Below, one piece after another: positions 1-64,000 of a stretch of DNA of 64,000 nt (positions are counted from its first letter, which is position 1; every line of letters starts with the position of its first letter). This DNA is from Armatimonadota bacterium (GTDB lineage Bacteria; Armatimonadota; Fimbriimonadia; Fimbriimonadales; Fimbriimonadaceae), in NCBI GenBank assembly GCA_018268315.1, contig JAFDWU010000001.1, positions 962,324 through 1,026,323 on the forward strand. The letters run 5' to 3'. The notes beneath the pieces are model-generated. The model saw only the letters and a list, made by a program, of their open reading frames with translations. It was not told where the DNA came from and made no database searches. The position numbers and the translations under genes were made by a program.

Positions 1-13
1 TACGGTCTGAGTA

Positions 14-1117
14 TTACTTAAGCGCGATGGTTTCAAGGCTTGCGGTATTCAACGTTACGACGGCGTCAGGTAGCGGAGCATACTGCAAGTCAATCGCAGT
101 CTTCTGGCCGGGGCCAAGCACCCAAGTCATGAAGTCCTTGACCGCTTTTGCCTTAACTTGATCCTTAGGCGCCTTCGAAAGGAGCACATAGGTCATTCCA
201 GCGATCGGATAGGCATCCTTGCCATCTTGGTTGACGATTGAGACGCGGATATCCTTCTTAAGTGCTTCGGCGGCGGCATTCACAGCTGCGGTAGTGCTTT
301 CGATTGAAGGAGTTACGTAGTTGCCGCTCTTGTTGCGAATTGGGCCGTAGTTCAGCTTAGTCTGAACAGCGTAAGCCAACTCAACATAGCCAATTGCGCC
401 GGGAGTCTGCTTAATCAAGCCGGCAACGCCCTCGTTGCCTTTGCCGCCAACGCCAACCGGCCAGTTAACAGTCTTTCCCTTGCCAGGTCCAGACTTCCAC
501 GCTGGGGAAACGGCCGAAAGATAATCTGTGAAGATGAATGTCGTGCCCGAACCATCGGAGCGGTGCGCGATGGTAATCGGCGTTGAGGGGAGCGTCATTC
601 CCGGGTTTGCGCTCACGATGCGCGGATCGTTCCAAACCTTAATCTTGCCGAGAAACATATCGGCGAGTACATCCTCGGAGAGCTTCAATCCGTTCTCCAC
701 ACCAGGGAGGTTATAAGCCAGAACCTCACAACCGGCGATTACCGGCACGTGGATGGTTGGGGACGGCATTTCCGCAAGGTCCTTATCCGAAAGAGGAGCG
801 TCCGTTGCGCCAAAGTCAACCGTTCCTGCCTTATACTGCGCTATGCCAGCGCCGGAACCCACAGACTGGTAGTTCACGGTAATGCCCGGATGGTCTTGTT
901 GGTACATGTAAGCCCACTTGCTCATTGCCGGATTCACAAATGTGGACCCTGCGCCAGTTATAGCAACGGATTGCGTCGGCGCGGCATCTGTCTTTCCAGT
1001 CGTGCCAGCAGTTCCCTTTTCACCATTGTTTGCAGCAGCATCGTTATTGCCGCAACCCACGAGGAGCAAACCCGCCAGGACACTTGTAGTGCCTAAAATC
1101 ATTATGTTTTTGATCAT
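14..1117 (-). CDS. pstS: Phosphate ABC transporter substrate-binding lipoprotein PstS
   Basis: Periplasmic phosphate-binding component of the Pst high-affinity importer. The N-terminus is a lipoprotein signal ending in the lipobox LLVGC, so the mature protein is anchored by a lipidated cysteine. The body carries PstS hallmarks: GAGSTFV at the start of the mature domain, GSGAGI, the phosphate-loop motif RSDGSGTT and a C-terminal segment typical of the family; length (about 370 aa) is normal. I prefer ATG at 1117, preceded by AGGGTG as Shine-Dalgarno; GTG at 1126 is the longer alternative. Its pstCAB partners would lie beyond the left edge. Upstream, on the coding strand, TTAACG and TTAATA hexamers spaced 11 bp apart (1166-1182) resemble PhoP-type direct repeats, which is weak evidence for phosphate control. 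Confidence 0.93.
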   Translation of the reverse strand: MIKNIMILGTTSVLAGLLLVGCGNNDAAANNGEKGTAGTTGKTDAAPTQSVAITGAGSTFVNPAMSKWAYMYQQDHPGITVNYQSVGSGAGIAQYKAGTVDFGATDAPLSDKDLAEMPSPTIHVPVIAGCEVLAYNLPGVENGLKLSEDVLADMFLGKIKVWNDPRIVSANPGMTLPSTPITIAHRSDGSGTTFIFTDYLSAVSPAWKSGPGKGKTVNWPVGVGGKGNEGVAGLIKQTPGAIGYVELAYAVQTKLNYGPIRNKSGNYVTPSIESTTAAVNAAAEALKKDIRVSIVNQDGKDAYPIAGMTYVLLSKAPKDQVKAKAVKDFMTWVLGPGQKTAIDLQYAPLPDAVVTLNTASLETIALK

Positions 1118-1226
1118 TTTCTTCACCCTACTCTGATGTTGAGCACCTTGAATCTACTGGCGGATTATTAAGAATGCGTTAAGCTCCAGGTTCAACGCGA
1201 GAAAAATTGTTAATAACATTTCCTCG

Positions 1227-3014
1227 TTGGCGCTGGGCACACGCTGGCGCTCGTCCTGTCCTAAAGTGGCTCGGCTCCCGCAGTTCGATAGCGCGAGGAT
1301 CGATCGATTTGCGTGGGTTATCCTAACCGTTGCCTGCGTCGGCATTGCCTTTGCGATGCGCGGCTACACGTTCGACGACGCTTACATCACGTTTCGCGCC
1401 GCCCGGAACTTCGCCGATGGGCATGGGCTTGTTTTCAACCCCGGCGAGAGATACCAGACTACTTCCGCGCCTGGATACGCGCTGCTCTTGGCAGCCTTCT
1501 GCCGAGTGTTTGGGCCGGGCCCTGTGCCGGGCCTTGCAACGCTGCTCTCCGCGACTGGGCTGCTTGGCGGAGCAACCGCCCTTTACGAAATTGGGCGTAG
1601 TCGCAACTCTCGCATAGCCGGGCTGCTTGCTGGTCTATTCTTTGCTCTTTCGCTTTCGAACTCGGCGGCCTTCACCAACGAAACCCTGCCCCAAGTAGCG
1701 CTGATCCTCTGGGGATTTGCCTTGATTCTGAGGGGGAATACTCTTGCTTCTTCATGGCTGCTTTTGGCAGCAACCCTCATGCGGCCGGACGGATTGATGG
1801 CAGCCGCCATCGGCCTTGTCGCGATGCACTATGTGGCCAAGCGCCTCCTTTGGCGAGAGACAGCGATTTTGGTTTGCGGCATTGGGCTGGCTGCGCTTGC
1901 CCTTTATTTGTCGTTTGGCTACATCTTGCCGACCACCATGGAGGCCAAGCAAGCCCAAGTCATCGGACGCGAAGGGCAGATCACTCCATTCCTTGAGGGG
2001 TTAAGCGGATTCTTCAGGACCGCCACCGGCTACTACTCCGAATCGGGCTTCGTTCAACTTGCAGGGCTGTTCTTCTGCGTGCTGCTGATGTTGAATCGCT
2101 ACTGGCTCCCAGTCGCCGCATGGGCGACTTGCCATCTCGTCTTCTACGCCTATCATCGAATCGCCTTCTATCACTGGTATGCGGTCGCGCCCGGTGTTGG
2201 GCTTTCGGTCGCCGCCGGCCTCTTGCCGACAGGGACGGCAAGGTTGGGGACGTCGGGAGCGCTTCATCGCGCGCTTGTTCCGCTTACCTGGTTGCTCGTT
2301 GTTGGCTTTATAGGCTGGCTGGTAATGGAGGGATTTGACTACTTCCGCTTCGGTCAGTTCGTTCCCGCCACCCTTGCCGCAAGTATTGCGGCCGCGTTGG
2401 TAGCGGCGTATGCCTGCTTCCGCTTCGCGTCTTTGCTACCCACGCTGGCCCTTCGGGTTACGCCAGAGATGGTCACGAAATTGACGTACGCGGTGGCGGC
2501 GGTCTGGACGGCAGTGTTTGCGCTCGCAGAATTTCGCCAAGTGGGGACTTCCATCCTAGCTGGGAGGGACGCCGCGCACTCTGACAAGATCGCGCTTTAT
2601 CAGTCTGTTGGACGCTGGCTAGACACCCATCTTCCTCCCGGCTCGCGAGTTGGATACTCAGAGATTGGAATCGTGGGCTGGGAGGCGCCGCACATTTCGT
2701 TCATCGATCCCTTGGGCCTTGGTTCTCCTCACATGCTCTCGAACGTGCGCCGCGGCAGAGCCTTGCAAAACATCGTCGATGCTAACCCGGATGCGGTCAT
2801 CATCTACCCTCCATTAACGGGTCTGATGAGGGACAGGCCATCCACGTTCTTTCCCCCTAACCAAACCACCCCTTACACCAATTTCCAGGCGTACCTTGCC
2901 GGGATGACCGACTGGCTCCATGGCAAATACCACGTCGAGTATCGAGACGGGCCGTGCGAGGTCTGGGTGCGAAACCGCCAACAGTCGGCCGATGAGAGCA
3001 CCAGCGGTGGCTAG
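1227..3014 (+). CDS. Polytopic membrane glycosyltransferase-like protein (GT-C type)
   Basis: A 595-aa protein with about ten hydrophobic segments and the motif TFDDAYITFRAARN soon after the first membrane helix. An acidic DD pair in the first extracytoplasmic loop, followed by a short conserved stretch (GHGLVFNPGER, TTSAPGYALLLA), is characteristic of GT-C enzymes that use polyprenyl-phosphate sugars, including mycobacterial AftB-like proteins. The C-terminal 130 residues are a soluble domain (YSEIGIVGWEAP, FIDPLGLGSP). The start is TTG at 1227; GTG codons a little downstream are possible. It is followed 22 bp later by the DUF4127 gene, so the two may be co-transcribed. Acceptor and sugar cannot be deduced. 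Confidence 0.75.
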   Translation: MALGTRWRSSCPKVARLPQFDSARIDRFAWVILTVACVGIAFAMRGYTFDDAYITFRAARNFADGHGLVFNPGERYQTTSAPGYALLLAAFCRVFGPGPVPGLATLLSATGLLGGATALYEIGRSRNSRIAGLLAGLFFALSLSNSAAFTNETLPQVALILWGFALILRGNTLASSWLLLAATLMRPDGLMAAAIGLVAMHYVAKRLLWRETAILVCGIGLAALALYLSFGYILPTTMEAKQAQVIGREGQITPFLEGLSGFFRTATGYYSESGFVQLAGLFFCVLLMLNRYWLPVAAWATCHLVFYAYHRIAFYHWYAVAPGVGLSVAAGLLPTGTARLGTSGALHRALVPLTWLLVVGFIGWLVMEGFDYFRFGQFVPATLAASIAAALVAAYACFRFASLLPTLALRVTPEMVTKLTYAVAAVWTAVFALAEFRQVGTSILAGRDAAHSDKIALYQSVGRWLDTHLPPGSRVGYSEIGIVGWEAPHISFIDPLGLGSPHMLSNVRRGRALQNIVDANPDAVIIYPPLTGLMRDRPSTFFPPNQTTPYTNFQAYLAGMTDWLHGKYHVEYRDGPCEVWVRNRQQSADESTSGG

Positions 3015-3036
3015 TTCCCCAGGTATCTTGGAGTGG

Positions 3037-4647
3037 ATGAGAGGCGTGTGGGCACTCGTTTTTGCGCTTGCCGCCACCTCGGCTCTTGCAAACCGGATAC
3101 TTCTCATCCCCCTCGACAGCCGCCCGGCTACCGGCCAGTTCGCGCAGATGATTGCGAAGATGGCCAATGTGCGAGTTGAGATGCCGCCAGAAGAAGTACT
3201 GGGCAGATTTACGGACCCCGGCGATCCGCAAGCGATCCTGCACTGGCTGGACGACCAAGATTATCGCGACATTGATGCCGTTATCCTCAGCACCGACATG
3301 GTCGCCTATGGCGGCCTCATTGCCTCCCGCACGATCAACACCAGCCCAGCCGAGGCCGTGCAGCGGCTCCACGAGCTCGTTCGGATTCGCCGACGCCACT
3401 ATAAGATCCCTTTCTATGCCTTCTCGGCCATCATGCGGCTCACGCCGACGGCAACCCGTGAGCAGGCCTCATTCAGGCTTCTGGTTGGCAAGTACGCCGA
3501 GATCAAACAGAAGCTGGAAGGCAGCAAGAACCCTGCCGACCAGCAGAGCCTTCGTAACCTGCTGGCAAAGATTCCTCCCGCCGAACTCAGCAAGTATTTC
3601 CGAATCCGCCAACGCAACCTTTCGGTTGAGAAAGAACTTCTTGAACTGCTGCGCGAGAACGCCTTCGACTACCTGGTCTTCGGCCAGGACGACGCCCGCA
3701 AGTACGGTGTGCACGTAACCGAAACCGCCGAGCTCAAGCGTGTGGCGTCATCCAAGCAGGTCACCGGCAAAAGCTTCTTCTGCGAGGGGATCGATCAGCT
3801 TTCAAATCTGCTCGTAAGCCGCGCGCTGCTTAAACGGGCGGATTGGTCGCCTAAGGTCAGGTTGATTTACTCCGACCCGCTTGCCAAGACAAAGGTCGCG
3901 AATTACGAATCGAAGCCCCTTGAGAAAAGCCTTTCTGATCAGCTCATCGCCAGCGGCGCGCAATCTGTTTCGCCGGACGATGAGAACTCCTATGATTACA
4001 CGCTGTACGTGAACGTGCCCAAGCGACGTCCGACCGAGTTCCAAGAATTCCTTCGACAGCTAGGAGATGACATCGGCCAAGGCTTCCCAGTTGCGATCGC
4101 AGACGTAAACCTTGGTTACGACGGAACCGCCGACCCTGAGCTCTTCGACGCCCTTTGGAAAGATCGCAAGATGATGAAGCTGCTCTCGTTCGCCGGCTGG
4201 AATACGGCGGGCAATTCGATTGGCACATCCATCCCGGCGGCAAACGTGTACCTGCTGGCCCGGCGGCTGGGCACCGATGACCTTACGCGAGAATTAGCAC
4301 AGAAGACTTTCCTGCTTCACCGATACGTGAACGACTTTGCTTATCACAAGTACACGCGCCCCGGCGCGTACCGGCTCATCGATGCCTCACCAGGCGTAAC
4401 ACGAGACGAAGTCTACGGAGATGCGTTTGACGAAGTCCAGGATTTCGTACGGCGCGACCTTGGCGGATACCTCCAGCGAACCTTTAATGAGCAATTCTTA
4501 GGGCAGCGGTTCTATGCCGGTGGCAACGAGCAAGAGATTTTCGACATATCCAACATCCGCATCCAACTTCCGTGGCCGCGCGCGTACGAAGTCCGGCTTG
4601 AATTCGACCTGAAATGCCGGCCCGCGGCCGGAGCATCGGCGGGCTGA
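3037..4647 (+). CDS. Secreted DUF4127 family protein
   Basis: A 536-aa exported protein whose mature part begins ANRILLIPLDSRPATGQF, the usual opening of DUF4127 proteins. STDMVAYGGLIASR and the segment around IADVNLGYDGTADPELF are also conserved there. I chose ATG 3037 because it follows TTGGAG by a few bases and begins directly with a signal peptide (MRGVWALVFALAATSALA); the open frame extends upstream to 2920 but would overlap the preceding gene by about 95 bp. The family has no established biochemical role that I know of. The stop overlaps the maf start as TGATG, so the two genes are translationally coupled. Confidence 0.85.
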   Translation: MRGVWALVFALAATSALANRILLIPLDSRPATGQFAQMIAKMANVRVEMPPEEVLGRFTDPGDPQAILHWLDDQDYRDIDAVILSTDMVAYGGLIASRTINTSPAEAVQRLHELVRIRRRHYKIPFYAFSAIMRLTPTATREQASFRLLVGKYAEIKQKLEGSKNPADQQSLRNLLAKIPPAELSKYFRIRQRNLSVEKELLELLRENAFDYLVFGQDDARKYGVHVTETAELKRVASSKQVTGKSFFCEGIDQLSNLLVSRALLKRADWSPKVRLIYSDPLAKTKVANYESKPLEKSLSDQLIASGAQSVSPDDENSYDYTLYVNVPKRRPTEFQEFLRQLGDDIGQGFPVAIADVNLGYDGTADPELFDALWKDRKMMKLLSFAGWNTAGNSIGTSIPAANVYLLARRLGTDDLTRELAQKTFLLHRYVNDFAYHKYTRPGAYRLIDASPGVTRDEVYGDAFDEVQDFVRRDLGGYLQRTFNEQFLGQRFYAGGNEQEIFDISNIRIQLPWPRAYEVRLEFDLKCRPAAGASAG

Positions 4648-5228
4648 TGCGGCTCATTCTGGCAAGCGCCTCGCCCAGGCGCGTCGAAATTTTGAAGCGG
4701 CATGTGAAGGATTTCGAAGTCATCCCTTCCCACATCGACGAGGATGCGCTCACGACCGAAGACCCTTGGGAAACCGCGGAAACGCTTGCACTCGCGAAAG
4801 CTCGCGCTATCAACGCCAAGGAGCCCAATGCCACAGTGATCGGTGGCGACACGGTAGTGGCGCTTCCGACTGACGACGGATTCCTACAGCTTGCCAAACC
4901 GTTAGACAAAGCCGATGCCGAGCGAATTCTGAAAACCCTTGGCGGCAAGACTCACCTGGTCATCACAGGAATGGCAGTGGTTGGGCCGACGGGCGAAGAG
5001 AGCTGGGCGGAAACTGCGAAGGTCACCTTTCGTGACATCGGCGACGAGGAAATCAGGCGCTACATCGAAACCGGCGAGCCAATGGATAAAGCGGGCGCGT
5101 ACGGGCTTCAGGGGATCGGCATCACGTTCGTCGAAAAGGTGGAAGGAGACCGCGACATCGTTGTTGGGATGCCGACTGAGCGATTGATGCAGGTCCTTCA
5201 AAAAGCAGAACGGGCGCGAGCCCAGTAG
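4647..5228 (+). CDS. maf: Maf family nucleoside triphosphate pyrophosphatase
   Basis: Maf/YhdE-type house-cleaning enzyme that hydrolyses non-canonical or modified NTPs to NMP and pyrophosphate in the cytoplasm. The 193-aa product starts MRLILASASPRRVEIL, with the family signature SxSPRR, and continues with GGDTVVALP and KPLDKADAERIL; GAYGLQGIG is the conserved C-terminal loop. The ATG lies within the TGATG overlap with the upstream gene; an in-frame ATG 33 bp upstream would give an atypical N-terminal extension. A perfect 8-bp GC-rich inverted repeat spans the stop codon. Confidence 0.93.
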   Translation: MRLILASASPRRVEILKRHVKDFEVIPSHIDEDALTTEDPWETAETLALAKARAINAKEPNATVIGGDTVVALPTDDGFLQLAKPLDKADAERILKTLGGKTHLVITGMAVVGPTGEESWAETAKVTFRDIGDEEIRRYIETGEPMDKAGAYGLQGIGITFVEKVEGDRDIVVGMPTERLMQVLQKAERARAQ

Positions 5229-5238
5229 GATCGCGCCC
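5212..5238. terminator. GC-rich hairpin around the maf stop codon
   Basis: Arms GGGCGCGA (5212-5219) and TCGCGCCC (5231-5238) form a perfect 8-bp stem with an 11-nt loop between the convergent maf and Lys/Met-rich peptide genes. No T-run follows on either strand, so a terminator role is a guess from position. Confidence 0.35.
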
Positions 5239-5253
5239 GAAGTACCGAAAGGC

Positions 5254-5532
5254 TTACTTGCTCTTGCCGCCCTTCTTCATTTCGTGCTTCATCATGGCGT
5301 GGCCTTTCATCTTGCCATGCTTCTTCATCATGGCGTGGCCCTTCATCTTGCCATGCTTCTTCATCATGGAACCCTTATGGCCTTCCATCTTGGAATCCAT
5401 CTTTTTGCCTTCCATTTTGGAGTCCATCTTCTTGCCTTCCATCTTGCCGCCCTTTTCCATCTTGTCCTGAGCGAAAGCCGAAACGGCGAGAGCGCCAACG
5501 AGCATCATTGCGATAATCTTGCTAATCTTCAT
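5254..5532 (-). CDS. Secreted Lys/Met/His-rich repetitive peptide
   Basis: A 92-aa protein with a clear signal peptide (MKISKIIAMMLVGALAVSAFAQ). The roughly 70-residue mature part is almost entirely K, M, G, H, E, D and S, with about 23 lysines, 15 methionines and 6 histidines. It is built from two kinds of tandem repeat: KKMDSKMEG (two copies) and then MMKKHGKMKGHA (two copies). No cysteine or aromatic residue is present in the mature part. I chose ATG 5532 because GGAGG precedes it at good spacing; an upstream in-frame start at 5583 would hide the signal peptide. Function is unknown. Met/His-rich periplasmic peptides often bind copper or silver, and the lysine richness would also suit binding to acidic surfaces; both are inferences. 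Confidence 0.8.
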   Translation of the reverse strand: MKISKIIAMMLVGALAVSAFAQDKMEKGGKMEGKKMDSKMEGKKMDSKMEGHKGSMMKKHGKMKGHAMMKKHGKMKGHAMMKHEMKKGGKSK

Positions 5533-5704
5533 CCTGTTGTTTCCTCCGTGAACCGCTCTTGCCGTTTTTTCAAAACTTAGCAATCGCTGACGTTCGTCGT
5601 AATTATCAAAGAGTGAAGACGGTTATGACAACCGATTGCGCTCAGTTTTTTAGTCTGAGCACTAACAATGTGCAAACCCACCTTCGTTTTTGAACCTGGC
5701 AGAA

Positions 5705-6187
5705 TTACCTGGCACGGTTTTGAGCAAAGGCTTGCACCTCTGCCGGCGAGAGAACAATCACATTTGGGCTCGCCATTTTTACAAAATCATCCATCGTCGC
5801 ATCGGGCATTTCGCCGGTCGCCTTCATTTCATCCATGAACGCCTTGATCACGTCGACTTCGGTAGGCGCTTCAGGAAACGCCTCCAGCCACAGCCCGGGG
5901 CGATCTTCGCCGCTTCGATAAGCGATGGCGGCAACGTAGGGCTCGGTTCCTCTCGGTTCGGGAAGCGGCAACCAACTCCCGTTAAAGAATTCAACTTTAG
6001 CTTCTTTAAGCTTCTTTTCGACCACTTCGCGACTTTCATGCGTCTCAGCACAAACCACTAGATCGTTTGAAGCATCTGCGGCGGTGATTAACGCTGTTCG
6101 GCCGCTGTACGCAACGTAAACCCGCGGATTCTTTAGTTCACGTTGGATGGTTTGGCTGAAATCTGAAAAAGAGACATTAAGGGTCAT
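5705..6187 (-). CDS. Hypothetical protein, 160 aa
   Basis: A soluble, slightly acidic protein with no signal peptide, membrane helix or motif that I recognise. The C-terminal third (VDVIKAFMDEMKATGEMP) is helical and followed by a short strand-rich end. The ATG at 6187 is divergent from acsA with 57 bp between the two starts, so the promoter regions overlap. Amino-acid usage looks like normal coding sequence. I can propose no function. Confidence 0.6.
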   Translation of the reverse strand: MTLNVSFSDFSQTIQRELKNPRVYVAYSGRTALITAADASNDLVVCAETHESREVVEKKLKEAKVEFFNGSWLPLPEPRGTEPYVAAIAYRSGEDRPGLWLEAFPEAPTEVDVIKAFMDEMKATGEMPDATMDDFVKMASPNVIVLSPAEVQAFAQNRAR

Positions 6188-6213
6188 TGCCGGTTATTTC
6201 ACAACGATACAAT
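6187..6213 (+). promoter_or_regulatory. Possible promoter of acsA
   Basis: TACAAT at 6208-6213 is a good -10 element, with TTGCCG (6187-6192) as a weak -35 at a short 15-bp spacing. It sits 31 bp upstream of the TTG start of acsA, whose Shine-Dalgarno is GAGAGGA. Only the -10 element is convincing. Confidence 0.4.
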
Positions 6214-6244
6214 ATCGACAGACAGCGTAGCGAGAGGAAAAGAC

Positions 6245-8290
6245 TTGTCCGACACTATTAGCACCCTTTTAGACGAGAACCGAGTGTTCCCGCCCACCGA
6301 GGCGTTTAGCGCCGCGGCGAACATGAGCAACCCTGATATTTACGACCATGCGGCCAGCGACCCCGAGTCGTTCTGGGAAGGTTGGGCAGGCGCGCTGCAT
6401 TGGTACAAGAAGTGGGATTCCGTCCTGGAATGGAACCGCCCCTATGCCAAGTGGTTCCTTGGCGGCAAGCTGAACGCCTGCTACAACTGCGTCGATCGCC
6501 ACGCTCTCGGCCCTCGCGCAGTCAAGCGTGCAATTATTTTTGAAGGCGAGCCGGGCGACATTCGCGAGATTAGCTACATGGAGCTTCTCGACGAAGTTAG
6601 CAAGATTGCCAACGGTCTATTGAATCTTGGGATTCGCAAAGGGGATCGCGTGTGCATCTACATGCCGATGATTCCGGAGCTGGCGATGACGATGCTTGCC
6701 TGCGCGCGCATCGGCGCGGTTCATTCGGTGGTCTTCGGCGGGTTCAGCGCCGACTCGCTTCACGAGCGAATTAACGATGCCCAAGCGAAGCTGGTCGTCA
6801 CCGCCGACGGTGGTTGGCGGCGCGGGCACATCGTGCCTCTGAAGGCCACGGTGGACGAAGCGCTTGACATGGGCTGCCCCAGTGTCGAGCACGTTTTGAT
6901 GTATAGGCGAGTGGGACTGCCTGGCAATACGATCAACAAGATTCCGGTGCCTGATTACAACGTGGGCAAGTGGGAGCCGATCCGCGATATCGACTGGAAC
7001 GAGCACATTCTCCCGCTTTCCACGGATTGCCCGTGTGAGGAGATGGACAGCGAGGACATGATGTTCATCCTGTATACCAGCGGCTCAACCGGCAAGCCGA
7101 AGGGCATTGTGCACACGACCGGCGGCTACATGACGGGCGTGCTTGCCACCACTCGGTGGGTGTTCGATCTGAAGGAAGAGGACGTCTTCTTCTGCACCGC
7201 CGACTGCGGCTGGATCACCGGACACAGCTACGTGGTTTATGGGCCGATGGCAAACGGCGCGACCGTCGTAATGTACGAAGGCGCGCTTGACATGCCGCAG
7301 AAGGATCGCCTGTGGCGCATTATCGACCGCCACCGAGCGACCATCCTTTACACTGCGCCAACTGCAATACGAACCTTCATGAAGTGGGGCGCGGAGTGGC
7401 CGAAGAAATGCCGTCTGGATTCCCTGCGACTGCTCGGCTCGGTGGGCGAGCCCATTAATCCCGAAGCGTGGATTTGGTATCACGAGCACATCGGCAAGGA
7501 GGTCTGCCCGATTGTAGACACTTGGTGGCAGACGGAAACCGGCGCGATCATGATTACCCCGCTGCCGGGCATTACGAAGACGAAGCCCGGCTCCGCTACC
7601 CGGCCGTTCCCTGGCATTTCGGCGACGATTTTGGACGAGCAAGGGCGCGACCTGATGCCGCAGCACTTGATGGACGTGAAGGAAGCCAAGTGGCTTCACA
7701 GCGGCGGTAAGCGGCCCTCGATTGGCGGCTACCTAGCCATCACGCGGCCCTGGCCCTCGATGACGCGCGGAATCTACGGCGACCCTGAGCGGTTTGTGAA
7801 CACCTACTGGACGAGGTTCAAGGATGCCTACTTCCCCGGCGATGGCGCGAAGGCGGATGAGGATGGCTACTTCTGGCTGCTGGGCCGAGTTGACGACGTG
7901 ATGCTGGTCTCGGGGCACAACATCAGCACGATGGAAGTGGAGTCGGCGCTGGTGGACCACCCGGCGGTTGCCGAGGCGGCGGTCATCGGCAAGAAGCACG
8001 AGGTGAAGGGCCAGGCGATTTCGGCCTTCGTCATTATTCGGGCTCAGTTCAAGCAGCATGACGGGCTGATTGAAGAGCTCAAGGCGCATGTGGCAAAGAA
8101 GATCGGGGCGCTGGCGCGGCCGGATGATGTGATCATTACTGCGGAGTTGCCGAAGACGCGTAGCGGCAAGATCATGCGGCGGTTGCTTCGGGATGTGGCA
8201 GAGGGTCGTGCGCTTGGGGATACCACGACGCTGGCGGACCCCGCCGTTGTCAGCGCGCTTCGGGATAAGTACGAGTCGATGGAAGGGTAG
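6245..8290 (+). CDS. acsA: Acetyl-CoA synthetase (AMP-forming)
   Basis: Cytoplasmic enzyme making acetyl-CoA from acetate, ATP and CoA through acetyl-AMP. The 681-aa product has the N-terminal ACS segment (VFPPTEAF, WKKWDSVLEWN-like), the P-loop YTSGSTGKPKGIVH, the adenylate motif WWQTETGAIMITPLPG, the hinge GRVDDVMLVSGHNIS and the C-terminal acetylatable lysine motif KTRSGKIMRRLLR. That last motif suggests control by lysine acetylation, as in the family. The start is TTG at 6245, preceded by GAGAGGAAA; the next ATG would remove conserved N-terminal residues. Nothing essential appears to be missing. Confidence 0.96.
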   Translation: MSDTISTLLDENRVFPPTEAFSAAANMSNPDIYDHAASDPESFWEGWAGALHWYKKWDSVLEWNRPYAKWFLGGKLNACYNCVDRHALGPRAVKRAIIFEGEPGDIREISYMELLDEVSKIANGLLNLGIRKGDRVCIYMPMIPELAMTMLACARIGAVHSVVFGGFSADSLHERINDAQAKLVVTADGGWRRGHIVPLKATVDEALDMGCPSVEHVLMYRRVGLPGNTINKIPVPDYNVGKWEPIRDIDWNEHILPLSTDCPCEEMDSEDMMFILYTSGSTGKPKGIVHTTGGYMTGVLATTRWVFDLKEEDVFFCTADCGWITGHSYVVYGPMANGATVVMYEGALDMPQKDRLWRIIDRHRATILYTAPTAIRTFMKWGAEWPKKCRLDSLRLLGSVGEPINPEAWIWYHEHIGKEVCPIVDTWWQTETGAIMITPLPGITKTKPGSATRPFPGISATILDEQGRDLMPQHLMDVKEAKWLHSGGKRPSIGGYLAITRPWPSMTRGIYGDPERFVNTYWTRFKDAYFPGDGAKADEDGYFWLLGRVDDVMLVSGHNISTMEVESALVDHPAVAEAAVIGKKHEVKGQAISAFVIIRAQFKQHDGLIEELKAHVAKKIGALARPDDVIITAELPKTRSGKIMRRLLRDVAEGRALGDTTTLADPAVVSALRDKYESMEG

Positions 8291-8372
8291 GCCGAGGCTT
8301 CCTGCCTTGGAGTGCAGGCTCTCACTCTTGCGTATCCTAACGTTGGTCTCTAATTTCCACGAAGCATTGGCT

Positions 8373-8637
8373 GCCTTTCGCTTCGGACGCCGCCAATACC
8401 CGCCCACCCTCGGCCTCGGCTCCGCCGCGTCCTCCCTGTCGGCGTCCGTTTGGAGAGGGAATCGGCACTGAAGCTGGGTGTGAATGCCCATTTAGGCCGT
8501 ACTCGGGTCTAGCTTCTAATGGGAAACTCCCGACCTCTGAAAGCCACAAGTCGTCCCTATGGGCCGACGCCGTGGGAGGAAGCCGCGAAGCGGCTGCCGA
8601 GGGTGGGTGGGAGACAGCGGCGGCCCAAAAGCAAAGC
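8373..8637. repeat. Imperfect inverted repeat pair (66-bp arms) in a 427-bp gene-free stretch
   Basis: Between acsA and the oxidoreductase gene (8291-8717) I see no convincing gene. The segment 8373-8438 and the reverse complement of 8572-8637 align over 66 bp without gaps at roughly 70% identity, including the identical core CCACCCTCGG. The 133 bp between them are unremarkable. The arrangement resembles two oppositely oriented copies of a short dispersed repeat (REP- or MITE-like), or one imperfect long hairpin. No transposase or target-site duplication was identified. Confidence 0.65.
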
Positions 8638-8717
8638 TATTTCATCCGGCCCTCGAAGGCCCCCAAAGAACTCAACGCCCCTTCGACCAACACTGCGAGC
8701 AGAGGTATTCTGAACCG

Positions 8718-9785
8718 GTGCGCGCTGCCGACGAACTTAAGCTGATCCATGGGCCAGCTATCAAGAACCGCATCTTTCTTGCCCCGCTCACGAACTGCCA
8801 AAGCCACGAAGACGGCACCATTTCCGACGACGAATACCGCTTCCTAGTAATGCGCGCCGAGGGCGGATTCGGCATGACGATGACGTGCGCCAGTCACGTC
8901 CAGGCGGTCGGGCAAGGGTTCCCGGGCCAGCTCGGCGTCTTTTCAGATAAGCATCTGCCGGGCCTGACTCACCTGGCGAAAGGGATCAAAGCATTTGGAA
9001 GCAATGCCAGTGTTCAGCTTCACCACGCCGGGCGAATCTCTCCCAAGGAACTCGTTGGCACGCCCGTCGCGCCTTCGGATGATGCGGAATCTGGCGCGAG
9101 AGGCATGAGCGAAGCTGAGGTCGAGCAGCTCATCGAAGACTTTATCGCGGCGGCGGTTCGCTGCGAGAAGGCGGGATTCGATGGCATCGAGATTCACGGC
9201 GCCCACGGCTACATCCTCTGCCAGTTCCTGTCGCCCGAATACAACCGCCGCACGGATCGATTCGGCGGCAGCTTGGAGAATCGATATCGGCCCATCGACA
9301 TGATTTGCGAGGGCATCCGCCAGCGATGTTCGCCGGATTTCCAAGTTGGGTTGCGGATATCGGTGGAGCGGTACGGAGTGGAGTTGATGGAGGCGGTTGA
9401 AGTTGCGCGGTGGGTTCTTGCCGACCCGCGATTCGACTACCTGGATCTTTCTCTTTGGGATGTCGACAAGGAACCCAAAGAGGAGCAGTATAAGGGGCTG
9501 CTGCGATCCTATTTCACTTCTTTGCCCCGGAGTGGTGTTCGGCTTGGGGCCGCCGGCAAGATCGGCTCAGGGGCGGCCATTCAGTCGGTTTTGGACGATG
9601 GGTTTGACTTTGTGTCCATCGGGCGCGGGGCCATCCTTCACCACGATTTCGCGAAGCGTGTCCTTGCTGATCCCACCTTCGAACAACGTGACCTTCCGGT
9701 GACGGAAGCGTATCTCGCCAGCGAGGGCCTGGGTCCGCCGTTCATCAAGTATATGAGGGGCCGACCGGGGTTTGTGGAAGGCTAG
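8718..9785 (+). CDS. NADH:flavin oxidoreductase (old yellow enzyme family)
   Basis: FMN-dependent TIM-barrel ene-reductase of the OYE family. The N-terminus reads KNRIFLAPLTNCQSHEDG, the barrel carries HHAGR, and the substrate and FMN region carries GIEIHGAHGYILCQFLSP followed by NRRTDRFGGSLENRYR. The C-terminal phosphate-binding region is DFVSIGRGAILHHDFAKR. Length (355 aa) is normal. The open frame extends upstream to 8559 through repeat-like sequence with no family similarity, so I place the start at GTG 8718. Substrate is unknown. It is a single gene, convergent with yifB. Confidence 0.9.
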   Translation: MRAADELKLIHGPAIKNRIFLAPLTNCQSHEDGTISDDEYRFLVMRAEGGFGMTMTCASHVQAVGQGFPGQLGVFSDKHLPGLTHLAKGIKAFGSNASVQLHHAGRISPKELVGTPVAPSDDAESGARGMSEAEVEQLIEDFIAAAVRCEKAGFDGIEIHGAHGYILCQFLSPEYNRRTDRFGGSLENRYRPIDMICEGIRQRCSPDFQVGLRISVERYGVELMEAVEVARWVLADPRFDYLDLSLWDVDKEPKEEQYKGLLRSYFTSLPRSGVRLGAAGKIGSGAAIQSVLDDGFDFVSIGRGAILHHDFAKRVLADPTFEQRDLPVTEAYLASEGLGPPFIKYMRGRPGFVEG

Positions 9786-9797
9786 GCTCCTATGGGC

Positions 9798-11312
9798 TCA
9801 TTCCTCCAGCGCTTCGCGGTACTGAACCGCCTCCGCCAGATGCCCCTTCCGAACCTGCTCCTCGCAGGCCAAATCCGCAATCGTCCTTGCCACCTTCAAC
9901 AGCCGATCAAACGCCCGCGCGCTGATCCCCATCCGCGCGCTCACCAGCTTCATAAACTCCTTCGATTCCTCATCCATCGGAATCAATTCCCGAATCTGCT
10001 TCGGCGCCATCTTCGCGTTCACACGCCCGACCCCCAGCCGCGCCGCCTGCTTCTCTCGCGCCGCCATCACCCGGTCCCGAATCGCCGAGCTAGGCTCGCC
10101 GGGCTTGATGTCCAGCAGTTCCTGAGTCTTCAATCGCGGCACTTTGATGTGCAGGTCGATGCGATCCAGCAGCGGGCCGCTTAGCTTCGCCGCGTACTTG
10201 GAGCAAGTGGAGGGGTTGCTCACGCACTTCTGCTCCGGCAGGCCCTTAAAGCCGCACGGACAGGGGTTCATCGCCCCGATGAGGATGCACTCGGCGGGGA
10301 AGGTGATCGAGGCTTGCACCCGCGCGACCGTGACCACGCCATCTTCCAGCGGTTGGCGCAGAGCCTCCAGCACGTTGCGCTCGTACTCCGGCATCTCGTC
10401 CAGAAACAGCACACCGCAGTGGGCCAGGCTCACCTCGCCTGGCTTCGGATTCTTTCCACCCCCGACCAGCGCGGCATGGCTAGCCGAGTGGTGCGGCGAG
10501 CGGAATGGCCGCTCCCACATCAGTCCCTGCGAGCCTCCCCGCTGACCGCTGCTGCTATAGATGCGCGTCACCTGGATGCTTTCTTCCAGCGTGAGGGCGG
10601 GCAAAATGGTAGGCAGGCGGCGGGCCAGCATCGTCTTGCCGCTTCCCGGCGGTCCGCTCATCAGTAGGTTGTGGCCCCCGGCGGCGGCGATCTCCAGCGC
10701 GCGGATCGCGTGCTTCTGGCCCTTCACGTCGGCGTAATCCACCGAGTAATCCGGCAGCCGCCCCGATTCGCCCTCTTTGAACTCAAACGGCGAGATTTCG
10801 GTGCTGCCGTTCAGCAGCTCCACCATCTCCAGCAGCGTCTTCACGCCGTACACCTCAAGATCGGGGGCGACGCACGCCTCGGCGGCATTCTCCATCGGCA
10901 GAATCAGGCGCTTAAAGCCTTTCGCCATCGCCATCAGCGCCACGCTTACCGCGCCGTTGATCGGGCGCAGCGCGCCATCCAGGCCCAATTCGCCGATGAT
11001 GATCGCGCCTTCAAGTTCGGAAATCGGGATTTGGCCGGTCGCCGCGGCGATCGCGGCGGCGATGGGAAGATCAAGGAATGGCCCCTCTTTGCGGATATCG
11101 CCGGGGGCGAGGTTGCAAAGAATTCGGCGGTTGGGCCAATCCATACCGCTGTTCCGCATGGCGGTCCGCACCCGCTCGGTGCTTTCCTGCACCGCCTTAT
11201 CGGCAAGGCCGACAATCACGAAGTCGTTCTTGATGTATTGAAGGTCCACCTCGCAGACAATCGGCAGCGCCTCGATGCCGATGAGGGTGGCAGAATGTGC
11301 CTGCGAGATCAT
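9798..11312 (-). CDS. comM: YifB/ComM family Mg-chelatase-like AAA+ ATPase
   Basis: Hexameric AAA+ branch-migration helicase of the ComM/YifB family, which in naturally transformable bacteria extends heteroduplex during DNA uptake. The N-terminal Lon-protease-like S5 domain (FVIVGLADKAVQES, ERVRTAMRNSG) is followed by Walker A GPPGSGKTMLARRLP, Walker B GVLFLDEMPEY, and the conserved cysteine cluster around MNPCPCG. Full length at 504 aa. The gene is on the minus strand and divergent from the HD/Hsp90 gene. The window also contains a comEC homologue split in two, consistent with a competence role. Confidence 0.93.
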   Translation of the reverse strand: MISQAHSATLIGIEALPIVCEVDLQYIKNDFVIVGLADKAVQESTERVRTAMRNSGMDWPNRRILCNLAPGDIRKEGPFLDLPIAAAIAAATGQIPISELEGAIIIGELGLDGALRPINGAVSVALMAMAKGFKRLILPMENAAEACVAPDLEVYGVKTLLEMVELLNGSTEISPFEFKEGESGRLPDYSVDYADVKGQKHAIRALEIAAAGGHNLLMSGPPGSGKTMLARRLPTILPALTLEESIQVTRIYSSSGQRGGSQGLMWERPFRSPHHSASHAALVGGGKNPKPGEVSLAHCGVLFLDEMPEYERNVLEALRQPLEDGVVTVARVQASITFPAECILIGAMNPCPCGFKGLPEQKCVSNPSTCSKYAAKLSGPLLDRIDLHIKVPRLKTQELLDIKPGEPSSAIRDRVMAAREKQAARLGVGRVNAKMAPKQIRELIPMDEESKEFMKLVSARMGISARAFDRLLKVARTIADLACEEQVRKGHLAEAVQYREALEE

Positions 11313-11415
11313 GGGTAGGATCGTACCTAACGGTGTCCCCGCAAATTCAGAGGAAAGGAATCCCTACGCATAGATTCCCCGTAACCACATTGCATTTGGC
11401 CTGGTAGGATTAGGC

Positions 11416-14193
11416 GTGGCCTCCTATCACGGTTTTCAGATTGATTCCGTCTTGCGGAAGGAACTCAAGGACAAATTTGATGACTTTCGCTTTCGCGGAG
11501 AGGCGCTACAGCTGTGGACATTTCTGGCGGAATTCATAGCTAATGGGTCAACGGAGTTTTTCGCTGAGTGGACGGACCACGGTATCAGGCATATTGAAGC
11601 CGTCTGTGAGCATTGCAATAAACTAATTTCAGAGGATGGCATTAAGCGCCTTAGCGCAAAAGATGTCTTCTGTCTCTGCACTGCTATCCTCCTCCACGAC
11701 ATCGCTATGCGTCTTGATCATCGGCGAGTGACGCTCCTTCTTTCTGAAGACGGTCCTTTCCAAGAATACAAATCACTATGGGACATCTTCTGTAATGAGG
11801 CTTACCACTGGGATGCAGACAAGAGAGAAGAACTGTTCGGCGAGCTACGCGCTATACCGTCTAACCTATCCTTTAATACACTTCTTCCCGAAATGTACCC
11901 ACTTGTCGGTGAATTCCTGCGCAGACACCACGGAAGGATCGCGCAAGATATAGCGCTCTCCGGTTTTTCGCTGTTAACCAACGATGGCAAGCCGTTCCCG
12001 CGACTCACCGACTATCCGAAAGAGCTCAAGGAGCTGATAGATCTCTCAGCCAATATTGCCAAGAGCCATACCGAGCCTCTGCGAGAGGCGGCAGACGAGG
12101 CTGTTAGTGTCTTTAGCGATCAGCAAAACAGTTTTCCTGCGACGAAGATCATTGCTGGCGTCCACGTCGCCTACCTAATGGCATTGCTTAGAATAGCAGA
12201 CTACCTTGACTTTCGCAACTCCTCCTCTCAGCACTTCCTTGGCCAGTCGGTGCGCTTCAGCAGCCCGATTTCCCGAGTCGAACATCAAACCATGGAAGCC
12301 TTTCGGGAACTGCAGTGGGAGGCGCCGAAATTGGAAGTTATCTATTTACAATTCTCGACCGCTGCGCCAAATGTCTTCATAAATATGCAGCGCTACGCCA
12401 AGGGGCTTCAGCTAGAACTTGATGCTTCCTGGGCCGTACTCTCCGAGCACTATGCGTACAGTAGCTCCGATGTCATTGCTTCTAAAGGTCTTACAGCAAG
12501 GCGGATCCTCGCCCTAAATTTAGATAATCGCAAACTGAACGAAGCCTATCATGAAGAGCAGCTGAGCATTACCGTTTCGGACAGCTCGATAATCTTCCTT
12601 CTTGCAGGTCCACTTTACAACAATGACCCGCGCTTTTCGCTCCGAGAAATTTTGTCCAACGCCCACGACGCCTGCAGTCAAGCGAATGCTATCAGGGAAA
12701 CTGGCTCTCAGGAGCCGCCGCTTGCTATGCTGATCGACGAGGTAAGAGGCGTTATTGAGTTCCGGGACCGCGGAATTGGGATGTCATTTGAGGACGTTAA
12801 GAACTACTTTCTCAGAGTTGGCGGGAGAATACGAGATTCCCTAAAGTGGAAAGTCGATAACATCTCAATTCAGAACGGCATCAGCTACCCTTACTCCAGC
12901 AGGTTCGGGGTCGGCGTTGTCTCGCTCTTCCAAATTGGCCGGCAAGTGGAAATCTCGACGAAGGCGGCAGGACATCCAAGCGTATCACTGACGATTGAAC
13001 CGACCCGTAAGAATATCCTTGCGCGCAAAGAAGAGCGGGTTGTTGGCACAACGATACGCATTGCAGCATATAGCGACGTGCTGGCTCTCCTAAGCAGATT
13101 TGGACCAGGGATCAAGCTCTTATCAAAAGCTCTAAGCGAGTCCAGTCATATGGACGTTCTCTTGCAATTAGTGCAATATGCGAAATTTGTTCCAACGACC
13201 TATGGATTACAAATAGTGCACCGCAAAGCGCAAAGTTCGGAGGAAGTATATTTTCCGAGTATCGATGAAGTATTGACGTCATGTGGCTTGTCCTGGAGCC
13301 CGCTCCATGAAGGAGCCGCGGAAATAACCGTTGGTCAGATCGGGCCCTTGCATGGTGGTGTGGTTCTCGTCGTATACAATGGAATACCTATTGAAGTTGA
13401 GTCGCACGTTGGCCTCAAGCTCGGCCACAAATATATTGTCGTTGTACGTGACCCGTCTAATAAGTTAGACTTCAACTTACAGAAGACGGAATTTGCGAAT
13501 TTGCCGTCGGGATATATTGAGGATTGCCTGCGCGACCAGATTCAGCACTATATCAATGCAACCTTGCGCTCGTCAAATTGGCGCCAACTATTTACAGGAG
13601 GTCCAGCAAGGCTTTGGCACCGGGGCTCATCGCTGATAATCGCGGAGTTCCAGGAGTCGTCGAGGGCTAAAGCCAAGCGAGGGGTCATGCCGTTACTTTT
13701 CTGGAAAGATGGGCAACTCATGACGCTCACTAAGGATAACCTCGAGACGCAGCACCATAAGGTGGCGTTTGTCATTCTTTGTAACGAAGTTGACTTGCCG
13801 GTTCTCTGCGGCGGTCTGCCTGACCGCGGTATCTACATTGTCTGCGTTGCGGAGGGCCCAGGAGCTGGGGCGTATAAGTCCCCGAATGATGCCGTTGTCG
13901 TGTATCGGGATAGCCTGACCCGTAAGGACCTTCACGAAGGGCGTGTATCTTCCTCGGACATATCGACTTTGCTGAGGCACACTGGTCATAAGCTTGAGAT
14001 GGGCCCAAGTATTGAGCAACTAACAGAGCTATGTTTTAGTTGGGCGAAGCAGTATGAATGCGATTTGCTTGTCGTTGACATTGAGAAGTTGGGAGCTTGG
14101 GTGGACAAGAAGTGCGACTGGGGTGTAGGAAAGCCCATACGCCTCGCTGAAGACGCTATTTCGTGCTTTTCCAGCCACATCGGGCACGCATAA
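11416..14193 (+). CDS. HD-domain / Hsp90-type ATPase fusion protein
   Basis: A 925-aa protein with two recognisable modules. Residues 1-270 are a divergent HD phosphohydrolase-like domain: H55-x3-H59 (DHGIRHIEAV), the HD pair H94-D95 (ILLHDIAMRLDHR), a conserved HHG at 171-173 and D262 in LLRIADYLD. Residues about 380-560 are a GHKL ATPase closest to Hsp90/HtpG: N-box LREILSNAHDA (about 408-418), G1 box D451RGIGM, and R496FGVGVVSLF, which matches the HtpG motif QFGVGFYSAF. The last 360 residues are unrecognised and may include an Hsp90-like middle domain. Start is GTG 11416. The sequence looks AT-richer, with more ATA/TTA/AGA-type codons, than flanking genes. I recall HD-Hsp90 fusions being listed among predicted conflict systems; function here is inferred. 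Confidence 0.85.
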   Translation: MASYHGFQIDSVLRKELKDKFDDFRFRGEALQLWTFLAEFIANGSTEFFAEWTDHGIRHIEAVCEHCNKLISEDGIKRLSAKDVFCLCTAILLHDIAMRLDHRRVTLLLSEDGPFQEYKSLWDIFCNEAYHWDADKREELFGELRAIPSNLSFNTLLPEMYPLVGEFLRRHHGRIAQDIALSGFSLLTNDGKPFPRLTDYPKELKELIDLSANIAKSHTEPLREAADEAVSVFSDQQNSFPATKIIAGVHVAYLMALLRIADYLDFRNSSSQHFLGQSVRFSSPISRVEHQTMEAFRELQWEAPKLEVIYLQFSTAAPNVFINMQRYAKGLQLELDASWAVLSEHYAYSSSDVIASKGLTARRILALNLDNRKLNEAYHEEQLSITVSDSSIIFLLAGPLYNNDPRFSLREILSNAHDACSQANAIRETGSQEPPLAMLIDEVRGVIEFRDRGIGMSFEDVKNYFLRVGGRIRDSLKWKVDNISIQNGISYPYSSRFGVGVVSLFQIGRQVEISTKAAGHPSVSLTIEPTRKNILARKEERVVGTTIRIAAYSDVLALLSRFGPGIKLLSKALSESSHMDVLLQLVQYAKFVPTTYGLQIVHRKAQSSEEVYFPSIDEVLTSCGLSWSPLHEGAAEITVGQIGPLHGGVVLVVYNGIPIEVESHVGLKLGHKYIVVVRDPSNKLDFNLQKTEFANLPSGYIEDCLRDQIQHYINATLRSSNWRQLFTGGPARLWHRGSSLIIAEFQESSRAKAKRGVMPLLFWKDGQLMTLTKDNLETQHHKVAFVILCNEVDLPVLCGGLPDRGIYIVCVAEGPGAGAYKSPNDAVVVYRDSLTRKDLHEGRVSSSDISTLLRHTGHKLEMGPSIEQLTELCFSWAKQYECDLLVVDIEKLGAWVDKKCDWGVGKPIRLAEDAISCFSSHIGHA

Positions 14194-14362
14194 TTGCTCT
14201 GAATGGACACGAAGCAAATCGTCCGTTGTCCGTCGATACCCCAATCCTAGTGGGTGAAGAGGTAGTCGCCATCCGGTAACCCGGGAGTAGCGGCTGTGAC
14301 CTGAATATGCGTCGCATCGGCATTCTCCACTCACCTCTCAGTCTTGAGCGGGTCCTCGGAAT

Positions 14363-16069
14363 TCACTTTGACCCTTTGGATAATCTGTCAACTATCCGGC
14401 ATCCTCCCAATCTCGGCGAGCTCGGGACATTGCCATGACCAGATAGATAATCTGCCGCCACAAGCTGTACCGCCGCCCTCCGAAATGTGGAGTTCTTGAA
14501 TTGTGCACAGTTGAAGCTTGCACCAGATAGGTCAGAGTCATCAAAGTGCGTGTCGGAACCCACCGCGAAGTAGAACTGCGCACCTTTGAGTTGGCACCAA
14601 GGAAAAGAAGCACCTCCAAGGTCGGCATCAACAAAGATTGTATTAAGCCCAACCGCACACGGAAATACCGCTCCCTCCATATTTGCGCCCCTGAAATTCG
14701 TTCTCGTAAGCAGCGCTCCGTGCATCAGAGTGCCTCTCAGATCTGCGAACTCGAGGCTAACATCAGACAGCGCAATCCCAGGTAGGGCGCACCTAGAGAG
14801 TGGAAGACCGAAGCGATATCTTTGGTCCTTAGTCGCCTCAATATGTGGTTTAGACTCCCAACCCTGCATTGCCTCGGTCCGCGGTGGCTCATCCCGGCGT
14901 TTTGGGAGAACCGCATTGATGTTAATTTCTAAAAGGCATTCCGATATGGCGTCCCGCGTTGATTGAAGCCTTGCAGTTGCCAACCTCAACGATTCTTGCT
15001 GCTTCGCCCATTCATTTTGCCAATTTGCGGCAGGGCGAGCGGCAAACGCCATCCGACTTAACCTAACCTTTTCCTGAAACCGAGTGTCTGCGCTAGCTTC
15101 TGCAATGAAAACTTCGTTTAGCAGAATGGCGCGTTCTTTGATTATTCCTTCGTTGCCAGGAAGGGACCGGGCAACGACAAAATGGGATAGTTCCTCGGCA
15201 AGTTGCATCAATGCGTCGGGGCTCGTCCAGAGGGGGGCATATGTTCCAATACGAGGGGCTTTAGAGCTGAGGTATTTCGCTTCAAATTCCAATACTTCTG
15301 CACGCATTGAACCAAGCGTGGTTTTAGCCTCAGGCAAGTGTCCTGCGGACGGCAAAGCGTGCAAAGGGGTAGTTTCCACAGTCTGCACTTGGCCAACGGC
15401 CTGAGCCACGCCAATAAAGGTCGCAAGCTCGTCCTTCCACTTTCTGTATGCGGCCTGGTTTGCGGCGGCCAACGACATTATGACGCTGGCAGTCATAGGT
15501 ATTGCTAAAGCTCGCTCTGGGAGCCCGGAGAAATCTTTATAGGTTTGGTCGCTGAACTCGCCTCTGGCAAATCTGCATAGCCTTGCGCACGCCTGGGAAG
15601 CTGCATCTCTGATCGTCTGGTCATCGTCCCTTTGCAAGACAATGGTTATCAGGCCAACCACCTCTTCAAATTTGCCATAGTCTGCCTTTGAGGGCGGCGG
15701 CATAACGGTCGGGACTGAAGTTCCCACATCATGCCCTCCCGTAGTAGGCAACATTGCAACATTAACTAACTCGGTCAGAGCATTAATCCGCTCCAAATTC
15801 TTGTCAGCTTTTGTCAGGCTGTCCTTAGCCCCTTGAAGCTTCGCATTTAGCTGCTCCGCCTCCCATTTGCGCTCTTCCGCCAATCGCGCATTGTCTGCGA
15901 TCTTCACATTTGAGGCTGCGGAATCCCTGGCGATATCGGTCCCGACCCTCCATCCCAAGTAAGCAACCACAAGGGTTCCAAAGGACAAGAACGACGCAAC
16001 GTTTGTCCACACCCATTTAATAAGCTGGAGAAGTTTTGACCATACCCTAGCGCTAACCGCGTTAATCAT
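14363..16069 (-). CDS. Membrane-anchored coiled-coil protein with pentapeptide repeats
   Basis: A 568-aa protein with one N-terminal membrane helix (about residues 22-42, FLSFGTLVVAYLGWRVG), then a charged, probably coiled-coil stretch (about 50-105), a helical middle and a C-terminal block of pentapeptide repeats (FADLRG, TNFRGANMEGAVF, DADLGGASF, SDLSGASFNCAQF). Such blocks form a right-handed beta helix. A -10-like TATACT (16081-16086) lies only 11 bp upstream of the ATG. It is convergent with the HD/Hsp90 gene across 169 bp, shares its AT-richer style and completes a two-gene island between housekeeping genes. Function is unknown. Confidence 0.78.
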   Translation of the reverse strand: MINAVSARVWSKLLQLIKWVWTNVASFLSFGTLVVAYLGWRVGTDIARDSAASNVKIADNARLAEERKWEAEQLNAKLQGAKDSLTKADKNLERINALTELVNVAMLPTTGGHDVGTSVPTVMPPPSKADYGKFEEVVGLITIVLQRDDDQTIRDAASQACARLCRFARGEFSDQTYKDFSGLPERALAIPMTASVIMSLAAANQAAYRKWKDELATFIGVAQAVGQVQTVETTPLHALPSAGHLPEAKTTLGSMRAEVLEFEAKYLSSKAPRIGTYAPLWTSPDALMQLAEELSHFVVARSLPGNEGIIKERAILLNEVFIAEASADTRFQEKVRLSRMAFAARPAANWQNEWAKQQESLRLATARLQSTRDAISECLLEININAVLPKRRDEPPRTEAMQGWESKPHIEATKDQRYRFGLPLSRCALPGIALSDVSLEFADLRGTLMHGALLTRTNFRGANMEGAVFPCAVGLNTIFVDADLGGASFPWCQLKGAQFYFAVGSDTHFDDSDLSGASFNCAQFKNSTFRRAAVQLVAADYLSGHGNVPSSPRLGGCRIVDRLSKGSK

Positions 16070-16176
16070 CCGTATCTCTAAGTATACAGTACCTTATGAC
16101 AGCGCGCGCGGGAGCCTAACGCTAAGGCGATCCTTTTTAATTGCGTCGCCCGCTAGTAAAGGGCATAATTGCATCC

Positions 16177-16941
16177 ATGCTTCTAAAGGGAAAGAAGGGG
16201 TTGGTGCTGAGCGTTACCAACGAGAACAGCATCGGGTGGGCCATTGCCGACGCCGCTGCCAACCACGGCGCGGAAGTGGGCGTGGGCGGCCAGAACGACA
16301 AGATGCGGGGCCGCGTGGAGGCCCTGACCGAGGGACGCCCCAACATGAAGGCGTTCACCGTGGATTTCCAAATCGACGAGCAGATCGAGGCGCTCGTCGA
16401 AGAAGTGAAGAAGACTTACGGCGGCATCGACTTCTTCGTCCACTCCGCCGCGTTCGCGAACCGCGATGACCTTAGCGGCCGCTTCATCGACACCTCCCGC
16501 GATGGCTTCAAGCTCGCCCTCGATATCTCCGCCTATTCCCTTGTCCGCATGTGCAAGGCTCTGGAGCCGATCATGAACGAGGAAGGCTCCGTGATGGCGC
16601 TGAGCTATCTGGGCTCGGTGCGCGCGGTAAGCAATTACAACGTGATGGGCGTGGCAAAGGCCGCGCTGGAGGCCAGTGTTCGGTATCTGGCAGCCGATCT
16701 TGGCGTGAAGGGCATTCGGGTCAACACCCTTTCCCCCGGCCCGATTAATACGGTGGCCGCGCGCGGCGTGAAGGGGCTTACGGAGATGATCGATTACGTG
16801 CATGAGCGCTCTCCGCTGAAGCGCAGGTTTGGCCAAGAGGAAGTCGCGGGCTCCGCGATTTACCTGATGTCGGACCTCAGCAAGGGCGTAACCGGCCAAG
16901 TGATTTACATTGACAACGGATACAACATCGTCGGCATGTAA
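16177..16941 (+). CDS. fabI: Enoyl-ACP reductase FabI
   Basis: NADH-dependent reductase for the last step of each fatty acid elongation cycle. The 254-aa SDR protein has the FabI-type start KGLVLSVTNENSIGWAIA, QNDKMRGRVE, the active-site pattern YLGSVRAVSNYNVMGVAKAA (the FabI Y-x6-K motif) and SPGPINTVAARGVKG. FabI rather than generic SDR identity is supported by SIGWAIA and YNVMGVAKA. ATG 16177 gives the normal FabI length; an upstream TTG at 16141 would add 12 residues. The next gene, a formiminotransferase, overlaps or abuts its 3' end. Confidence 0.93.
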   Translation: MLLKGKKGLVLSVTNENSIGWAIADAAANHGAEVGVGGQNDKMRGRVEALTEGRPNMKAFTVDFQIDEQIEALVEEVKKTYGGIDFFVHSAAFANRDDLSGRFIDTSRDGFKLALDISAYSLVRMCKALEPIMNEEGSVMALSYLGSVRAVSNYNVMGVAKAALEASVRYLAADLGVKGIRVNTLSPGPINTVAARGVKGLTEMIDYVHERSPLKRRFGQEEVAGSAIYLMSDLSKGVTGQVIYIDNGYNIVGM

Positions 16942-17815
16942 GCCGCTTCTGATGGCGCCGAACTGGTCGTTCGGTCGCAACCGTTTCCTTGCCCACCGCT
17001 TCGGGGAGATTTTAGAAAGCTCCGGCGTTACCGTTTATTACTGTCAGGGCGACGTGGACCACAACCGAACGGTGACCGCCTACTCGGGGTTGCCGGATCA
17101 GCTTGAGGCGGTGACGATGGAGCTTGCCAAAGAGGCGTTCGCCGCTATCGACTTAAACCATCACGTGGGCGTTCATCCGCGTGTGGGCGCGCTGGATGTG
17201 TGCCCGGTGGTGCGGATGCCGGGCGACAAGTCGCCGGAATCGGAAGCCGCCGCTCAGGCGCTGGTGAGCCGGCTTGGCGAGCGCATCGCCGAGGAGTTTG
17301 CCGTCCCTGTCTTCCTGTACGAGCACTCCGAAACCGGCAAGCACCCATTCGATCTGCCTTCGCTTCGGAAGGGCGGGTTTGGCGGGCTGGTAGGCAAAAT
17401 CCTCACCCCCGATTTCGGGCCGTCCACGGCGAATCCGCTTCTTGGGGTCTCCATCATCGGCTTTCGGGATTTCCTGATCGCGATGAACGTGAACCTGCGC
17501 TCGCCTAACCCAGGGGTCGCAAAAACGCTTGCCTCCCGAATAAGGGATTTGCGAAAAGACGAGCCAGGTTTTGAGGGCGTAAGGGCGCTCGGGTTCCTGC
17601 TACAAAGCCGAAAGCAGTCTCAGGTCAGCCTGAACCTGACGATGCCCGATCGTACGCCCATCGACCCCATTCTTGAATGGGTGCGTAAGCACGCCGAGAT
17701 CGCCGGCGTCGCGGTGGCGGCTAATGAGCTGATCGGCGTGATACGGGAGCAGGACCTAGAGCATGCCACCCGCCTGCCATACAAGCCTCAGCAGGTTGTC
17801 GAGCGTATTGATTAG
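16910..17815 (+). CDS. ftcD: Glutamate formiminotransferase (FtcD N-terminal type)
   Basis: Transfers the formimino or formyl group between glutamate and tetrahydrofolate. The 301-aa product follows the family throughout: an initial strand PLLMAPNWSFGRN (where LVECVPNFSEGR is typical), VTVYYCQGDVDHNRTV, NHHVGVHPRVGALDV, and the folate-site region around LRKGGFGGL. There is no fused cyclodeaminase domain. Start choice is open: TTG 16910 overlaps fabI by 32 bp but keeps the complete first strand, while ATG 16952 lies 10 bp after the fabI stop and would truncate it. No histidine-degradation genes are adjacent, so a folate one-carbon role is possible. Confidence 0.88.
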   Translation: MTTDTTSSACKPLLMAPNWSFGRNRFLAHRFGEILESSGVTVYYCQGDVDHNRTVTAYSGLPDQLEAVTMELAKEAFAAIDLNHHVGVHPRVGALDVCPVVRMPGDKSPESEAAAQALVSRLGERIAEEFAVPVFLYEHSETGKHPFDLPSLRKGGFGGLVGKILTPDFGPSTANPLLGVSIIGFRDFLIAMNVNLRSPNPGVAKTLASRIRDLRKDEPGFEGVRALGFLLQSRKQSQVSLNLTMPDRTPIDPILEWVRKHAEIAGVAVAANELIGVIREQDLEHATRLPYKPQQVVERID

Positions 17816-17862
17816 ATCGCAGGTCCCACCCGCACACGGTCATAACGTGCAAAAATAGGGCG

Positions 17863-18366
17863 ATGAAGAGAACTCTTACCCTCGCCGCTCTGCTTGCTTG
17901 TACCGCAGTATCGTTTGCAGCGGACAACGCAAAGACGGCAATTTCTAAGGCATACACCCAGTTTGACTTCTATGTCGTGAAGGGCTCGTTGAAGGATCTG
18001 GAGTCTTTCCTTAACCGAACCAGCACCAACGATTTTACGATGAAGCAGATGGGCCAGACGTTTGATAAGAAGGCTGTCATCGCTCAGATGAAGCAGCAGC
18101 TTTCGATGGGCAAGGTGAACGAGTCGAAGACGAAGGTCAAGTCGATCGTGATTAACGGCTCGACGGCGACCGTGATGACGAGCGGCTCTTTCAAGATGAC
18201 GATGAAAGGGAAAAACCAAGACAAAGCGCATGTGTTTGCTGGTCAATCGGAGACTAAAGACACCTGGGTGAAGGAAGGCCGGGTTTGGAAGATGAAGTCG
18301 ATCGAGTCGGTAAGCGACAAGATGACGATGGACGGCAAGCCGATCAATCCGGGCGGCGGCAACTAA
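17863..18366 (+). CDS. Secreted NTF2-like (SnoaL/DUF4440-type) protein
   Basis: A 167-aa protein with an N-terminal signal peptide (MKRTLTLAALLACTAVSFAA) and a single alpha-beta-barrel-like domain. The helix-rich front (AISKAYTQFDFYVVKGSLKDLESFL) followed by alternating strands (SIVINGSTATVMTSGSFKM, DTWVKEGRVWKMKSIES) is the pattern of NTF2-like domains. No catalytic residues can be named. It ends just before a strong bidirectional terminator and is probably monocistronic. Confidence 0.7.
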   Translation: MKRTLTLAALLACTAVSFAADNAKTAISKAYTQFDFYVVKGSLKDLESFLNRTSTNDFTMKQMGQTFDKKAVIAQMKQQLSMGKVNESKTKVKSIVINGSTATVMTSGSFKMTMKGKNQDKAHVFAGQSETKDTWVKEGRVWKMKSIESVSDKMTMDGKPINPGGGN

Positions 18367-18385
18367 GCCCCTCTTCTTTTGGATG

Positions 18386-18420
18386 CAAGCCTCGCTCTAG
18401 ATGAGCGGGGCTTGTTTGTT
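18386..18420. terminator. Rho-independent terminator shared by two convergent genes
   Basis: CAAGCC-T-CGCTC pairs with GAGCG-G-GGCTTG across a 5-nt loop (18386-18414), followed on the plus strand by TTTGTTT. It lies between the NTF2-like gene and the end of ubiD and probably serves both directions. Confidence 0.75.
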
Positions 18421-19964
18421 TAAAGCCCCAGCTTGGGCCACATTTCGTCGATGTGACGGCGAACGTCTTCCGACATACGGATGATCTTGGGGTAATCCCG
18501 GTGAAAGCCATTCTCGCCCGGCCACTTGTGGGTGCAATCGAATCCAATCTTGCCGCCAAAACCCATGCCCTGCGAGGCGTGGTCAAGCTGATCGATCGGC
18601 CCCTTGCTCACGAGCACGTCGCGACCCGGATCGCAGTTCGCGCCTAGCCGGAATAGCACCTCATCCAGGTTTTGCACATCGCAGTCCTCATCGAAGACGT
18701 AAACCATCTTCGTGAAGGCAAGCTGACCAAGCCCCCAAATCGCATTCATCACCTTGTAGGCGTGGCCCGGATACTTCTTGCGGATGCTGACGAAAGCGAC
18801 GTTGTGGAAACAGGCCGCCACCGGCAGGTTCATATCCACGATTTCTGGCACCGTCATCTGGATCAACGGCATGAAGATTCGCTCCACCGCCTTGCCCATC
18901 CAGCCATCTTCCATCGGCGGCACGCCGACGATGGTTGCCGGATAAACCGGCTTCTGACGCTGGGTTACGCAGGTTACGTGGAAGACCGGGAATTGGTCGG
19001 CCAACGAGTAATAGCCGGTGTGATCGCCGAACGGCCCTTCCAGCCGCCGCTCCTCCGGATTTACAAAGCCTTCCAACACAATCTCAGCATCGGCGGGAAC
19101 CATGATGTCCACCGTCTTCGCCTTCACCACCGGCACCCGCTCGCGCCGCAGGAAGCCCGCGAACAACAGCTCATCGATTCCCGGAGGCAATGGAGAGATG
19201 GCTGAGAACGTGATGGCGGGGTCGCCACCAAGCACCACGCAAGCCTCGATCGGTTTCTTCTTCGCGCCAGCCTCTTCCATATGCCGCATGCCGGTCTTGT
19301 GCATCTGCCAATGCATTCCGGTGGTGTTGCGGTCGTAAAGCTGAATTCGGTACATGCCGATGTTTCGCTTGCCGGTGTTGGGGTCGTTCGTGAACACCAG
19401 CGGCAGGGTGATAAACGGCCCGCCGTCTTCCGGCCAGCAGGTGAGGATGGGAAGCTGGGTCAGGTCGACGTCCTCGCCCTGCATCACGACTTCTTGGCAC
19501 TTGGCGTTCGAGGTCTCCTTGGGCGGAACCCCTTTCGCTTCTTGCAGAAGGCTCATCAGCTTGCGGCCAAGCTGGCGCGCGCCTTTTGGCATTTCTGGCT
19601 TCAGCAGCTCCCGCAGCCGCTCGCCGTGCTCCTCAAAATCTTCCACCCCCAGCGCCAAGGACATTCGGCGACGGCTTCCCATGGTGTTGATGGCGACCGG
19701 AATGCCGTAGGTATGCACACCCATCGGCGCGGCGTCGGGATGAATGCTTGGGTGGTTCATCACCGCGCTCATCGGATCGGGGGTCGAGAGGCGGTGGGGA
19801 GCGCCGACTGGGTTTTCGATGAGCAGAGCGGGCCCGTCGGACTTCATCACGCGGTCCGCGACCTCGGTAATTTCCAAATAGGGGCTCAGCGGCTCTTTAA
19901 TCCGCTTCAGTTCGCCCTTGGCTTCCAGTTGCTCAAGGAAATGTTGAAAGTCTCGATACGCCAT
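18420..19964 (-). CDS. ubiD: UbiD family prenylated-FMN decarboxylase
   Basis: Reversible (hetero)aromatic or acrylic acid decarboxylase that uses prenylated FMN. The 514-aa protein shows the UbiD pattern: RNIGMYRIQLYDRNTTGMHW for cofactor and metal binding, and the catalytic region VNPEERRLEGPFGDHTGYYS, in which conserved Arg and Glu residues act in catalysis. No ubiX homologue (prenyl-FMN synthase) lies beside it, so the cofactor must be supplied from elsewhere. Neighbours do not indicate a substrate; menaquinone/ubiquinone precursor decarboxylation is one option. It is divergent from the peptidase gene. Confidence 0.92.
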   Translation of the reverse strand: MAYRDFQHFLEQLEAKGELKRIKEPLSPYLEITEVADRVMKSDGPALLIENPVGAPHRLSTPDPMSAVMNHPSIHPDAAPMGVHTYGIPVAINTMGSRRRMSLALGVEDFEEHGERLRELLKPEMPKGARQLGRKLMSLLQEAKGVPPKETSNAKCQEVVMQGEDVDLTQLPILTCWPEDGGPFITLPLVFTNDPNTGKRNIGMYRIQLYDRNTTGMHWQMHKTGMRHMEEAGAKKKPIEACVVLGGDPAITFSAISPLPPGIDELLFAGFLRRERVPVVKAKTVDIMVPADAEIVLEGFVNPEERRLEGPFGDHTGYYSLADQFPVFHVTCVTQRQKPVYPATIVGVPPMEDGWMGKAVERIFMPLIQMTVPEIVDMNLPVAACFHNVAFVSIRKKYPGHAYKVMNAIWGLGQLAFTKMVYVFDEDCDVQNLDEVLFRLGANCDPGRDVLVSKGPIDQLDHASQGMGFGGKIGFDCTHKWPGENGFHRDYPKIIRMSEDVRRHIDEMWPKLGL

Positions 19965-20017
19965 TGCCTAAACGGAACGTACCTGATTGCGATCTTACGG
20001 GGCTCTCAAGTATCGTG

Positions 20018-21409
20018 ATGGGCATGGTGCTTGCCGCTCTCTCTTTGATTCTTTCGCAGACGCCGGTCGACAAGACTTCGGACATGCTGATGGAGAAGGG
20101 CATGCGCGAACTTGGCGCGTATCGCATCCTCTCCTCACTCTGCAAGGATGTCGGCGCTCGGCTCAGCGGCTCACCAGAAGCAGCGAAGGCGGTCAAGTGG
20201 GGCGAGGCGCAAATGCACGCAATTGGGCTGGATAACGTTCATCTGCTGCCGTGTGTAGTGCCGCACTGGGTGCGAGGCAAGGAAGTGGCTACATTCTGGA
20301 CTCCCACGCCGAACGGCAACGGGCCGAAGGCAAAGCTTGCGATTTGCGCGCTCGGCATGAGCGTGGGCACGCCCGATGCGGGAGTGACAGGCGACGTGGT
20401 GGAGGTCACTTCGTTCAAGGATTTGGACGCCAAGGCGGACAAGGTGAAGGGCAAGATCGTGTTCTTCAACCACTCGATGAACCCGACGTTCACCTCGACC
20501 TTCCAGGCCTACGGCGACGCAGTAGGCTACCGATGGGGCGCCGCCTCGGCAGCGGCGAAGTACGGAGCGAAAGCGGCGCTGGTGCGCTCGGTAACGATGC
20601 GCTACGACGATGTGCCTCACACTGGCGCGATGGCCTACGACAAAGCTTACGATAAGATTCCGGTCGCGGCGGTGAGCCTCCTTTCGGCAAACCGGCTGCA
20701 CAAAGCGATTGCGGCAGGGGTGGTGCAGTTGAATTTGCAGCTAGGCTGCCAAACACTCCCGGACGAACCGAGCGCAAGCGTGGTGGGCGAGATCGTGGGG
20801 ACCGAGCATCCGGAAGAAGTGATCGTGATCGGCGGTCACTTGGATAGCTGGGATAAAGGCCAGGGCGCGCACGACGACGGCGCGGGCATCTCGCACACGC
20901 TAGAGGCACTAAGGGTCATCAAAGAGCTTGGCATCAAGCCGAAGCGCACCATTCGCGCAGTGCTGTTCATGAACGAGGAGAATGGAGGCAGGGGCGCTAC
21001 CAGCTACCACGACTACGCCGCCGCCAGCAAGACCGAGAAAGCGCTTGCCGCCATCGAGAGCGACTCGGGAGGGTTCGCCCCCCGCGGTTTCGGGACTTCG
21101 CTGAAAGATGTTTCGATTCTCGATGCGTGGAAGACTGGACTAGCGCGATTCGAGGCAGATCGATTCTATGGCGGGGGTGAAGGCGGTGCGGATATCGAGC
21201 CGCTACGCGCGCTCAACACGGCGCTGTTTGGCCTTGTGCCAGAAAGCAGCCGCTACTTCGACTTCCATCATTCGGATAACGACCGCCTGACGAACGTCCA
21301 TCCGCGCGAGTTGGAACTTGGCGCGCTTGCGGTAGCGCGGCTTGCGCTATACCTGGCGGATAACGGAGTCCCCGCGCCAAAGCCAGCGGAAAAGCCCGCA
21401 AAAGGTTAG
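20018..21409 (+). CDS. Secreted M28 family zinc aminopeptidase
   Basis: Zn-dependent exopeptidase resembling the M28 carboxypeptidase Q/aminopeptidase group. The metal ligands are visible in order: H in IGGHLDSWDKG, D in GAHDDGAGIS, E in MNEENGGRG, D in IESDSGGF, and H in YFDFHHSDNDR. A protease-associated-like insert occupies about residues 110-210. I start at ATG 20018, which gives a short signal peptide (MGMVLAALSLILSQTPVD); the open frame also allows 19964, which would abut the divergent ubiD start. The 3' end overlaps purQ by 4 bp on the opposite strand. Confidence 0.9.
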   Translation: MGMVLAALSLILSQTPVDKTSDMLMEKGMRELGAYRILSSLCKDVGARLSGSPEAAKAVKWGEAQMHAIGLDNVHLLPCVVPHWVRGKEVATFWTPTPNGNGPKAKLAICALGMSVGTPDAGVTGDVVEVTSFKDLDAKADKVKGKIVFFNHSMNPTFTSTFQAYGDAVGYRWGAASAAAKYGAKAALVRSVTMRYDDVPHTGAMAYDKAYDKIPVAAVSLLSANRLHKAIAAGVVQLNLQLGCQTLPDEPSASVVGEIVGTEHPEEVIVIGGHLDSWDKGQGAHDDGAGISHTLEALRVIKELGIKPKRTIRAVLFMNEENGGRGATSYHDYAAASKTEKALAAIESDSGGFAPRGFGTSLKDVSILDAWKTGLARFEADRFYGGGEGGADIEPLRALNTALFGLVPESSRYFDFHHSDNDRLTNVHPRELELGALAVARLALYLADNGVPAPKPAEKPAKG

Positions 21410-22092
21410 GCTACGCCGACGAGCTTTAGCGCCTGCAGAATCTGGAGGCCATCGGTGCTGCCAAGGGTTTCTGATACGGAGCGCTCTGGGTGCGGCATCA
21501 TGCCAAGCACATTGCCCTTCGGGTTGAGAATGCCCGCGATCGCGTTATCGGAACCGTTCGGATTGAACTCTTCCTCGCTTGTCTCGCCAGGGCCGGCAAC
21601 GTATCGGAAAGCCACGAGTCCTTCACCTTCCAGGCGCTTCAGAGTGTCCTTATCGGCCACGTACCTGCCCTCCCCGTGGGCAATTGGAATTCGTAAAGTC
21701 TTGGTAACGCCCTGGGTGAAGGGGCTGGTGGTGTTCACGCGATCAAGGTGAACATATCGGCAGAGGAACTTCTGTCGGAGGTTGCCCATCAGCGCGCCGG
21801 GAAGAATCCCTGACTCGCAGAGAACCTGAAAGCCGTTGCAGATGCCGAACACGATGCGCCCCTCATCGGCGAAGCGCTTGACCTCATCCATGATCGGCGC
21901 GCGAGCAGCCATTGCGCCGCAGCGCAGGTAGTCCCCATAGCTGAAGCCGCCGGGAATCCATACTGCGTCGAAGCCCTTCAGCGAGTGATCATCCTGCCAA
22001 ACGTAGTCGGCTTGGATGCCGATGCCGCGCAGGCTGTAAAGACCATCCTGATCGCAATTCGAACCGGGAAACCGGACGACGGCGACTCTCAC
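21406..22092 (-). CDS. purQ: Phosphoribosylformylglycinamidine synthase subunit PurQ
   Basis: Glutaminase subunit of FGAM synthase (fourth step of purine synthesis). It hydrolyses glutamine and passes ammonia to PurL. The class I amidotransferase features are [12 protein letters not shown] at the N-terminus, the nucleophile region [13 protein letters not shown] and the His/Glu pair in [11 protein letters not shown]. The start is GTG 22092, which lies within the purS stop (GTGA overlap), giving 228 aa, the usual length. Together with purS this marks a small-type PurSQL complex; purL is not in the window. Confidence 0.95.
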
Positions 22093-22322
22093 TTCACAAG
22101 CTCCAACCGGTAATCCTCGATGACCGGGTTTGCCAGCAATTTGTCGCACATCTCTTTGACCCGCTTCTCATCGTAATCCTTCACTTCAAGCTCAATCAGC
22201 TTGCCAATGCGGGCTTCCTCAAGCTCGTCGTATCCCAGCTTATGAAGGGCGCCTGCCACTGTTCGCCCAGCGGTATCAAGCAGCGAGGGCTTCAGGGTGA
22301 CGAATACGCGGACCTTGGGCAT
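22089..22322 (-). CDS. purS: Phosphoribosylformylglycinamidine synthase subunit PurS
   Basis: Small 77-aa structural subunit that bridges PurL and PurQ. The sequence KVRVFVTLKPSLLDTAG, followed by ALHKLGYDELEEARIGKLIEL, is the standard PurS pattern. It is translationally coupled to purQ through a 4-bp overlap and divergent from the S9 peptidase gene. Confidence 0.95.
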   Translation of the reverse strand: MPKVRVFVTLKPSLLDTAGRTVAGALHKLGYDELEEARIGKLIELEVKDYDEKRVKEMCDKLLANPVIEDYRLELVK

Positions 22323-22364
22323 AGACTCATTTTGACATAACCAGATTCAGATAAACTGCCCGCG

Positions 22365-24425
22365 ATGAATTCGGTGAGGGCAGCCATCCTTCTGCTTTTA
22401 GGTTGGTTTCCTGCCGCGCCGCTTACGGCGACCGATACAGACAGCATCGACGCCCAGATGCAGAAGGCGAACGAACTGTTCTCCTCACGCCCATCGGTTC
22501 ACCGATACACCTTGCTGCGATGGAGCGATGATGGGCGAAAGCTGGTCTATCGGGACGACGCCAGCATCGAGCACGAAGTCCAAATTCCCATGGAAGCGCG
22601 TTCGGCCGTCGGGCCCGATGCCATTCAAGCTACCGGACGTCACGTTGGCGGCCACGGACGCGGGCGACAATACAGTTCGGAAGAGTCCCCGGACGGCAGC
22701 ATGATCGCCACCTGCGTGGACAACAACGTGGTGGTCACCGTGAAATCGACCGGCGAGAGGCGCGCTATCACAACCGACGGTTCCGTCGCCAGGCGCATCA
22801 AATATGGGGTGGCCAGTTGGGTCTATGGCGAGGAGTTAGACCAAACGACCGCCATTTGGTGGTCGCCGGATTCTCGTTACGTTGCCTACTATCGCTTCGA
22901 TGAAACCAAAGTGCCCGACTACTTCTTGGCACTGGATCAATCCAAACTTCAGGACAAGATTGCGGTCGAAGCCTATCCAAAACCGGGTGACCCTAACCCG
23001 ATTGCCCAGGTGCAGATCACGGAAATCGCCACTGGGCGCACATTTCTGGTCGATACCGGTCCTCACGACGGAATCGGACATTACGTGTATGGCTGCCACT
23101 TCCAGCCTGCCACGAAACAGTTCATTTTCAGCCGGATGAACCGGCGGCAGAACACGCTGGAACTTTGCGCCTTCGACATCCAAGAAGCCAAAACCAAGGT
23201 CTTGATCCACGAGGAAAACCCGAAGGGATGGGTTCCGTACAGCCCGCTCCCGCCATTCAGCGATGGGTTACCGATCACTTACATACGGAATGGCGACGAA
23301 TTCTTGTACGTTTCCGAGCGATCGGGCTACCGCAATCTCTATCGCTATGCGGCTGATGGCACGCTGCTAAGCGAGATTAGCCAGTTGAACGCCGATGTGC
23401 AGGACATCAAGAAGATCGACGAGACGCGCGGCGAGATTTGGTTCACGGTACACGGGAGGAAGCGTTTCGGGCTGGTGCAACTCTATCGGGCTTCGCTAGA
23501 TGGGCGAAGCATCCGCCAACTCACCTCTTCGGACCTTTGCCACCGAGTCAGCATCAGCCCCACCGGCAACGCCTTCTTCGATGAGGGGGAAAGCGCCAAC
23601 GATTCTCCTCGATACGAGGTCATCAACCGCGACGGCAAGCTGATAGTTGATCTTGGCGCGCCGGGTCAGCCGGACACCGAGTTCAAGAAGTATGAGGTCT
23701 TCACCCTCAAAGCCCCCGATGGTTCGCCGATCATCGGCTACCTGGCAAAGCCGCCCGGCTTCGACCCGAGTAAGCAGTATCCGCTGCTGGTTTCGCAGTA
23801 TGGCGGCCCAGGATTTGGCCTAAACCACGAGCTCCACCTCCTGGCGCCGAGGGAGTGCGCGCTGGGCTTTCTGTATCTAAAAGTATATGGGCGAGGTTCG
23901 ATTGGCATGGGGAAGGCGGCTGAGCAGTCAATCTACATGCGTCTGGGCGGACCGGAGATCGATGACACGGCAGCGGCCGTGCAGGAAGTAATCAAGCGCG
24001 GCTATGTGGACCGCAAGGCGGTCGGCGTGTTCGGCTCTTCGTACGGCGGATACTTCGCGCTGATGTCGCTAATGCGCTATCCAGACCTCTACACGGCGGC
24101 ATCCGCAAGTTCGCCCGTCACCGATTGGCGCAATTACGATTCGATTTATACCGAGCGGTTCATGCGGACGCCCGAAGAGAATCGCGCCGGATACGACGCC
24201 GGTTCGGCGGTCCTGCTGGCGGATCGGATGAAAGGCAAGCTGCTACTTTATTACGGCGCTGCGGACGATAACGTCCATGCCGCCAACTCGCTGCAATTGA
24301 TTAAGCGGTTAAACGAACTTCACAAGCAGTATAAGTTGGTGGTCGCCCCAGACGCCGGGCACAGCGCGGTCGATGACGACACGATGCTGCGGTTCTTCTT
24401 GCGGGCGTGGCAGAAAGATGGCTGA
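22365..24425 (+). CDS. Secreted S9 family (dipeptidyl peptidase IV-like) serine peptidase
   Basis: A 686-aa exported prolyl oligopeptidase-family enzyme. After a signal peptide (MNSVRAAILLLLGWFPAAPLTA), residues about 40-450 form a DPP IV-type beta-propeller (WWSPDSRYVAYYRFDE is diagnostic, including the YYRFDE segment). Residues about 460-686 are the alpha/beta hydrolase: nucleophile Ser in GSSYGGYFALM, catalytic Asp in GAADDNVHAAN, and His in PDAGHSAVD. It should cleave dipeptides from peptide N-termini in the periplasm or outside. The last 8 bp overlap a small coupled gene. Confidence 0.93.
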   Translation: MNSVRAAILLLLGWFPAAPLTATDTDSIDAQMQKANELFSSRPSVHRYTLLRWSDDGRKLVYRDDASIEHEVQIPMEARSAVGPDAIQATGRHVGGHGRGRQYSSEESPDGSMIATCVDNNVVVTVKSTGERRAITTDGSVARRIKYGVASWVYGEELDQTTAIWWSPDSRYVAYYRFDETKVPDYFLALDQSKLQDKIAVEAYPKPGDPNPIAQVQITEIATGRTFLVDTGPHDGIGHYVYGCHFQPATKQFIFSRMNRRQNTLELCAFDIQEAKTKVLIHEENPKGWVPYSPLPPFSDGLPITYIRNGDEFLYVSERSGYRNLYRYAADGTLLSEISQLNADVQDIKKIDETRGEIWFTVHGRKRFGLVQLYRASLDGRSIRQLTSSDLCHRVSISPTGNAFFDEGESANDSPRYEVINRDGKLIVDLGAPGQPDTEFKKYEVFTLKAPDGSPIIGYLAKPPGFDPSKQYPLLVSQYGGPGFGLNHELHLLAPRECALGFLYLKVYGRGSIGMGKAAEQSIYMRLGGPEIDDTAAAVQEVIKRGYVDRKAVGVFGSSYGGYFALMSLMRYPDLYTAASASSPVTDWRNYDSIYTERFMRTPEENRAGYDAGSAVLLADRMKGKLLLYYGAADDNVHAANSLQLIKRLNELHKQYKLVVAPDAGHSAVDDDTMLRFFLRAWQKDG

Positions 24426-24618
24426 AGACGACGGCTTCCCGAGAGGCTTTGATGAGCACCGCCGCGCCCAGGCGCGCCGATGGGCGAACGAAACCACCGC
24501 CGAGCAGCGGCTGGAATGGCTTGAGCAGGCGCTGAAGTTCGCCTACGCCTGCGGCATCGACGTCGTAGCAGTTCGCCGCAAGGCGAAAGAGCAGCAGTAC
24601 AGCCAAAAGAAGAACTAA
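24418..24618 (+). CDS. Small hypothetical protein (66 aa)
   Basis: A short charged, helical protein: KMAEDDGFPRG is followed by an amphipathic region centred on AEQRLEWLEQALKFAYACG. Its ATG lies inside the end of the S9 peptidase gene, so it is probably translationally coupled. I remember similar short ORFs with an RLxWLExAL core in many bacteria without a function. It lies 48 bp upstream of imuB but belongs by spacing to the peptidase transcript. Confidence 0.65.
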   Translation: MAEDDGFPRGFDEHRRAQARRWANETTAEQRLEWLEQALKFAYACGIDVVAVRRKAKEQQYSQKKN

Positions 24619-24648
24619 AACCGCTACTCATCCAGCCGCAAGACGTTG

Positions 24649-24666
24649 TAATATTAGTAGACGTTT
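24649..24666 (+). promoter_or_regulatory. Promoter and TAGTAGA motif directly upstream of imuB
   Basis: TAATAT (24649-24654) is a -10-like hexamer, immediately followed by TAGTAGAC (24655-24662), ending 4 bp before the GTG start of imuB. The same TAGTAGA word occurs upstream of recA and of the SPL-type gene, making it a candidate DNA-damage regulator site. No Shine-Dalgarno is visible, so the mRNA may be almost leaderless. Confidence 0.45.
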
Positions 24667-25797
24667 GTGCGCTATATTCTTCGTCTGGAATTATCCGGTT
24701 TTTACGTTTCCTGCCTGCCTGAGCAGGCGTTACCCTTGGTGGTGATGCGCGAAAAGCAGGTGCTGGATTGCAATCCGCCTGCCTCTAAGCTCGGCATCAG
24801 CGCGGGCATGGGGCAGCGGGAAGCCAAGATGCTGCTTCAGCAAGGGCAGTTTCTCAACTGGAGCCCGGAACCGTACCTCGCCGCGCAGCGAGCATGGCTA
24901 GATATCGCCTGCAACTTCACCGACATCTTAGAGCCGGATGAGCAGCACACCGCCTACCTGGACCTCACCGCCCACCCCGATCCGCTCGTGATCGCGCTTC
25001 GCGCGGTTGACGCCATCCAAGAGCTTGGCTACCGAGTGCGCTGGGGGCTGGCGAAGACGAAGTGGCTTGCCTGCCTCAGCGCAAAGCTAGAAGCGGGGGC
25101 GCGGTCGCTTCAGGAAACCGCCGAGTTCATTTGGCCGCTGCCCATCCGCCTCCTTCCTATCTCGCTGGAAGCCAGGGAGCGCTTTGAAATGCTGGGCTAT
25201 CACACCATCGGGCAGGTGGCAAGCCTAAGCCTGCGGGAGCTAAGAGACCAATTCCGCGATGAGGGGCAGCGCATTTATCAGCTTGCGTGGGGAGGCGGCC
25301 ACGAGACGGTCCGGGCGCTTTACCCAGAGGGCTGCCTCTCGGAATATCTGTACTTCGAGAGCCCAATTGAATGCCTGCAAGAGCTTGAACAGGCGGCGAA
25401 GGACCTTGCCGAACGCATCGGCGCGGGCTTACAGGAGCAAGGCATTTGCGGGCGGGAAGTGGTGTTGGTGGTCGAGACCGAAGAGGACTTCAAAGTTCTG
25501 CGGCGCACGTTCAACAAACCGCTCGCAAGCGCGCGCTCGGTTTTGGTGGCGATTTCGGCACTGCTAAAGGACATTTCCGAGCCCATTTGCGGGCTGCGCC
25601 TTCGGCTTCCCAACCTGACGAAAGCCAACCTGATCCAGCTTGCGATCGGCGGCGAAAGCGAGGCGGAAATCGATGGCTCGATACGGGGCATCCAGCAGGT
25701 GTTTGGCGAGAAAGCGATCCAGCGGGCATCTGAGGTTCCGACCGAGCGAAGGGTGCTGGTGCTGAAGGAGTGGCGCGATGCAACAGGCTGGCGATGA
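24667..25797 (+). CDS. imuB: ImuB-like catalytically inactive Y-family DNA polymerase
   Basis: A 376-aa Y-family polymerase fold that has lost its catalytic carboxylates. The N-terminus aligns without gaps to DinB: MRYILRLELSGFYVSC, with the metal ligand Asp8 replaced by Glu8 and Asp10 by Ser10. The second catalytic pair (Asp-Glu of SIDEAYLD) is replaced by His94-Thr95 in DEQHTAYLDLT. Loss of these residues is the mark of ImuB, the mutasome hub that recruits DnaE2/ImuC to damaged DNA. The gene overlaps the following dnaE by 20 bp, so they are coupled. ImuA is not present here. I judge ImuB identity likely from the residues and context together. Confidence 0.85.
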   Translation: MRYILRLELSGFYVSCLPEQALPLVVMREKQVLDCNPPASKLGISAGMGQREAKMLLQQGQFLNWSPEPYLAAQRAWLDIACNFTDILEPDEQHTAYLDLTAHPDPLVIALRAVDAIQELGYRVRWGLAKTKWLACLSAKLEAGARSLQETAEFIWPLPIRLLPISLEARERFEMLGYHTIGQVASLSLRELRDQFRDEGQRIYQLAWGGGHETVRALYPEGCLSEYLYFESPIECLQELEQAAKDLAERIGAGLQEQGICGREVVLVVETEEDFKVLRRTFNKPLASARSVLVAISALLKDISEPICGLRLRLPNLTKANLIQLAIGGESEAEIDGSIRGIQQVFGEKAIQRASEVPTERRVLVLKEWRDATGWR

Positions 25798-28700
25798 ACT
25801 GATCGCGCGCTGGCGCGAAGTGGGGCAATGGTGGGTAAGCGAGCCGCAATGCGAGCGCGTGCGCTATCTAGATTCGCGCGGAATCGTGCGCGAGGACGCC
25901 CGTGCCCTGCCTACCGTCGCCCAAGCGCATCAGGCGGCGGAGTACGATGAAGATCAATCGGAAGAATGGAGCCTGCGCATCCGCAAAACCCGCGATGAAA
26001 AGGTAGCCAAGGCCTGCGGGCTCATCCCTGATCTTCCCACCGTGCTGAAGCGCCAAGTCGCGCGGCCCTATGCGCCGCTGCACGTGTTAAGCGGATACGC
26101 CTTCGGGCGTGGCACGATGCTGGCAGTAGAGCTTCCCGTGCTTGCCGCCCAGGCTGGACTTTCGGCGCTTGCGCTGACCGATCCCTTCTCTCTAGCCGGC
26201 GCAGTTGAATTCGTCCACATTGCCCGCAAGAACGGCGTGAAGCCCTTAGTCGGCGCGACCATCGAGCTGCCGGAAGGCGGCGAACTGGTCTTAATCGCGC
26301 GCAACGCAACCGGCTACTGCAACCTAAGCAAGCTGATCACTGAATGCCATTTGCAGGAGCCGCGGCTGTTCCCGCTCGGCTCCTGGGAGCGGCTGGCCCG
26401 GCACTCGGAAGGCCTGCTTTGCCTGACAGGCGGAGACAAGGGGCCGCTGAACCCGCTCATCACTCGCGGAGATTTGGAAAGCGCCGCGCAACTGGCGCAG
26501 CGGCTAGTAGAGCTGTACGGCCAACGCCACACCTTCATCGAGATCGAGCGAAGCTACCTGCCATGGGAAATCCGCACCAACCGCCTGCTGCTGGAACTTG
26601 CGGAGAAGCTAAAACTCATGCCGGTGGCAGGCGGGGAAATCACCCACGCCCGAAGGGATCACTTCCCCGCGCAAGACATCCTCACCTGCGTCGAGACGCT
26701 TTGCACGGTGGATGAAATCATCGGCCGAAAGCCCCTGCGCTCGCCCGAGCAAGAGCAAATCAAACCTCGCCCCCAGCGCGCGCTGAACGCCGAGCGGTTC
26801 CTGCGAACCCCTCAGGAAGCCGCCGAGTTATACAGTGATCAGCCCGAGCTGCTACAAAACACGCTGAGGGTCGCCGAGCTATGCGAGGAGGACGTACTGC
26901 CCAAGCGCACCCAGCTGCCCAAGCTCTACGAAAACCCAGAAAAGACGCTGGAGCAGGTGGTGTTCGCCGAGGCCGCCTGGCGCTATCCCAACCAGAATCG
27001 CCAGCTCACGGCCAGGCTGCGCCACGAGGTAGGCAGGATCAACCGGCGGGGCTTCGCCCCCATGTTTCTGGTGGTTTGGGATGCCTGCCGCTGGGCGAGA
27101 GAGCAAGACATCCACTTCAGCGGGCGGGGGTCGGTGGTAGATTCCGCAATCGCCTACGCCCTCGGCTTTTCGCGCATCAACGCCTTTAAGCACAAGCTGC
27201 ACTTCGACCGATTTCTGCCGGAAGACGAGGGCAAGCGGCCTGACATCGATATCGACTTCGAGGCTCATCGGCGGGACGACGTTCGCAACTACCTGCGCGG
27301 TAAGTACGGCGATGCCCACGTCGCCACCGTTGCCGCCATGGGCAGCTATCGCGTGCGCGGAATCACCCGCGAGGTCGGCAAGGCGCTTGGCCTGCCGCTG
27401 GAGACCATCAACTTTCTTTGCAAGCGTCTTCACGGGGGAGTCTCGGCAAATCAACTAGAGTCAGCGCTGGAAAAGCGGCCCGAACTGCGCAACAGCAACA
27501 TCCCGAAGGAGAAATTCCAGTGGGTGTTCCGGCTGGCAGAGCGGCTGATGGACGTTCCCCGCAACATGCGCGCGCACTCCTCGGGGGTGGTGATTTCCTC
27601 GCGGCCGCTGGCGGAGACGGTCCCCGTAATGTGGTCGGGCGCAGAGGAAGTCAAGATCATCCAGTGGGATAAGCGCTCCGCCAAGCACTTCTTTGATAAG
27701 TTCGACATCCTGTGCCTGCGCGGGCAGGATGTGCTTTCTGGAACCGAGCGGATGGTGCGAAGCCACGACCCCACCTTCGACGCCCAGCGCGTGGATTCCG
27801 ACCACGAAGAGAATTACCGCGCGATGCGCGCGGGCCAGCTAATCGGCATTCCGCAATCCGCCAGCCCCGCTATGCGGCAGGCGCATCAACGCCTGCGAAC
27901 GATGAACCTACACGACGCAAGCCTGGTGCAGGCGGGCATTCGTCCTGGCGTCGGCGGCGCGGTTAAGCTGAACGAGCTTATCCAGCGGCGGCGCGGCAAG
28001 CCGTACAGCTTCGTGCATCCCGATCTGGAAGGAATCCTCGGCCACACCTACGGCATCATCGTGTATCAGGAGCAGGTCGACCAGCTTCTGCAAACCTTCG
28101 CGGGCTACTCCGCCAACAAGGCGGAGCTGATGCGCGAAGGCATCCACGAAAAGCGCCATCAGCGGTTTGTGGAGGACATCAAAGCCCAGATTTACGAAGA
28201 CATCAAGGCGCAGGGGTACGGCGTGGAGGTTTGTGAGCATGTGTACGACCTCGTGGCTGGGTTCCAGGGTTATGGGTTTGCCCAGGGGCACGCCTTGGCG
28301 TTCGCCGAGATCTCGCTGCGCTCGATTTACTGCCAGCGCGAGTTCCCTTCCGAGTACTTTGCCGCCTTGCTGAACGCCCAGCCCGCGGGATATTACGGCC
28401 CCCACACCATCGCCAACGAAGCGCGACTGCGGGGGGCGGCGATTCTTTACCCCGATGTGAACCGAAGCCAAATCGACTTCAGCGTGGAGGATATCCAGTC
28501 GAAGGAAGACCCCAAGCTCATCTTTCCGAACGGCGCGATCCGCGTGGGGCTGCGCCAAATCATGGGGGTATCCGCTGGCTTGCGGGAGCGGATCGTCGCT
28601 GAGCGGCCATACAGCTCAATCTTCGACTTCGCTGCACGGGCGCGGCCCGAGCAGGACGAGCTGCAGAACCTGGTGCTGTGCGGCGCGCTGGATTCCTTGG

Positions 28701-29275
28701 GCGAGAACCGGCGGGCGCTGCTGTGGTCGATTCCCAAGGCGCTGGATTACGCCCGCGCGGTGGGGAAAGCCGCCGATACGCTGCCGATGATCTTCCCGGA
28801 GCCCGCGGTCGCCTTTTCCGGCGAGGACCTGACCCCCGGCCAGAAGGCGATTTACGAACGGCTGCTGCTGGGCATGGATATCGAGCGCCACCTGATGACC
28901 TTCGAGCGCGCGCGGGTGACCTCCAAGTGCGGGCTGAGCTCCGCTCAGGCAGGATCATCGCCCGCCGGGCATAAGGGCTTCGCGGTCGGCAACCCCATCC
29001 GCCTGCGCTTCCCCCCGACCTCCAGCGGCAAGCGGGTGATGTTCTTCGACCTGGAGGATGAAACCGGGCTGCTGAATGTGACCTGCTTCGATGAAACGTA
29101 CCAGCGGTACGGCCACGCGGTGGTGTGCAACTCTTACGTGACGGTGTTCGGTGAGGCGCAGGATCGAGACGGGCACACCGCGTTCCTGGCGGAGCGCATC
29201 TTGCCCTACACGCCGTGCCTGGAGAATCAGACCGTCGAGCCGGTGGTCAAGCTCGCGGATTTCTTGGTGGGCTAG
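25778..29275 (+). CDS. dnaE2: DnaE2/ImuC-type error-prone DNA polymerase III alpha with N-terminal extension
   Basis: C-family polymerase of 1165 aa, coupled to imuB and probably its translesion polymerase. Catalytic Asp residues are in KRPDIDIDF (D489, D491); HSSGVVISSRPL and FAQGHALAFAEISL are also conserved, and an OB fold lies near the C-terminus (RVMFFDLEDETGLLNV). The PHP domain starts near residue 98 but its metal motif is degraded: LHVLSGYAFG replaces LHxHS and ALTDPFSL replaces ALTDHxGL, so PHP phosphoesterase or proofreading activity is unlikely. Residues 1-50 (ELIARWREVGQWWVSEP) precede the PHP and resemble DUF6504, a small domain usually attached to or beside ImuB. That extension is unusual for a DnaE. 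Confidence 0.92.
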   Translation: MQQAGDELIARWREVGQWWVSEPQCERVRYLDSRGIVREDARALPTVAQAHQAAEYDEDQSEEWSLRIRKTRDEKVAKACGLIPDLPTVLKRQVARPYAPLHVLSGYAFGRGTMLAVELPVLAAQAGLSALALTDPFSLAGAVEFVHIARKNGVKPLVGATIELPEGGELVLIARNATGYCNLSKLITECHLQEPRLFPLGSWERLARHSEGLLCLTGGDKGPLNPLITRGDLESAAQLAQRLVELYGQRHTFIEIERSYLPWEIRTNRLLLELAEKLKLMPVAGGEITHARRDHFPAQDILTCVETLCTVDEIIGRKPLRSPEQEQIKPRPQRALNAERFLRTPQEAAELYSDQPELLQNTLRVAELCEEDVLPKRTQLPKLYENPEKTLEQVVFAEAAWRYPNQNRQLTARLRHEVGRINRRGFAPMFLVVWDACRWAREQDIHFSGRGSVVDSAIAYALGFSRINAFKHKLHFDRFLPEDEGKRPDIDIDFEAHRRDDVRNYLRGKYGDAHVATVAAMGSYRVRGITREVGKALGLPLETINFLCKRLHGGVSANQLESALEKRPELRNSNIPKEKFQWVFRLAERLMDVPRNMRAHSSGVVISSRPLAETVPVMWSGAEEVKIIQWDKRSAKHFFDKFDILCLRGQDVLSGTERMVRSHDPTFDAQRVDSDHEENYRAMRAGQLIGIPQSASPAMRQAHQRLRTMNLHDASLVQAGIRPGVGGAVKLNELIQRRRGKPYSFVHPDLEGILGHTYGIIVYQEQVDQLLQTFAGYSANKAELMREGIHEKRHQRFVEDIKAQIYEDIKAQGYGVEVCEHVYDLVAGFQGYGFAQGHALAFAEISLRSIYCQREFPSEYFAALLNAQPAGYYGPHTIANEARLRGAAILYPDVNRSQIDFSVEDIQSKEDPKLIFPNGAIRVGLRQIMGVSAGLRERIVAERPYSSIFDFAARARPEQDELQNLVLCGALDSLGENRRALLWSIPKALDYARAVGKAADTLPMIFPEPAVAFSGEDLTPGQKAIYERLLLGMDIERHLMTFERARVTSKCGLSSAQAGSSPAGHKGFAVGNPIRLRFPPTSSGKRVMFFDLEDETGLLNVTCFDETYQRYGHAVVCNSYVTVFGEAQDRDGHTAFLAERILPYTPCLENQTVEPVVKLADFLVG

Positions 29276-30255
29276 CCTGATGACCCGCTTGCAAGGACGG
29301 GGGTAGTGATCACTGCGACATCCTCTTCCGGCTCCAGCTTTCGCCGCTGCGCGGATTTCTTCAACCTTAGCGCAGGTTTTTCAACCAAGAACCATGAAAG
29401 CGCCGCCGCGAGGGCGGTCGCGGCGAGGGCGCAAGGAATCAGCACCATCTCTCGCCCGATTGAAGGCATGACCACCATTGCGAAAATGATCGGGGAGTGC
29501 CAGATGTAGATGCCGTAAGACAGATCCGGAATCTTGGCTTTAGCTTGCGGCAGATTCACGGCGGCGGTTATCGCACCGAAGACCTGCAAGCCAAGCAGCA
29601 AACCGTAGATCGGCACGATGGGGATGTTCCCGGCGACGATGCACAGCACCGAAAGCCACACCGGAATCTTTGAAAGCTTCTCCCGGTAGACGTACAGCAG
29701 GTTGCCCACAATAAAGCCCTCAGCGGTGAAGAAGAGGCGATAGGCAAAGAGGTGGTCGGGCCAGACGCACGATAGCACGGTAAATAAGACCAGCGCAAAC
29801 CAAAGGAACGCGGGTCGCTTGAACGCCCCCAGCAAGTAGACGATCACCATGCTCGCGTAGAGGCAATCTTCCACGCCGAGCGACCACAGCGGCGCCACGC
29901 CGTCCTTGGTGCCGTAGCCCAGGGTCACGTAGTCGATGATAGTCGCCCACATTACGTGGACTCCGAAATAGAGGCCCACGCAGGCAAGCATCGGAATCAA
30001 CGCGGGAATGGTGCGGAGGAACCGCTTCCTGGCGAAGACCCACAGCGACTCCGAAGAAGCGAGCGATGCCGGGATAAGGAAGCCGCTCAGCGCCACGAAG
30101 GTCGGGACGGCATTCAGGAAGACGGCGGGTGATCTCACGCTGCCAGGAAGCAGCAGCGCTCCCCACAGGTGGGTGAACACGACCTCGACGGCAAGGTACA
30201 GCCGAAGGTAATCGAAGTTATTGAAATGCCGGGGCTTAGCGTCCACCGGTTTCAT
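29272..30255 (-). CDS. Acyltransferase 3 (OafA/YrhL-like) membrane protein
   Basis: A 327-aa protein with about nine or ten membrane helices. Family signatures are the N-terminal FDYLRLYLAVEVVFTH (the R-x10-H pattern required for acyl transfer), VPTFVALSGFLI, RKRFLRTIPAL and PLWSLGVEDCLY. Such enzymes O-acylate extracellular polysaccharide, lipopolysaccharide or peptidoglycan sugars; the acceptor is unknown. The protein is slightly short and lacks an SGNH domain. Its end overlaps dnaE by 4 bp on the opposite strand. Confidence 0.88.
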   Translation of the reverse strand: MKPVDAKPRHFNNFDYLRLYLAVEVVFTHLWGALLLPGSVRSPAVFLNAVPTFVALSGFLIPASLASSESLWVFARKRFLRTIPALIPMLACVGLYFGVHVMWATIIDYVTLGYGTKDGVAPLWSLGVEDCLYASMVIVYLLGAFKRPAFLWFALVLFTVLSCVWPDHLFAYRLFFTAEGFIVGNLLYVYREKLSKIPVWLSVLCIVAGNIPIVPIYGLLLGLQVFGAITAAVNLPQAKAKIPDLSYGIYIWHSPIIFAMVVMPSIGREMVLIPCALAATALAAALSWFLVEKPALRLKKSAQRRKLEPEEDVAVITTPVLASGSSG

Positions 30256-30287
30256 TATATGGCCTTCGCTTAAGGTTGGCGGCGAAC

Positions 30288-30773
30288 TTAGTCTAAGCCG
30301 AACGAGATGTACTCCTGGCCCTTGTCCTTATCCGGATCGTCATCCGCCTTCGCGCGCACCACGTTAATCGCATCGAAGACCGCCTTGCGGGTGGCGGCAT
30401 CGGTCGGCAGCTTCGCCACCAATTCGCCGCCGAAGGTCTTGTTGCCCATCTCCTTTATCGTCTCGCACTTGCACATGCGAACCTCAGGCGCGCCCGCGGT
30501 GTAGAGGGATTCGGTGATTTGGGACACCACCTCTTTGCTCACCTTGAAGAGCACGTGATCATCGGCAGCGAGCCATTGCCTCGCCTCTTGCCCCTCGGCG
30601 AAATCCTTGGCATCCTCCGCCCGATCCTGCTGCTCTTGAGACTGGACGGCTTGGGCTGAGGAGCCTTGCACGGAACCTGAATCCGAGGCGGCGTCATCCT
30701 TGTGGCATCCGCATAACCCCACGGCAAGCAAGACCAGCACCAGCTGGCCGAATGAATTCAGCTTAAACCCCAT
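30288..30773 (-). CDS. Hypothetical lipoprotein (161 aa)
   Basis: Starts MGFKLNSFGQLVLVLLAVGLCGCHKDD, a lipoprotein signal with lipobox GLCGC. A low-complexity Ser/Gln/Asp linker (about 28-60) is followed by a small domain (LFKVSKEVVSQITESLY, MCKCETIKEMG) with a CKC motif and a very acidic tail (ADDDPDKDKG). I chose ATG 30773; the open frame extends to 30998 but an N-terminal extension would bury the signal. It is divergent from the pilin cluster, 139 bp away, and may share its regulation. Function is unknown. Confidence 0.68.
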   Translation of the reverse strand: MGFKLNSFGQLVLVLLAVGLCGCHKDDAASDSGSVQGSSAQAVQSQEQQDRAEDAKDFAEGQEARQWLAADDHVLFKVSKEVVSQITESLYTAGAPEVRMCKCETIKEMGNKTFGGELVAKLPTDAATRKAVFDAINVVRAKADDDPDKDKGQEYISFGLD

Positions 30774-30912
30774 AATTTCCCCACTTCTTGGACCACCCGC
30801 CGAAAAGACATGTTCCGGCTTCTGCAAGAAAATGATGCCCAGGCAAAAACTAGTAACTCTTGTTAAGAAATCGGACTCCCCGCATGGAAGACAGGCTCGG
30901 GCGAAACTAGAA

Positions 30913-31386
30913 ATGGCGAAAAAGAAGATACCAATATCGCGAGTTCGAAAAGGGTCATTCATGATTGATGCCCTCACGGCTCTGTTCGTTTTATGCATCG
31001 CAGCGGTGGCACTGTTTGCGGCTTTGCCGGTTGTGCAGAAGACCGGCTCTCTCAGCGGCGACCAAGCGAAGGCGACCTATATCGCCACGAAGTACATCGA
31101 ACAGCTGCAAACGTTGAAGACAAGCGATCTAACCAAGACGAACTTGGCAACATTGAACCTGATCGATAGCGGCCAGACAAGCCTTCCTTACTCGTTCAAG
31201 AACATCCCGCTAGATGACGGATCGTATTACAGCCCGGCCAAGATGCTCAAGGGCGCAACCGCAACCTTGAACCTCACCAGCATCGATGCGAATTCGGTGA
31301 GGTGCGACGTGACGATCTCCTGGAAGAGCGCGACGAACCATCAGGAAACCCTGACTACCGGCACCATCATCGGGGGTTACAAATGA
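30913..31386 (+). CDS. Type IV pilin-like minor prepilin 1
   Basis: A 157-aa prepilin-like protein. A short basic leader (MAKKKIPISRVRKG) is followed by SFMIDALTALFVLCIAAVALFAAL, giving a prepilin peptidase site after Gly and an acidic residue at mature position 5 (Asp instead of the usual Glu). The remainder is a small globular head with Ser/Thr-rich loops. It is the first gene of a three-gene coupled cluster and overlaps the next by ATGA. PilV-like minor pilin or pseudopilin of a type IV pilus or type II secretion apparatus is the likely role. Confidence 0.75.
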   Translation: MAKKKIPISRVRKGSFMIDALTALFVLCIAAVALFAALPVVQKTGSLSGDQAKATYIATKYIEQLQTLKTSDLTKTNLATLNLIDSGQTSLPYSFKNIPLDDGSYYSPAKMLKGATATLNLTSIDANSVRCDVTISWKSATNHQETLTTGTIIGGYK

Positions 31387-31943
31387 AGAGGCGCGGATTT
31401 TCGCTTATCGAGATGATGAGCAGCATGGTCATCGTGTCGCTGGTCTTCTTAGGCCTGGGCGCGATGCTGGTGAACGGTATGAAGGGGTTCAGCCGCTCCT
31501 CGAACGACATCACCGTCACCAACGCCAACGCCCAGAATATGCGACGCATTACCGATGCCCTGCGCGGCGCTATGGGCGTCAACATCAACGGCACCGGAAC
31601 CCAGATTACGTTTAGCTATCCAAAACTATCGACCACCACCGATCCGGTGACGGGCGAGAAGGAGCAGATCATCCCCGTAACCTCGGATGGCGTACTCCGC
31701 TCCTATACCGTCGACTTTGCGGCGGGCACGCTGAAGGATCAGAACAACCGCATCCTGGTGAAGAACATTATTTCCACTGATCCGCAGGTGGGATCGAGCC
31801 AGTACGGGCAGGCCTATTGCCCGTTCAACTATTCGATCATCGGCGGGCAACAAGCCGTAACTATCAACTTAATCACGCAAACCGGTCTGAACAGCTACAA
31901 GCGTTACCAGCGGTTCAAAACTACTGTATTTTTGAGGTCTTAA
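31383..31943 (+). CDS. Type IV pilin-like minor prepilin 2 (PilW-like)
   Basis: Begins MKRRGFSLIEMMSSMVIVSLVFLGLGAML, a textbook prepilin leader with Gly-Phe cleavage and Glu at mature position 5. The 186-aa product has a long N-terminal helix and a globular domain of PilW/PulJ style. ATG 31383 overlaps the upstream stop (ATGA). The next gene follows after 1 bp, so all three are a single transcription and assembly unit. Confidence 0.82.
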   Translation: MKRRGFSLIEMMSSMVIVSLVFLGLGAMLVNGMKGFSRSSNDITVTNANAQNMRRITDALRGAMGVNINGTGTQITFSYPKLSTTTDPVTGEKEQIIPVTSDGVLRSYTVDFAAGTLKDQNNRILVKNIISTDPQVGSSQYGQAYCPFNYSIIGGQQAVTINLITQTGLNSYKRYQRFKTTVFLRS

Positions 31944-31944
31944 A

Positions 31945-33594
31945 ATGAACCAAAAGAAGGGATTCGCATCAACGATCATGCTCCTCGGTCTCGTCATCAT
32001 CGGGGCTCTTTGCGTTGCCGCCGCCAACATGTCGGTCAACTCCATAAAGGTAGCAACCAGCAACCGAGATGAACAAATTGCCGTTCAGGCGGCCCAGGCC
32101 GGACTTGAGCAAGCCACCGCCCGCGCCTTCGCATCATTGAATGCGAACAATGGCGCGTTCGTGACCACAACTTACAACGACATGGGCACGGTGTTGAACC
32201 CGATCGCATCCGGATGCACCGCAACCGCCACTATCCAGCCGCAGGCGAACAACACCTACGCCTACGTGACCTCGACCGTCACCTACAAGAACTTCACGAA
32301 GAGCTTCCGCTCGGTGATCAAGTGCAAGAACGTGGGCGTTTGGAACAATGCCATCTTCGCCGGCGTTGGCGCTTCCGGCCAGGCGATTAACGGCAACGTC
32401 CAGATTCGTGGATCGGTCCACATTCTTGGTGATGGCGAACCTTATGTCGACGCCGCGGGCATCGGCACCTACTTTGCCGGCGATCCGTTCACGGATAGCA
32501 ACCACAACGGCGTATGGGATCCGGGTGAGCCCTATACCGACGTGTTGCATGTAGGCCACTACGTGGGACCCGACCCCTACAACGACCTGAACGGTAACGG
32601 TGTGTATGATCCGCCGCTGACCCAAACCAGCTTGAACGACACGATGAGCGGTACCGCTTACATCGGGAACAATTACGACCAGATTCCGGCCGGATTGTCC
32701 ACCGTCATTCCCGCCGCCCCAACCGTAAACGGCATTCAGACCCTGAGCGCCGAGATGCGCGCAAAGCATGGTCAGGTAAGCATCAACGGTAACGCCTCAA
32801 TCGGAACGAACTCCATCATCAACGGCGGTATGTCGAAGTCGACGATGGACGGCATGTACGTAAGCGATGGCTACACCGGCAACCAAGGCGCGGCCCACGT
32901 TTACAGCGATAACGGAACCACCAACGGCTACGACCTCGGCGCCCTCGGCATCACATTCCCAATCATCAGCGGCATCGGCTCTCAGCAGTACGTGGATGGC
33001 AGCGGCAACACCTGGAACAGCATGACTGCCTACTACAGCGCTCGTTCGCTGTCGGTGAACATCAACACGATTACCGCATCGACGACGGCCTTTTCGTATG
33101 GACCGGATCAGTACGGCAACAAGATCAGCTTCACACCGAAGACGAACAATACTGCGGCAGTGCTGACGGTTACCGGCATCGTCAGCGTGCCTGGCAACCT
33201 GCAGATCGGCGCGAAAGATACGATCACCTACAAGGGGAACGGAACGATCTACAGCCCGGGCAATATCAACATCGATGGCAACCTTACGCCGGCTTCGGGC
33301 CAGGTGTTTCCGACCACCACCGCGCTTGGATGGGTGGCGAAAGGCAACATCAATCTGGCTACCGGCAATGGCTCGTCTCAGCTGACGATGGCAGGGGCGT
33401 TCTATGCGCAGGACACCATCGTGAGCGCGAAGCAGAACAACATCGCGGGAACGTTTGTGGCTTCCTATTTCAACATGGGAAACAACGTGCCGTCGATCTT
33501 CCAGGTGCCGAGCCTGGCCACCCACCTCCCGCCAGGCATGCCCGGCGGCAACTCTTACTTCACGCTGCAGCAGCAGGGTTGGCGAGAGCGGTAA
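31945..33594 (+). CDS. PilX-like secreted protein with EF-hand-type calcium loops
   Basis: A 549-aa protein beginning MNQKKGFASTIMLLGLVIIGALCVAAANM, a class of N-terminus found in PilX-like proteins (one membrane helix, weak prepilin site). The bulk is a repetitive Gly/Asn/Thr-rich, beta-solenoid-like domain. Two dockerin/EF-hand-like loops are embedded in it: D184-SNHNGVWDPGE with ligands at 1, 3, 5, 9 and 12, and D214-LNGNGVYD, each after a GDPF/GPDPY turn and spaced 30 residues. Calcium binding is inferred. It is the last gene before a strong terminator and probably works with the two small prepilins. Confidence 0.75.
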   Translation: MNQKKGFASTIMLLGLVIIGALCVAAANMSVNSIKVATSNRDEQIAVQAAQAGLEQATARAFASLNANNGAFVTTTYNDMGTVLNPIASGCTATATIQPQANNTYAYVTSTVTYKNFTKSFRSVIKCKNVGVWNNAIFAGVGASGQAINGNVQIRGSVHILGDGEPYVDAAGIGTYFAGDPFTDSNHNGVWDPGEPYTDVLHVGHYVGPDPYNDLNGNGVYDPPLTQTSLNDTMSGTAYIGNNYDQIPAGLSTVIPAAPTVNGIQTLSAEMRAKHGQVSINGNASIGTNSIINGGMSKSTMDGMYVSDGYTGNQGAAHVYSDNGTTNGYDLGALGITFPIISGIGSQQYVDGSGNTWNSMTAYYSARSLSVNINTITASTTAFSYGPDQYGNKISFTPKTNNTAAVLTVTGIVSVPGNLQIGAKDTITYKGNGTIYSPGNINIDGNLTPASGQVFPTTTALGWVAKGNINLATGNGSSQLTMAGAFYAQDTIVSAKQNNIAGTFVASYFNMGNNVPSIFQVPSLATHLPPGMPGGNSYFTLQQQGWRER

Positions 33595-33616
33595 ACGCGT
33601 AGGCTCGCGGGATAGG

Positions 33617-33648
33617 AAATACGGCTTGCTCTCGGGCAAGCCGTATTT
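33617..33648 (+). terminator. Strong Rho-independent terminator after the pilin cluster
   Basis: AAATACGGCTTGC and GCAAGCCGTATTT form a perfect 13-bp stem with a 6-nt loop, located 23 bp after the stop of the PilX-like gene. The A-rich and T-rich ends make it usable in both directions. Confidence 0.85.
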
Positions 33649-33693
33649 CTGTTTGCCCAACGAGAAGTAAGCAAGTCTGCTATCTTATTGGTC

Positions 33694-34235
33694 GTGAGAG
33701 CGACTCTGCCAGCTATTATTCTTTCCTGCCTTCTGTGGGGTTGCCAATGCGGTACTGCCGGGGATGCGAATGGGGACGAACAGTTCCGACAATCTATTGG
33801 GCAGACGAAAGAGCTTCCGCATCCAACCGGGAGGCTGGTTTGGCAGTTCACTAAGGGTATCGAGAAGGGAGCGCCTGAGCTTAAGTTTCAACTGCCCGAC
33901 GGCGTTATGGAGGGGGTCACTGAGGGCGTTTACGAAACCGGCGGCAATTCAGCCATTCTCTCAATCAGATTCGAAGGCGCGGGCTTGAAGGGGTCAGAAA
34001 CGCTCAATAAGTTCATCGCCCAAAGCAACCCGCAACTGGTCAAATGCGGCAAGTTTTCCGGTGGGTATTTGGAGCGCGACATGCCATCCGGTGGCAGGCG
34101 CGAACGGCTGTACTACCTTGGCAATGCTGAATTCACCTACTCGATGATGATCTCTTGGAAAGATGAGGAGGGCAGAAGCTTGGAGAAGCGATGGTGGAGG
34201 CAGTTGCTTGGTCGATTTCGATCAAGAAACCCTGA
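33694..34235 (+). pseudogene. Lipoprotein gene with a probable single-base frameshift near its 3' end
   Basis: Starts at GTG 33694 (or TTG 33688) with a lipoprotein signal ending SCLLWGC. The reading frame runs to 34416, but its last 60 codons are Arg/Ser/Pro-rich, unlike the rest, and lie antisense to the next gene. Near 34186-34190 (GAGAAGCGATGG) one extra base after GAGAAG would switch to a frame coding EKAMVEAVAWSISIKKP and stop at 34235, just short of the convergent gene that ends at 34244. This is a much better C-terminus. Either the gene is freshly broken or one base is missing from the assembly. The intact protein would be about 180 aa, of unknown function. Confidence 0.6.
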
Positions 34236-34243
34236 AGGGGTGA

Positions 34244-34693
34244 CTACAACAGGTCGTACTTTCGCCTTTCCGGCGGGATTTCGACTGTTACGCCAGCCTC
34301 TTCCAGTAGCTGCAGAAAGCGCTTCTCATGCTCCAATCTCCCCAAGAACGCTTCCTTTCCATGCTTCGGCACGATGTAGAAGCTCTCGGTTTCTCCGTCA
34401 AGCGGCAGAAGGATAACCTTCTCGATGTTGGCGAACTGGAACACTTGCCTCTTTCGATGCTTGAAGCCGGTTTCGATCGCCAGCGAGGCTGAGCTCACTC
34501 GTATTCGCCAAGGTCAGTTGACGCCAACAAGCAAGAGCATAGAGCCACTAATGAAGACCAGCCTTAGGGGGATGCCAATTCCTTCGCCCGGCAGGGTCAT
34601 CATAACTGCCAGCGCAAGGATCATCACCGAGATGCAGCCGATGCCCAATCGACTGTAGCTGTCGCGGTAGAAAATGGCGTCGCGGGCTGGCAT
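34244..34693 (-). pseudogene. Third paralogue of a small membrane-protein family, interrupted by an in-frame TGA
   Basis: From ATG 34693 the frame encodes 59 residues with two hydrophobic segments (ISVMILALAVMMTLPG, LVFISGSMLLLVGVN), then a TGA at 34514-34516. The same frame continues for 90 codons without another stop and ends EIPPERRKYDLL at 34244. The downstream half aligns with the two upstream paralogues (FLGRLEHEKRFLQLLEE against VSLGRLAGERDFLHRLEG), so the stop splits one gene. A shorter ORF could restart at GTG 34498. Pseudogene, sequencing error or readthrough are all possible. Confidence 0.65.
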
Positions 34694-34718
34694 CGGTCCT
34701 TCCTAAGCTGGTCAGAAC

Positions 34719-35201
34719 TCAGTGCAAATCGTACTTATCAAGGCCAGGCGGGATTTCGATGGCGATCCGGCCCTCCAGCCGATGCAGAAAGTCCCTTTCT
34801 CCAGCAAGACGCCCGAGTGAGACCTTCTTACCGTCCTTTAGGAACACGACAAGGGCTCTGCCGAAGGCGGTCCAGCGCAGCGCCACCCTTGCTATGTCCG
34901 AATACGGAATCAGGCGCTCTTTCTTTCGCCAATTAGTTAGAGCGAGAGCTTCCGGCTTCACTGAAACGCAAGAGGGATAGCGCGTGAAAATCAGGATGCC
35001 CACATTGTATGCAATGTACAGGAAGGCTAACTGCATGTACCCAAAGGTGCGGAGATACCAGTCGCCAAAATGGAGGACTGTGAAAAGCGCGAGATTCAGG
35101 AGCAATGGCACAGCGCCGACTGCTGAGCATAGAGCCCAGATTCCGAAGATCGTCCTGATATCAGGCTTGAAACTAGGCTCAGAGGTAGTGGCGGCGTTCA
35201 T
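34719..35201 (-). CDS. Small membrane protein of a tandem paralogous family (copy 2)
   Basis: A 160-aa protein with three hydrophobic segments in the first 95 residues and a C-terminal soluble domain starting RYPSCVSVKPEALALTNWRK. That domain (strand-rich, with IPYSDIARVALRWTAFGRALVVFL) has the look of a bacterial PH-like/YcxB domain, but I cannot confirm this. It overlaps the upstream paralogue by 4 bp (ATGA) and is followed 25 bp later by the interrupted third copy. The conserved C-terminus EIPPGLDKYDL is shared with that copy. Confidence 0.68.
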   Translation of the reverse strand: MNAATTSEPSFKPDIRTIFGIWALCSAVGAVPLLLNLALFTVLHFGDWYLRTFGYMQLAFLYIAYNVGILIFTRYPSCVSVKPEALALTNWRKKERLIPYSDIARVALRWTAFGRALVVFLKDGKKVSLGRLAGERDFLHRLEGRIAIEIPPGLDKYDLH

Positions 35202-35689
35202 ATCGCAGGCGCTCCGTCGGATGGATTCCGGCCGCTGTGCGCTTCGATGGCAGTCGTCTCTGCTAACGCGTCTAAGAAGTCTTTCTCGTCGATGAAACGC
35301 CCCAGCGAAACTATGCTGCCGCTTTGAAGGAAAACGACGATGGCCCGCCCGAAGCCCGTCCTCGTCAGCGCGATCTTAGTGATCTCCGAGTAAGGAATTG
35401 AGGAGCGCTGACGATCCCGGTAATCAATCAATGCGAGGCATGTCGGCAGCACCGAGACCCGGGACGGGTACCGCTGTCGTACAAACCACGAACTGTAGAA
35501 CACTATGAAGAAACCTAGCCATGGATATACGGACGGGCGCCATGATGGGTCCACGGTGCGAAAATGAAGGTCAAGCCAGAACCCAAGCAGGTAGGCAGCC
35601 ACGGCGGGTCCAACAAACACAACACCAATCGCCACAGACGTTCTGAAGTCAGTCCTGAAAGTCGGTGCAGTGGCGGTGGCGGCGCTCAT
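35198..35689 (-). CDS. Small membrane protein of a tandem paralogous family (copy 1)
   Basis: A 163-aa paralogue of the downstream genes: a hydrophobic N-terminal part (IGVVFVGPAVAAYLLGF, WLGFFIVFYSSWF) is followed by RYPSRVSVLPTCLALIDYRD and IPYSEITKIALTRTGFGRAIVVFLQSG. The conserved core YPSxVSV, IPYSxI, FGRAxVVFL is seen in copies 1 and 2. It is the first gene of the three-copy operon. A membrane-anchored PH-like/YcxB role is a guess; function is unknown. Confidence 0.68.
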   Translation of the reverse strand: MSAATATAPTFRTDFRTSVAIGVVFVGPAVAAYLLGFWLDLHFRTVDPSWRPSVYPWLGFFIVFYSSWFVRQRYPSRVSVLPTCLALIDYRDRQRSSIPYSEITKIALTRTGFGRAIVVFLQSGSIVSLGRFIDEKDFLDALAETTAIEAHSGRNPSDGAPAI

Positions 35690-35742
35690 ATCTGGGGTCT
35701 CCCCAACAATATTACTGCAACCGAGTACCGAAGTCCAAACGC

Positions 35743-36075
35743 CTAGTGAAGCTGTTTGCTTCGCGCGTAGTCCGCGCTGCGCTGAACCCAGCCGCTGAAG
35801 CTGTCGAAGTTATCCAGAACTTCCTTCGGCATGCGCACGTAGTGCGGCATCGGCTCAGAATCAGGTTCGGGACGCATCGGCTCCGCGCCAGGCAGACCAA
35901 GCGCCTGTTGGGCGTCTTCAGGAGATAGCTTGAGGCCGATGTCTTCGCCAACGAGGTAAGCGAACATCTTTTCACCCGTGTAGATGCCCATGCCGGCAAA
36001 CATGCGGCGGGCTCTAACATCGAAGGACTCCGCAGCCTTCATCATCTGCTCATATCGAATTGGTCGATACACCAT
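35743..36075 (-). CDS. TfoX N-terminal domain protein
   Basis: About 110 residues containing the TfoX_N pattern: ARRMFAGMGIYTGEKMFAYLVGEDIGLKL matches the RRMFGGxGIY-type core. TfoX regulates competence in some gammaproteobacteria, but stand-alone TfoX_N proteins are widespread and uncharacterised. ATG 36075 begins near the domain; ATG 36111 would add 12 residues, and neither has a strong Shine-Dalgarno. The C-terminal half is Pro/Asp-rich (MRPEPDSEPMPHYVRMP), then helical. Confidence 0.8.
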   Translation of the reverse strand: MVYRPIRYEQMMKAAESFDVRARRMFAGMGIYTGEKMFAYLVGEDIGLKLSPEDAQQALGLPGAEPMRPEPDSEPMPHYVRMPKEVLDNFDSFSGWVQRSADYARSKQLH

Positions 36076-36200
36076 GGTTTTTCTCGGTGTAAAGCTCCGC
36101 TGTTCAACCATCCTGGCCGCGGCGCCTTGAGCATCTGTCCTAGAGGATCATTATACCGGAGGAATCCAGTACGTTTAGCGGCTTCGTAGGTATCTGCCCC

Positions 36201-37454
36201 TCAGATCTTCTTCAGAACCAGGCTAACGTTGTGCCCGCCGAAGCCGAATGAGTTGGAAAGAACCCAGTTCAAATCCTTCTTTCGGGCGACGTTCGGAACG
36301 TAATCCAGGTCGCAGCCTTCGTCCGGATGCTCGTGGTTCACGGTCGGCGGAATAATGCCATCCCGCATCGCAAGCAGGCAGATGATGGATTCCACCGCGC
36401 CCGCCGCGCCAAGCATGTGCCCGATCATCGACTTTGTGCTGCTTATAGGAATCTTGTAAGCATCCTCGCCAAACGCCCGCTTGATCGCCATCGTCTCCGT
36501 GGGGTCGTTCATTGGCGTGGATGTGCCGTGCGCGTTCACATAGTCAAGCTGAGCGGCGGTAATGCCCGCCCGCTTCAATGCCATCAGCATCGAGCGGCGA
36601 GCGCCATCGCCTTCGGGGTCTTGGCTGGTGATGTGGTAGGCGTCTCCGCTCATGCCATATCCGGCAACCTCGCCGTAAATCTTTGCTCCGCGCTTCTTCG
36701 CAAATTCGTAATCTTCCAGCACCAGCACACCCGCGCCCTCAGCGATCACAAAGCCATCGCGATCCTTATCGAACGGCCGCGAAGCATGAAGGGGATCGTC
36801 GTTGCGCTGGCTCATGGTTCGCGCCGCGCAGAATCCGCCGATGCCAAGCTCGTTGATAGGCGCTTCGGAGCCGCCGGCAAGCATTGCCACCGCGTCGCCG
36901 CGCTTCACGATGTGATAGGCGTCGCCGATCGCGTTTGCGCCGGTAGAGCAAGCCGTCACCACGCAGTTATTCGGGCCCTTGAGCCCGAACTGGATGCTGG
37001 TGTAGCCCGACGCCATGTCGGGAATCATGTAAGGCACCAGGAACGGGGAAACCTTGCCGGGACCGCCTTCGATCTGGCGGCGATGCTGCTCGCCAAGGAA
37101 GGTTAGGCCGCCGATACCGCTACCGATAAGCACGCCCACCTGCTCGGCAAGCTCGCCGGTCGGCGCAAAGCATGCGTCGTCCAGCGCCATCTTGGCGGCG
37201 GCTACGGAAAAGGCGATGAAGCGGTCGATGCGGCGCGCATCCTTCTTCTCCAGCCAATCTTCCGGGTTGAAGTCTTTAACTTCCGCCGCAATTCGCGTGC
37301 TGTACTCAGACGCATCCATGAGCGTGATCGGACCAACGCCCGATTCGCCCTTGATCATCCGAGGCCAAAACACATCAACGCCGGTACCCAGAGGGGTAAC
37401 AGCGCCAATGCCGGTAACGACTACTCGGCCCGAAGGCTCAAAATCGAAGCTCAA
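36201..37454 (-). CDS. fabF: 3-oxoacyl-ACP synthase II FabF
   Basis: Condensing enzyme of fatty acid elongation (malonyl-ACP plus acyl-ACP). The 417-aa product carries the Cys-His-His triad: CVVTACSTGANAIGDAYH, VNAHGTSTPMNDPTE, and KSMIGHMLGAAGAVE; GFGGHNVSLVL closes the protein. The start is TTG 37454, only 6 bp beyond the acpP stop, without its own Shine-Dalgarno, which suggests translational coupling. fabD, fabG and fabH are not in this cluster. Confidence 0.96.
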   Translation of the reverse strand: MSFDFEPSGRVVVTGIGAVTPLGTGVDVFWPRMIKGESGVGPITLMDASEYSTRIAAEVKDFNPEDWLEKKDARRIDRFIAFSVAAAKMALDDACFAPTGELAEQVGVLIGSGIGGLTFLGEQHRRQIEGGPGKVSPFLVPYMIPDMASGYTSIQFGLKGPNNCVVTACSTGANAIGDAYHIVKRGDAVAMLAGGSEAPINELGIGGFCAARTMSQRNDDPLHASRPFDKDRDGFVIAEGAGVLVLEDYEFAKKRGAKIYGEVAGYGMSGDAYHITSQDPEGDGARRSMLMALKRAGITAAQLDYVNAHGTSTPMNDPTETMAIKRAFGEDAYKIPISSTKSMIGHMLGAAGAVESIICLLAMRDGIIPPTVNHEHPDEGCDLDYVPNVARKKDLNWVLSNSFGFGGHNVSLVLKKI

Positions 37455-37460
37455 AGGTGG

Positions 37461-37712
37461 TTAAGCCGTCGCCGCGAGCTTTCCGCCGATGTACTTCACC
37501 GCGTCGCCCACCGTCACGATCTGTCCAGCATCCTCGTCCGGAACCGTCAGACCAAACTCATCTTCGAACGCCATCAGCAATTCGACGATATCAAGAGAAT
37601 CTGCACCGAGGTCATCCTGGAATGAAGCAGACTCCACCACTTCCTCTTCCTTTACACCAAGCTTTTCAACCGTCGCTTTCTTGACGCGACTAAGGATTTC
37701 TTCCGAAGACAT
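37461..37712 (-). CDS. acpP: Acyl carrier protein
   Basis: An 83-aa acidic protein with the phosphopantetheine attachment motif [19 protein letters not shown]. The helix arrangement ([16 protein letters not shown] at the N-terminus) is typical of AcpP. It carries the growing acyl chain for FabF, encoded immediately downstream, and FabI elsewhere in the window. The upstream acyl-CoA dehydrogenase gene on the same strand may be in the same transcript. Confidence 0.97.
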
Positions 37713-37765
37713 AGCGTTTAACCATACCCCTTTTTCGCTTCGCGAGAGGCAGGTCCTCCTTTCTA

Positions 37766-38860
37766 TTATTTAACGCCGGTGAGGCGCTGAAGGGTTGCGT
37801 CCATGATCGCGGTTGTTTGCGCGGAAACCGTGAACACCAGCGCCTCGCGATAGATGCGCTGCGCGGGGTGGCTCAGCGAATTCGCCGCGCCGGAGCTTGC
37901 GACCACCGCCGCATGCGCGCACTTCGCGGCAAGCTGAATCGCCCATGCGCGGGCGTTCAGCCTCTCGGGTGGGTCTTCTTGGGTGGCGGCGAACTTCTCT
38001 TGGGTTACCCGCAGCGTCTCGGTGCACTCTTCCACTTCCGCGCTCAGCTTGGCGTGGGCTTCGTATAGGAATTCAAGATTCTTCTTGTCCGCCGCGTCTT
38101 TTAGGACATCCAGGCCCGCCCAGGCGCAGCCGATCGCGAAGTAGCCTTGCAGCGCAACATTGATCTCATCGCTTCGCGAAATCCAACCCATTGGCTTGAC
38201 GTCCACCACCCGCTCATTGGGGATGAAGAACTTCTCGATTTGCAGGGAGATGGTTTGGGCGGCTTCCATGGCAGCAAGCCGCATCGGCGGGCTTGGCTTT
38301 AGGCCTGATTGCTCGACGGTCGGGAAGGGCAGGATGGCAAGCAGCGCGCGCCCATCGGGCAGGGTTGCCCCGATTACGCACTCGCGATAGATTCCCTGGC
38401 CGGTGACCCACGGCGCGAGGCCGTTCAATTCGTATCCGCCGTCTACCGGGGTGGCGGTTAAGACAGGAGGTCCGGCTCTTCGCAACTGGCTAAAGGCTAT
38501 GCCCAGCAGCTTTTCTCCGTTCGCCATTTTGGGGAGGTATTCCTGTTTCAGGGTTTCGTTGGAGCCGTCCGAGATCATCGAGGTCGCGCTTTGGTGCTGG
38601 GTAGCAAGGAAGGCGAAGGTGCCGCTGGCGCGGGCGGCTTCAATTTGGAATCGCCGAACCTGATTGGGGTTCGCGGCGGGCCCGCCGTACTTCAGTGGGC
38701 GCTTAATGGAGAGGGCGTTCAGCTCGCCCAGCCGCTTGATTGCCTGGCGCAACGCTTCGGGGTCGTTATCCAGCTTTTGGGCGTTTGGGCGGACCTCCTC
38801 ACGGAAGAACCGAACCGCCGCCTCGATGCACGTTTCGGCATCCAGCACTTTGGGCTCCAT
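37766..38860 (-). CDS. Acyl-CoA dehydrogenase-like flavoprotein
   Basis: A 364-aa member of the acyl-CoA dehydrogenase superfamily. The order of helical N-terminal part ([19 protein letters not shown]), beta domain ([35 protein letters not shown], the FAD/acyl-CoA-site region) and helical C-terminal domain ([21 protein letters not shown]) is intact. I cannot see a clear catalytic Glu, so a monooxygenase (DszC-like) or non-beta-oxidation role is possible. It lies 53 bp upstream of acpP on the same strand. Confidence 0.82.
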
Positions 38861-38869
38861 CTGGTTCGA

Positions 38870-39526
38870 TTATGTCGCTTCGTCGATTCGAATGGCTTCG
38901 TAAGTCCGCGCCGCGATCACCGCGCCGAGAGGCGGAGCAATGAGATAGAGCCAGATATGCGAAAGCGCCGCCGAGCCGCCAAAAAGAGCTGGTCCAAGCG
39001 AGCGCGCCGGATTCATCGAGCCGCCCGTCACCGGGCCACCGATGAGCACGCAGAACACCACCGTAAGCCCGATAGCGATGGCGGGAACCGCCGAATGCAC
39101 CCGCTTATCGGTCGCTACCGCCATGATGACGAACATCAGGAAGAAGGTCAGAACGACTTCCATCAGGATGTTCCTCAGCGCGTCGTCGGTCGCAGGAATG
39201 TGCACTCCATGTCCGCCGCCGAACATCAGCGCCACCGTGGCCGCGGCAAGCGCAGCTCCTGCAATTTGGGCAAGGATATAGGCGGGCGCATCCTTCCAAG
39301 GAAACTTCTTGGCCGACGCAAAACCGATGGTGACTGCAGGGTTGAAATGGGCGGCTGAAATCGGGCCGAGGGCGTAGATCATCGCCAGCACCGCGAGCCC
39401 CGAGACAACCGCCGCCGCATAAAGGCCAGCGGCGCCGTTTGGCATTGCGCTAGTGGCGGACAGCGCCACCGGCGCGAAGACGATGGTGAACGTTCCGATG
39501 AACTCCCCGACGACGCGCTTAACCAT
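38870..39526 (-). CDS. aqpS: Aquaporin/MIP channel, arsenic-operon type
   Basis: Six-helix major intrinsic protein with both NPA boxes: HFNPAVTIGFA and GGSMNPARSLGPAL. Position as third gene of an arsR-arsC operon, with a TGATG overlap to arsC, points to an AqpS-type arsenite channel that exports As(III) after arsenate reduction. No arsB or acr3 efflux gene is present here, which supports this reading. Start is ATG 39526, with GTG 39529 as the other option. The name aqpS rests on context as well as family. Confidence 0.88.
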   Translation of the reverse strand: MVKRVVGEFIGTFTIVFAPVALSATSAMPNGAAGLYAAAVVSGLAVLAMIYALGPISAAHFNPAVTIGFASAKKFPWKDAPAYILAQIAGAALAAATVALMFGGGHGVHIPATDDALRNILMEVVLTFFLMFVIMAVATDKRVHSAVPAIAIGLTVVFCVLIGGPVTGGSMNPARSLGPALFGGSAALSHIWLYLIAPPLGAVIAARTYEAIRIDEAT

Positions 39527-39933
39527 CACGCCTTCGCAACCTCGTCCAGCAATCGCTCAACGCGCAGCTTGATCTCATCGCGGATTACCCGCACCTTCTC
39601 GATTGGCTGCCCGGCGGGATCGTCGAGCCCCCAGTCGTCGGTCAACATGAAGCGTGTGGGGCAGGCTTCGGCATCGACCCCACATCCCATCGAGATGATT
39701 CGGCTCGCTTCATCAACCATCTGCTTGGTCAATAATTTGGGGGCTTGGCCTTGCATCGAGATCCCGATTTCCTCCATCGCCTGAACCGCCATCGGGTTCA
39801 GAGTCTTGCCAGAAACTGTGCCCGCCGATTCGGCTTCCAGCGGGATTCCGCGCTTCTTGGCGAGATGGTTGGCGAAAGCCTGCGCCATTTGGGAGCGGCC
39901 GGCGTTGTGAACGCATACAAAAAGGACTTTCAT
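39526..39933 (-). CDS. arsC: Thioredoxin-coupled arsenate reductase ArsC
   Basis: A 135-aa low-molecular-weight phosphatase-like arsenate reductase. The P-loop CVHNAGRSQ holds the first catalytic Cys. The pair in SMGCGVDAEACPT (Cys-x6-Cys) matches Cys82/Cys89 of the S. aureus pI258 type, which relays reduction to thioredoxin; DPAGQP near the C-terminus is also family-typical. It overlaps arsR by 4 bp (ATGA) and the channel gene by 1 bp. Confidence 0.95.
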   Translation of the reverse strand: MKVLFVCVHNAGRSQMAQAFANHLAKKRGIPLEAESAGTVSGKTLNPMAVQAMEEIGISMQGQAPKLLTKQMVDEASRIISMGCGVDAEACPTRFMLTDDWGLDDPAGQPIEKVRVIRDEIKLRVERLLDEVAKA

Positions 39934-40304
39934 TTCTTGTTTTGAACCTGAAGAGGGGCGCAGCAGTTGGCGGGACCCTGTCCGGAAGCGAGGCGCTCGA
40001 AGTAATCAGCTAGTGCCACCAGTGGGCTGGCATTAAGCGTGCAACAGGTTGCCTTGCCCCGCCTTTCCAGCTTCACGAGGCCAATGGCTTCCAAGTCGTG
40101 CAGATGGTGAGAGACGGTGGAGCTGATCTTCTCCGCGCCGGTGACGTGGCAGCACACCTCGCCCGCGGTTGGGGCTTCTACGCTGCCGTCGTCGCGGATG
40201 GCGGCTTGTCGGCATTGGCACGCGGCGAGGAATTCAACGATGTGAAGCCGAGTGGGGTCGGACAGGCTCTTGAGCATCGCCCCAACGTTCATTTCGCTGT
40301 TCAT
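39930..40304 (-). CDS. arsR: ArsR-family metalloregulator
   Basis: A 124-aa winged-helix repressor of the ars operon. SDPTRLHIVEFL starts the DNA-binding fold and SSTVSHHLHDLEAIGLVKLERRG is the recognition helix and wing. Cysteines occur as CQC, EVCCHV and CC near the C-terminus (TCC, NCC). EVCCHV corresponds to the ELCVCDL As(III)-sensing site, and the extra pairs may add further ligands. As first gene it probably represses itself, arsC and the channel; a candidate operator overlaps its start region. Confidence 0.93.
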   Translation of the reverse strand: MNSEMNVGAMLKSLSDPTRLHIVEFLAACQCRQAAIRDDGSVEAPTAGEVCCHVTGAEKISSTVSHHLHDLEAIGLVKLERRGKATCCTLNASPLVALADYFERLASGQGPANCCAPLQVQNKK

Positions 40305-40330
40305 CGAAATGAATGATACCGAACATTTCG
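40305..40330. promoter_or_regulatory. Candidate ArsR operator
   Basis: CGAAATG (40305-40311) and CATTTCG (40324-40330) form a 7-bp inverted repeat with a 12-bp spacer immediately upstream of the arsR ATG. A third CATTTCG lies at 40290-40296 inside the gene. This is the expected position and style of an ArsR site; only the sequence symmetry is seen. Confidence 0.55.
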
Positions 40331-40357
40331 GCAGCTATCGAAGTGTTGCGCGCGAAG

Positions 40358-40465
40358 TTACTCGTGAGCGACCCGCGGTCCAGGACTAGTTGAAGCAGAA
40401 GCGGCAGGCTGATGCGCCGAAAGGATGAGGAGTCCGGCAAGCAAGACGAGAACCGCGCGCTTCAT
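40358..40465 (-). CDS. Possible tiny secreted peptide (35 aa)
   Basis: An ORF starting at ATG 40465, with GAAGG just upstream, encodes MKRAVLVLLAGLLILSAHQP followed by a short Ala/Ser/Pro tail. It has the pattern of a signal peptide plus 10-15 residues. It sits between the cupin gene and arsR on the same strand. It could also be the remnant of a longer gene or a chance ORF. Confidence 0.3.
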   Translation of the reverse strand: MKRAVLVLLAGLLILSAHQPAASASTSPGPRVAHE

Positions 40466-40503
40466 AAGCCTTCATATCGGCCCGCCGGGTGCGATCTTAA
40501 CTG

Positions 40504-40863
40504 CTATTTTTTCTGGCTGTCGATGCCCATCGGGCCGGGAGGGGCCAGCATATCGATGACCACCGTGTCTTCCAGCGCAACCACCTCGTGGGGCAGGTTG
40601 GAGGGAAGGTGCAGTACCTCGCCGCCATGCATTTCGAATTCTTCGCGCTGGGCTGTGCCCGGTTCGCCAATTCCCCACTTCACGTGGCCGCTGACCACGT
40701 ACGCCATCTGCTCATTATCGTGGTGATGCAAGTTCACCTTACATCCCTTCTCTAGGTTCACCATCGCTACCAGCAAGTTCTTGCCGAGGATCGAGCGCCG
40801 GTGGAGGAGGTCGATTGGGTGGTCCTGAGGCATATCAGCCCATTTGAATCGAAGGTTGCTCAT
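40504..40863 (-). CDS. Small cupin-domain protein
   Basis: A 119-aa single-domain cupin. The metal-binding motif is VNLHHHDNEQMAYVVSGHVKWGIG and the second motif LHLPSNLPHEVVAL; three His plus a Glu/Gln position form the metal site. No further domain is present. Such proteins can be isomerases, dioxygenases or sensors, so no substrate is proposed. A hairpin 30 bp upstream separates it from the preceding minus-strand genes. Confidence 0.85.
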   Translation of the reverse strand: MSNLRFKWADMPQDHPIDLLHRRSILGKNLLVAMVNLEKGCKVNLHHHDNEQMAYVVSGHVKWGIGEPGTAQREEFEMHGGEVLHLPSNLPHEVVALEDTVVIDMLAPPGPMGIDSQKK

Positions 40864-40889
40864 GAATCGAGTATGGGTGGGGGATGGAG

Positions 40890-40915
40890 GGGTGGGTGAG
40901 TACAGTTGCCCACCC
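40890..40915. terminator. GGGTGGG/CCCACCC hairpin between minus-strand genes
   Basis: Perfect 7-bp arms at 40890-40896 and 40909-40915 with a 12-nt loop. It lies downstream of the minus-strand gene ending at 40958. No T-run follows, so a terminator role is tentative. Confidence 0.35.
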
Positions 40916-40957
40916 TGTAGGTAGTAACAATTTCAAGAACTTTTCGATAATTTGAAT

Positions 40958-41482
40958 TTAGCTAGGTTTGATTACCTCAATTCCGCGAACGAAAGCGAGC
41001 GCGTCTCTTGACCTCGTTTTGCTTGAACCTTTGAGGTCTAGGAACCGGAAGACGACAAGCATTTGCTCGTTCGGCGCATTCCTCTGAAAAGGGAGAATCA
41101 GATAGGTGCCCAAGCCCTCCTCATCATGAAGAAGCAGCGTTCCGATCCTCGTTCGATACACCGAGCCCGAGTAAAACTTGCGGCGAGCGCGACTCACACT
41201 ATGGTTGGTGAGGATTTGGAGCATGAATGACTTTGTCTTCGGTTGCCACTTGCTATCGCCGATTCTGCTGAAGGTCATTATTCTGTCCGGATACCACTGC
41301 CCCAAGCCCTGAGCTGTCTCAGCACTGTAACCGGGGGATCTGGTGGGATCCTCTACAAGAACCCAGCCCTTGGGGAGCGTGATTTTGAGCCTTGCTGACT
41401 GCAGCGCCCCTAAAGGTGGTGTCGTGATCGAATGCCACTGGGCGGGCGGATTCAGCTGGATCGGAATGGAAATTAGGATCAT
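40958..41482 (-). CDS. Hypothetical protein (174 aa)
   Basis: From ATG 41482 the product starts with a short hydrophobic stretch (MILISIPIQLNPPAQWHSI), too weak to be a definite signal. It continues as a soluble strand-rich domain (ARLKITLPKGWVLVEDP, GTYLILPFQRNAPNEQMLVVFRFLDLKG). The ATG overlaps the stop of the upstream membrane-protein gene (ATGA), so the two form a coupled pair. No family is recognised; the pattern resembles lipoprotein-type beta domains that accompany small membrane partners. Confidence 0.6.
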   Translation of the reverse strand: MILISIPIQLNPPAQWHSITTPPLGALQSARLKITLPKGWVLVEDPTRSPGYSAETAQGLGQWYPDRIMTFSRIGDSKWQPKTKSFMLQILTNHSVSRARRKFYSGSVYRTRIGTLLLHDEEGLGTYLILPFQRNAPNEQMLVVFRFLDLKGSSKTRSRDALAFVRGIEVIKPS

Positions 41483-41841
41483 GGCGCCACCTCCCAGACT
41501 ACTACCGCCGTTACCAAGCTCAGCAGCACGAGTGCGATCCCGCCGAGCGGCAGAACCGACCCACTCATGGGTCCAATCAGTTCGACTAATGGTTTGATAG
41601 GCGCATATGGAATTACAGAGATCAGGATGGCTGTCAACACCCCATCCAAAGCGATGATCGAGCCAAGAAACCAACGATGGATGGCTCGCCGACTCTTTAA
41701 TGCGATGAAGACATGAACAGGAAGCAGGACGGCGGTCATGAAGAACGCTGTTTTAGTCCCGCACGACTCCCTACAATCCATGGTAATTGTCGCGAACCCT
41801 TGGATTGCAATTGAAACGATCACTAATAACGCTCGGTACAT
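41479..41841 (-). CDS. Small membrane protein (120 aa, four helices)
   Basis: Four hydrophobic segments (LLVIVSIAIQGFATITM, TAFFMTAVLLPVHVFIAL, FLGSIIALDGVLTAILISVI, GGIALVLLSLVTAVVVW) with short loops. No conserved motif is recognised. It is coupled to the 174-aa protein gene by an ATGA overlap and begins 55 bp beyond the end of the ABC fusion gene on the same strand. Confidence 0.65.
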   Translation of the reverse strand: MYRALLVIVSIAIQGFATITMDCRESCGTKTAFFMTAVLLPVHVFIALKSRRAIHRWFLGSIIALDGVLTAILISVIPYAPIKPLVELIGPMSGSVLPLGGIALVLLSLVTAVVVWEVAP

Positions 41842-41895
41842 CGATCCGTTCCCAGCTTCAAGACGCTCCCCTTTTGCGCGAGGTTCTCATCTTAC

Positions 41896-44358
41896 TCACC
41901 CCGCCGCGCGGAAGCGCAGCTTCAGCAGGTTCTGAACCTGCATCGCGGTGAAGCCGAGGAGGATTGCCCCCAGCACCCATGCCGCCGCCGTGGCGTAACC
42001 GAACCGCAGGAACAAGAACGCGTTGCTCCAGATCTCCAGCCCGATAGTGCGGGTGGCGTTGAGCGGCCCACCGTTCGTCAGCATCAGCACGCTCTCCATC
42101 GACTTGAATCCGCCTACAAACACCCCCAGCAGGTTGATAAGAATCAGGGGCCGCAGCCCCGGCAAGGTGAAGAACCGAATCTTCTGCCGCCAGGAGGCGC
42201 CATCGAGGTCGGCGGCCTCGTAGCGCTCTTCCGGGATCGTCTTCAGCGCCGCCAGATACAGAATCGAGCCCGGTCCCGCTCCTGCCCAAATTCCCGGCAG
42301 CACCACCGCCAGGCGAGCTAGGTTCGGTTCACCCAGCCAGTTGTGGGCAAGATCAAACCCTGGCAGATGCAGCAGCCCCAGCACGGGGTTAACCAGCTTA
42401 ATGAGAGGAAGCAAGATCAGGTTCAAAATGCCATCCGGCGACTTGTCATAGAACTGCTTGAACATCAGCGCGATCACAGCGGGGCTCGTCATCGCGGGCA
42501 GATAGAAAACCACGCGGTACAGCGCGTTGAATTTCGGGATCTCGTTCAGCGCCAGCGCCAGGAAAATGGGGAGGAAGAAGCCGATGAGCAGCGTCAAGGC
42601 CACGTAGATGCAGCTGTTCAGAACCGACTGATAGAACACGGGCTGGGTGAACACCGCGATGAAGTTATCCAACCCCACAAAATGAGGCGGGCGCATGATG
42701 CGGTAATCCTGAAACGCAATCACCAGCCCCCGCATCAGCGGGTAGTAGGCCCAAAGCAAGATACTGAGCGCAGCTGGGCCGACGCAGAAGGTGAGGAACA
42801 ATTTCGCCTTCTTTCGATCAGTCCCCGCCGGAAGGCGCTCATCGATAATCGCCACGCTCGAAGCGGCTTTGCGCAGGGTGGCGACAACTCCCGCCAGCGT
42901 CAGCAGCCCCACGATGGCGAAAACGAACCCCGCCGTGCGCCTCCTCGCTTGGACGACTGCTGGTGGCTCGTAATCCAACAGGCTCTTGTCCATGTCCTTC
43001 GCCACGCCCTGCAGAATCGAAAGCGCGGGCGTATTCGGCTCCAGAACCGCGCGGTCCAGGGCCTGATCGGCTATTACGTACACCTGCTGGCAGTTGCGGC
43101 CGTAGGGCTCGGGATGGCCGGTTTTGAAAACCTCCTTGTTCGCCTCCACGAAGCCGGGATCGACATACGCAAGCTGATCCTTGTAGCCAAACTTCTCTAG
43201 CCACTGGGGATTCACGAGCGGCCCGAGCCCAAGCTCCACGAACCTCTGGGTGCTGACCCTGGCAGCGGCTTCGCCGCTGAAGAACTTGATGAACCGCCAG
43301 CAGGCATCAAGCCGCTTGGGGTCCTTGATCGAGGCATTGATCGCCCACATACCGGCGTTGATCTCGTTACGCCTGCCCGCGGGGCCTGCCGGAAGCTGGG
43401 CCACGCCCAGCAGGGCGGGGTTCAGGTCGGCCATATTCAGCACCACGTCGTTGGTATAGCCCAGCCACATGGAGATTTTGCCGTCAGCGATATCCTGCCC
43501 AAAGGTGCTGGAAATCGAAGCGGCGGGACCGTACGTCTTCCCATCCGCCTGCCACTTCTCGGCAACGAGGCGGCGGTAGAAATCAAGCGCGGTCGCCGCT
43601 TGCGGTGATGCAATTGCGCTCTTCCAAGCCCCGTTTTCAGCAGGCTCCACAATCTCGCCACCCGCCTGCCACACGAAATTCACCCAATGGTACGCCCGCG
43701 AGCCTTGCCCCGCGCTGAATCCAAAGCCGGTCCTGCCTGGCGCGGCTTGCGTGAGTTTGCGGGCATCGGCGAGAAACTCATCCCATGTTTGCGGAGGCTT
43801 GGAGGGATCAAGGCCAGCTTCCTGGAAGTGGTCCTTGCGGTAGTACAGCGCCATCGCCACTTGGAACCAGGGAATCGCGTAGATGTGGTCGTCGTAGCTT
43901 CGGATCACCTTCATGACCTCGGGATTCGCCCGTTCGATGGCGGAGGGATCGGCGGTTACAAGATCGTCGAGCGGGCGGCAAAAGCCTTGCTCGATGTAGT
44001 TGTAGTACTGCCGGAAGCTGATGTAGAAGACATCGGGCGCGTTGTCTCCCGCCATTGAAAGCAGAAACCCGTTCTCCTGGAGGTCACCGGGAAGATCAAG
44101 CCCGCCCGCGTTCACGACCTGGACATCGGGATTGAGCCGATGGAACTCCTCAAACACCGCCCGACGGGCGCGCGAGCGGGGATCAGAGGCTTCCTTGGGC
44201 GGGATTCCCTGCCATGCTCCCGCCATCATGCGAATTTGCACCTGCCCGCAGAGCGTGGTTACTACGGCAAGAAGGAGAAGTATGGCTAGGCAGCGCGCGC
44301 TCTTGATGGTGCTATTTTGCCCGACCTTCTTCCGCAAGAGGGCAAGAAAAAGGACCAA
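41896..44358 (-). CDS. Fusion of sugar ABC-transporter binding protein and MalF-type permease
   Basis: One 820-aa chain contains two normally separate ABC importer parts. Residues about 20-480 form a family 1 solute-binding protein after a membrane/signal segment (LAILLLLAVVTTLC); motifs include DVFYISFRQYYNYIEQGF, YRKDHFQEAGLDPSKPPQTWDEF and DGKISMWLGYTND. A connecting membrane helix (FVFAIVGLLTLAGVVATL) leads to a MalF-like permease (about 520-820) with six helices and the ATPase-contact EAA loop EERYEAADLDGASWRQKIRFFTLPG. The binding domain is thus tethered outside the membrane to its own channel. No MalG-type partner or ATPase gene is adjacent. The start is TTG 44358 or TTG 44337. Substrate is unknown. 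Confidence 0.88.
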   Translation of the reverse strand: MVLFLALLRKKVGQNSTIKSARCLAILLLLAVVTTLCGQVQIRMMAGAWQGIPPKEASDPRSRARRAVFEEFHRLNPDVQVVNAGGLDLPGDLQENGFLLSMAGDNAPDVFYISFRQYYNYIEQGFCRPLDDLVTADPSAIERANPEVMKVIRSYDDHIYAIPWFQVAMALYYRKDHFQEAGLDPSKPPQTWDEFLADARKLTQAAPGRTGFGFSAGQGSRAYHWVNFVWQAGGEIVEPAENGAWKSAIASPQAATALDFYRRLVAEKWQADGKTYGPAASISSTFGQDIADGKISMWLGYTNDVVLNMADLNPALLGVAQLPAGPAGRRNEINAGMWAINASIKDPKRLDACWRFIKFFSGEAAARVSTQRFVELGLGPLVNPQWLEKFGYKDQLAYVDPGFVEANKEVFKTGHPEPYGRNCQQVYVIADQALDRAVLEPNTPALSILQGVAKDMDKSLLDYEPPAVVQARRRTAGFVFAIVGLLTLAGVVATLRKAASSVAIIDERLPAGTDRKKAKLFLTFCVGPAALSILLWAYYPLMRGLVIAFQDYRIMRPPHFVGLDNFIAVFTQPVFYQSVLNSCIYVALTLLIGFFLPIFLALALNEIPKFNALYRVVFYLPAMTSPAVIALMFKQFYDKSPDGILNLILLPLIKLVNPVLGLLHLPGFDLAHNWLGEPNLARLAVVLPGIWAGAGPGSILYLAALKTIPEERYEAADLDGASWRQKIRFFTLPGLRPLILINLLGVFVGGFKSMESVLMLTNGGPLNATRTIGLEIWSNAFLFLRFGYATAAAWVLGAILLGFTAMQVQNLLKLRFRAAG

Positions 44359-44520
44359 TGCGTTTGAAGCATTGGGGCCAACCGGATTTGATGTATCTTT
44401 GGTTTGTTGTTACTTGCTGCGTTGTCGCCGCACGATGAGAGCCTTAACAGTGTCGGCGCCCGTATATTTGCTAGACCATCCGCCTACACCACGCCTTTGG
44501 CAAAAGCGCCATCGTGACCA

Positions 44521-44548
44521 GTAGAAAATAGTAGTAGAATGTCTGCAT
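44521..44548 (+). promoter_or_regulatory. GTAGAA repeats upstream of recA
   Basis: GTAGAA occurs at 44521-44526 and again at 44534-44539, the latter within TAGTAGTAGAATGTCTGC, 11-38 bp upstream of the recA ATG and before its Shine-Dalgarno (AGAGGGA). The motif TAGTAGA recurs upstream of imuB and the SPL-type gene, and TGTCTGC recurs at the latter. Confidence 0.45.
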
Positions 44549-44558
44549 AGAGGGAAAC

Positions 44559-45618
<1,060 letters not shown>

Positions 45619-45629
<11 letters not shown>

Positions 45630-46044
45630 CGCCTACTCTGCCGCAATCGACTTGCTGGGTAAGCGCGCCATGTTTTCTGGCGCGCTTATCGGTCGTTTGG
45701 AAGGCATGAACTTTGCACCTGCAGACATTGCGCAGGCGCTTGAGCGATTGAAGGCAAGAGGTTTGTTGTCGGACGAAGCGCTTGCAGCCAGCCTTGCTGA
45801 AAGGGAGCAAAGCAAGAAACATGCTTCCCGGCAGAGGATCAGCGAAAAGCTTGAGTCGATGGGTGCGCCAAGCGAAGTGATCGAAACGGTCCTTGCGGCT
45901 TTACCGGAAGATTCGGTGACCGCTGAAGCTGCGCTCGCGTCTAAACGGCTTGTTTCGACCGCCGCCGCCGGACGATACCTTGCGCGGCTCGGATTCGAAG
46001 ACACCGTAATTGAGTCAGCTTTGGAAGGTGCATTTCAACATTGA
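45619..46044 (+). CDS. recX: RecA regulator RecX
   Basis: A 141-aa helical protein that, in the family, inhibits RecA filament extension. It carries the RecX pattern of three tandem three-helix repeats: [45 protein letters not shown], and the last repeat ending [18 protein letters not shown]. The start is TTG 45619, overlapping the recA end by 11 bp; an ATG at 45670 would remove part of repeat 1. The stop overlaps the next start by TTGA. Rather short, as usual. Confidence 0.88.
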
Positions 46045-46835
46045 GCGAGACATATAACATCGTCTTTTGCGGAGACGTGGTGGGCAAACCCGGCCGCGAA
46101 GCGCTCAAGGCAGGCGTCCCAACCCTTAAAACGAGATTTGACCCTCTCTTCTTGGTGGTCAACGGGGAGAACGCCGCTGCCGGTGTAGGAATAACCCCCG
46201 CCATCGCCGACGAATTCTATAGTTGGGGGGTCGACGCCATCACCCTTGGCAATCACGCATTCAACAAGCGCGAAATTGGTCCTTACTTGGATGGCGAAAA
46301 GCCGATTGTAAGACCCTCGAACATGCCGCCGAATACGCCTGGCCGCGGGGTGATCACCGTCACGAAAGAAGGCATCCAGCTTGCGCTGACGAATCTGTGC
46401 GGTCGAGTCTTCCTTGACGGCTACGACGACCCGTTTCGAGAATTCGATCGACTCGTAAGACTGTTAGAGACTCCCCACGTCCTCGTTGACTTCCATGCGG
46501 AAGCAACGAGCGAGAAGGTTGCCTTCGGTTATCACGCCGAGGGGAGAGCCACCTGCGTTCTTGGAACCCACACCCACGTTCAAACGGCCGATGAACGGGT
46601 TCTAGAAGGCGGCACCGCCGTCATAACCGACGTGGGCATGACGGGCCCTTCTGGAAGCGTGATCGGCATGGACCGTGAGATCATTCTCAAGAGATTCCTT
46701 ACCACGCTCCCCCAAAAATTTGAGGTTGGAACCGGGCGTGGTGTAATCTGCGGCGTGTGCGTGGGCGTCAATAGATTATCTGGCCGCGCAATCAGTATCG
46801 AGCGGTTCCAATTGATGCCGGAGGAAATGAATTAA
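46041..46835 (+). CDS. ymdB: YmdB family metallophosphoesterase
   Basis: A 264-aa protein of the YmdB/TIGR00282 family: FCGDVVGKPGREAL, VNGENAAAGVGIT, GNHAFNKREI and GTHTHVQTADERVLEGGTAVITDVGMTGP are the metal-site segments. Family members are cyclic-nucleotide phosphodiesterases in Bacillus. It is coupled to recX (TTGA overlap); the TTG start at 46041 is the only in-frame start before the first strand. It is often found near recA-recX-cinA/rny, as here. Confidence 0.9.
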   Translation: MSETYNIVFCGDVVGKPGREALKAGVPTLKTRFDPLFLVVNGENAAAGVGITPAIADEFYSWGVDAITLGNHAFNKREIGPYLDGEKPIVRPSNMPPNTPGRGVITVTKEGIQLALTNLCGRVFLDGYDDPFREFDRLVRLLETPHVLVDFHAEATSEKVAFGYHAEGRATCVLGTHTHVQTADERVLEGGTAVITDVGMTGPSGSVIGMDREIILKRFLTTLPQKFEVGTGRGVICGVCVGVNRLSGRAISIERFQLMPEEMN

Positions 46836-47843
46836 ATGAAGACTAGGTTTTGGATCTTCGCAGCGCTGTTCAGCGCAAGCGCCCTGTTTGCACAAGACGT
46901 CAGCTTGTTCAATCCCATACGACCAGCCAAAGACCAAGGGCTGACTCTGAAGGCATGGGGCAGTGGCACCTGCGTCGAAACCGATGAAGCGGCCTTCAAA
47001 GGCACACGCAGCATCCGCATCGCCACCCGAAACTTCTTCCAGGGCGGCATCATGAATTTTGAAAGGCCGGTGGATGTGTCGCGCGAATACCAGGACCCCG
47101 CCCTCCTTTTTCAAATTTCGTTCACCAGCCCGCCGAAGACTGGCGCCTTCTTGTTCAGCAACGATTTATTCGCAGACTCCTCCGACTTCAATACCAGCTT
47201 CCTCGGGTTTGGCCCCGCAATCTCGGTCGGCCAAGGCAGAAGCCGCCGGGGCGGCGGCGATGCTGAAGGATCTGCTCCCGCCAATGCCGCTGAGTCGTCG
47301 ACCTCGAAGATAACCGTTCCCGGCTTGGTCCTGCCTTCTTTTGATCGAATGCGGGTTCTTATTGCAACCACAGACAATTTGCGGTCGGAAATATATCTCG
47401 AAGCAAATACAAGCTTTGTTCTGGACCATGGCTGGCGTCAGCTTGCTTTCCCTTTAAGCGCGGTGAAGGGCTTCGACCGTACCAACAAAATCATTAAGTC
47501 GATCTCGATTTCAGCCGATCAGGCAACCTCAATCTATGTCGGCGACATGAAGTTCGTGAAGGACGTGACTCCCATTCAGGGTGATATCGCGGATAAGGGG
47601 CCGATCAACGTTGGCCTTGGCGGTGAAGTGGACTTCAAGACCTATGGTTACGCTGGTTCTACAATTTTGCGATACGAATGGTGCTTCGATAGCGATAAAG
47701 GCTTTGAGCCGGATGCGGAAGGCGGAGAAGTTAGGCACCGCTTCTGGCGGCCAGGCGATTACACCGTGGCCTGCCGGATTTCGGATCGGTATGGACTAAA
47801 GAAACCCCTTACGGTCTCGGTTAAGGTCAAAGTTAATCCGTAA
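46836..47843 (+). CDS. Secreted protein with C-terminal PKD domain
   Basis: Signal peptide (MKTRFWIFAALFSASALFA), then a jelly-roll/carbohydrate-module-like region (about 30-230: FKGTRSIRIATRNFFQGGIMNF, WRQLAFPLSAVKGFDRTNKIIKSI), a Ser/Arg/Gly linker (about 130-155), and a C-terminal PKD domain ending with the marker EVRHRFWRPGDYTVACRISD. No enzymatic residues stand out; a cell-surface adhesion or carbohydrate-binding role is inferred. The start is 1 bp after the ymdB stop. A 188-bp gap follows. Confidence 0.75.
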   Translation: MKTRFWIFAALFSASALFAQDVSLFNPIRPAKDQGLTLKAWGSGTCVETDEAAFKGTRSIRIATRNFFQGGIMNFERPVDVSREYQDPALLFQISFTSPPKTGAFLFSNDLFADSSDFNTSFLGFGPAISVGQGRSRRGGGDAEGSAPANAAESSTSKITVPGLVLPSFDRMRVLIATTDNLRSEIYLEANTSFVLDHGWRQLAFPLSAVKGFDRTNKIIKSISISADQATSIYVGDMKFVKDVTPIQGDIADKGPINVGLGGEVDFKTYGYAGSTILRYEWCFDSDKGFEPDAEGGEVRHRFWRPGDYTVACRISDRYGLKKPLTVSVKVKVNP

Positions 47844-47969
47844 CCGCTAAACGTTCGGACCGATACGAGTGTCATTGATTTCAATGACATTGTCACTTTT
47901 TGAATGTGCTACTAAGCTATTTTGTACGTTCCATTTTGGACGACTTAAATTTCGCTTAACAAATTCGTC

Positions 47970-48011
47970 TACAATACGTCTATAAGTCCATGACAGGAAC
48001 TCCTGTCATGG
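47970..48011 (+). promoter_or_regulatory. TACAAT element and CATGACAGGA palindrome in the leader of the LuxR-type gene
   Basis: A -10-like TACAAT (47970-47975) is followed by a 24-bp palindrome at 47988-48011: CCATGACAGGA, AC spacer, TCCTGTCATGG. It ends 20 bp before the ATG, before the Shine-Dalgarno TTAGGAGA. It could be a self-binding site of the regulator encoded here or a leader hairpin. CATGACAGGA recurs in a hairpin upstream of valS. Confidence 0.5.
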
Positions 48012-48031
48012 GTTAGGAGAATAAGGCAATC

Positions 48032-48640
48032 ATGATGAAAGTAGCCCTGTGTATGAAGGAGAACCTTTTTCGGGAAGCGATGGAGAAGTTGCTTTCCTCA
48101 GAAGGTAGTTACGATGTTGTAGCGTCTGCAGGCAAGGTTTCCACCTGTGTTTCTGCTTCCCGTGTGCACGATGCCCGTGCGATCGTGGTGGTTTGGGATG
48201 GCCTAGATGCCGAAGATCTTGAATTCCTAAAGAACATCAAAGAGCAGACAAGCGCCCTGCTTCTTGTCATCGCCGACACGGCGGAAGAAGTAACAAAGGC
48301 AGGCGTCTCAGCCGAACGATTTGTGCCCAAGCACGGTACCCACCAGCGACTTTATCGCCAGTTGAATGAACTCGCAACGAAGGAAATGAGGCCGAAAGCA
48401 GTTGTACGCGAGCGCGTGTCGCGATATGGCACCGCAGCCAGCCTAACCCCGCGTGAACATGAGATTGCCCTCAAAGTTGCCGAGGGCCTGTCAAATCGAG
48501 ACATCGCTTACGATTTAGACCTCGCCGAGCAGACCGTTAAGAACCTCGTCAGCGTCATTATGCGTAAGATGGGTTGCACGAACCGAGTTCAGGTTGCGCT
48601 GAAGCTATCAAAACCGAAAGGTGATTACGCGAATCAATGA
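48032..48640 (+). CDS. NarL/LuxR-type response regulator with degenerate receiver domain
   Basis: A 202-aa protein. Residues 1-115 look like a receiver domain (MMKVALCMKENLFREAMEKLL, VVVWDGLDAEDLEFLKNI, RFVPKHG). The usual acidic pair near the N-terminus is replaced by MKE and the conserved Thr/Ser position by Ala, though the candidate phospho-Asp (VVVWDGLD) and Lys remain. Residues about 138-200 form a GerE/LuxR helix-turn-helix (SLTPREHEIALKVAEGLSNRDIAYDLDLAEQTVKN). It is probably phosphorylation-independent or ligand-controlled. It overlaps cdsA by ATGA. Confidence 0.88.
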   Translation: MMKVALCMKENLFREAMEKLLSSEGSYDVVASAGKVSTCVSASRVHDARAIVVVWDGLDAEDLEFLKNIKEQTSALLLVIADTAEEVTKAGVSAERFVPKHGTHQRLYRQLNELATKEMRPKAVVRERVSRYGTAASLTPREHEIALKVAEGLSNRDIAYDLDLAEQTVKNLVSVIMRKMGCTNRVQVALKLSKPKGDYANQ

Positions 48641-49389
48641 AGTCTCGGGTCATAACCGCTGTCCTGCTACTGGTCGCGGTTATGGCCCTACTTCTCCTTC
48701 CGCGCCCTGAGCCCGCCGGCATTGCGATTGCCGCACTTGGCTGCATTTCGCTCGCAGAGCTTGCAGGCATACTCAATGCATCCAAGATCTTGGCCGCCTT
48801 TGGCGGCCTTATGCTTTTGGCCCTCGTTGCATGGCCAATTCCTTGGTTGCTGCTCGCCCTGCTGCCACCCCTCTTGTACGGGTTGTTAAAGCAGGATGGG
48901 AATCTGCGGTTTGGGCTTCTCCAGGTTTGGATCTGTCTCCCTCTGGCGCTTCTGTATCGTTCTCACTGCCTTGCGTTCGAGCCTGTTGTTACGCTTGCTC
49001 GGCCGATATTAGGCATGCTCATCCCGGTTTGGGCGGGCGATACCGCTGCTATATTTGTGGGCAAGGCGTTTGGCAAGCATCTTCTGGCGCCAAAGATATC
49101 TCCCAAGAAGACGGTGGAGGGCGCAATCGGCAGCGCCATTGCCTCAATAGCCGTTGCCTTCGCGCTTGCCCCGGTATTGCACTACTTGTCAACGCTTGCC
49201 GCCATCTACGGGCTATCGGCCGCAATTCTTGGCCAGTTGGGCGATCTTTTTGAAAGCGCATTGAAGCGCAAGGCAGAGGTCAAAGACAGCGGCTCGATTC
49301 TGCCCGGCCATGGCGGAGTGCTCGATCGTATCGATGGCCTCCTATTCGCGATCGTCCCCAGCACCCTGGCCTACCTGTATCTCAGGTGA
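48637..49389 (+). CDS. cdsA: Phosphatidate cytidylyltransferase CdsA
   Basis: Inner-membrane enzyme making CDP-diacylglycerol from phosphatidic acid and CTP, the branch point of phospholipid synthesis. The 250-aa protein has about seven or eight helices and the diagnostic C-terminal signature LFESALKRKAEVKDSG, then LPGHGGVLDRIDG. The ATG overlaps the regulator stop (ATGA), an unusual partner; co-translation of a LuxR-type regulator and a lipid enzyme suggests that membrane synthesis responds to the same signal. Confidence 0.94.
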   Translation: MKSRVITAVLLLVAVMALLLLPRPEPAGIAIAALGCISLAELAGILNASKILAAFGGLMLLALVAWPIPWLLLALLPPLLYGLLKQDGNLRFGLLQVWICLPLALLYRSHCLAFEPVVTLARPILGMLIPVWAGDTAAIFVGKAFGKHLLAPKISPKKTVEGAIGSAIASIAVAFALAPVLHYLSTLAAIYGLSAAILGQLGDLFESALKRKAEVKDSGSILPGHGGVLDRIDGLLFAIVPSTLAYLYLR

Positions 49390-49405
49390 TGGGTAACCTG
49401 ACACG

Positions 49406-50413
49406 ATGAGCGCGGCGATCGAGGCCCATAACCTTGAAAAGACCTATGTGACCACCAAGCGTGGCGCAGGGCTTGGTGGCGCTGTAAAAAGCATATTCAA
49501 GCCAGACCGCATCCAGGTAAAGGCCGTTCAAGGCGTCAGCTTCTCTATCGAGCCTGGCGAACTCGTTGGATTCCTCGGCCCGAATGGAGCGGGAAAGACC
49601 ACCACCCTTAAGATGCTCAGCGGCATCCTCATCCCAAGCGGCGGCGAAGCAAGGGTGCTTGGGTACAAGCCGTTCGACCGCAACTACGACATGCTTAAGC
49701 GTATCTCGCTGGTCATGGGCAATAAGCAGCAGCTTTGGTGGGATTTGCCCGCGCGCGACAGCTACGCAGTGCTCAAAGAACTTTATGAGATCCCGCAGGC
49801 GCTGTACAAGCAGCGGCTGGACGAGCTTCTTGAAATCCTGGAGCTGAAGGACAAGGTTGATATCCAGGTCCGCCGCCTCAGCCTTGGCGAGCGAATGAAG
49901 TGCGAGTTGGTGGCCGCCTTGCTCCACCGCCCGGAAGTGCTGTTCTTAGATGAGCCGACGCTTGGCCTGGACGTTGTCAGCCAGAAACGCATCCGTGAAT
50001 TCTTGAGAGGCATCCACCAGGAGGAGGGCACCACGATGATCCTCACCAGCCACTACATGCAGGACGTATCGGAGCTGTGTGATCGGGTGATCATCATCGA
50101 CAAGGGCATCGTCGTCTTCGACGGCGACCTGAGCGTGCTTGCCTCTCGCTTTGGCGACTCTCGCCTCATTAAGCTCCAGTTCTGCGAAGAGATCGATGAG
50201 GCGGATCTGCTCAGAATTGCCCCCAGCGCGAAACTGGATGGGGTTTGCGCCTCTCTTGAGGTGTCCCAAGAAGAGACCGCAACCCTCGCCGCCGCGCTTC
50301 TCTCTCAGCTGCCGGTGGCCGACATTTCCATTGAGGAGCCGGACCTCGAAGAGGTCATCCGTCGCCTCTTCACCGGCCATGTTCCACGTGAAACAACCGG
50401 CCTGAACTCCTAG
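49406..50413 (+). CDS. ABC-2 type exporter ATP-binding protein
   Basis: A 335-aa ABC ATPase: Walker A GFLGPNGAGKTTTLKML, signature LSLGERMKCEL, Walker B VLFLDEPTLGLDVVS, and a switch His in ILTSHYMQD. The N-terminus has a short insert (VTTKRGAGLGGAVKSIFKP) characteristic of ABC-2-type exporters, and the C-terminal 70 residues form the usual accessory domain (ISIEEPDLEEVIRRLF). No permease gene follows; valS begins 50 bp after it. Confidence 0.9.
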   Translation: MSAAIEAHNLEKTYVTTKRGAGLGGAVKSIFKPDRIQVKAVQGVSFSIEPGELVGFLGPNGAGKTTTLKMLSGILIPSGGEARVLGYKPFDRNYDMLKRISLVMGNKQQLWWDLPARDSYAVLKELYEIPQALYKQRLDELLEILELKDKVDIQVRRLSLGERMKCELVAALLHRPEVLFLDEPTLGLDVVSQKRIREFLRGIHQEEGTTMILTSHYMQDVSELCDRVIIIDKGIVVFDGDLSVLASRFGDSRLIKLQFCEEIDEADLLRIAPSAKLDGVCASLEVSQEETATLAAALLSQLPVADISIEEPDLEEVIRRLFTGHVPRETTGLNS

Positions 50414-50420
50414 CCCCAGG

Positions 50421-50453
50421 TACAATGCCCTTGCCTTTCATGACAGGAAAGGC
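50421..50453 (+). promoter_or_regulatory. Promoter element and leader hairpin upstream of valS
   Basis: TACAAT (50421-50426) begins 8 bp after the ABC gene. Then GCCTTTC (50433-50439) and GAAAGGC (50447-50453) form a 7-bp stem with loop ATGACAG, directly before the Shine-Dalgarno GGGGGAT of valS. The right arm and loop contain CATGACAGGA, as in the leader of the LuxR-type gene. Too small for a T-box. Confidence 0.5.
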
Positions 50454-50463
50454 GGGGGATTGA

Positions 50464-53073
50464 ATGGAAAACATTACTAACTTAGACACGCGTTATAACG
50501 CCTCCGAAGTGGAGGCCGCTTGGTACAGCCGCTGGTGGCAGCATGGTTGCTTCCGCCCGGAACTCGGCTCCAACAAGCCAACTTTCACGATCACGATTCC
50601 GCCACCGAACATTACGGGATCGCTGCACATGGGCCACACCCTTTGCTATCCGGTGCAAGACCTTATCGGCCGCTACCGTCGATTGCGTGGGGACAATGTT
50701 CTTATCCTGCCCGGACAAGACCACGCAGGCATCGCCACACAAAGCGTTGTTAGCAAACAACTGAAGGCGGAAGGCATCAGCCCAACCCAGCTCGGCCGAG
50801 AGAAATTTGTTGAGAAGGTTTGGCAATGGCGAGAAAAGAGCGGCGGCATGATCCTGCACGGCTTTCGCCGCATGGGATGCGGCTTCGATTGGGATCGAGA
50901 GCGATTCACTCTCGACGAGCGCTACGTGCGCGCCGTTCTAACAATTTTCATCGACTGGTTCGAGCGCGGCCTGATTTACCGAGGCAAGCGCGTTGTGAAC
51001 TGGGACCCGGTGCTGCAAACCAGCGTCTCCGACATCGAGACTGAGCGCAAGCAGCATAAAGGCAAGCTTTATTACATCCGGTATCCGTTCGTGGATGGCT
51101 CCGGCGAGGTGACGATCGCGACCACAAGGCCGGAAACCATGCTGGCCGACGTTGCAGTTGCCGTCCACCCAAGCGATAAGCGCTACACCGGGCTGATTGG
51201 CAAGAACCTGCGCCTGCCGCTCATGAATCGGGAGATCCCGCTGATTGCGGACACTTATCCCGACCCCGAATTCGGCTCCGGCGCGGTGAAAATAACGCCT
51301 GCTCACGACCCCAACGACTACGAAGTGGGCGTGCGCCATAAGCTAGAAATGCCCATGATGATGGATGAGCAGGGCAAGGTAACCGCATTCGGCGGCCCCT
51401 ACGCGGGCTTAGACCGCCACGAAGCCCGCAAGCGGGTTGTGGCCGACCTTGAAGAGCAGGGCTTCCTCATCAAGATTGAGGATCATGAGATTCCCCTCAT
51501 CGTAAGCGAGCGCAGCGGCGAGGTAATCGAGCCACTCCTTTCCGAGCAGTGGTTTGTGAAGCAAACCGAGCTTGCCAAACCGGCAATTCAGTCGGTGCTA
51601 GACGGCAGTATTTCGTTCGTACCCGATCGCTACAACCGGATTTTCCTTGATTGGATGGAGAATATCCGCGATTGGAATATCAGCCGCAAGTTGTGGTGGG
51701 GCCATCGCATCCCCATTTACTATGCCGAGGACGGCACGTTCGTGGCTGCCTTAAGCTGGGACGAGGCGGAGAAGAAGGCAGGAAAGAAGATCGTCCGTCA
51801 GGACGATGAGGTGCTCGATACCTGGTTCAGCAGCGGCCTTTGGCCGTTCGCAACCCTTGGTTGGCCGGAGCAAACCGAGGACCTTAAGAACCACTACCCG
51901 ACTTCGGTGCTGGTCACCGACCGCAACATCATCAACTTGTGGGTCGCCCGCATGATCATGATGGGGCTGGACCAGATGAAGGAAATTCCCTTCAGCAAGG
52001 TCTTAATTCACCCCACCGTGCTAACCGAAGACGGCCGGCGCATGAGCAAATCGCTCGGCACCGGCGTCGATCCGGAAGGCGTGATCGATCGCGTGGGCGC
52101 CGATTCGCTTCGCTACACCCTGCTCAGCCAGGCGGGAAGCAACCAGGACATCCGCTACAGCGAAAAGCGGGTGGACGAGGCGCGCAACTTCTGCAACAAG
52201 ATTTGGAACGCGGCAAGGTTCCTTCTGATGAACCTGGACGAGGTTCCGAGCGAGCCCGGCCACCTAGAGGATGTTGACAAGTGGATTCTCAGTCGCCTGG
52301 CGGCAACTGAAGCGATTGCCCGCAACGCCTACGACGGCTTTGAGATGCAGGATGCCTGCCAAGGGCTCTACCGCTTCTTCTGGTCGGAGCTTTGCGATTG
52401 GTACATCGAGGTCAGCAAGCCGCGGCTGAACGATCCGCAGATGAAGAAGACCCCGCAATGGGTGCTTCTAAGGTGCTTCGAGGCATTTCTGACGATGATG
52501 CATCCAGTGATGCCCTTCATCACGGAAGAAATCTACGAAAAGCTACCGGTTCAGAAGAAGCCCGATTCCCCATTCATCATGCACGCGGATTGGCCTTCTG
52601 ACCTGGGCAAATGGCGAAATGAGGCCATCGAACATAAGATTGACCGGGCTCTGGCAATCACGAGGGCGCTGCGCGCCCTTCGGGCTGAGCTTGAAATTCC
52701 CGCGATGACCCCCGCCGCGGAGGCTTATTTCGTGGGCGATCTCGCCGGAGTCGAGGATTTAGTCGCCAGCCAGGCATGGATCACCACGCTTAAGGCCGGC
52801 AAGCCGACCGCGCGCAGCATTTCTAGCTCGGTTGAAGACATCGAGATCTACTTGCCGTTCGGCGAGGGCATCGATGTCGACAAGATTCTTCAGCGCCTAC
52901 AGCGCGAGCAAGAGAAGCTGACAAAGGACGCCACCACGCTTGATGCGCGGCTAAACAGCCCCGACTTCATCAGCCGGGCGAAGCCGGAGGTCGTTGAGCG
53001 GGACCGCGAACTAAGGGAATCGGTTGCCAAGCAGCTTGAGCAGACTCGAGAGCGGATCAAGCTGTTCAGCTAA
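50464..53073 (+). CDS. valS: Valyl-tRNA synthetase
   Basis: Class I synthetase charging tRNA-Val. The 869-aa product shows PPPNITGSLHMGHTL (HIGH), GQDHAGIATQ, the editing domain (EVTIATTRPETMLADVAVAVHP), and KMSKS as DGRRMSKSLGTGVDP. A C-terminal coiled coil (LQREQEKLTKDATTLDARLN) is the usual tRNA-binding arm. The ATG is preceded by GGGGGAT. It is probably autonomous with its own promoter and convergent with the comEC pair. Confidence 0.97.
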   Translation: MENITNLDTRYNASEVEAAWYSRWWQHGCFRPELGSNKPTFTITIPPPNITGSLHMGHTLCYPVQDLIGRYRRLRGDNVLILPGQDHAGIATQSVVSKQLKAEGISPTQLGREKFVEKVWQWREKSGGMILHGFRRMGCGFDWDRERFTLDERYVRAVLTIFIDWFERGLIYRGKRVVNWDPVLQTSVSDIETERKQHKGKLYYIRYPFVDGSGEVTIATTRPETMLADVAVAVHPSDKRYTGLIGKNLRLPLMNREIPLIADTYPDPEFGSGAVKITPAHDPNDYEVGVRHKLEMPMMMDEQGKVTAFGGPYAGLDRHEARKRVVADLEEQGFLIKIEDHEIPLIVSERSGEVIEPLLSEQWFVKQTELAKPAIQSVLDGSISFVPDRYNRIFLDWMENIRDWNISRKLWWGHRIPIYYAEDGTFVAALSWDEAEKKAGKKIVRQDDEVLDTWFSSGLWPFATLGWPEQTEDLKNHYPTSVLVTDRNIINLWVARMIMMGLDQMKEIPFSKVLIHPTVLTEDGRRMSKSLGTGVDPEGVIDRVGADSLRYTLLSQAGSNQDIRYSEKRVDEARNFCNKIWNAARFLLMNLDEVPSEPGHLEDVDKWILSRLAATEAIARNAYDGFEMQDACQGLYRFFWSELCDWYIEVSKPRLNDPQMKKTPQWVLLRCFEAFLTMMHPVMPFITEEIYEKLPVQKKPDSPFIMHADWPSDLGKWRNEAIEHKIDRALAITRALRALRAELEIPAMTPAAEAYFVGDLAGVEDLVASQAWITTLKAGKPTARSISSSVEDIEIYLPFGEGIDVDKILQRLQREQEKLTKDATTLDARLNSPDFISRAKPEVVERDRELRESVAKQLEQTRERIKLFS

Positions 53074-53075
53074 GC

Positions 53076-53927
53076 CTACTTGCCGCGCACATCATAGCCA
53101 TTCGAGCCGGGGGTCATCACGATGTCCCCTTGCTCGTCGGTGCGTAGAACCGGAACTCTCGCCGCCTCCAGCTTGCGCAGCACCGCGGCATGAGGGTGGC
53201 CGTACCGATTATTGCGCCCGCAGGAAATTACGGCGATACGCGGCGCGACCGCCTTCAGCCACTCGTCGCCGGTGGCAGTTCGGCTCCCATGATGTCCGCA
53301 GTGCATCACGTCCGCCTTCCAATTGCCATCCTGCAACGCCATCTTCTCCGCGCCCTGGTCGGCATCTCCGGTGACCACCGCCCGACCTGCGCCTTGTTGG
53401 ACCAGCATAAGCAGCGACCCCTCGTTATCGTTGCGTCCCTCGCGCCAAGGTGGAGCAAACACCCGGAGTTGAGCATTGCCAAAGTCGAAAGAGGACTCAT
53501 GTGGCAGCCAAGTAACGCTTTCGGAAGGGATATTGGCCGAGCGAAGCTGGTCCTGCAGCTTCTTGTAGCTTCGAAATTGGTCGGAAATCGCCACTTTGGC
53601 ATCCGGGAAGTGTGAGTGCAGGGCGCTTAAGCCGCCGGTATGATCCAAATCGGGATGGGTCAGGACGATGAGGCTAACCGCCTGAACGCCATACCGACGC
53701 AGCGCGGGCACAACGTAACGCTCGCCGGCATCCGTGAACTCGTCCTTAGGGCCGACATCGATGAGGACCGCGCTGGCGCCTTCCTTGATCGCCGTGCAAT
53801 CCCCTTGGCCAACGGAAATGAAGATCAGCTCCTCATCGGCGCCGCTTCCCGGATTCCAAAGCCCGACCCCCGCGCCAATGCCAACCGCGGCGAGAAGGGC
53901 AACTGCTTGCTTATGCAGGACGCGCAT
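53076..53927 (-). CDS. ComEC C-terminal metallo-beta-lactamase part (separate ORF)
   Basis: A 283-aa exported MBL-fold protein. After a short N-terminal hydrophobic segment it has the HxHxDH-type motif LTHPDLDHTGG, plus VLIDVGPKDEF, AVVTGDADQGAEKM and MHCGHHGSRTATGDEW, the conserved order of the ComEC C-terminal domain. In most bacteria this is fused to the ComEC membrane channel, which here is the gene directly upstream, overlapping by 17 bp. Possible role: nuclease acting on the non-transforming DNA strand, as proposed for ComEC. Confidence 0.85.
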   Translation of the reverse strand: MRVLHKQAVALLAAVGIGAGVGLWNPGSGADEELIFISVGQGDCTAIKEGASAVLIDVGPKDEFTDAGERYVVPALRRYGVQAVSLIVLTHPDLDHTGGLSALHSHFPDAKVAISDQFRSYKKLQDQLRSANIPSESVTWLPHESSFDFGNAQLRVFAPPWREGRNDNEGSLLMLVQQGAGRAVVTGDADQGAEKMALQDGNWKADVMHCGHHGSRTATGDEWLKAVAPRIAVISCGRNNRYGHPHAAVLRKLEAARVPVLRTDEQGDIVMTPGSNGYDVRGK

Positions 53928-55197
53928 GCGGCCTCCAGGTTAGAAGCAAACAAAGATAGAAGGCAATCGGCAGGGCGGGATGGAACGCGGGCAAACCGGA
54001 AACCACCATCCCCGGCAGGCCGCCGAGCGCGCCGAGCAGATTGTGAAGGCCAATAAAGATGGGCTCAAATAGCTTGGCGGGCAGCGAAAACAGGCTGAGA
54101 AGCGCGGCGATCGAAAGAAACGGGGCCAAAAAGACGATGCCTGCTGAAATAACCGCCTGAAACAGCGGGACTTGCCCGAACCAGAAGATATAGAGGGGCG
54201 CTATGGCTAAATACACTATTCCTGAGCCCGCCAGCATCCTTGGCAAGCCGTGGAAGCGCGAAAGTCGCGACGCATACAGGCCGAGCGCGGTTAGCGCCGC
54301 CGCGCTGGATTGAAACGAGAATGTGAACGCCCAATCCGGACGATAAATCAAGCAAATGATGCCGCTGAGCGCGAACGCGGACATTAGGTCGGGAACGCGG
54401 CCGATCGATGGCCCGAAGCCGAGGATCATGAACATCAATCCCGCCCGAAGCGCCGTCACCTGGAATCCCGTCATTGCCCAATAGCCGAATAGCAGCACCC
54501 CTGCAAACGCGAGCTGAGCCTTCCAAGGAATAGGAAGCAGCCGAGCAAGCAGCATCGCGCAGTACCCCACCAAATACACGTGCAGGCTCCCTGCGGTTAG
54601 GCGGTTGAAAGGACCCGAGCCTTCTTCGCGCGGCAGAGTCTGAGGAGAGCGAAGCACAAGAGCCTCCGCCATCTCATTGGCGGGTGGCGCCAAGTTGCGA
54701 TTCCACTGCTCTTCCATCCAACCGGGCACATCGGCCGCCCACCTTAGCTGAATGCTTGAATCCGGAACAGGCCGCACCGAAGAAGGATGCCGGATGGTGC
54801 CGCCATACTGGCTAGGCTCATCGGTGTCGCGCGAAAGAATCCCTTCAACCGCCACTTTATCCCCAATCTGTGGGGAATAATCGCCCTCAATAGCGACCTT
54901 AATCCACCCTCCATCGGATCGCAGCGAAACAATCTTCGCAAGATTTGGCGCGCGTTGGGTCACGGCCATCACCATGCCAAGCACCTCGACCCGCTTCGAT
55001 TTCTCCGCCGGCGGATGAGGGCCGATCCAGAGCCCCAATAATCCAAACAGCAAAGCGAAAAGAACCCGCTTATCGAAGACAAAGAGCGCCAACGCAACCA
55101 GCCACAGCGCCGACCACGGGTGATACCAGAGCGTTGAGCCCACCGCCATGGCCGCAAAAGCGGAAACCAAAGGCCGCGCCCGCAGCCAGTCTCTCAT
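53911..55197 (-). CDS. comEC: ComEC/Rec2 N-terminal channel part (separate ORF)
   Basis: A 428-aa membrane protein made of N-terminal helices, an OB-like domain (about 60-150: GWIKVAIEGDYSPQIGDKVAVEGILS) and the competence domain with about eight helices (FNRLTAGSLHVYLVGYCAMLLARL, GFQVTALRAGLMFMILGF). The R-A-x-x-M-x-x-I pattern in the latter is typical of ComEC. The MBL part is encoded separately downstream. It probably forms the DNA-uptake channel in the inner membrane. It overlaps dciA by ATGA. Two full-length ORFs rather than a frameshift are likely because each has its own start and signal. Confidence 0.85.
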   Translation of the reverse strand: MRDWLRARPLVSAFAAMAVGSTLWYHPWSALWLVALALFVFDKRVLFALLFGLLGLWIGPHPPAEKSKRVEVLGMVMAVTQRAPNLAKIVSLRSDGGWIKVAIEGDYSPQIGDKVAVEGILSRDTDEPSQYGGTIRHPSSVRPVPDSSIQLRWAADVPGWMEEQWNRNLAPPANEMAEALVLRSPQTLPREEGSGPFNRLTAGSLHVYLVGYCAMLLARLLPIPWKAQLAFAGVLLFGYWAMTGFQVTALRAGLMFMILGFGPSIGRVPDLMSAFALSGIICLIYRPDWAFTFSFQSSAAALTALGLYASRLSRFHGLPRMLAGSGIVYLAIAPLYIFWFGQVPLFQAVISAGIVFLAPFLSIAALLSLFSLPAKLFEPIFIGLHNLLGALGGLPGMVVSGLPAFHPALPIAFYLCLLLTWRPHARPA

Positions 55198-55598
55198 TGC
55201 TTCTTGAGCCGGCGCTCCGCGAGTTCTTGAATAGATTTGCCCTTCAAAGTTGCACGGTACGCAAGCCGAATCGCCTCGCCCTTGTCTTCTTCATGGGGCT
55301 CCTCGCCACGCTTTTGCTTGACTTCAAATCGCAGGTCCGTGAACAAGTCTTTCTCTTGCGCCGCGGAGTTTAGGCGCTCGATCAGATCAAGTTTTCTTAA
55401 TCGAAGTTCTTGAGACCAAGCCGAGCCGGCAACGGAGATCCAAAGCACGCCTTGGTCATATCGGCTGGGCTGGGCTTTCTCGGCGATGAAATCGCCAACG
55501 ATCGAAGGCCAATTGCGGAGGCAAGCTCCCGCTCGGGCGGCGCGAAGCACCTCAGTGCGATCAATCGCCTTATCCAGCAGTTTGCCCGCGTGCCGCAT
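55194..55598 (-). CDS. dciA: DciA family (DUF721) replication protein
   Basis: A 134-aa protein with the DUF721 core: LRNWPSIVGDFIAEKAQPSRYDQGVLWISVAGSAWSQELRLRKLDLIERLN. DciA is the ancestral helicase operator that helps DnaB load at origins in bacteria lacking DnaC/DnaI. It lies 13 bp after recF, a common neighbour, and overlaps the comEC channel gene by 4 bp (ATGA). The charged C-terminus (KQKRGEEPHEEDKGEAIR) is probably flexible. Confidence 0.88.
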   Translation of the reverse strand: MRHAGKLLDKAIDRTEVLRAARAGACLRNWPSIVGDFIAEKAQPSRYDQGVLWISVAGSAWSQELRLRKLDLIERLNSAAQEKDLFTDLRFEVKQKRGEEPHEEDKGEAIRLAYRATLKGKSIQELAERRLKKQ

Positions 55599-55611
55599 GA
55601 TCCGTATTCTA

Positions 55612-56703
55612 CTAATTTCGGCGTACTAGCTTGCCCGCTTCCACTTCAAACGCCACCGCGACTTTCCCTATCGCGTCCCCCACGGCTTCAAGTTCAGTGC
55701 AAGTCAGCAGGGCCTGCGATGCCCGCCGTGAAACCGCTTCCGAAAGCAGCTTGCGACGAGTTGCGTCCAGATCGCTCAGCATGTCGTCCAGCAGAAGAAT
55801 AGGCGGATCGCCAAGCACGTTGGAAGCGACTTCCATGGAACCTATTTGGTAGGCAATCAGCGTCGTTCTCTGCTGCCCCTGCGAGCCAAACAGCCGCACT
55901 TCTTTGCCATCGATCAAAAGCACCACGTCGTCTCGATGCGGCCCCACCGAGGTCCCTCCCCGCGCAAGATCGGCCCGCCGCGCCCCCTCCAGTGCCCGCA
56001 GGAGCTCCTCTGCGCTTGTGGAGGCGTCGCAAGGCGCATAGTTCATCGAAAGGTGCTCGTTACGGCCAATTTCTTCATGAGCTGCCGCCGCAATCGGCTG
56101 CAGGTCCTTCAAATACTGGAGCCGTGCATTCCTCAGCGAAGAACCGTGCTGGGCGATTTCAATCTCCCAAGGCTCCATTTCGGCGGCCGAAGGCATGTAA
56201 TCGCGCTCTTTCAGAAGGGCGTTGCGCTGCTCAACCGCCCGCTTGTAGATCGTCAAATCGCGCAAATAGCTTGGATATAGCGCGCTTAGCGCCAGATCCA
56301 GTGCTAAACGCCGGTCAGCGGGTTCGCCGCGAACGAACGCCAAGTCCTCGGTAGTGATACAAACCGAAGGCAAGCGGCCAAGCAAATCCGCCGCCCTTGG
56401 GAGGTGGTTTCGATTCAATGCCGCTCGCTTGCGGCCGCTCAAAGGAACCGAAATCGAAATATGCGCGCCGTCAAGGAGCTCTCCTTCCACGAATGCAAAT
56501 TCAGCGCCTGATCGAACGACCTCATGATCCTTTTTCCCCCGCAGAATCCGCGTTGTGGAAAGCAAGGCGATCGACTCAAGCAGATTCGTCTTGCCCTGGG
56601 CATTTCGCCCATAAAACACGTTGAAGCCAGGCGCCAATTCAAGGTCCAGATGCTCGTAGTTCCGATAGTTCTCCAGCCGCAGGTGGCTCAGTCCAAAGCC
56701 CAT
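55612..56703 (-). CDS. recF: DNA replication/repair protein RecF
   Basis: SMC/ABC-like ATPase that loads RecA on gapped DNA with RecO and RecR. Of normal length at 363 aa. Walker A is YGRNAQGKTNLLESIALL, the signature region is around GGTSVGPHRDD, and Walker B is PPILLLDDMLSDLD. The N-terminus MGFGLSHLRLENYRNYEHLDLEL is typical. The ATG is followed upstream by a DnaA-box-rich intergenic region; dnaA and dnaN, usual companions, are not next to it. Confidence 0.96.
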   Translation of the reverse strand: MGFGLSHLRLENYRNYEHLDLELAPGFNVFYGRNAQGKTNLLESIALLSTTRILRGKKDHEVVRSGAEFAFVEGELLDGAHISISVPLSGRKRAALNRNHLPRAADLLGRLPSVCITTEDLAFVRGEPADRRLALDLALSALYPSYLRDLTIYKRAVEQRNALLKERDYMPSAAEMEPWEIEIAQHGSSLRNARLQYLKDLQPIAAAAHEEIGRNEHLSMNYAPCDASTSAEELLRALEGARRADLARGGTSVGPHRDDVVLLIDGKEVRLFGSQGQQRTTLIAYQIGSMEVASNVLGDPPILLLDDMLSDLDATRRKLLSEAVSRRASQALLTCTELEAVGDAIGKVAVAFEVEAGKLVRRN

Positions 56704-56993
56704 GCGCTATCCACACCCGGAATTTAAAAAGATAGAGAGATAGAGATCAAGACTACTATTATTCTTAGGGGCAGTCTCCACTGTGGATAACTTCAATCGA
56801 GCCTGAGAAAGCTTAACAAATCCTAAGGTATTTGAATCTACGAAGTGAAGATCAGGTGTTAACTTGGGTGTGGAAAACCATGTGGATAAACCACCGTTAT
56901 GTAGAAGTTTTTGGCAGTGTCTTTTCAACACTGTTTGGCCCTTCGGGATATCCACAATCCATTCACACTCATCTCACAACAACCCGTGGATAC
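56704..56993. other. oriC: Candidate replication origin (oriC) with DnaA boxes
   Basis: In the non-coding gap upstream of recF there are two perfect DnaA boxes, TGTGGATAA at 56782-56790 and 56881-56889, and several one- or two-mismatch boxes: CTATCCACA 56707-56715, TGTGGAAAA 56869-56877, ATATCCACA 56948-56956, and CGTGGATAC 56985-56993 (the last in the RDD gene end). Read on the minus strand, the perfect box at 56790-56782 is followed by a GC-rich spacer and then TAA-GAA-TAA-TAG-TAG (about 56766-56752), matching DnaA-trios, and then an AT-rich tract to about 56720. This is box/GC-spacer/trio/unwinding-region order as in Bacillus. recF-dciA next door supports an origin. Confidence 0.8.
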
Positions 56994-57699
56994 GCCCATA
57001 TTTCATTACCGTAGCTTCCAGCATGAAGATCGGATGGATGCCGGCGGGCTGGGGAACGCCGCGCTTGCGCGCAATCGGCAAATAGACCTCATTGATCATC
57101 TTCTGCTGAACCGCCGCAGGCAGCTCGTAGAACCGATCCGCAAGCTGCTTCAGCGCCACGTATTCGTCGTTCGTCATGCCTCGCAGTTCGCCGACCTGGT
57201 CCTCCATTGCGTGAATTCCTGCCTGATGCGGCGCCACCGCCATGATGTTGGAAGGCTGCCTGACTGAGACCACGACCGTGCCCGCGATGATATCGCCAAG
57301 TCTCTGGCAGCGAGGATTGAGAAATGTGGTGACATAGCCTGCCGCGTAGAATCCGGGAAGGAAGTCTGCCATGCGCATGAGGTTTCGCCCGACCGCCGCG
57401 CCTCCGGTGAGCGGTGTCCCGTCCGCCATTCGTGTCCGGATTCTCAGGGCGAGCTTGCCGATCGTCTTGCCGTTCCACAGCCACTCAAGCAGGATGAAAT
57501 ATAGGAATGGGAACGCGACGAGGACCGGCATTAAGGGAACGATCGTGTTCGTAAAGGCCGCGAGCATGATGAGCGCGGTGAGAATTGCGTAGATAATCAC
57601 CGCATCGATGAGCTGGGCGGCGATGCGGGACCCAAGAGAAGCTAACGGAAGGCTGAGAAGCGCCTTTTCAGGGCTCAATAGGTACAGCTCTTGCGCCAC
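56974..57699 (-). CDS. RDD family membrane protein
   Basis: A 241-aa protein with the RDD domain in residues about 20-150: RIAAQLIDAVIIYAIL contains the R..D pattern of helix 1, and LEWLWNGKTIGKLALRIRTRM and GDIIAGTVVVSV follow. About four helices. The C-terminal 90 residues are soluble and helical (LKQLADRFYELPAAVQQKMINEVYLPIARK). RDD proteins include ion exchangers but mostly lack a known role. The end of the gene holds a degenerate DnaA box. Confidence 0.85.
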   Translation of the reverse strand: MAQELYLLSPEKALLSLPLASLGSRIAAQLIDAVIIYAILTALIMLAAFTNTIVPLMPVLVAFPFLYFILLEWLWNGKTIGKLALRIRTRMADGTPLTGGAAVGRNLMRMADFLPGFYAAGYVTTFLNPRCQRLGDIIAGTVVVSVRQPSNIMAVAPHQAGIHAMEDQVGELRGMTNDEYVALKQLADRFYELPAAVQQKMINEVYLPIARKRGVPQPAGIHPIFMLEATVMKYGRIHGLL

Positions 57700-57708
57700 C
57701 CTTTGATC

Positions 57709-58359
57709 CTACCACCGAGACAATTCTTCGTAGGTGATCTCGCCTACCGAATTGAACACCCGGTCCGCCCCGCTGAGGTCTAACTGCTTGGTAAGGCTGT
57801 TCGGCACCGCGAAGCATCTGAGTCCGGCGGCCTTCGCCGCCGCGATGCCCTTGGGAGAGTCTTCGATCGCAACCGCTTGCGGTCCAAACTGCCGTTTTGC
57901 CGCCAAATATAGGTCAGGCGCAGGCTTGGTCGGCAGACTTTCGCTGCGGCAAATCAGCGCTTGGAAATAATCGACAAGTCCCAGGCGAGAAAGGTGCCCA
58001 AAAACCCACGGATGGCGGGAGCTGGATACCACAGCAAGCGGCACAAACCTCGCTCTTAGCTCCTGCAACAGCTCTTGAACCCCCGGCATAACCGGCTGCT
58101 GCTCAATCATCGCATGACGCTTTATGCGGTTCGCCTCTTCAAGCTCAGCATGGTTAATGGGCCGGCCCAACATTCTTTCTAGGTGGGTGAGCGGGAGTCG
58201 GCCGATCTCGGTGCCCGCCTCGCCAATCATCCTCTGCCAGATCTCGTCGGGGAATTCAAGGCCGTGGTCCGCGTAAAGATGCTGCCAGGCGATGACTTCC
58301 GGCGTTTCCGTATCGAGAATTAGGCCGTCGAAGTCGAAAAAGACTGCGTCCAGACTCAC
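57709..58359 (-). CDS. HAD superfamily hydrolase (beta-phosphoglucomutase-like)
   Basis: A 216-aa HAD phosphatase with motif I FFDFDGLILDTE (nucleophile Asp and acid/base Asp), motif II VVSSSRHP, motif III Lys in LPTKPAPDLYL and motif IV IEDSPKGIAAAKAAG. The alpha-helical cap after motif I and the DGLILDTET string place it in the phosphoglucomutase/phosphatase subgroup. Substrate is unknown. It overlaps the M42 peptidase gene by ATGA, so a shared metabolic step is possible. Confidence 0.9.
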   Translation of the reverse strand: MSLDAVFFDFDGLILDTETPEVIAWQHLYADHGLEFPDEIWQRMIGEAGTEIGRLPLTHLERMLGRPINHAELEEANRIKRHAMIEQQPVMPGVQELLQELRARFVPLAVVSSSRHPWVFGHLSRLGLVDYFQALICRSESLPTKPAPDLYLAAKRQFGPQAVAIEDSPKGIAAAKAAGLRCFAVPNSLTKQLDLSGADRVFNSVGEITYEELSRW

Positions 58360-59405
58360 TCGTCTTCCATCAAGTATTCGGCAAGCAGAAGAGCCGTGTC
58401 GCGGAGCGCTTCGGTGTGCGTTCGCTCGTAGCCGTGGCTGGTATCGACTCCGGGGCCGATTAGGGCGACCTGGGCGGTGCCGCCCGCTCGCCAGTAGGCG
58501 GAGCCATCTGAGCCGTAGCGCGGGTAGATGTCCGTTCGCAGATCAATGCCTCGGTGATCAGCGATCGCGCGCAGGCGGTCGGTGAGCGCTTTACTGTATG
58601 GCCCAGAGCTATCCTTTGTGCAGATTGAGCAGTGGTGCTCGTCGCCATTCTGGCCAACGCCCACGCAGGCCATGTCGAGGATGAGAAATTCGTCCAAGTC
58701 AGGCGGCATGGAGTCCGCGCCGCCGTGCCCGACCTCCTCATAGTTGCTGATGAGCAGGTAAGTGTCGTCTGCAGGCGCGACGCCTGCATCTTTCAGCGCC
58801 TTGAAGCTGGCCAGCGCGATGGCAACGCACGCCTTGTCATCCAGGAAGCGGGAGCGAACGAAGCCGCTTTCGCTTACTTCCACCCTCGGGTCGAAGTAGA
58901 CGAAGTCGCCGACCTCGATTCCCAGCAGCCGAGTTTCCTCACGAGAGCGCGTACGCTCGTCAATTCTAATTTCCAGGCTCTGGTCGTCGCGCTGGGTTCT
59001 AATGCCTTCTGGATTCACGTGGACCGCGCCGTTTGTCAGGACGATCGAGCCCCTAATCTGCCTTCCGCCTGAGGTTGCAATCGTGACTCCCTCGCTTTCC
59101 ACCGTCGGCCACATCACGCCGTTGAGGGCGGTCATTCTCAGCCTGCCGCTCGGCTTGATTTCCGCGACCATCGCGCCAAGGGTGTCGACGTGGGCGGAGA
59201 CGCCGCGCTTGCGGGTGCTGCGGATGCCGTCGATCTTGGCAAGCAGCGCGCCTTTCTTCGTGCGCTGCGCGGTGATCCCCATGGCCTCCAGCTCTTGCTG
59301 CACGAACGAGATCGCCCATTCGGTATCGCCGGTCGGGCTTGGCGTGTTCAGCAGGTCCTGCAGGGTTTGGACGAGATAGTGAGTATCGATTTCGAATCTG
59401 GCCAT
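58356..59405 (-). CDS. M42 family metallopeptidase
   Basis: A 349-aa M42 aminopeptidase/deacetylase-like protein. Metal ligands: H in GVSAHVDTLGAMV, D in FLDDKACVAIAL, E-E in ISNYEEVGHGG, D in LILDMACVG, and H near the C-terminus (HGYERTH). The inserted beta domain (about 90-170) is present. ATG 59405 is my choice (MARFEIDTHYLVQTLQ); TTG 59435 would extend it by ten. It is coupled to the HAD gene. Some M42 proteins accompany osmoprotectant dipeptide synthesis, but no such genes are here. Confidence 0.87.
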   Translation of the reverse strand: MARFEIDTHYLVQTLQDLLNTPSPTGDTEWAISFVQQELEAMGITAQRTKKGALLAKIDGIRSTRKRGVSAHVDTLGAMVAEIKPSGRLRMTALNGVMWPTVESEGVTIATSGGRQIRGSIVLTNGAVHVNPEGIRTQRDDQSLEIRIDERTRSREETRLLGIEVGDFVYFDPRVEVSESGFVRSRFLDDKACVAIALASFKALKDAGVAPADDTYLLISNYEEVGHGGADSMPPDLDEFLILDMACVGVGQNGDEHHCSICTKDSSGPYSKALTDRLRAIADHRGIDLRTDIYPRYGSDGSAYWRAGGTAQVALIGPGVDTSHGYERTHTEALRDTALLLAEYLMEDE

Positions 59406-59503
59406 AGTGGGTTTGCGAGTGAAAGGATACTCCAACGGGTGTTTACAGGCGCAAAGATGCTCGGATCACCAATTAATGAATTAATATAGAGATTACAGGC
59501 GTT

Positions 59504-59746
59504 ATGAGTCGAAAACCACGCGGGGATGAGCTTAGAGAGGATGAGGCCAAGCAGGTGCTCATTTCGGCTGAGCTTCATCGGAGGCTCTATAATGCCGCCT
59601 GGTGGGAAGAGCGCAGTTTGCCAGACCTAATTGAGTTCATTACGGGAAACTGGCTGGATCAGCGAGAAAGGGAACGGGGAAAGAAGTATTCGAAAGCTCG
59701 GGGCAAGCATGGACCAGGACCCGAGAGCTACCAATCCGATAATTAA
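59504..59746 (+). CDS. Small basic protein, ribbon-helix-helix-like
   Basis: An 80-aa highly charged protein. VLISAELHRRLYNAAWWEERSLPDLIEFI has the length and spacing of a ribbon-helix-helix DNA-binding segment (strand ISAEL, two helices), with a basic tail (RERERGKKYSKARGK). It resembles CopG/Arc-type regulators or antitoxins; no toxin partner is adjacent. The sequence is AT-rich, and this begins a second accessory island. The ATG has no obvious Shine-Dalgarno. Confidence 0.55.
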   Translation: MSRKPRGDELREDEAKQVLISAELHRRLYNAAWWEERSLPDLIEFITGNWLDQRERERGKKYSKARGKHGPGPESYQSDN

Positions 59747-59810
59747 TTCATGGATTCCGCGCGGCTTTTTCAAAGTGTGAACGTCTAGAGCTATAAAGGC
59801 GTCAAAGAAA

Positions 59811-60155
59811 AGCCGAGCAAATCAGTTGGGGCCGTGGCTAGACCATGGCATATCCGGGGAGAACCGGGGTTCTGCTTAGGAACGGCCCCAAATCGGCTCG
59901 CTCGAACCCATATAAGAATGGGATGGGAGCGGGTTTGTTGTCCATAAAGACGCATCGTAGTGAGGATGTGATCCAATTATTTGGCCGCAAAGCAGCTCTT
60001 TGCGTGATCCGCCACCGTTGCCTTCACCAGATACAGTTCCGCGGTAAGCTAAGTCTTCAGATTAGCAAGTTTTGCTGACTGAGTTTGTGGCCCGGGGAGT
60101 AGGCACTCGTTGTTCAAGCGGAGCGCTTCCAAACTCCTCCGGGCTTTCGTTTTAT
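59811..60155 (+). ncRNA. Probable structured RNA of unknown family in a 526-bp gene-free stretch
   Basis: No protein gene is apparent in 59747-60272. The region has dense, nested inverted repeats. AGCCGA (59811) pairs with TCGGCT (59893); inside it GGGGCCGT pairs with ACGGCCCC and AGAACC with GGTTCT. Further hairpins are CCCAT/ATGGG near 59920, GCAAAG/CTTTGC near 59995 and TTAGCAA/TTGCTGA near 60070. A final GC-rich stem (GCCCGG...CCGGGC, about 60090-60143) is followed by TTTCGTTTT, a plus-strand terminator. A TATAAA at 59792-59797 could be the -10. I found no hallmarks of tmRNA, RNase P, SRP or 6S RNA. Confidence 0.5.
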
Positions 60156-60272
60156 GGGCATGACTCTTGCCCTCAGCGACATTGTAGCATGCATTACAGT
60201 GATAACGCTTGATTATGCGAAATTCTGCACAAATATTCTTAATTATGCTGATAATGCGGCTATAATGTTGGC

Positions 60273-61229
60273 ATGAGTCGAGATAATCAAGCGCCCAATC
60301 AGCAGTCATTCGATCAAGCAGCTTTAGAATTGGATGGGCTAAAGCCAGGATTCGCAAGAGTCAGAGCTATCAGTAACTTTGGCTATGATGCTAAGTCAAT
60401 TCCCCCCGGAGCTATCATCGATGTGGACCTGGACACGCTAAATCTCGAGTCATTCGTGGAGGCCGGGTTATTCGAAGTCATTGCGTCCCGCCCTCGTGAA
60501 ATTGAAAAGAAGAGGGATAGGTCAACTATCGAGTTTCCGTACGGTGATCTAGATGACGCGATTGCTGTGGCAAAAGCGGTCGCGGAGCATGGCGGCGGAT
60601 GCAGTCCAGACCAACTCGCTCAAATGCTCGGCCATGAAAATGTACGGAGCGGAGCTTTTGTCCAGAAGATAGGAACTGCGCGCATCTTTAGAGTGATCGT
60701 AAGGAATGGAACGACGTTGGAGCTTACTGAGCTTGGGTGGGCCATCTTACAGCCAGACTTTTCTCCTCAGGCTAAGGTAGATGCATTCCTAAGCGTTCCA
60801 CTTTACCGCCGCATCTTTGACAACTACAGGGGAAATCTCCTTCCTTCGGACGCCGCGTTAGAGGGGTTCTTAGTCAGCGTTGGCGTGGTTGCCACCCAGG
60901 CTGGTCGGGTACGACAGGCCTTTCAGCGATCAGCGCAACAGGCAGGATTCTTTGCCGGTGCAAACAGATCTAGGTTAATCATCCCAATCGGATGCACCGA
61001 AGATGGATCTTCCCAATATTTCGAAGCCCGGCGGCCTGTCGCGCAAGACGGTCCCTCCAGGCAGGCGAGTGGATTGATTGACATGCCAAACCTTCCACCA
61101 GCCATTGCTGGAATTCTAACGACATTGCCTTTAGCTGAGGGCGAAACTTGGACAAACACCGAGTTGGAAGAGTGGCTGGCGATGTTTGGTGGGGTCCTGA
61201 GAGTGGCGTTTAAGGCTAAGCTAAAGTAG
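60273..61229 (+). CDS. Hypothetical protein (318 aa), winged-helix-like middle
   Basis: No family that I can name. Residues about 90-170 (DLDDAIAVAKAVAEHGGGCSPD, ELTELGWAILQPD) have the pattern of a winged-helix domain, with helices, a turn and a strand pair. The rest is soluble. TATAAT (60260-60265) lies 7 bp upstream of the ATG with no Shine-Dalgarno, so the transcript is expected to be leaderless. Base composition is AT-richer than the housekeeping genes around it. It follows the structured-RNA region and may belong to an accessory module with it. Confidence 0.6.
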   Translation: MSRDNQAPNQQSFDQAALELDGLKPGFARVRAISNFGYDAKSIPPGAIIDVDLDTLNLESFVEAGLFEVIASRPREIEKKRDRSTIEFPYGDLDDAIAVAKAVAEHGGGCSPDQLAQMLGHENVRSGAFVQKIGTARIFRVIVRNGTTLELTELGWAILQPDFSPQAKVDAFLSVPLYRRIFDNYRGNLLPSDAALEGFLVSVGVVATQAGRVRQAFQRSAQQAGFFAGANRSRLIIPIGCTEDGSSQYFEARRPVAQDGPSRQASGLIDMPNLPPAIAGILTTLPLAEGETWTNTELEEWLAMFGGVLRVAFKAKLK

Positions 61230-61238
61230 GCTGCGCAC

Positions 61239-61823
61239 CTAAAAGCGGATCATCCCCAAAACATACAGTTGGTTCTGGCCGTCGTTAGGCTTCTTCCTGC
61301 CCCCATTCGAGATGTGCAGCAGCCGAATGCCTAGCATCGCCTCATGCTTGCCCATCGGATAAAAATAGCCCGAGCCCAGCATCGGGGTCGTATTCATATT
61401 CAGATTCAAATCGTGGCTGGTCTGGCTAACATACTGCGCCCCAAAACCAATATCGAAATAGAAGCCGTGATCCTTCTCAACCGGCGTGCGATACCGCGCG
61501 ATCGCCAGTGCTCCCACCGCAAAATCGAAGGTCGAGGAGTTCGTATCCACGCCGCTGCTGTGGGTGAAGTCGCCATAAACCTCGTAAACCATCTGTGCGG
61601 GTATTCCATGGAAGCTCAAGCGCCTATCCGGACGGCCGTAGCCGTAAAGAAAGCCGATACCGGTGCGAATCTCCTCCGTGCCGAGCACTTTCAGCGAGCG
61701 GCCCGCGAAAAGCCCGAAGTAGGTGCTTTGGTCGCGCACATCCATTAAGTGCTGCGCCTGAGCGGCAAAAGCGGACGAAGCAAGGGCGAGGATAAGGGTA
61801 GGTTTGAGTGCGTTCACGTTCAT
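61239..61823 (-). CDS. PagL-like lipid A deacylase (acyloxyacyl hydrolase family)
   Basis: A 194-aa outer-membrane beta-barrel protein with a signal peptide (MNVNALKPTLILALASSAFAAQAQ). The C-terminal signature IRLLHISNGGRKKPNDGQN matches the PagL pattern HxSNAG with catalytic His and Ser, followed by the N-x-G-x-N stretch and a terminal aromatic (RF), as in outer-membrane barrels. PagL removes a 3-O acyl chain from lipid A, implying that this organism has an LPS-type outer membrane. The gene is divergent from der, 32 bp away. Confidence 0.8.
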   Translation of the reverse strand: MNVNALKPTLILALASSAFAAQAQHLMDVRDQSTYFGLFAGRSLKVLGTEEIRTGIGFLYGYGRPDRRLSFHGIPAQMVYEVYGDFTHSSGVDTNSSTFDFAVGALAIARYRTPVEKDHGFYFDIGFGAQYVSQTSHDLNLNMNTTPMLGSGYFYPMGKHEAMLGIRLLHISNGGRKKPNDGQNQLYVLGMIRF

Positions 61824-61855
61824 TTCAGGTTGATCAGGTAGTCTGACACAAGCCC

Positions 61856-63205
61856 ATGAGATCGAAATTGCCTGTTGTCGTTATCGTGGGACGGCCCAAC
61901 GTGGGCAAGAGCACCTTCTTCAATCGCCTTGTGCGCCGCCGAGTGGCGGTTGTTGAGGATCAGCCCGGCATTACACGGGACCGTCTTTACGCCGAGACCG
62001 AATGGCGCGGCAAGCGCTTTACCGTCGTTGATACCGGCGGAATCGTCTTCCAGGAAACCGACCCCCTTGCCGAGCAAATCCGCGTGCAAGCTAACGTCGC
62101 CGTTGAAGAAGCCGACGTGGTGCTGTTCCTTACCGAGGCCACCGCGGGCGTTCATCCTGACGACAAAGACCTTGCCAAGCAGCTTCGCGGAATCAAGAAA
62201 CCGATTTATGTGGTGGTCAACAAGGCAGATAACCCGAACCGCGATCTGGATGCAACGGAGTTTTATTCCCTAGGCATTGGGGAAATATTCCCCATAAGTA
62301 GCCTTCATGGACGGGGTGTTGCTGGCCTTCTCGATAAGGTCGTGGAGCATCTTCCGGACGTCACCACCGAGGCGGGCAAGGATGAAATCCGCATCGCCAT
62401 CATCGGCCGTCCGAACGTGGGCAAATCCTCTTTGGTCAACGCCTTCACCGGCGAGCAGCGCATGATCGTCAGCGACATCGCGGGCACTACGCGCGATGCC
62501 ATCGACACGGCCTTAGATTATTGCGGCGAGCGCATTCGCTTGGTGGATACCGCTGGCATTCGGCGGCGAGGCAAGATTCAAGGCACGATCGAGTACTACA
62601 TGGTCGACCGCGCCACCAAAGCGATCGAGCGCGCCGACTGCGCCATCGTGGTGATCGATGGCTCCGAAGCGCTCACCGATGGCGATAAGCGCATTGCAAA
62701 GATCGCCGTTGATTCCGGCAAGGGGATGGTGCTTGCGGTAAACAAGTGGGATACGAAGGAGCCGCCGGACGGCCATCCGCGAGAAAAGAGCCTGCTTAAG
62801 CGCGATTTCGTGCGGATCATCCGGGATCAGACCCCGGAGTTCGCATACGCCGAAGTGGTTTTCACCAGCGCGAAGGAAAGCGCGGGGCTGGAGCCCGTTC
62901 TTGATGCCGCAATTCAGGCGGTTGAGAACTACAATTTCCGCATCAGCACCGGCCAGCTGAACCGCATTGTGCAAGACGCCGTGTTCGAGCGCCCCTACAC
63001 CACTCGGGGCCGCCCGCTGAAGATCTACTACGCAACCCAGGTCAGCACGCGCCCGCCAACCATCGCGGTGTTCTGCAACGACCCCGACCTGATGCACTTT
63101 TCCTACCAGCGCTACTTGATGAACAAGATTCGCGCCGTCTATCCGATGCCCGGCACACCGGTTCGGCTGATCCTGAAGAGCAGCCACAGCAAAGAAGACA
63201 AATAA
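61856..63205 (+). CDS. der: Ribosome biogenesis GTPase Der (EngA)
   Basis: A 449-aa double-G-domain GTPase needed for 50S maturation. The first G domain has GRPNVGKSTFFNRL, DTGGI and NKADN; the second has GRPNVGKSSLVNAF, DTAGIRRRGKI and NKWD. A KH-like C-terminal domain follows (LKIYYATQVSTRPPTIAVFCNDP). Full length and intact. Confidence 0.97.
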   Translation: MRSKLPVVVIVGRPNVGKSTFFNRLVRRRVAVVEDQPGITRDRLYAETEWRGKRFTVVDTGGIVFQETDPLAEQIRVQANVAVEEADVVLFLTEATAGVHPDDKDLAKQLRGIKKPIYVVVNKADNPNRDLDATEFYSLGIGEIFPISSLHGRGVAGLLDKVVEHLPDVTTEAGKDEIRIAIIGRPNVGKSSLVNAFTGEQRMIVSDIAGTTRDAIDTALDYCGERIRLVDTAGIRRRGKIQGTIEYYMVDRATKAIERADCAIVVIDGSEALTDGDKRIAKIAVDSGKGMVLAVNKWDTKEPPDGHPREKSLLKRDFVRIIRDQTPEFAYAEVVFTSAKESAGLEPVLDAAIQAVENYNFRISTGQLNRIVQDAVFERPYTTRGRPLKIYYATQVSTRPPTIAVFCNDPDLMHFSYQRYLMNKIRAVYPMPGTPVRLILKSSHSKEDK

Positions 63206-63212
63206 AAGTAGA

Positions 63213-63274
63213 AATATAGTAGACAACTAGTAGACATATACGCGAAATATGCAGACATAATATGATATGTCTGC
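63213..63274 (+). promoter_or_regulatory. Repeated TAGTAGAC motif and palindrome upstream of the SPL-type gene
   Basis: TAGTAGAC occurs twice as direct repeats (63217-63224 and 63228-63235), 11 bp apart, that is, one helical turn. Downstream, GCAGACATA (63251-63259) and TATGTCTGC (63266-63274) form a perfect 9-bp inverted repeat with a 6-bp spacer that covers the ATG at 63267. Both are candidates for a DNA-damage operator; compare the recA and imuB upstream regions. Confidence 0.5.
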
Positions 63275-64000
63275 GCAGCCGATCCTTATTGATCTGGAGC
63301 CAAGCTGGAATCGCCGCCTTGGTCCGGCATTCATTTCAGAGGTCCCCAACGCCAAGGCGCTGAAGAAGGGCGTCGGCATGCTGAAGGATTTCGACTTCAC
63401 GCTCAACCCCTACATCGGGTGCGCGTTTGGATGCAGCTATTGCTATGCGGCGGCGTTCGTGGCAGATGAAGAGAAGCGCGAGGACTGGGGCAAATGGGTA
63501 GAGGTCAAGACTTCGGCAGCCCATGAGCTGAGGAAGACCGACCTTCGCAATAAGCGCGTCTACATGAGCTCGGCGACCGACCCCTACCAGCCGGTTGAGG
63601 CGCATACAATGCTCACCCGCTCGCTGCTAGAGGCGATGCTGGAGCCGTTCCGCCAACCGATGCTAACGGTGCAAACCCGCAGCCCGCTTGTTACCCGCGA
63701 TATCGACCTGCTGAAGCGCTTCGATTGGGTTCAGGTAAACATGAGCGTCACCACCGATTGCGACGACATCCGCCGCGCTTTCGAGCCCTCCTGCCCGAGC
63801 ATTGAGCGCAGGCTTGAAGCGGTGCAGGAACTGAAGGATGCGGGAATCCGCACGCAGATCTGCCTCGCTCCCTTGTTGCCACTGCGGGACGCCACTGGGT
63901 TTGGCAAACGGCTGCGCGAGCTGGCGGCAGATCGCTATGTTGTGGGCGCTTTTCACGACACGGACCGCAAGTTTGCCGCCTCAACCCGCGATGCCGGTCT
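63267..64000 (+). CDS. SPL family radical SAM protein (3' end cut by window)
   Basis: The first 244 residues are in the window; no stop is reached. The radical SAM cluster motif is CAFGCSYCYAA (Cys-x3-Cys-x2-Cys) in NPYIGCAFGCSYC, followed by VYMSSATDPYQPVEA and LTVQTRSPLVTRDIDLL. This is the Rv2578c-like subgroup related to spore photoproduct lyase. ATG 63267 is inside a palindrome. Function of the subgroup is not settled; damage-linked control is suggested by its upstream motif. It follows der by 61 bp. Confidence 0.88.
   Translation, partial: MSAQPILIDLEPSWNRRLGPAFISEVPNAKALKKGVGMLKDFDFTLNPYIGCAFGCSYCYAAAFVADEEKREDWGKWVEVKTSAAHELRKTDLRNKRVYMSSATDPYQPVEAHTMLTRSLLEAMLEPFRQPMLTVQTRSPLVTRDIDLLKRFDWVQVNMSVTTDCDDIRRAFEPSCPSIERRLEAVQELKDAGIRTQICLAPLLPLRDATGFGKRLRELAADRYVVGAFHDTDRKFAASTRDAG

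Follow-up and report, generated by a model that had tools for sequence, protein, structure and literature searches.

A divergent HD-CE/Hsp90-type ATPase fusion protein, probably of phage defence, in an Armatimonadota genome

The stretch of Armatimonadota DNA analysed here (64,000 nucleotides, referred to as the window) carries two convergent genes 169 nt apart, one encoding a fusion of an HD-CE domain to an Hsp90-type ATPase domain and the other a pentapeptide-repeat protein. The features of the locus are as follows.

9798-11312, minus strand: yifB, flanking the gene pair
11416..14193, plus strand: HD-CE/Hsp90-type ATPase fusion gene, 925 aa, GTG start
11560..12423, plus strand: HD-CE domain, aa 49-336 (PF24391, E=2.3e-35)
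12568..13083, plus strand: Hsp90-type GHKL ATPase domain, aa about 385-556 (E411, N415, D418, D451, G455, F497-G498-x-G500)
13084..14190, plus strand: C-terminal region, candidate sensor, aa 557-925, without Pfam domain or known homologue
14363..16069, minus strand: pentapeptide-repeat protein gene, 568 aa, convergent with the fusion gene
14465..14800, minus strand: C-terminal pentapeptide repeats, aa 424-535 (PF00805, 2e-14; PF13599)
15956..16012, minus strand: borderline N-terminal transmembrane segment, aa 20-38 (best 19-residue Kyte-Doolittle mean 1.49)
16141-16941, plus strand: fabI, flanking the gene pair

The first-pass annotation described an HD-type phosphohydrolase with intact H...HD...H...D positions fused to an Hsp90-class ATPase, and both parts of that description hold. 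In profile searches the fusion protein scores 123 bits against PF24391 (HD-CE), for which the cut-off is 27, and its HD ligands are H55-x3-H59, H94-D95, H172, H218 and D262, together with R169. Mononuclear dNTPases such as SAMHD1 have the ligand set H, HD, D. The ligand set of the fusion protein suggests two metals, unlike these enzymes, and the conserved extra histidines suggest a metal centre different from that of the HD dNTPases (SpdGTPase, Clover). The predicted structure of the fusion, built from nine sequences, has a mean pLDDT of 43 and is usable for the HD part alone, where many blocks reach 65-80. Fold comparison of this low-confidence HD model returned cyclic-nucleotide phosphodiesterases (Z about 9-10, 220-235 residues), with binuclear phosphodiesterases listed, and the fusion model also gave Hsp90 N-domains (Z about 9-10), values that are weak for helical folds and may reflect just a common helix arrangement. 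The resemblance of the HD part to cyclic-nucleotide phosphodiesterases is therefore only suggestive.

These ligands bear on whether the HD domain is a nuclease, similar to Cas3-HD, and not a nucleotide hydrolase, a reading that would leave a defence role unchanged and make phage or host DNA or RNA the target. With its conserved H-x3-H, HD, H, H and D positions the domain has more ligands than the H, HD, D of mononuclear dNTPases, and binuclear phosphodiesterases are among the fold matches, both of which would suit a nuclease; against this, no link to Cas3 emerged at the sequence level, and the HD-CE family is reportedly predicted by Nicastro et al. (2023) to target nucleotides. We regard a nuclease as somewhat unlikely.

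All three motifs named for the ATPase are present: the N-box (R410-E411-N415-D418), DxGIGM (D451-x-G453-x-G455) and FGVGVV (F497-G498-x-G500). The best phmmer matches of aa 380-528 among PDB sequences are the N-domains of HtpG, TRAP1 and Hsp90 (4e-7 to 1e-6), and a profile of the HD-CE/Hsp90 family made from 16 sequences matches Hsp90 N-domains at 1e-29. No Hsp90 middle or C-terminal domain was detected, the family profile matching the N-domain alone even on full-length Hsp90 chains, and the full-length HtpG model gives the fusion 43.3 bits against a cut-off of 371, covering model positions 2-172 of 614. Since the match is confined to the N-domain, the fusion has an Hsp90-type ATPase module and is not a chaperone with client-binding domains. 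The earlier idea that the Hsp90 domain senses a client loses its footing here, only the N-terminal ATPase domain being detectable. The C-terminal region of about 370 aa had no match in 291 genomes of the phylum or in any other HD-CE/Hsp90 protein, and carries no Pfam domain. PADLOC 2.0.0 models gave the fusion no strong near-full-length match, the best being 0.00096 over a short GHKL stretch.

HD-CE occurs above the family cut-off in 41 of the 291 genomes, scattered through the phylum. The HD-CE plus GHKL architecture was found in four genomes among the loci read from this search, twice in the window's own genome, and further HD-CE/Hsp90 proteins from plasmids, phage contigs and genomes are 890-1090 aa long and encoded by single genes. 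An alignment of 16 homologues, whose pairwise identity to the window protein falls as low as 16-20% and stands at 16-19% in the alignment itself, has invariant HD residues (H55, H59, H94, D95, R169, H172, H218, D262) and invariant GHKL residues (R410, E411, N415, D418, D451, G455, F497, G498, G500); a loss of these residues in most homologues, named in the first-pass annotation as a point that would count against it, was not seen. The window protein is at best about 24% identical to any family member found, and lies on a very long branch (4.46) of the phylogeny with an unsure placement. When the 16 proteins were compared all against all, detectable pairs numbered 192/240 for the HD domain, 226/240 for the GHKL domain and 32/240 for the C-terminal region, the last mostly within clades. 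The simplest reading would be a constant effector-switch core joined to a fast-changing C-terminal sensor; the variability of the C-terminus may also be faster drift without a sensor role.

The same genome (G000) has a second HD-CE/Hsp90 gene on contig 6 (L034:7911-10589; 892 aa, about 21% identical), whose convergent neighbour is a Band_7 (SPFH) gene of membrane type (L034:7108-7836). This copy falls in a different clade, near a protein from a Zymomonas plasmid, and from its clade and low identity it follows that the two copies have separate histories of acquisition or divergence. In G282 (L035:8019-11527), Aliarcobacter (L078:8878-12277) and Lysinibacillus (L080:8920-11426) the HD-CE/Hsp90 gene is broken or split, which makes these copies pseudogenes unless the sequences contain errors.

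HD-CE domains were also encountered in other combinations. One is a TIR-HD-CE-IF-2B-like protein (L019:904-3192), an unusual three-domain architecture, and another a fusion to CARF (Cas_APE2256; L039:847-3105) adjoined by large ORFs resembling Cas7-type genes of type III CRISPR systems. In L006 (G269) HD-CE is followed by apparent HEAT repeats, another sensor-like combination, and an Azospirillum brasilense plasmid encodes a caspase/iHD-CE/Hsp90-like/wHTH fusion of 1542 aa that is unannotated in its record (L041:6033-10658). The fusions of HD-CE to TIR and CARF and of iHD-CE to caspase point to the same conflict theme.

Both genes of the pair had been described as AT-richer than their neighbours, and measurement bears this out. 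GC content is 0.506 in the fusion gene and 0.522 in the pentapeptide gene compared to 0.581 in the 46 other window ORFs, GC3 is 0.559 and 0.530 compared to 0.694 (sd 0.070), and codon usage deviates from that of the window ORFs by 2.1 sd and 2.7 sd, respectively. A few other window ORFs are equally extreme, which makes composition alone modest evidence of transfer. Three further AT-rich ORFs with atypical codons and without Pfam match lie at 60273-61229, 33688-34416 and 40958-41674. The pair does sit between yifB and fabI as first described, but these are not neighbours in relatives: yifB was found in 36/36 relatives searched, and fabI was adjacent to it in 0/29 with flanks checked. The pair therefore did not interrupt a conserved yifB-fabI pair, and there is no clean empty site from which an insertion date could be obtained. 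The 64-kb window contains no tRNA genes, no integrase and no long or convincing flanking repeats were seen at the gene pair, and scanning the region for promoters and terminators gave nothing above chance level.

At the protein level the fusion matched nothing in 60 relatives belonging to its family and order; a scan of 84,980 genomes gave no close relatives, and phage records gave no match. Vertical conservation among relatives, which would have weakened the original reading of the gene, is thus not seen. Absence from the 60 relatives, together with the AT-rich, atypical codons, supports horizontal acquisition of the fusion gene. PADLOC found no strong defence neighbour beside the window copy within the window, where the best score among 45 ordinary genes was 2.5e-26, for a widely matching family.

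Relatives of the fusion are found at immune loci. On two P2-like phage contigs, L075 (at 6735-9491) and L082, the HD-CE/Hsp90 gene is placed exactly in the gap that separates replication gene gpA from portal gene gpQ. Two independent papers identify this site as a defence hotspot of P2-like phages (PMC9122126, PMC9519451), and the L075 locus is identical to a Buttiauxella noackiae prophage locus (L086). Two further phage contigs (L090, L091) carry the gene among phage genes. The hotspot of L082 also contains, beside the HD-CE/Hsp90 gene, a gene without Pfam match (L082:4990-5742) that is possibly another defence gene. On plasmids, the neighbours are GajA-GajB (Gabija) in Pantoea, where the HD-CE/Hsp90 gene lies at L079:8899-11649, and a directly adjoining TIR-NLR gene in Zymomonas (L077); nearby lie recombinases and AbiEii in Hymenobacter (L040), AbiD in E. 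eligens (L083), and SduA (Shedu) with an R-M specificity subunit in Aliarcobacter (L078). The best PADLOC scores at these plasmid neighbours are 1e-90 to 1e-108, compared to the best background score in the window, and signify an association with defence genes and not a measured enrichment, as the neighbours scanned were partly hand-picked, some of them with a defence annotation already in place. Lone HD-CE/Hsp90 genes among housekeeping genes were also found (L084, L087-L089). The PADLOC 2023 models do not cover the P2-hotspot copies, and the literature searched yielded no experiments on them. The claim of a conflict system made in the first-pass annotation stands at the level of the family, through the P2 hotspot in two phages and the defence neighbours on plasmids; for the window copy, which has no strong defence neighbour, the role is a putative one.

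The neighbouring protein was originally called a membrane-anchored pentapeptide-repeat protein. Its repeats are well supported by the PF00805 match, but anchoring is borderline on the Kyte-Doolittle mean. A low-confidence model predicts a long helix after aa 20-38, and the predicted structure as a whole (pLDDT 41) is uninterpretable. No other recognised domain was found beyond the repeats, searches of 291 genomes and of 72,556 plasmids gave no homologue of aa 1-420, and viral contigs and plasmids held no relatives beyond the repeats.

The two genes had been taken for one system with a membrane partner. In such a system the membrane-associated pentapeptide protein might work together with the HD-Hsp90 protein, tether it or inhibit it. 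They do share an AT-rich, atypical-codon island, both are absent from the related genomes searched, the pentapeptide protein is the only one of its kind detected in its genome, and the genome's second HD-CE/Hsp90 gene also converges with a membrane-type (Band_7) gene. However, the genes are convergent and form no operon, a pentapeptide gene was present at 0/19 other HD-CE/Hsp90 loci, aa 1-420 have no homologue in the genomes and plasmids searched, and HD-CE/Hsp90 relatives are lone genes, for example in the P2 hotspots. A single system is on this evidence very unlikely and that part of the earlier description is set aside; the pentapeptide gene is probably not a partner of the fusion and, most likely, is an accessory gene in its own right that shares the insertion site. 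Any partnership would have to be a local novelty. That an acquired membrane-associated pentapeptide partner and a new sensor C-terminus could together make a two-protein immune system, with a membrane-tethered or restrained NLR-like Hsp90-type switch, is a long shot that we rate as highly improbable.

Taken by itself, the fusion gene probably encodes a phage-defence protein of an already predicted kind. Our preferred reading, to which we give a probability of roughly 0.65, is that of an anti-phage (or anti-mobile-element) protein that acts on its own, spreads horizontally and has an ATP-switched HD effector. The mechanism that we infer for the window copy would begin with recognition of an infection cue by the clade-specific C-terminal region. 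The cue would alter how the Hsp90-type ATPase domain binds ATP, hydrolyses it or dimerises, and this domain would act as a switch in the manner of the STAND/NACHT domains in NLR-like proteins and turn on the N-terminal HD phosphohydrolase. The target of the HD domain might then be nucleotides, a nucleotide signal or nucleic acid, whose degradation would stop phage replication, probably at the host cell's cost. The long branch, the best identity of 24% and the lack of a strong defence neighbour stretch the step from the family to the window copy.

A regulator outside defence, namely a phosphodiesterase that is gated by ATP and cleaves a second messenger used in housekeeping or stress, would fit the likeness of the HD model to cyclic-nucleotide phosphodiesterases and the homologues that stand alone among housekeeping genes, but sits poorly with the sporadic distribution, carriage by phages and plasmids, the P2 hotspot and the clade-variable C-termini; we think it distinctly unlikely. 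The long branch of the window protein and the broken family members (L035, L078, L080) could also suggest a decaying, non-functional import, yet the reading frame is full-length and all catalytic residues are kept despite about 20% overall identity, and decay is scarcely credible.

If the defence proposal is true, Hsp90-type ATPase domains would be bacterial immune switches that replace STAND/NACHT domains and drive an HD effector. What is new here is the placement in the P2 hotspot, the invariance of the residues, the split between core and variable region, and the absence of a pentapeptide gene from the other loci. The P2-hotspot copies are compact single genes and directly testable in laboratory E. 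coli.

Nicastro, Burroughs, Iyer and Aravind reportedly named HD-CE (NAR 2023), and are said to have proposed that modules related to Hsp90 and Hsp70 serve HD-CE-type effectors as STAND-like switches in a predicted immune class. The same study reportedly included the dNTPase-NTase system now called Clover. With HD-CE and an Hsp90-type ATPase in one protein, the window fusion has the effector and switch type that are said to define this class, along with its predicted immune role; it differs in being at most about 24% identical to the members found and in having its own C-terminal region with no other known domain added. As the class was reportedly already predicted, the window gene is a new, very divergent member of it. 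The Azospirillum brasilense protein likewise joins an HD-CE-superfamily domain to an Hsp90-type region, but its HD is of the Pfam iHD-CE type and a caspase is present, whereas the window protein has intact HD ligands and no caspase. HtpG/Hsp90 chaperones share with the fusion the N-terminal ATPase domain with all motifs, but not the middle or C-terminal domain, neither of which was detected in the fusion. A GHKL-regulated effector has been shown experimentally to be anti-phage in VcSduA (GHKL-Shedu) of Vibrio cholerae (PMC12137116), which, like the fusion, combines a GHKL ATPase and a catalytic effector in one protein; its effector is a PD-(D/E)xK nuclease, its GHKL domain is N-terminal and it has no HD domain. 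Clover was later validated, with HD-motif-dependent nucleotide depletion in defence (PMC12265719). Clover CloA and SpdGTPase (HD dNTPases; PMC12265719) resemble the fusion in having an HD effector whose activity phage defence needs, but their dNTPase-type HD is regulated by a nucleotide signal and they have no Hsp90 domain.

Follow-up and report, generated by a model that had tools for sequence, protein, structure and literature searches.

Gene neighbourhood and DnaA boxes of the recF-RDD gap

The window, i.e. the whole 64-kb stretch of DNA that was analysed (G000:C1:962324-1026323), belongs to a 2.8-Mb genome in nine contigs. The candidate origin is the gap between recF and the gene of an RDD-family membrane protein, at positions 56704-56993, with a GC content of 42%. 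On one side lie recF (55612-56703, minus strand; TIGR00611, 307 bits against a cut-off of 172) and dciA (55194-55598, minus strand; PF05258, 58.4 bits against a cut-off of 24), and these curated models agree with the preliminary description, made from the letters of the DNA, in which both genes adjoined the site. The RDD-family protein forms the other boundary (56974-57699, minus strand; PF06271, 67.4 bits against a cut-off of 24.1). The 15 listed relatives of RecF included Fimbriimonas and other Armatimonadota, as well as three from Firmicutes and one whose record bears the label of an archaeon MAG. A ComEC-like protein was apparently split into two overlapping open reading frames (53076-55197, minus strand); the Competence domain was found in one of them, and the C-terminal part of the pair is presumably hydrolase-like. 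Rfam and tRNA scans yielded nothing useful.

Of the DnaA boxes in the gap, two are perfect, three carry a single mismatch and two carry two. The whole window has two perfect and nine one-mismatch boxes, and its top 290-bp clusters all fell in the gap; the clustering within about 290 bp that had been described beforehand is thus the densest of the window. When a looser family box score was applied (threshold 8 of 10), the gap gave seven boxes per 290 bp, compared to a maximum of four elsewhere in the window and a maximum of six in 500 background stretches of 3.5 kb. The DnaA box cluster that belongs to an oriC was accordingly found here.

All individual boxes were located by the box search. The proximal perfect box is R1-like and lies at 56782-56790 on the minus strand. 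A distal tandem pair on the same strand consists of TTTTCCACA, with one mismatch and 87 bp from the proximal box (56869-56877), and the second perfect box, 12 bp beyond it (56881-56889). Further out are the weak two-mismatch box TTTTCAACA (56922-56930, plus strand), the one-mismatch box ATATCCACA (56948-56956, plus strand) and a two-mismatch box at 56985 (minus strand); inverted outer boxes also occur in the family consensus. At the far side, next to recF, the one-mismatch box CTATCCACA (56707-56715, plus strand) faces back into the unwinding zone. Two conserved elements unrelated to DnaA boxes lie between these, both on the minus strand: a GATTCAAA-type element with the family consensus TTTnAATTCAA (56829-56841) and the AAACTTCTACA element, also given as AAACTTNTACA (56900-56910), which with one mismatch or less was present in 14 of 59 family loci, as compared with 16 of 1180 shuffles.

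Conservation in the family and in the phylum

Regions upstream of recF were taken from 60 of the 78 family genomes with a recF match, and 59 remained after one at a contig edge (L028, G003) was dropped; duplicates of genomes already in the set (L034-L044 and L047) had been removed before the counts. Counts given below for 57 loci exclude those that scored less than 14 bits with the full profile and those whose flank was too short. A 40-bp profile of box, spacer and triplets was evaluated by leaving out one genus at a time, and loci above the 99% shuffle level were considered to pass. These amounted to 47 of the 59 regions, in 24 of 26 genera, while 12 loci failed; the cross-validated number supersedes the count of 58 of 59 obtained with the self-trained profile.

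A model of the whole gap, R1, with 295 positions and 26 training sequences, matched the window at 56702-56993 on the minus strand (129.5 bits, E 2.8e-39), a score that is not independent, as the window copy is among the training sequences. It was the single match in its own genome. At E 0.1, 71 of 85 family genomes had a match, and 63 of the 71 best matches were directly upstream of recF; with the training genomes left out, 37 of 45 best matches adjoined recF. Eleven family genomes with recF gave no R1 match. The element thus occurs once in its own genome and is conserved in relatives, as belongs to an oriC. In two family genomes of 1.5 Mb a weaker match (E 2e-7) was kept, at G060:C6:66039-66246 and G061:C7:342005-342187, and no recF was detected there at E 1e-10.

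Across the phylum, 94 of 291 genomes matched R1 at E 0.001, and matches outside the family were weak. Such weak matches were situated next to recF in G150, G153, G172 and G129, near dnaA in G086, G093, G102, G103 and G174, between dnaA and recF in G149, and on the 5' side of dnaA in G270 and G271. In a genus of a sister family (f3, g41; e.g. G163:C1:2138764-2138890), origin-like box clusters were near neither recF nor dnaA.

The putative opening zone and its strand polarity

The AT-rich unwinding zone (DUE) occupies 56716-56768 and is the second least stable duplex in 64 kb by a 40-bp scan, so that an unstable AT-rich zone stands adjacent to the boxes, as in an oriC. A GC-rich spacer of 13 bp (56769-56781, minus strand) separates it from the proximal box. 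Read on the minus strand, the order is TTATCCACA, 14 nt of GC-rich sequence, TAAGAATAATAGTAG and the AT-rich tract, which is the order given in the preliminary description. The TAAGAATAATAGTAG triplets (56753-56767, minus strand), which that description took for trios, form a period-3 TAR pattern conserved in relatives. A search for a box with one mismatch or less, a 10-16 nt spacer and at least five NAN triplets on the box strand gave the site as the sole instance in 446 kb of sampled sequence from the same genome, and none per 64 kb in ten shuffled windows.

The likeness to Bacillus did not hold for the strand. The box strand continues CTACTACTATTA or CTATTACGATTA in three control loci from Firmicutes, and the trios (3'-GAT-5') therefore lie on the complementary strand, whereas TAA-GAA-TAA-TAG-TAG here lies on the TTATCCACA strand. 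The Staphylococcus and Siminovitchia loci served as polarity controls only and stand outside all counts. In the Bacillus polarity, the same tract (56745-56768, plus strand) reads 3'-GAT TCT TAT TAT CAT CAG AAC TAG-5', with TTATT at 56759-56763. The criterion for the basal unwinding system (BUS), as set out in the part of PMC8287927 used here, demands a box with at most two mismatches, a spacer of at most 16 bp and, on the complement of the box strand, three or more 3'-NAN-5' triplets in a row that start within 16 bp; the commonest spacer is given there as 13. The proximal box has no mismatches and stands 13 bp from the first GAT. In the strict sense the triplets deviate, since GAT and TCT come before the first run of at least three triplets with central A, which starts 19 bp from the box, whereas the published limit is 16. 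Read in the correct polarity, the tract can be called trio-like if a central C is tolerated.

A true DnaA-trio BUS of the B. subtilis type, with the proper polarity, is an alternative for the opening step; it concerns the mechanism at the level of strands and leaves the identity of the site as an origin untouched. We regard it as a serious possibility, though with the odds somewhat against it. The spacer of 13, the first triplet 3'-GAT-5' and the central A in seven of eight triplets speak for it, and the one central C is of a kind tolerated in B. subtilis trios, according to the cited portion of PMC10721633. The DnaA of this genome keeps the B. subtilis residues I190, R202, R206, F218, K222, R264 and L269, with K in place of R321, as counted by hand on the alignment; single-strand binding residues of a BUS-type DnaA, I190 and K222, are thus conserved there. 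Against these points, the published criterion in the Bacillus polarity was found in 24 of 57 loci, compared to 15 of 57 when the sequence beyond the box was shuffled once, and conservation is higher at the third-position T than at the central A. In the polarity of the preliminary description, 51 of 57 loci passed, as compared with 25 of 57 when shuffled.

TTATT on the T-rich strand was present in 31 of 57 loci, with a shuffle mean of 10.2 and a maximum of 16. An R1 box facing the DUE, a spacer of about 13 bp and a TTATT-type motif on the T-rich strand, which together make up the E. coli R1-DUE pattern, were all found at the site. Because of the polarity comparison and the TTATT counts, we regard the E. 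coli R1-DUE as the nearest match to the putative opening zone, which has a longer run of triplets. The oriC of E. coli K-12 shares with the window the box 5'-TTATCCACA, the 13-bp spacer and TTATT on the T-rich strand, and its R1 trio strand, GAT TAT TCT, has the same polarity as GAT TCT TAT in the window; neither origin is next to dnaA. The window differs from it in its neighbours (recF and RDD, not mnmG and mioC), its longer triplet periodicity, the facing box that closes the DUE, and distal boxes paired in tandem at about 88 and 100 bp. The B. subtilis BUS (oriC2/incC), as described in parts of PMC6669920 and PMC8287927, has in common with the window the proximal box, spacer, triplets and, on the same side, a group of distal boxes; the differences are that the TAA/TAG triplets in the window occupy the other strand with respect to the box, that there is a single clear proximal box, and that the origin is away from dnaA and dnaN.

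In the 57 loci, the commonest distances of the distal tandem boxes from the proximal box were 87-90 and 99-103 bp. The helical phasing of these boxes is only suggestive: after collapsing to 13 lineages, the Rayleigh p value was 0.047 at 10.5 bp, and other periods fitted equally well or better. In B. subtilis, the distal box acts via a phased loop, as reported in the cited part of PMC6669920.

An opposite-facing DnaA box 48-56 bp from the triplet start was found in 38 of 57 loci and in 0-2 of them in each of 20 shuffles, while no forward-facing box occurred in the same 48-56 bp interval in any of the 57. The facing box was 50.3 bp from the triplet start of the DUE (SD 1.26 bp); its distance to the aligned recF start had an SD of 19.7 bp. 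Both SDs refer to 39 loci in a slightly wider interval, and the aligned first RecF residue is a stand-in for the true start codon. As far as the alignments can tell, the putative opening zone is bracketed by two facing DnaA boxes at a fixed distance, which is a new feature. Thermotoga maritima also has TTATT and trio-like motifs in one DUE, together with an inverted box; as presented in the consulted part of PMC10316083, its box sequence is different, and the inverted box is in the box cluster and not at the far side of the DUE.

The bracketing raises the doubtful proposal that the zone is worked from both sides, with two DnaA assemblies that converge and could hold one strand each, which would place helicases symmetrically on both strands. 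The TAA/TAG strand, which is wrong for the proximal box, is right for the facing box at the far side, and TAA/TAG triplets are the sequence captured by B. subtilis DnaA. Two-sided opening, if true, would contrast with the published models considered, in which DnaA loads from one side. The aligned set, with its facing box locked to the unwinding zone, could be used to test capture of the second strand for helicase loading.

The probable origin at recF and its separation from dnaA

We interpret the recF-RDD gap as the place where this Fimbriimonadaceae-type bacterium has its chromosomal replication origin (oriC), located at recF and detached from dnaA, with a probability of about 0.9, because of the box cluster, the low duplex stability, the family conservation upstream of recF, the location of dnaA and dnaN elsewhere, the partial agreement of the GC skew and the B. 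subtilis residues kept in DnaA. The probable chromosome origin of the preliminary description is supported. DnaA, supplied from a gene on another contig, would bind the tandem pair at 56869-56889 as well as the proximal box at 56782, and its oligomer would extend across the 13-bp spacer and open the AT-rich zone at 56716-56768. It would hold the T-rich plus strand, as at the E. coli R1-DUE, and the facing box at 56707 would close the opening zone at a fixed distance.

That the gap is instead a DnaA-controlled promoter region of recF seems very improbable, even though the gap immediately precedes recF, with the far-side box a short way ahead of the start of that gene, and contains three promoter-like matches, as compared with a shuffle mean of 0.7. 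The spacing of the far-side box is constant relative to the DUE and not relative to recF, the weaker match persists in the two genomes with no recF found at E 1e-10, and R1 matches nowhere else in its own genome.

GC skew was sampled along contigs and is not complete. The preliminary description had expected a change of sign at the site, and this was seen in two relatives, faintly in a third, and contradicted in another. In G063 the switch lay between 740 and 746 kb, with the element at 743.8-744.1 kb. In G080, after correction for gene orientation, it lay between 1872 and 1900 kb, with the element at 1887.3-1887.6 kb and the opposite switch at 470-600 kb; uncorrected, 1864-1884 kb was already positive. 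The skew of G053 was weak, and its best-fitting switch (680-800 kb) was above the site at 459 kb, which fitted nearly as well (0.0159 versus 0.0166). F. ginsengisoli (G007) gave a jagged sampled skew with no usable signal, and its authors likewise reported an uninformative skew, according to the cited part of PMC4072686. The strong skew of G077 (about 0.25) was negative through 2646-2666 kb and positive at 2793 kb, at least 32 kb off the degenerate recF-side element at 2634 kb; this could be explained by a recent inversion beside the origin or by an origin shift, possibly within one genus. The window's own contig was compatible, with positive skew to about 340 kb, negative skew at 400-960 kb and values of about zero around and after the site, 28 kb beyond which the contig ends.

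The site is on contig C1, dnaA on C2 and dnaN on C3, so of the proposed trio-type origin detached from dnaA the detachment is supported; the trio architecture as in Bacillus is not supported as stated, the triplets being on the other strand. An origin between dnaA and dnaN is also very improbable. Such a location was put forward for F. ginsengisoli at 5.13 Mb on the basis of the skew and a single box at 5.20 Mb (in the part of PMC4072686 used here). A dnaA- or dnaN-proximal origin was rejected despite the skew disagreement in G077: no DnaA box cluster was found at the own dnaA or dnaN locus, the element was absent from 30 family dnaA loci (of 82 genomes with a dnaA match; best profile score 15.3, compared to 26.7 at the site), and F. 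ginsengisoli itself has the element at 1,929,619-1,929,905 (E 1.1e-38, as a training sequence). This suggests that the F. ginsengisoli origin may be at 1.93 Mb and not at the published 5.13 Mb.

The phylum-wide positions of the matches, at recF, at dnaA, between them or at neither, fit the break-up of a putative ancestral dnaA-oriC-dnaN-recF cluster. An ancestral dnaA-oriC-dnaN-recF-dciA cluster likely broke up and lost dnaA and dnaN, so that the origin would have been left at recF after both had moved away. In Synechococcus elongatus, dnaA and dnaN are likewise separate and the origin stays with a replication gene; there it was kept beside dnaN, as stated in the cited part of PMC7198777, and not beside recF as in the window. 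A literature search, with supplements and databases such as DoriC outside its scope, gave no Armatimonadota origin paper besides PMC4072686. The Armatimonadota would gain an origin that can be tested; for the first complete Fimbriimonadia genome, the published origin was a weak guess, judged from the consulted part of that paper.

At G000:C2:627661-627680, two perfect DnaA boxes stand in tandem, 11 bp from one another, upstream of a gene for a 336-aa Hda/DnaA-like AAA+ protein (L079:1319-2329, plus strand). They were rejected as a rival origin, as they stand alone upstream of this gene and match no model. The protein scored 53.5 bits with the Hda model, below its cut-off, and is possibly a DnaA-controlled regulator of DnaA.
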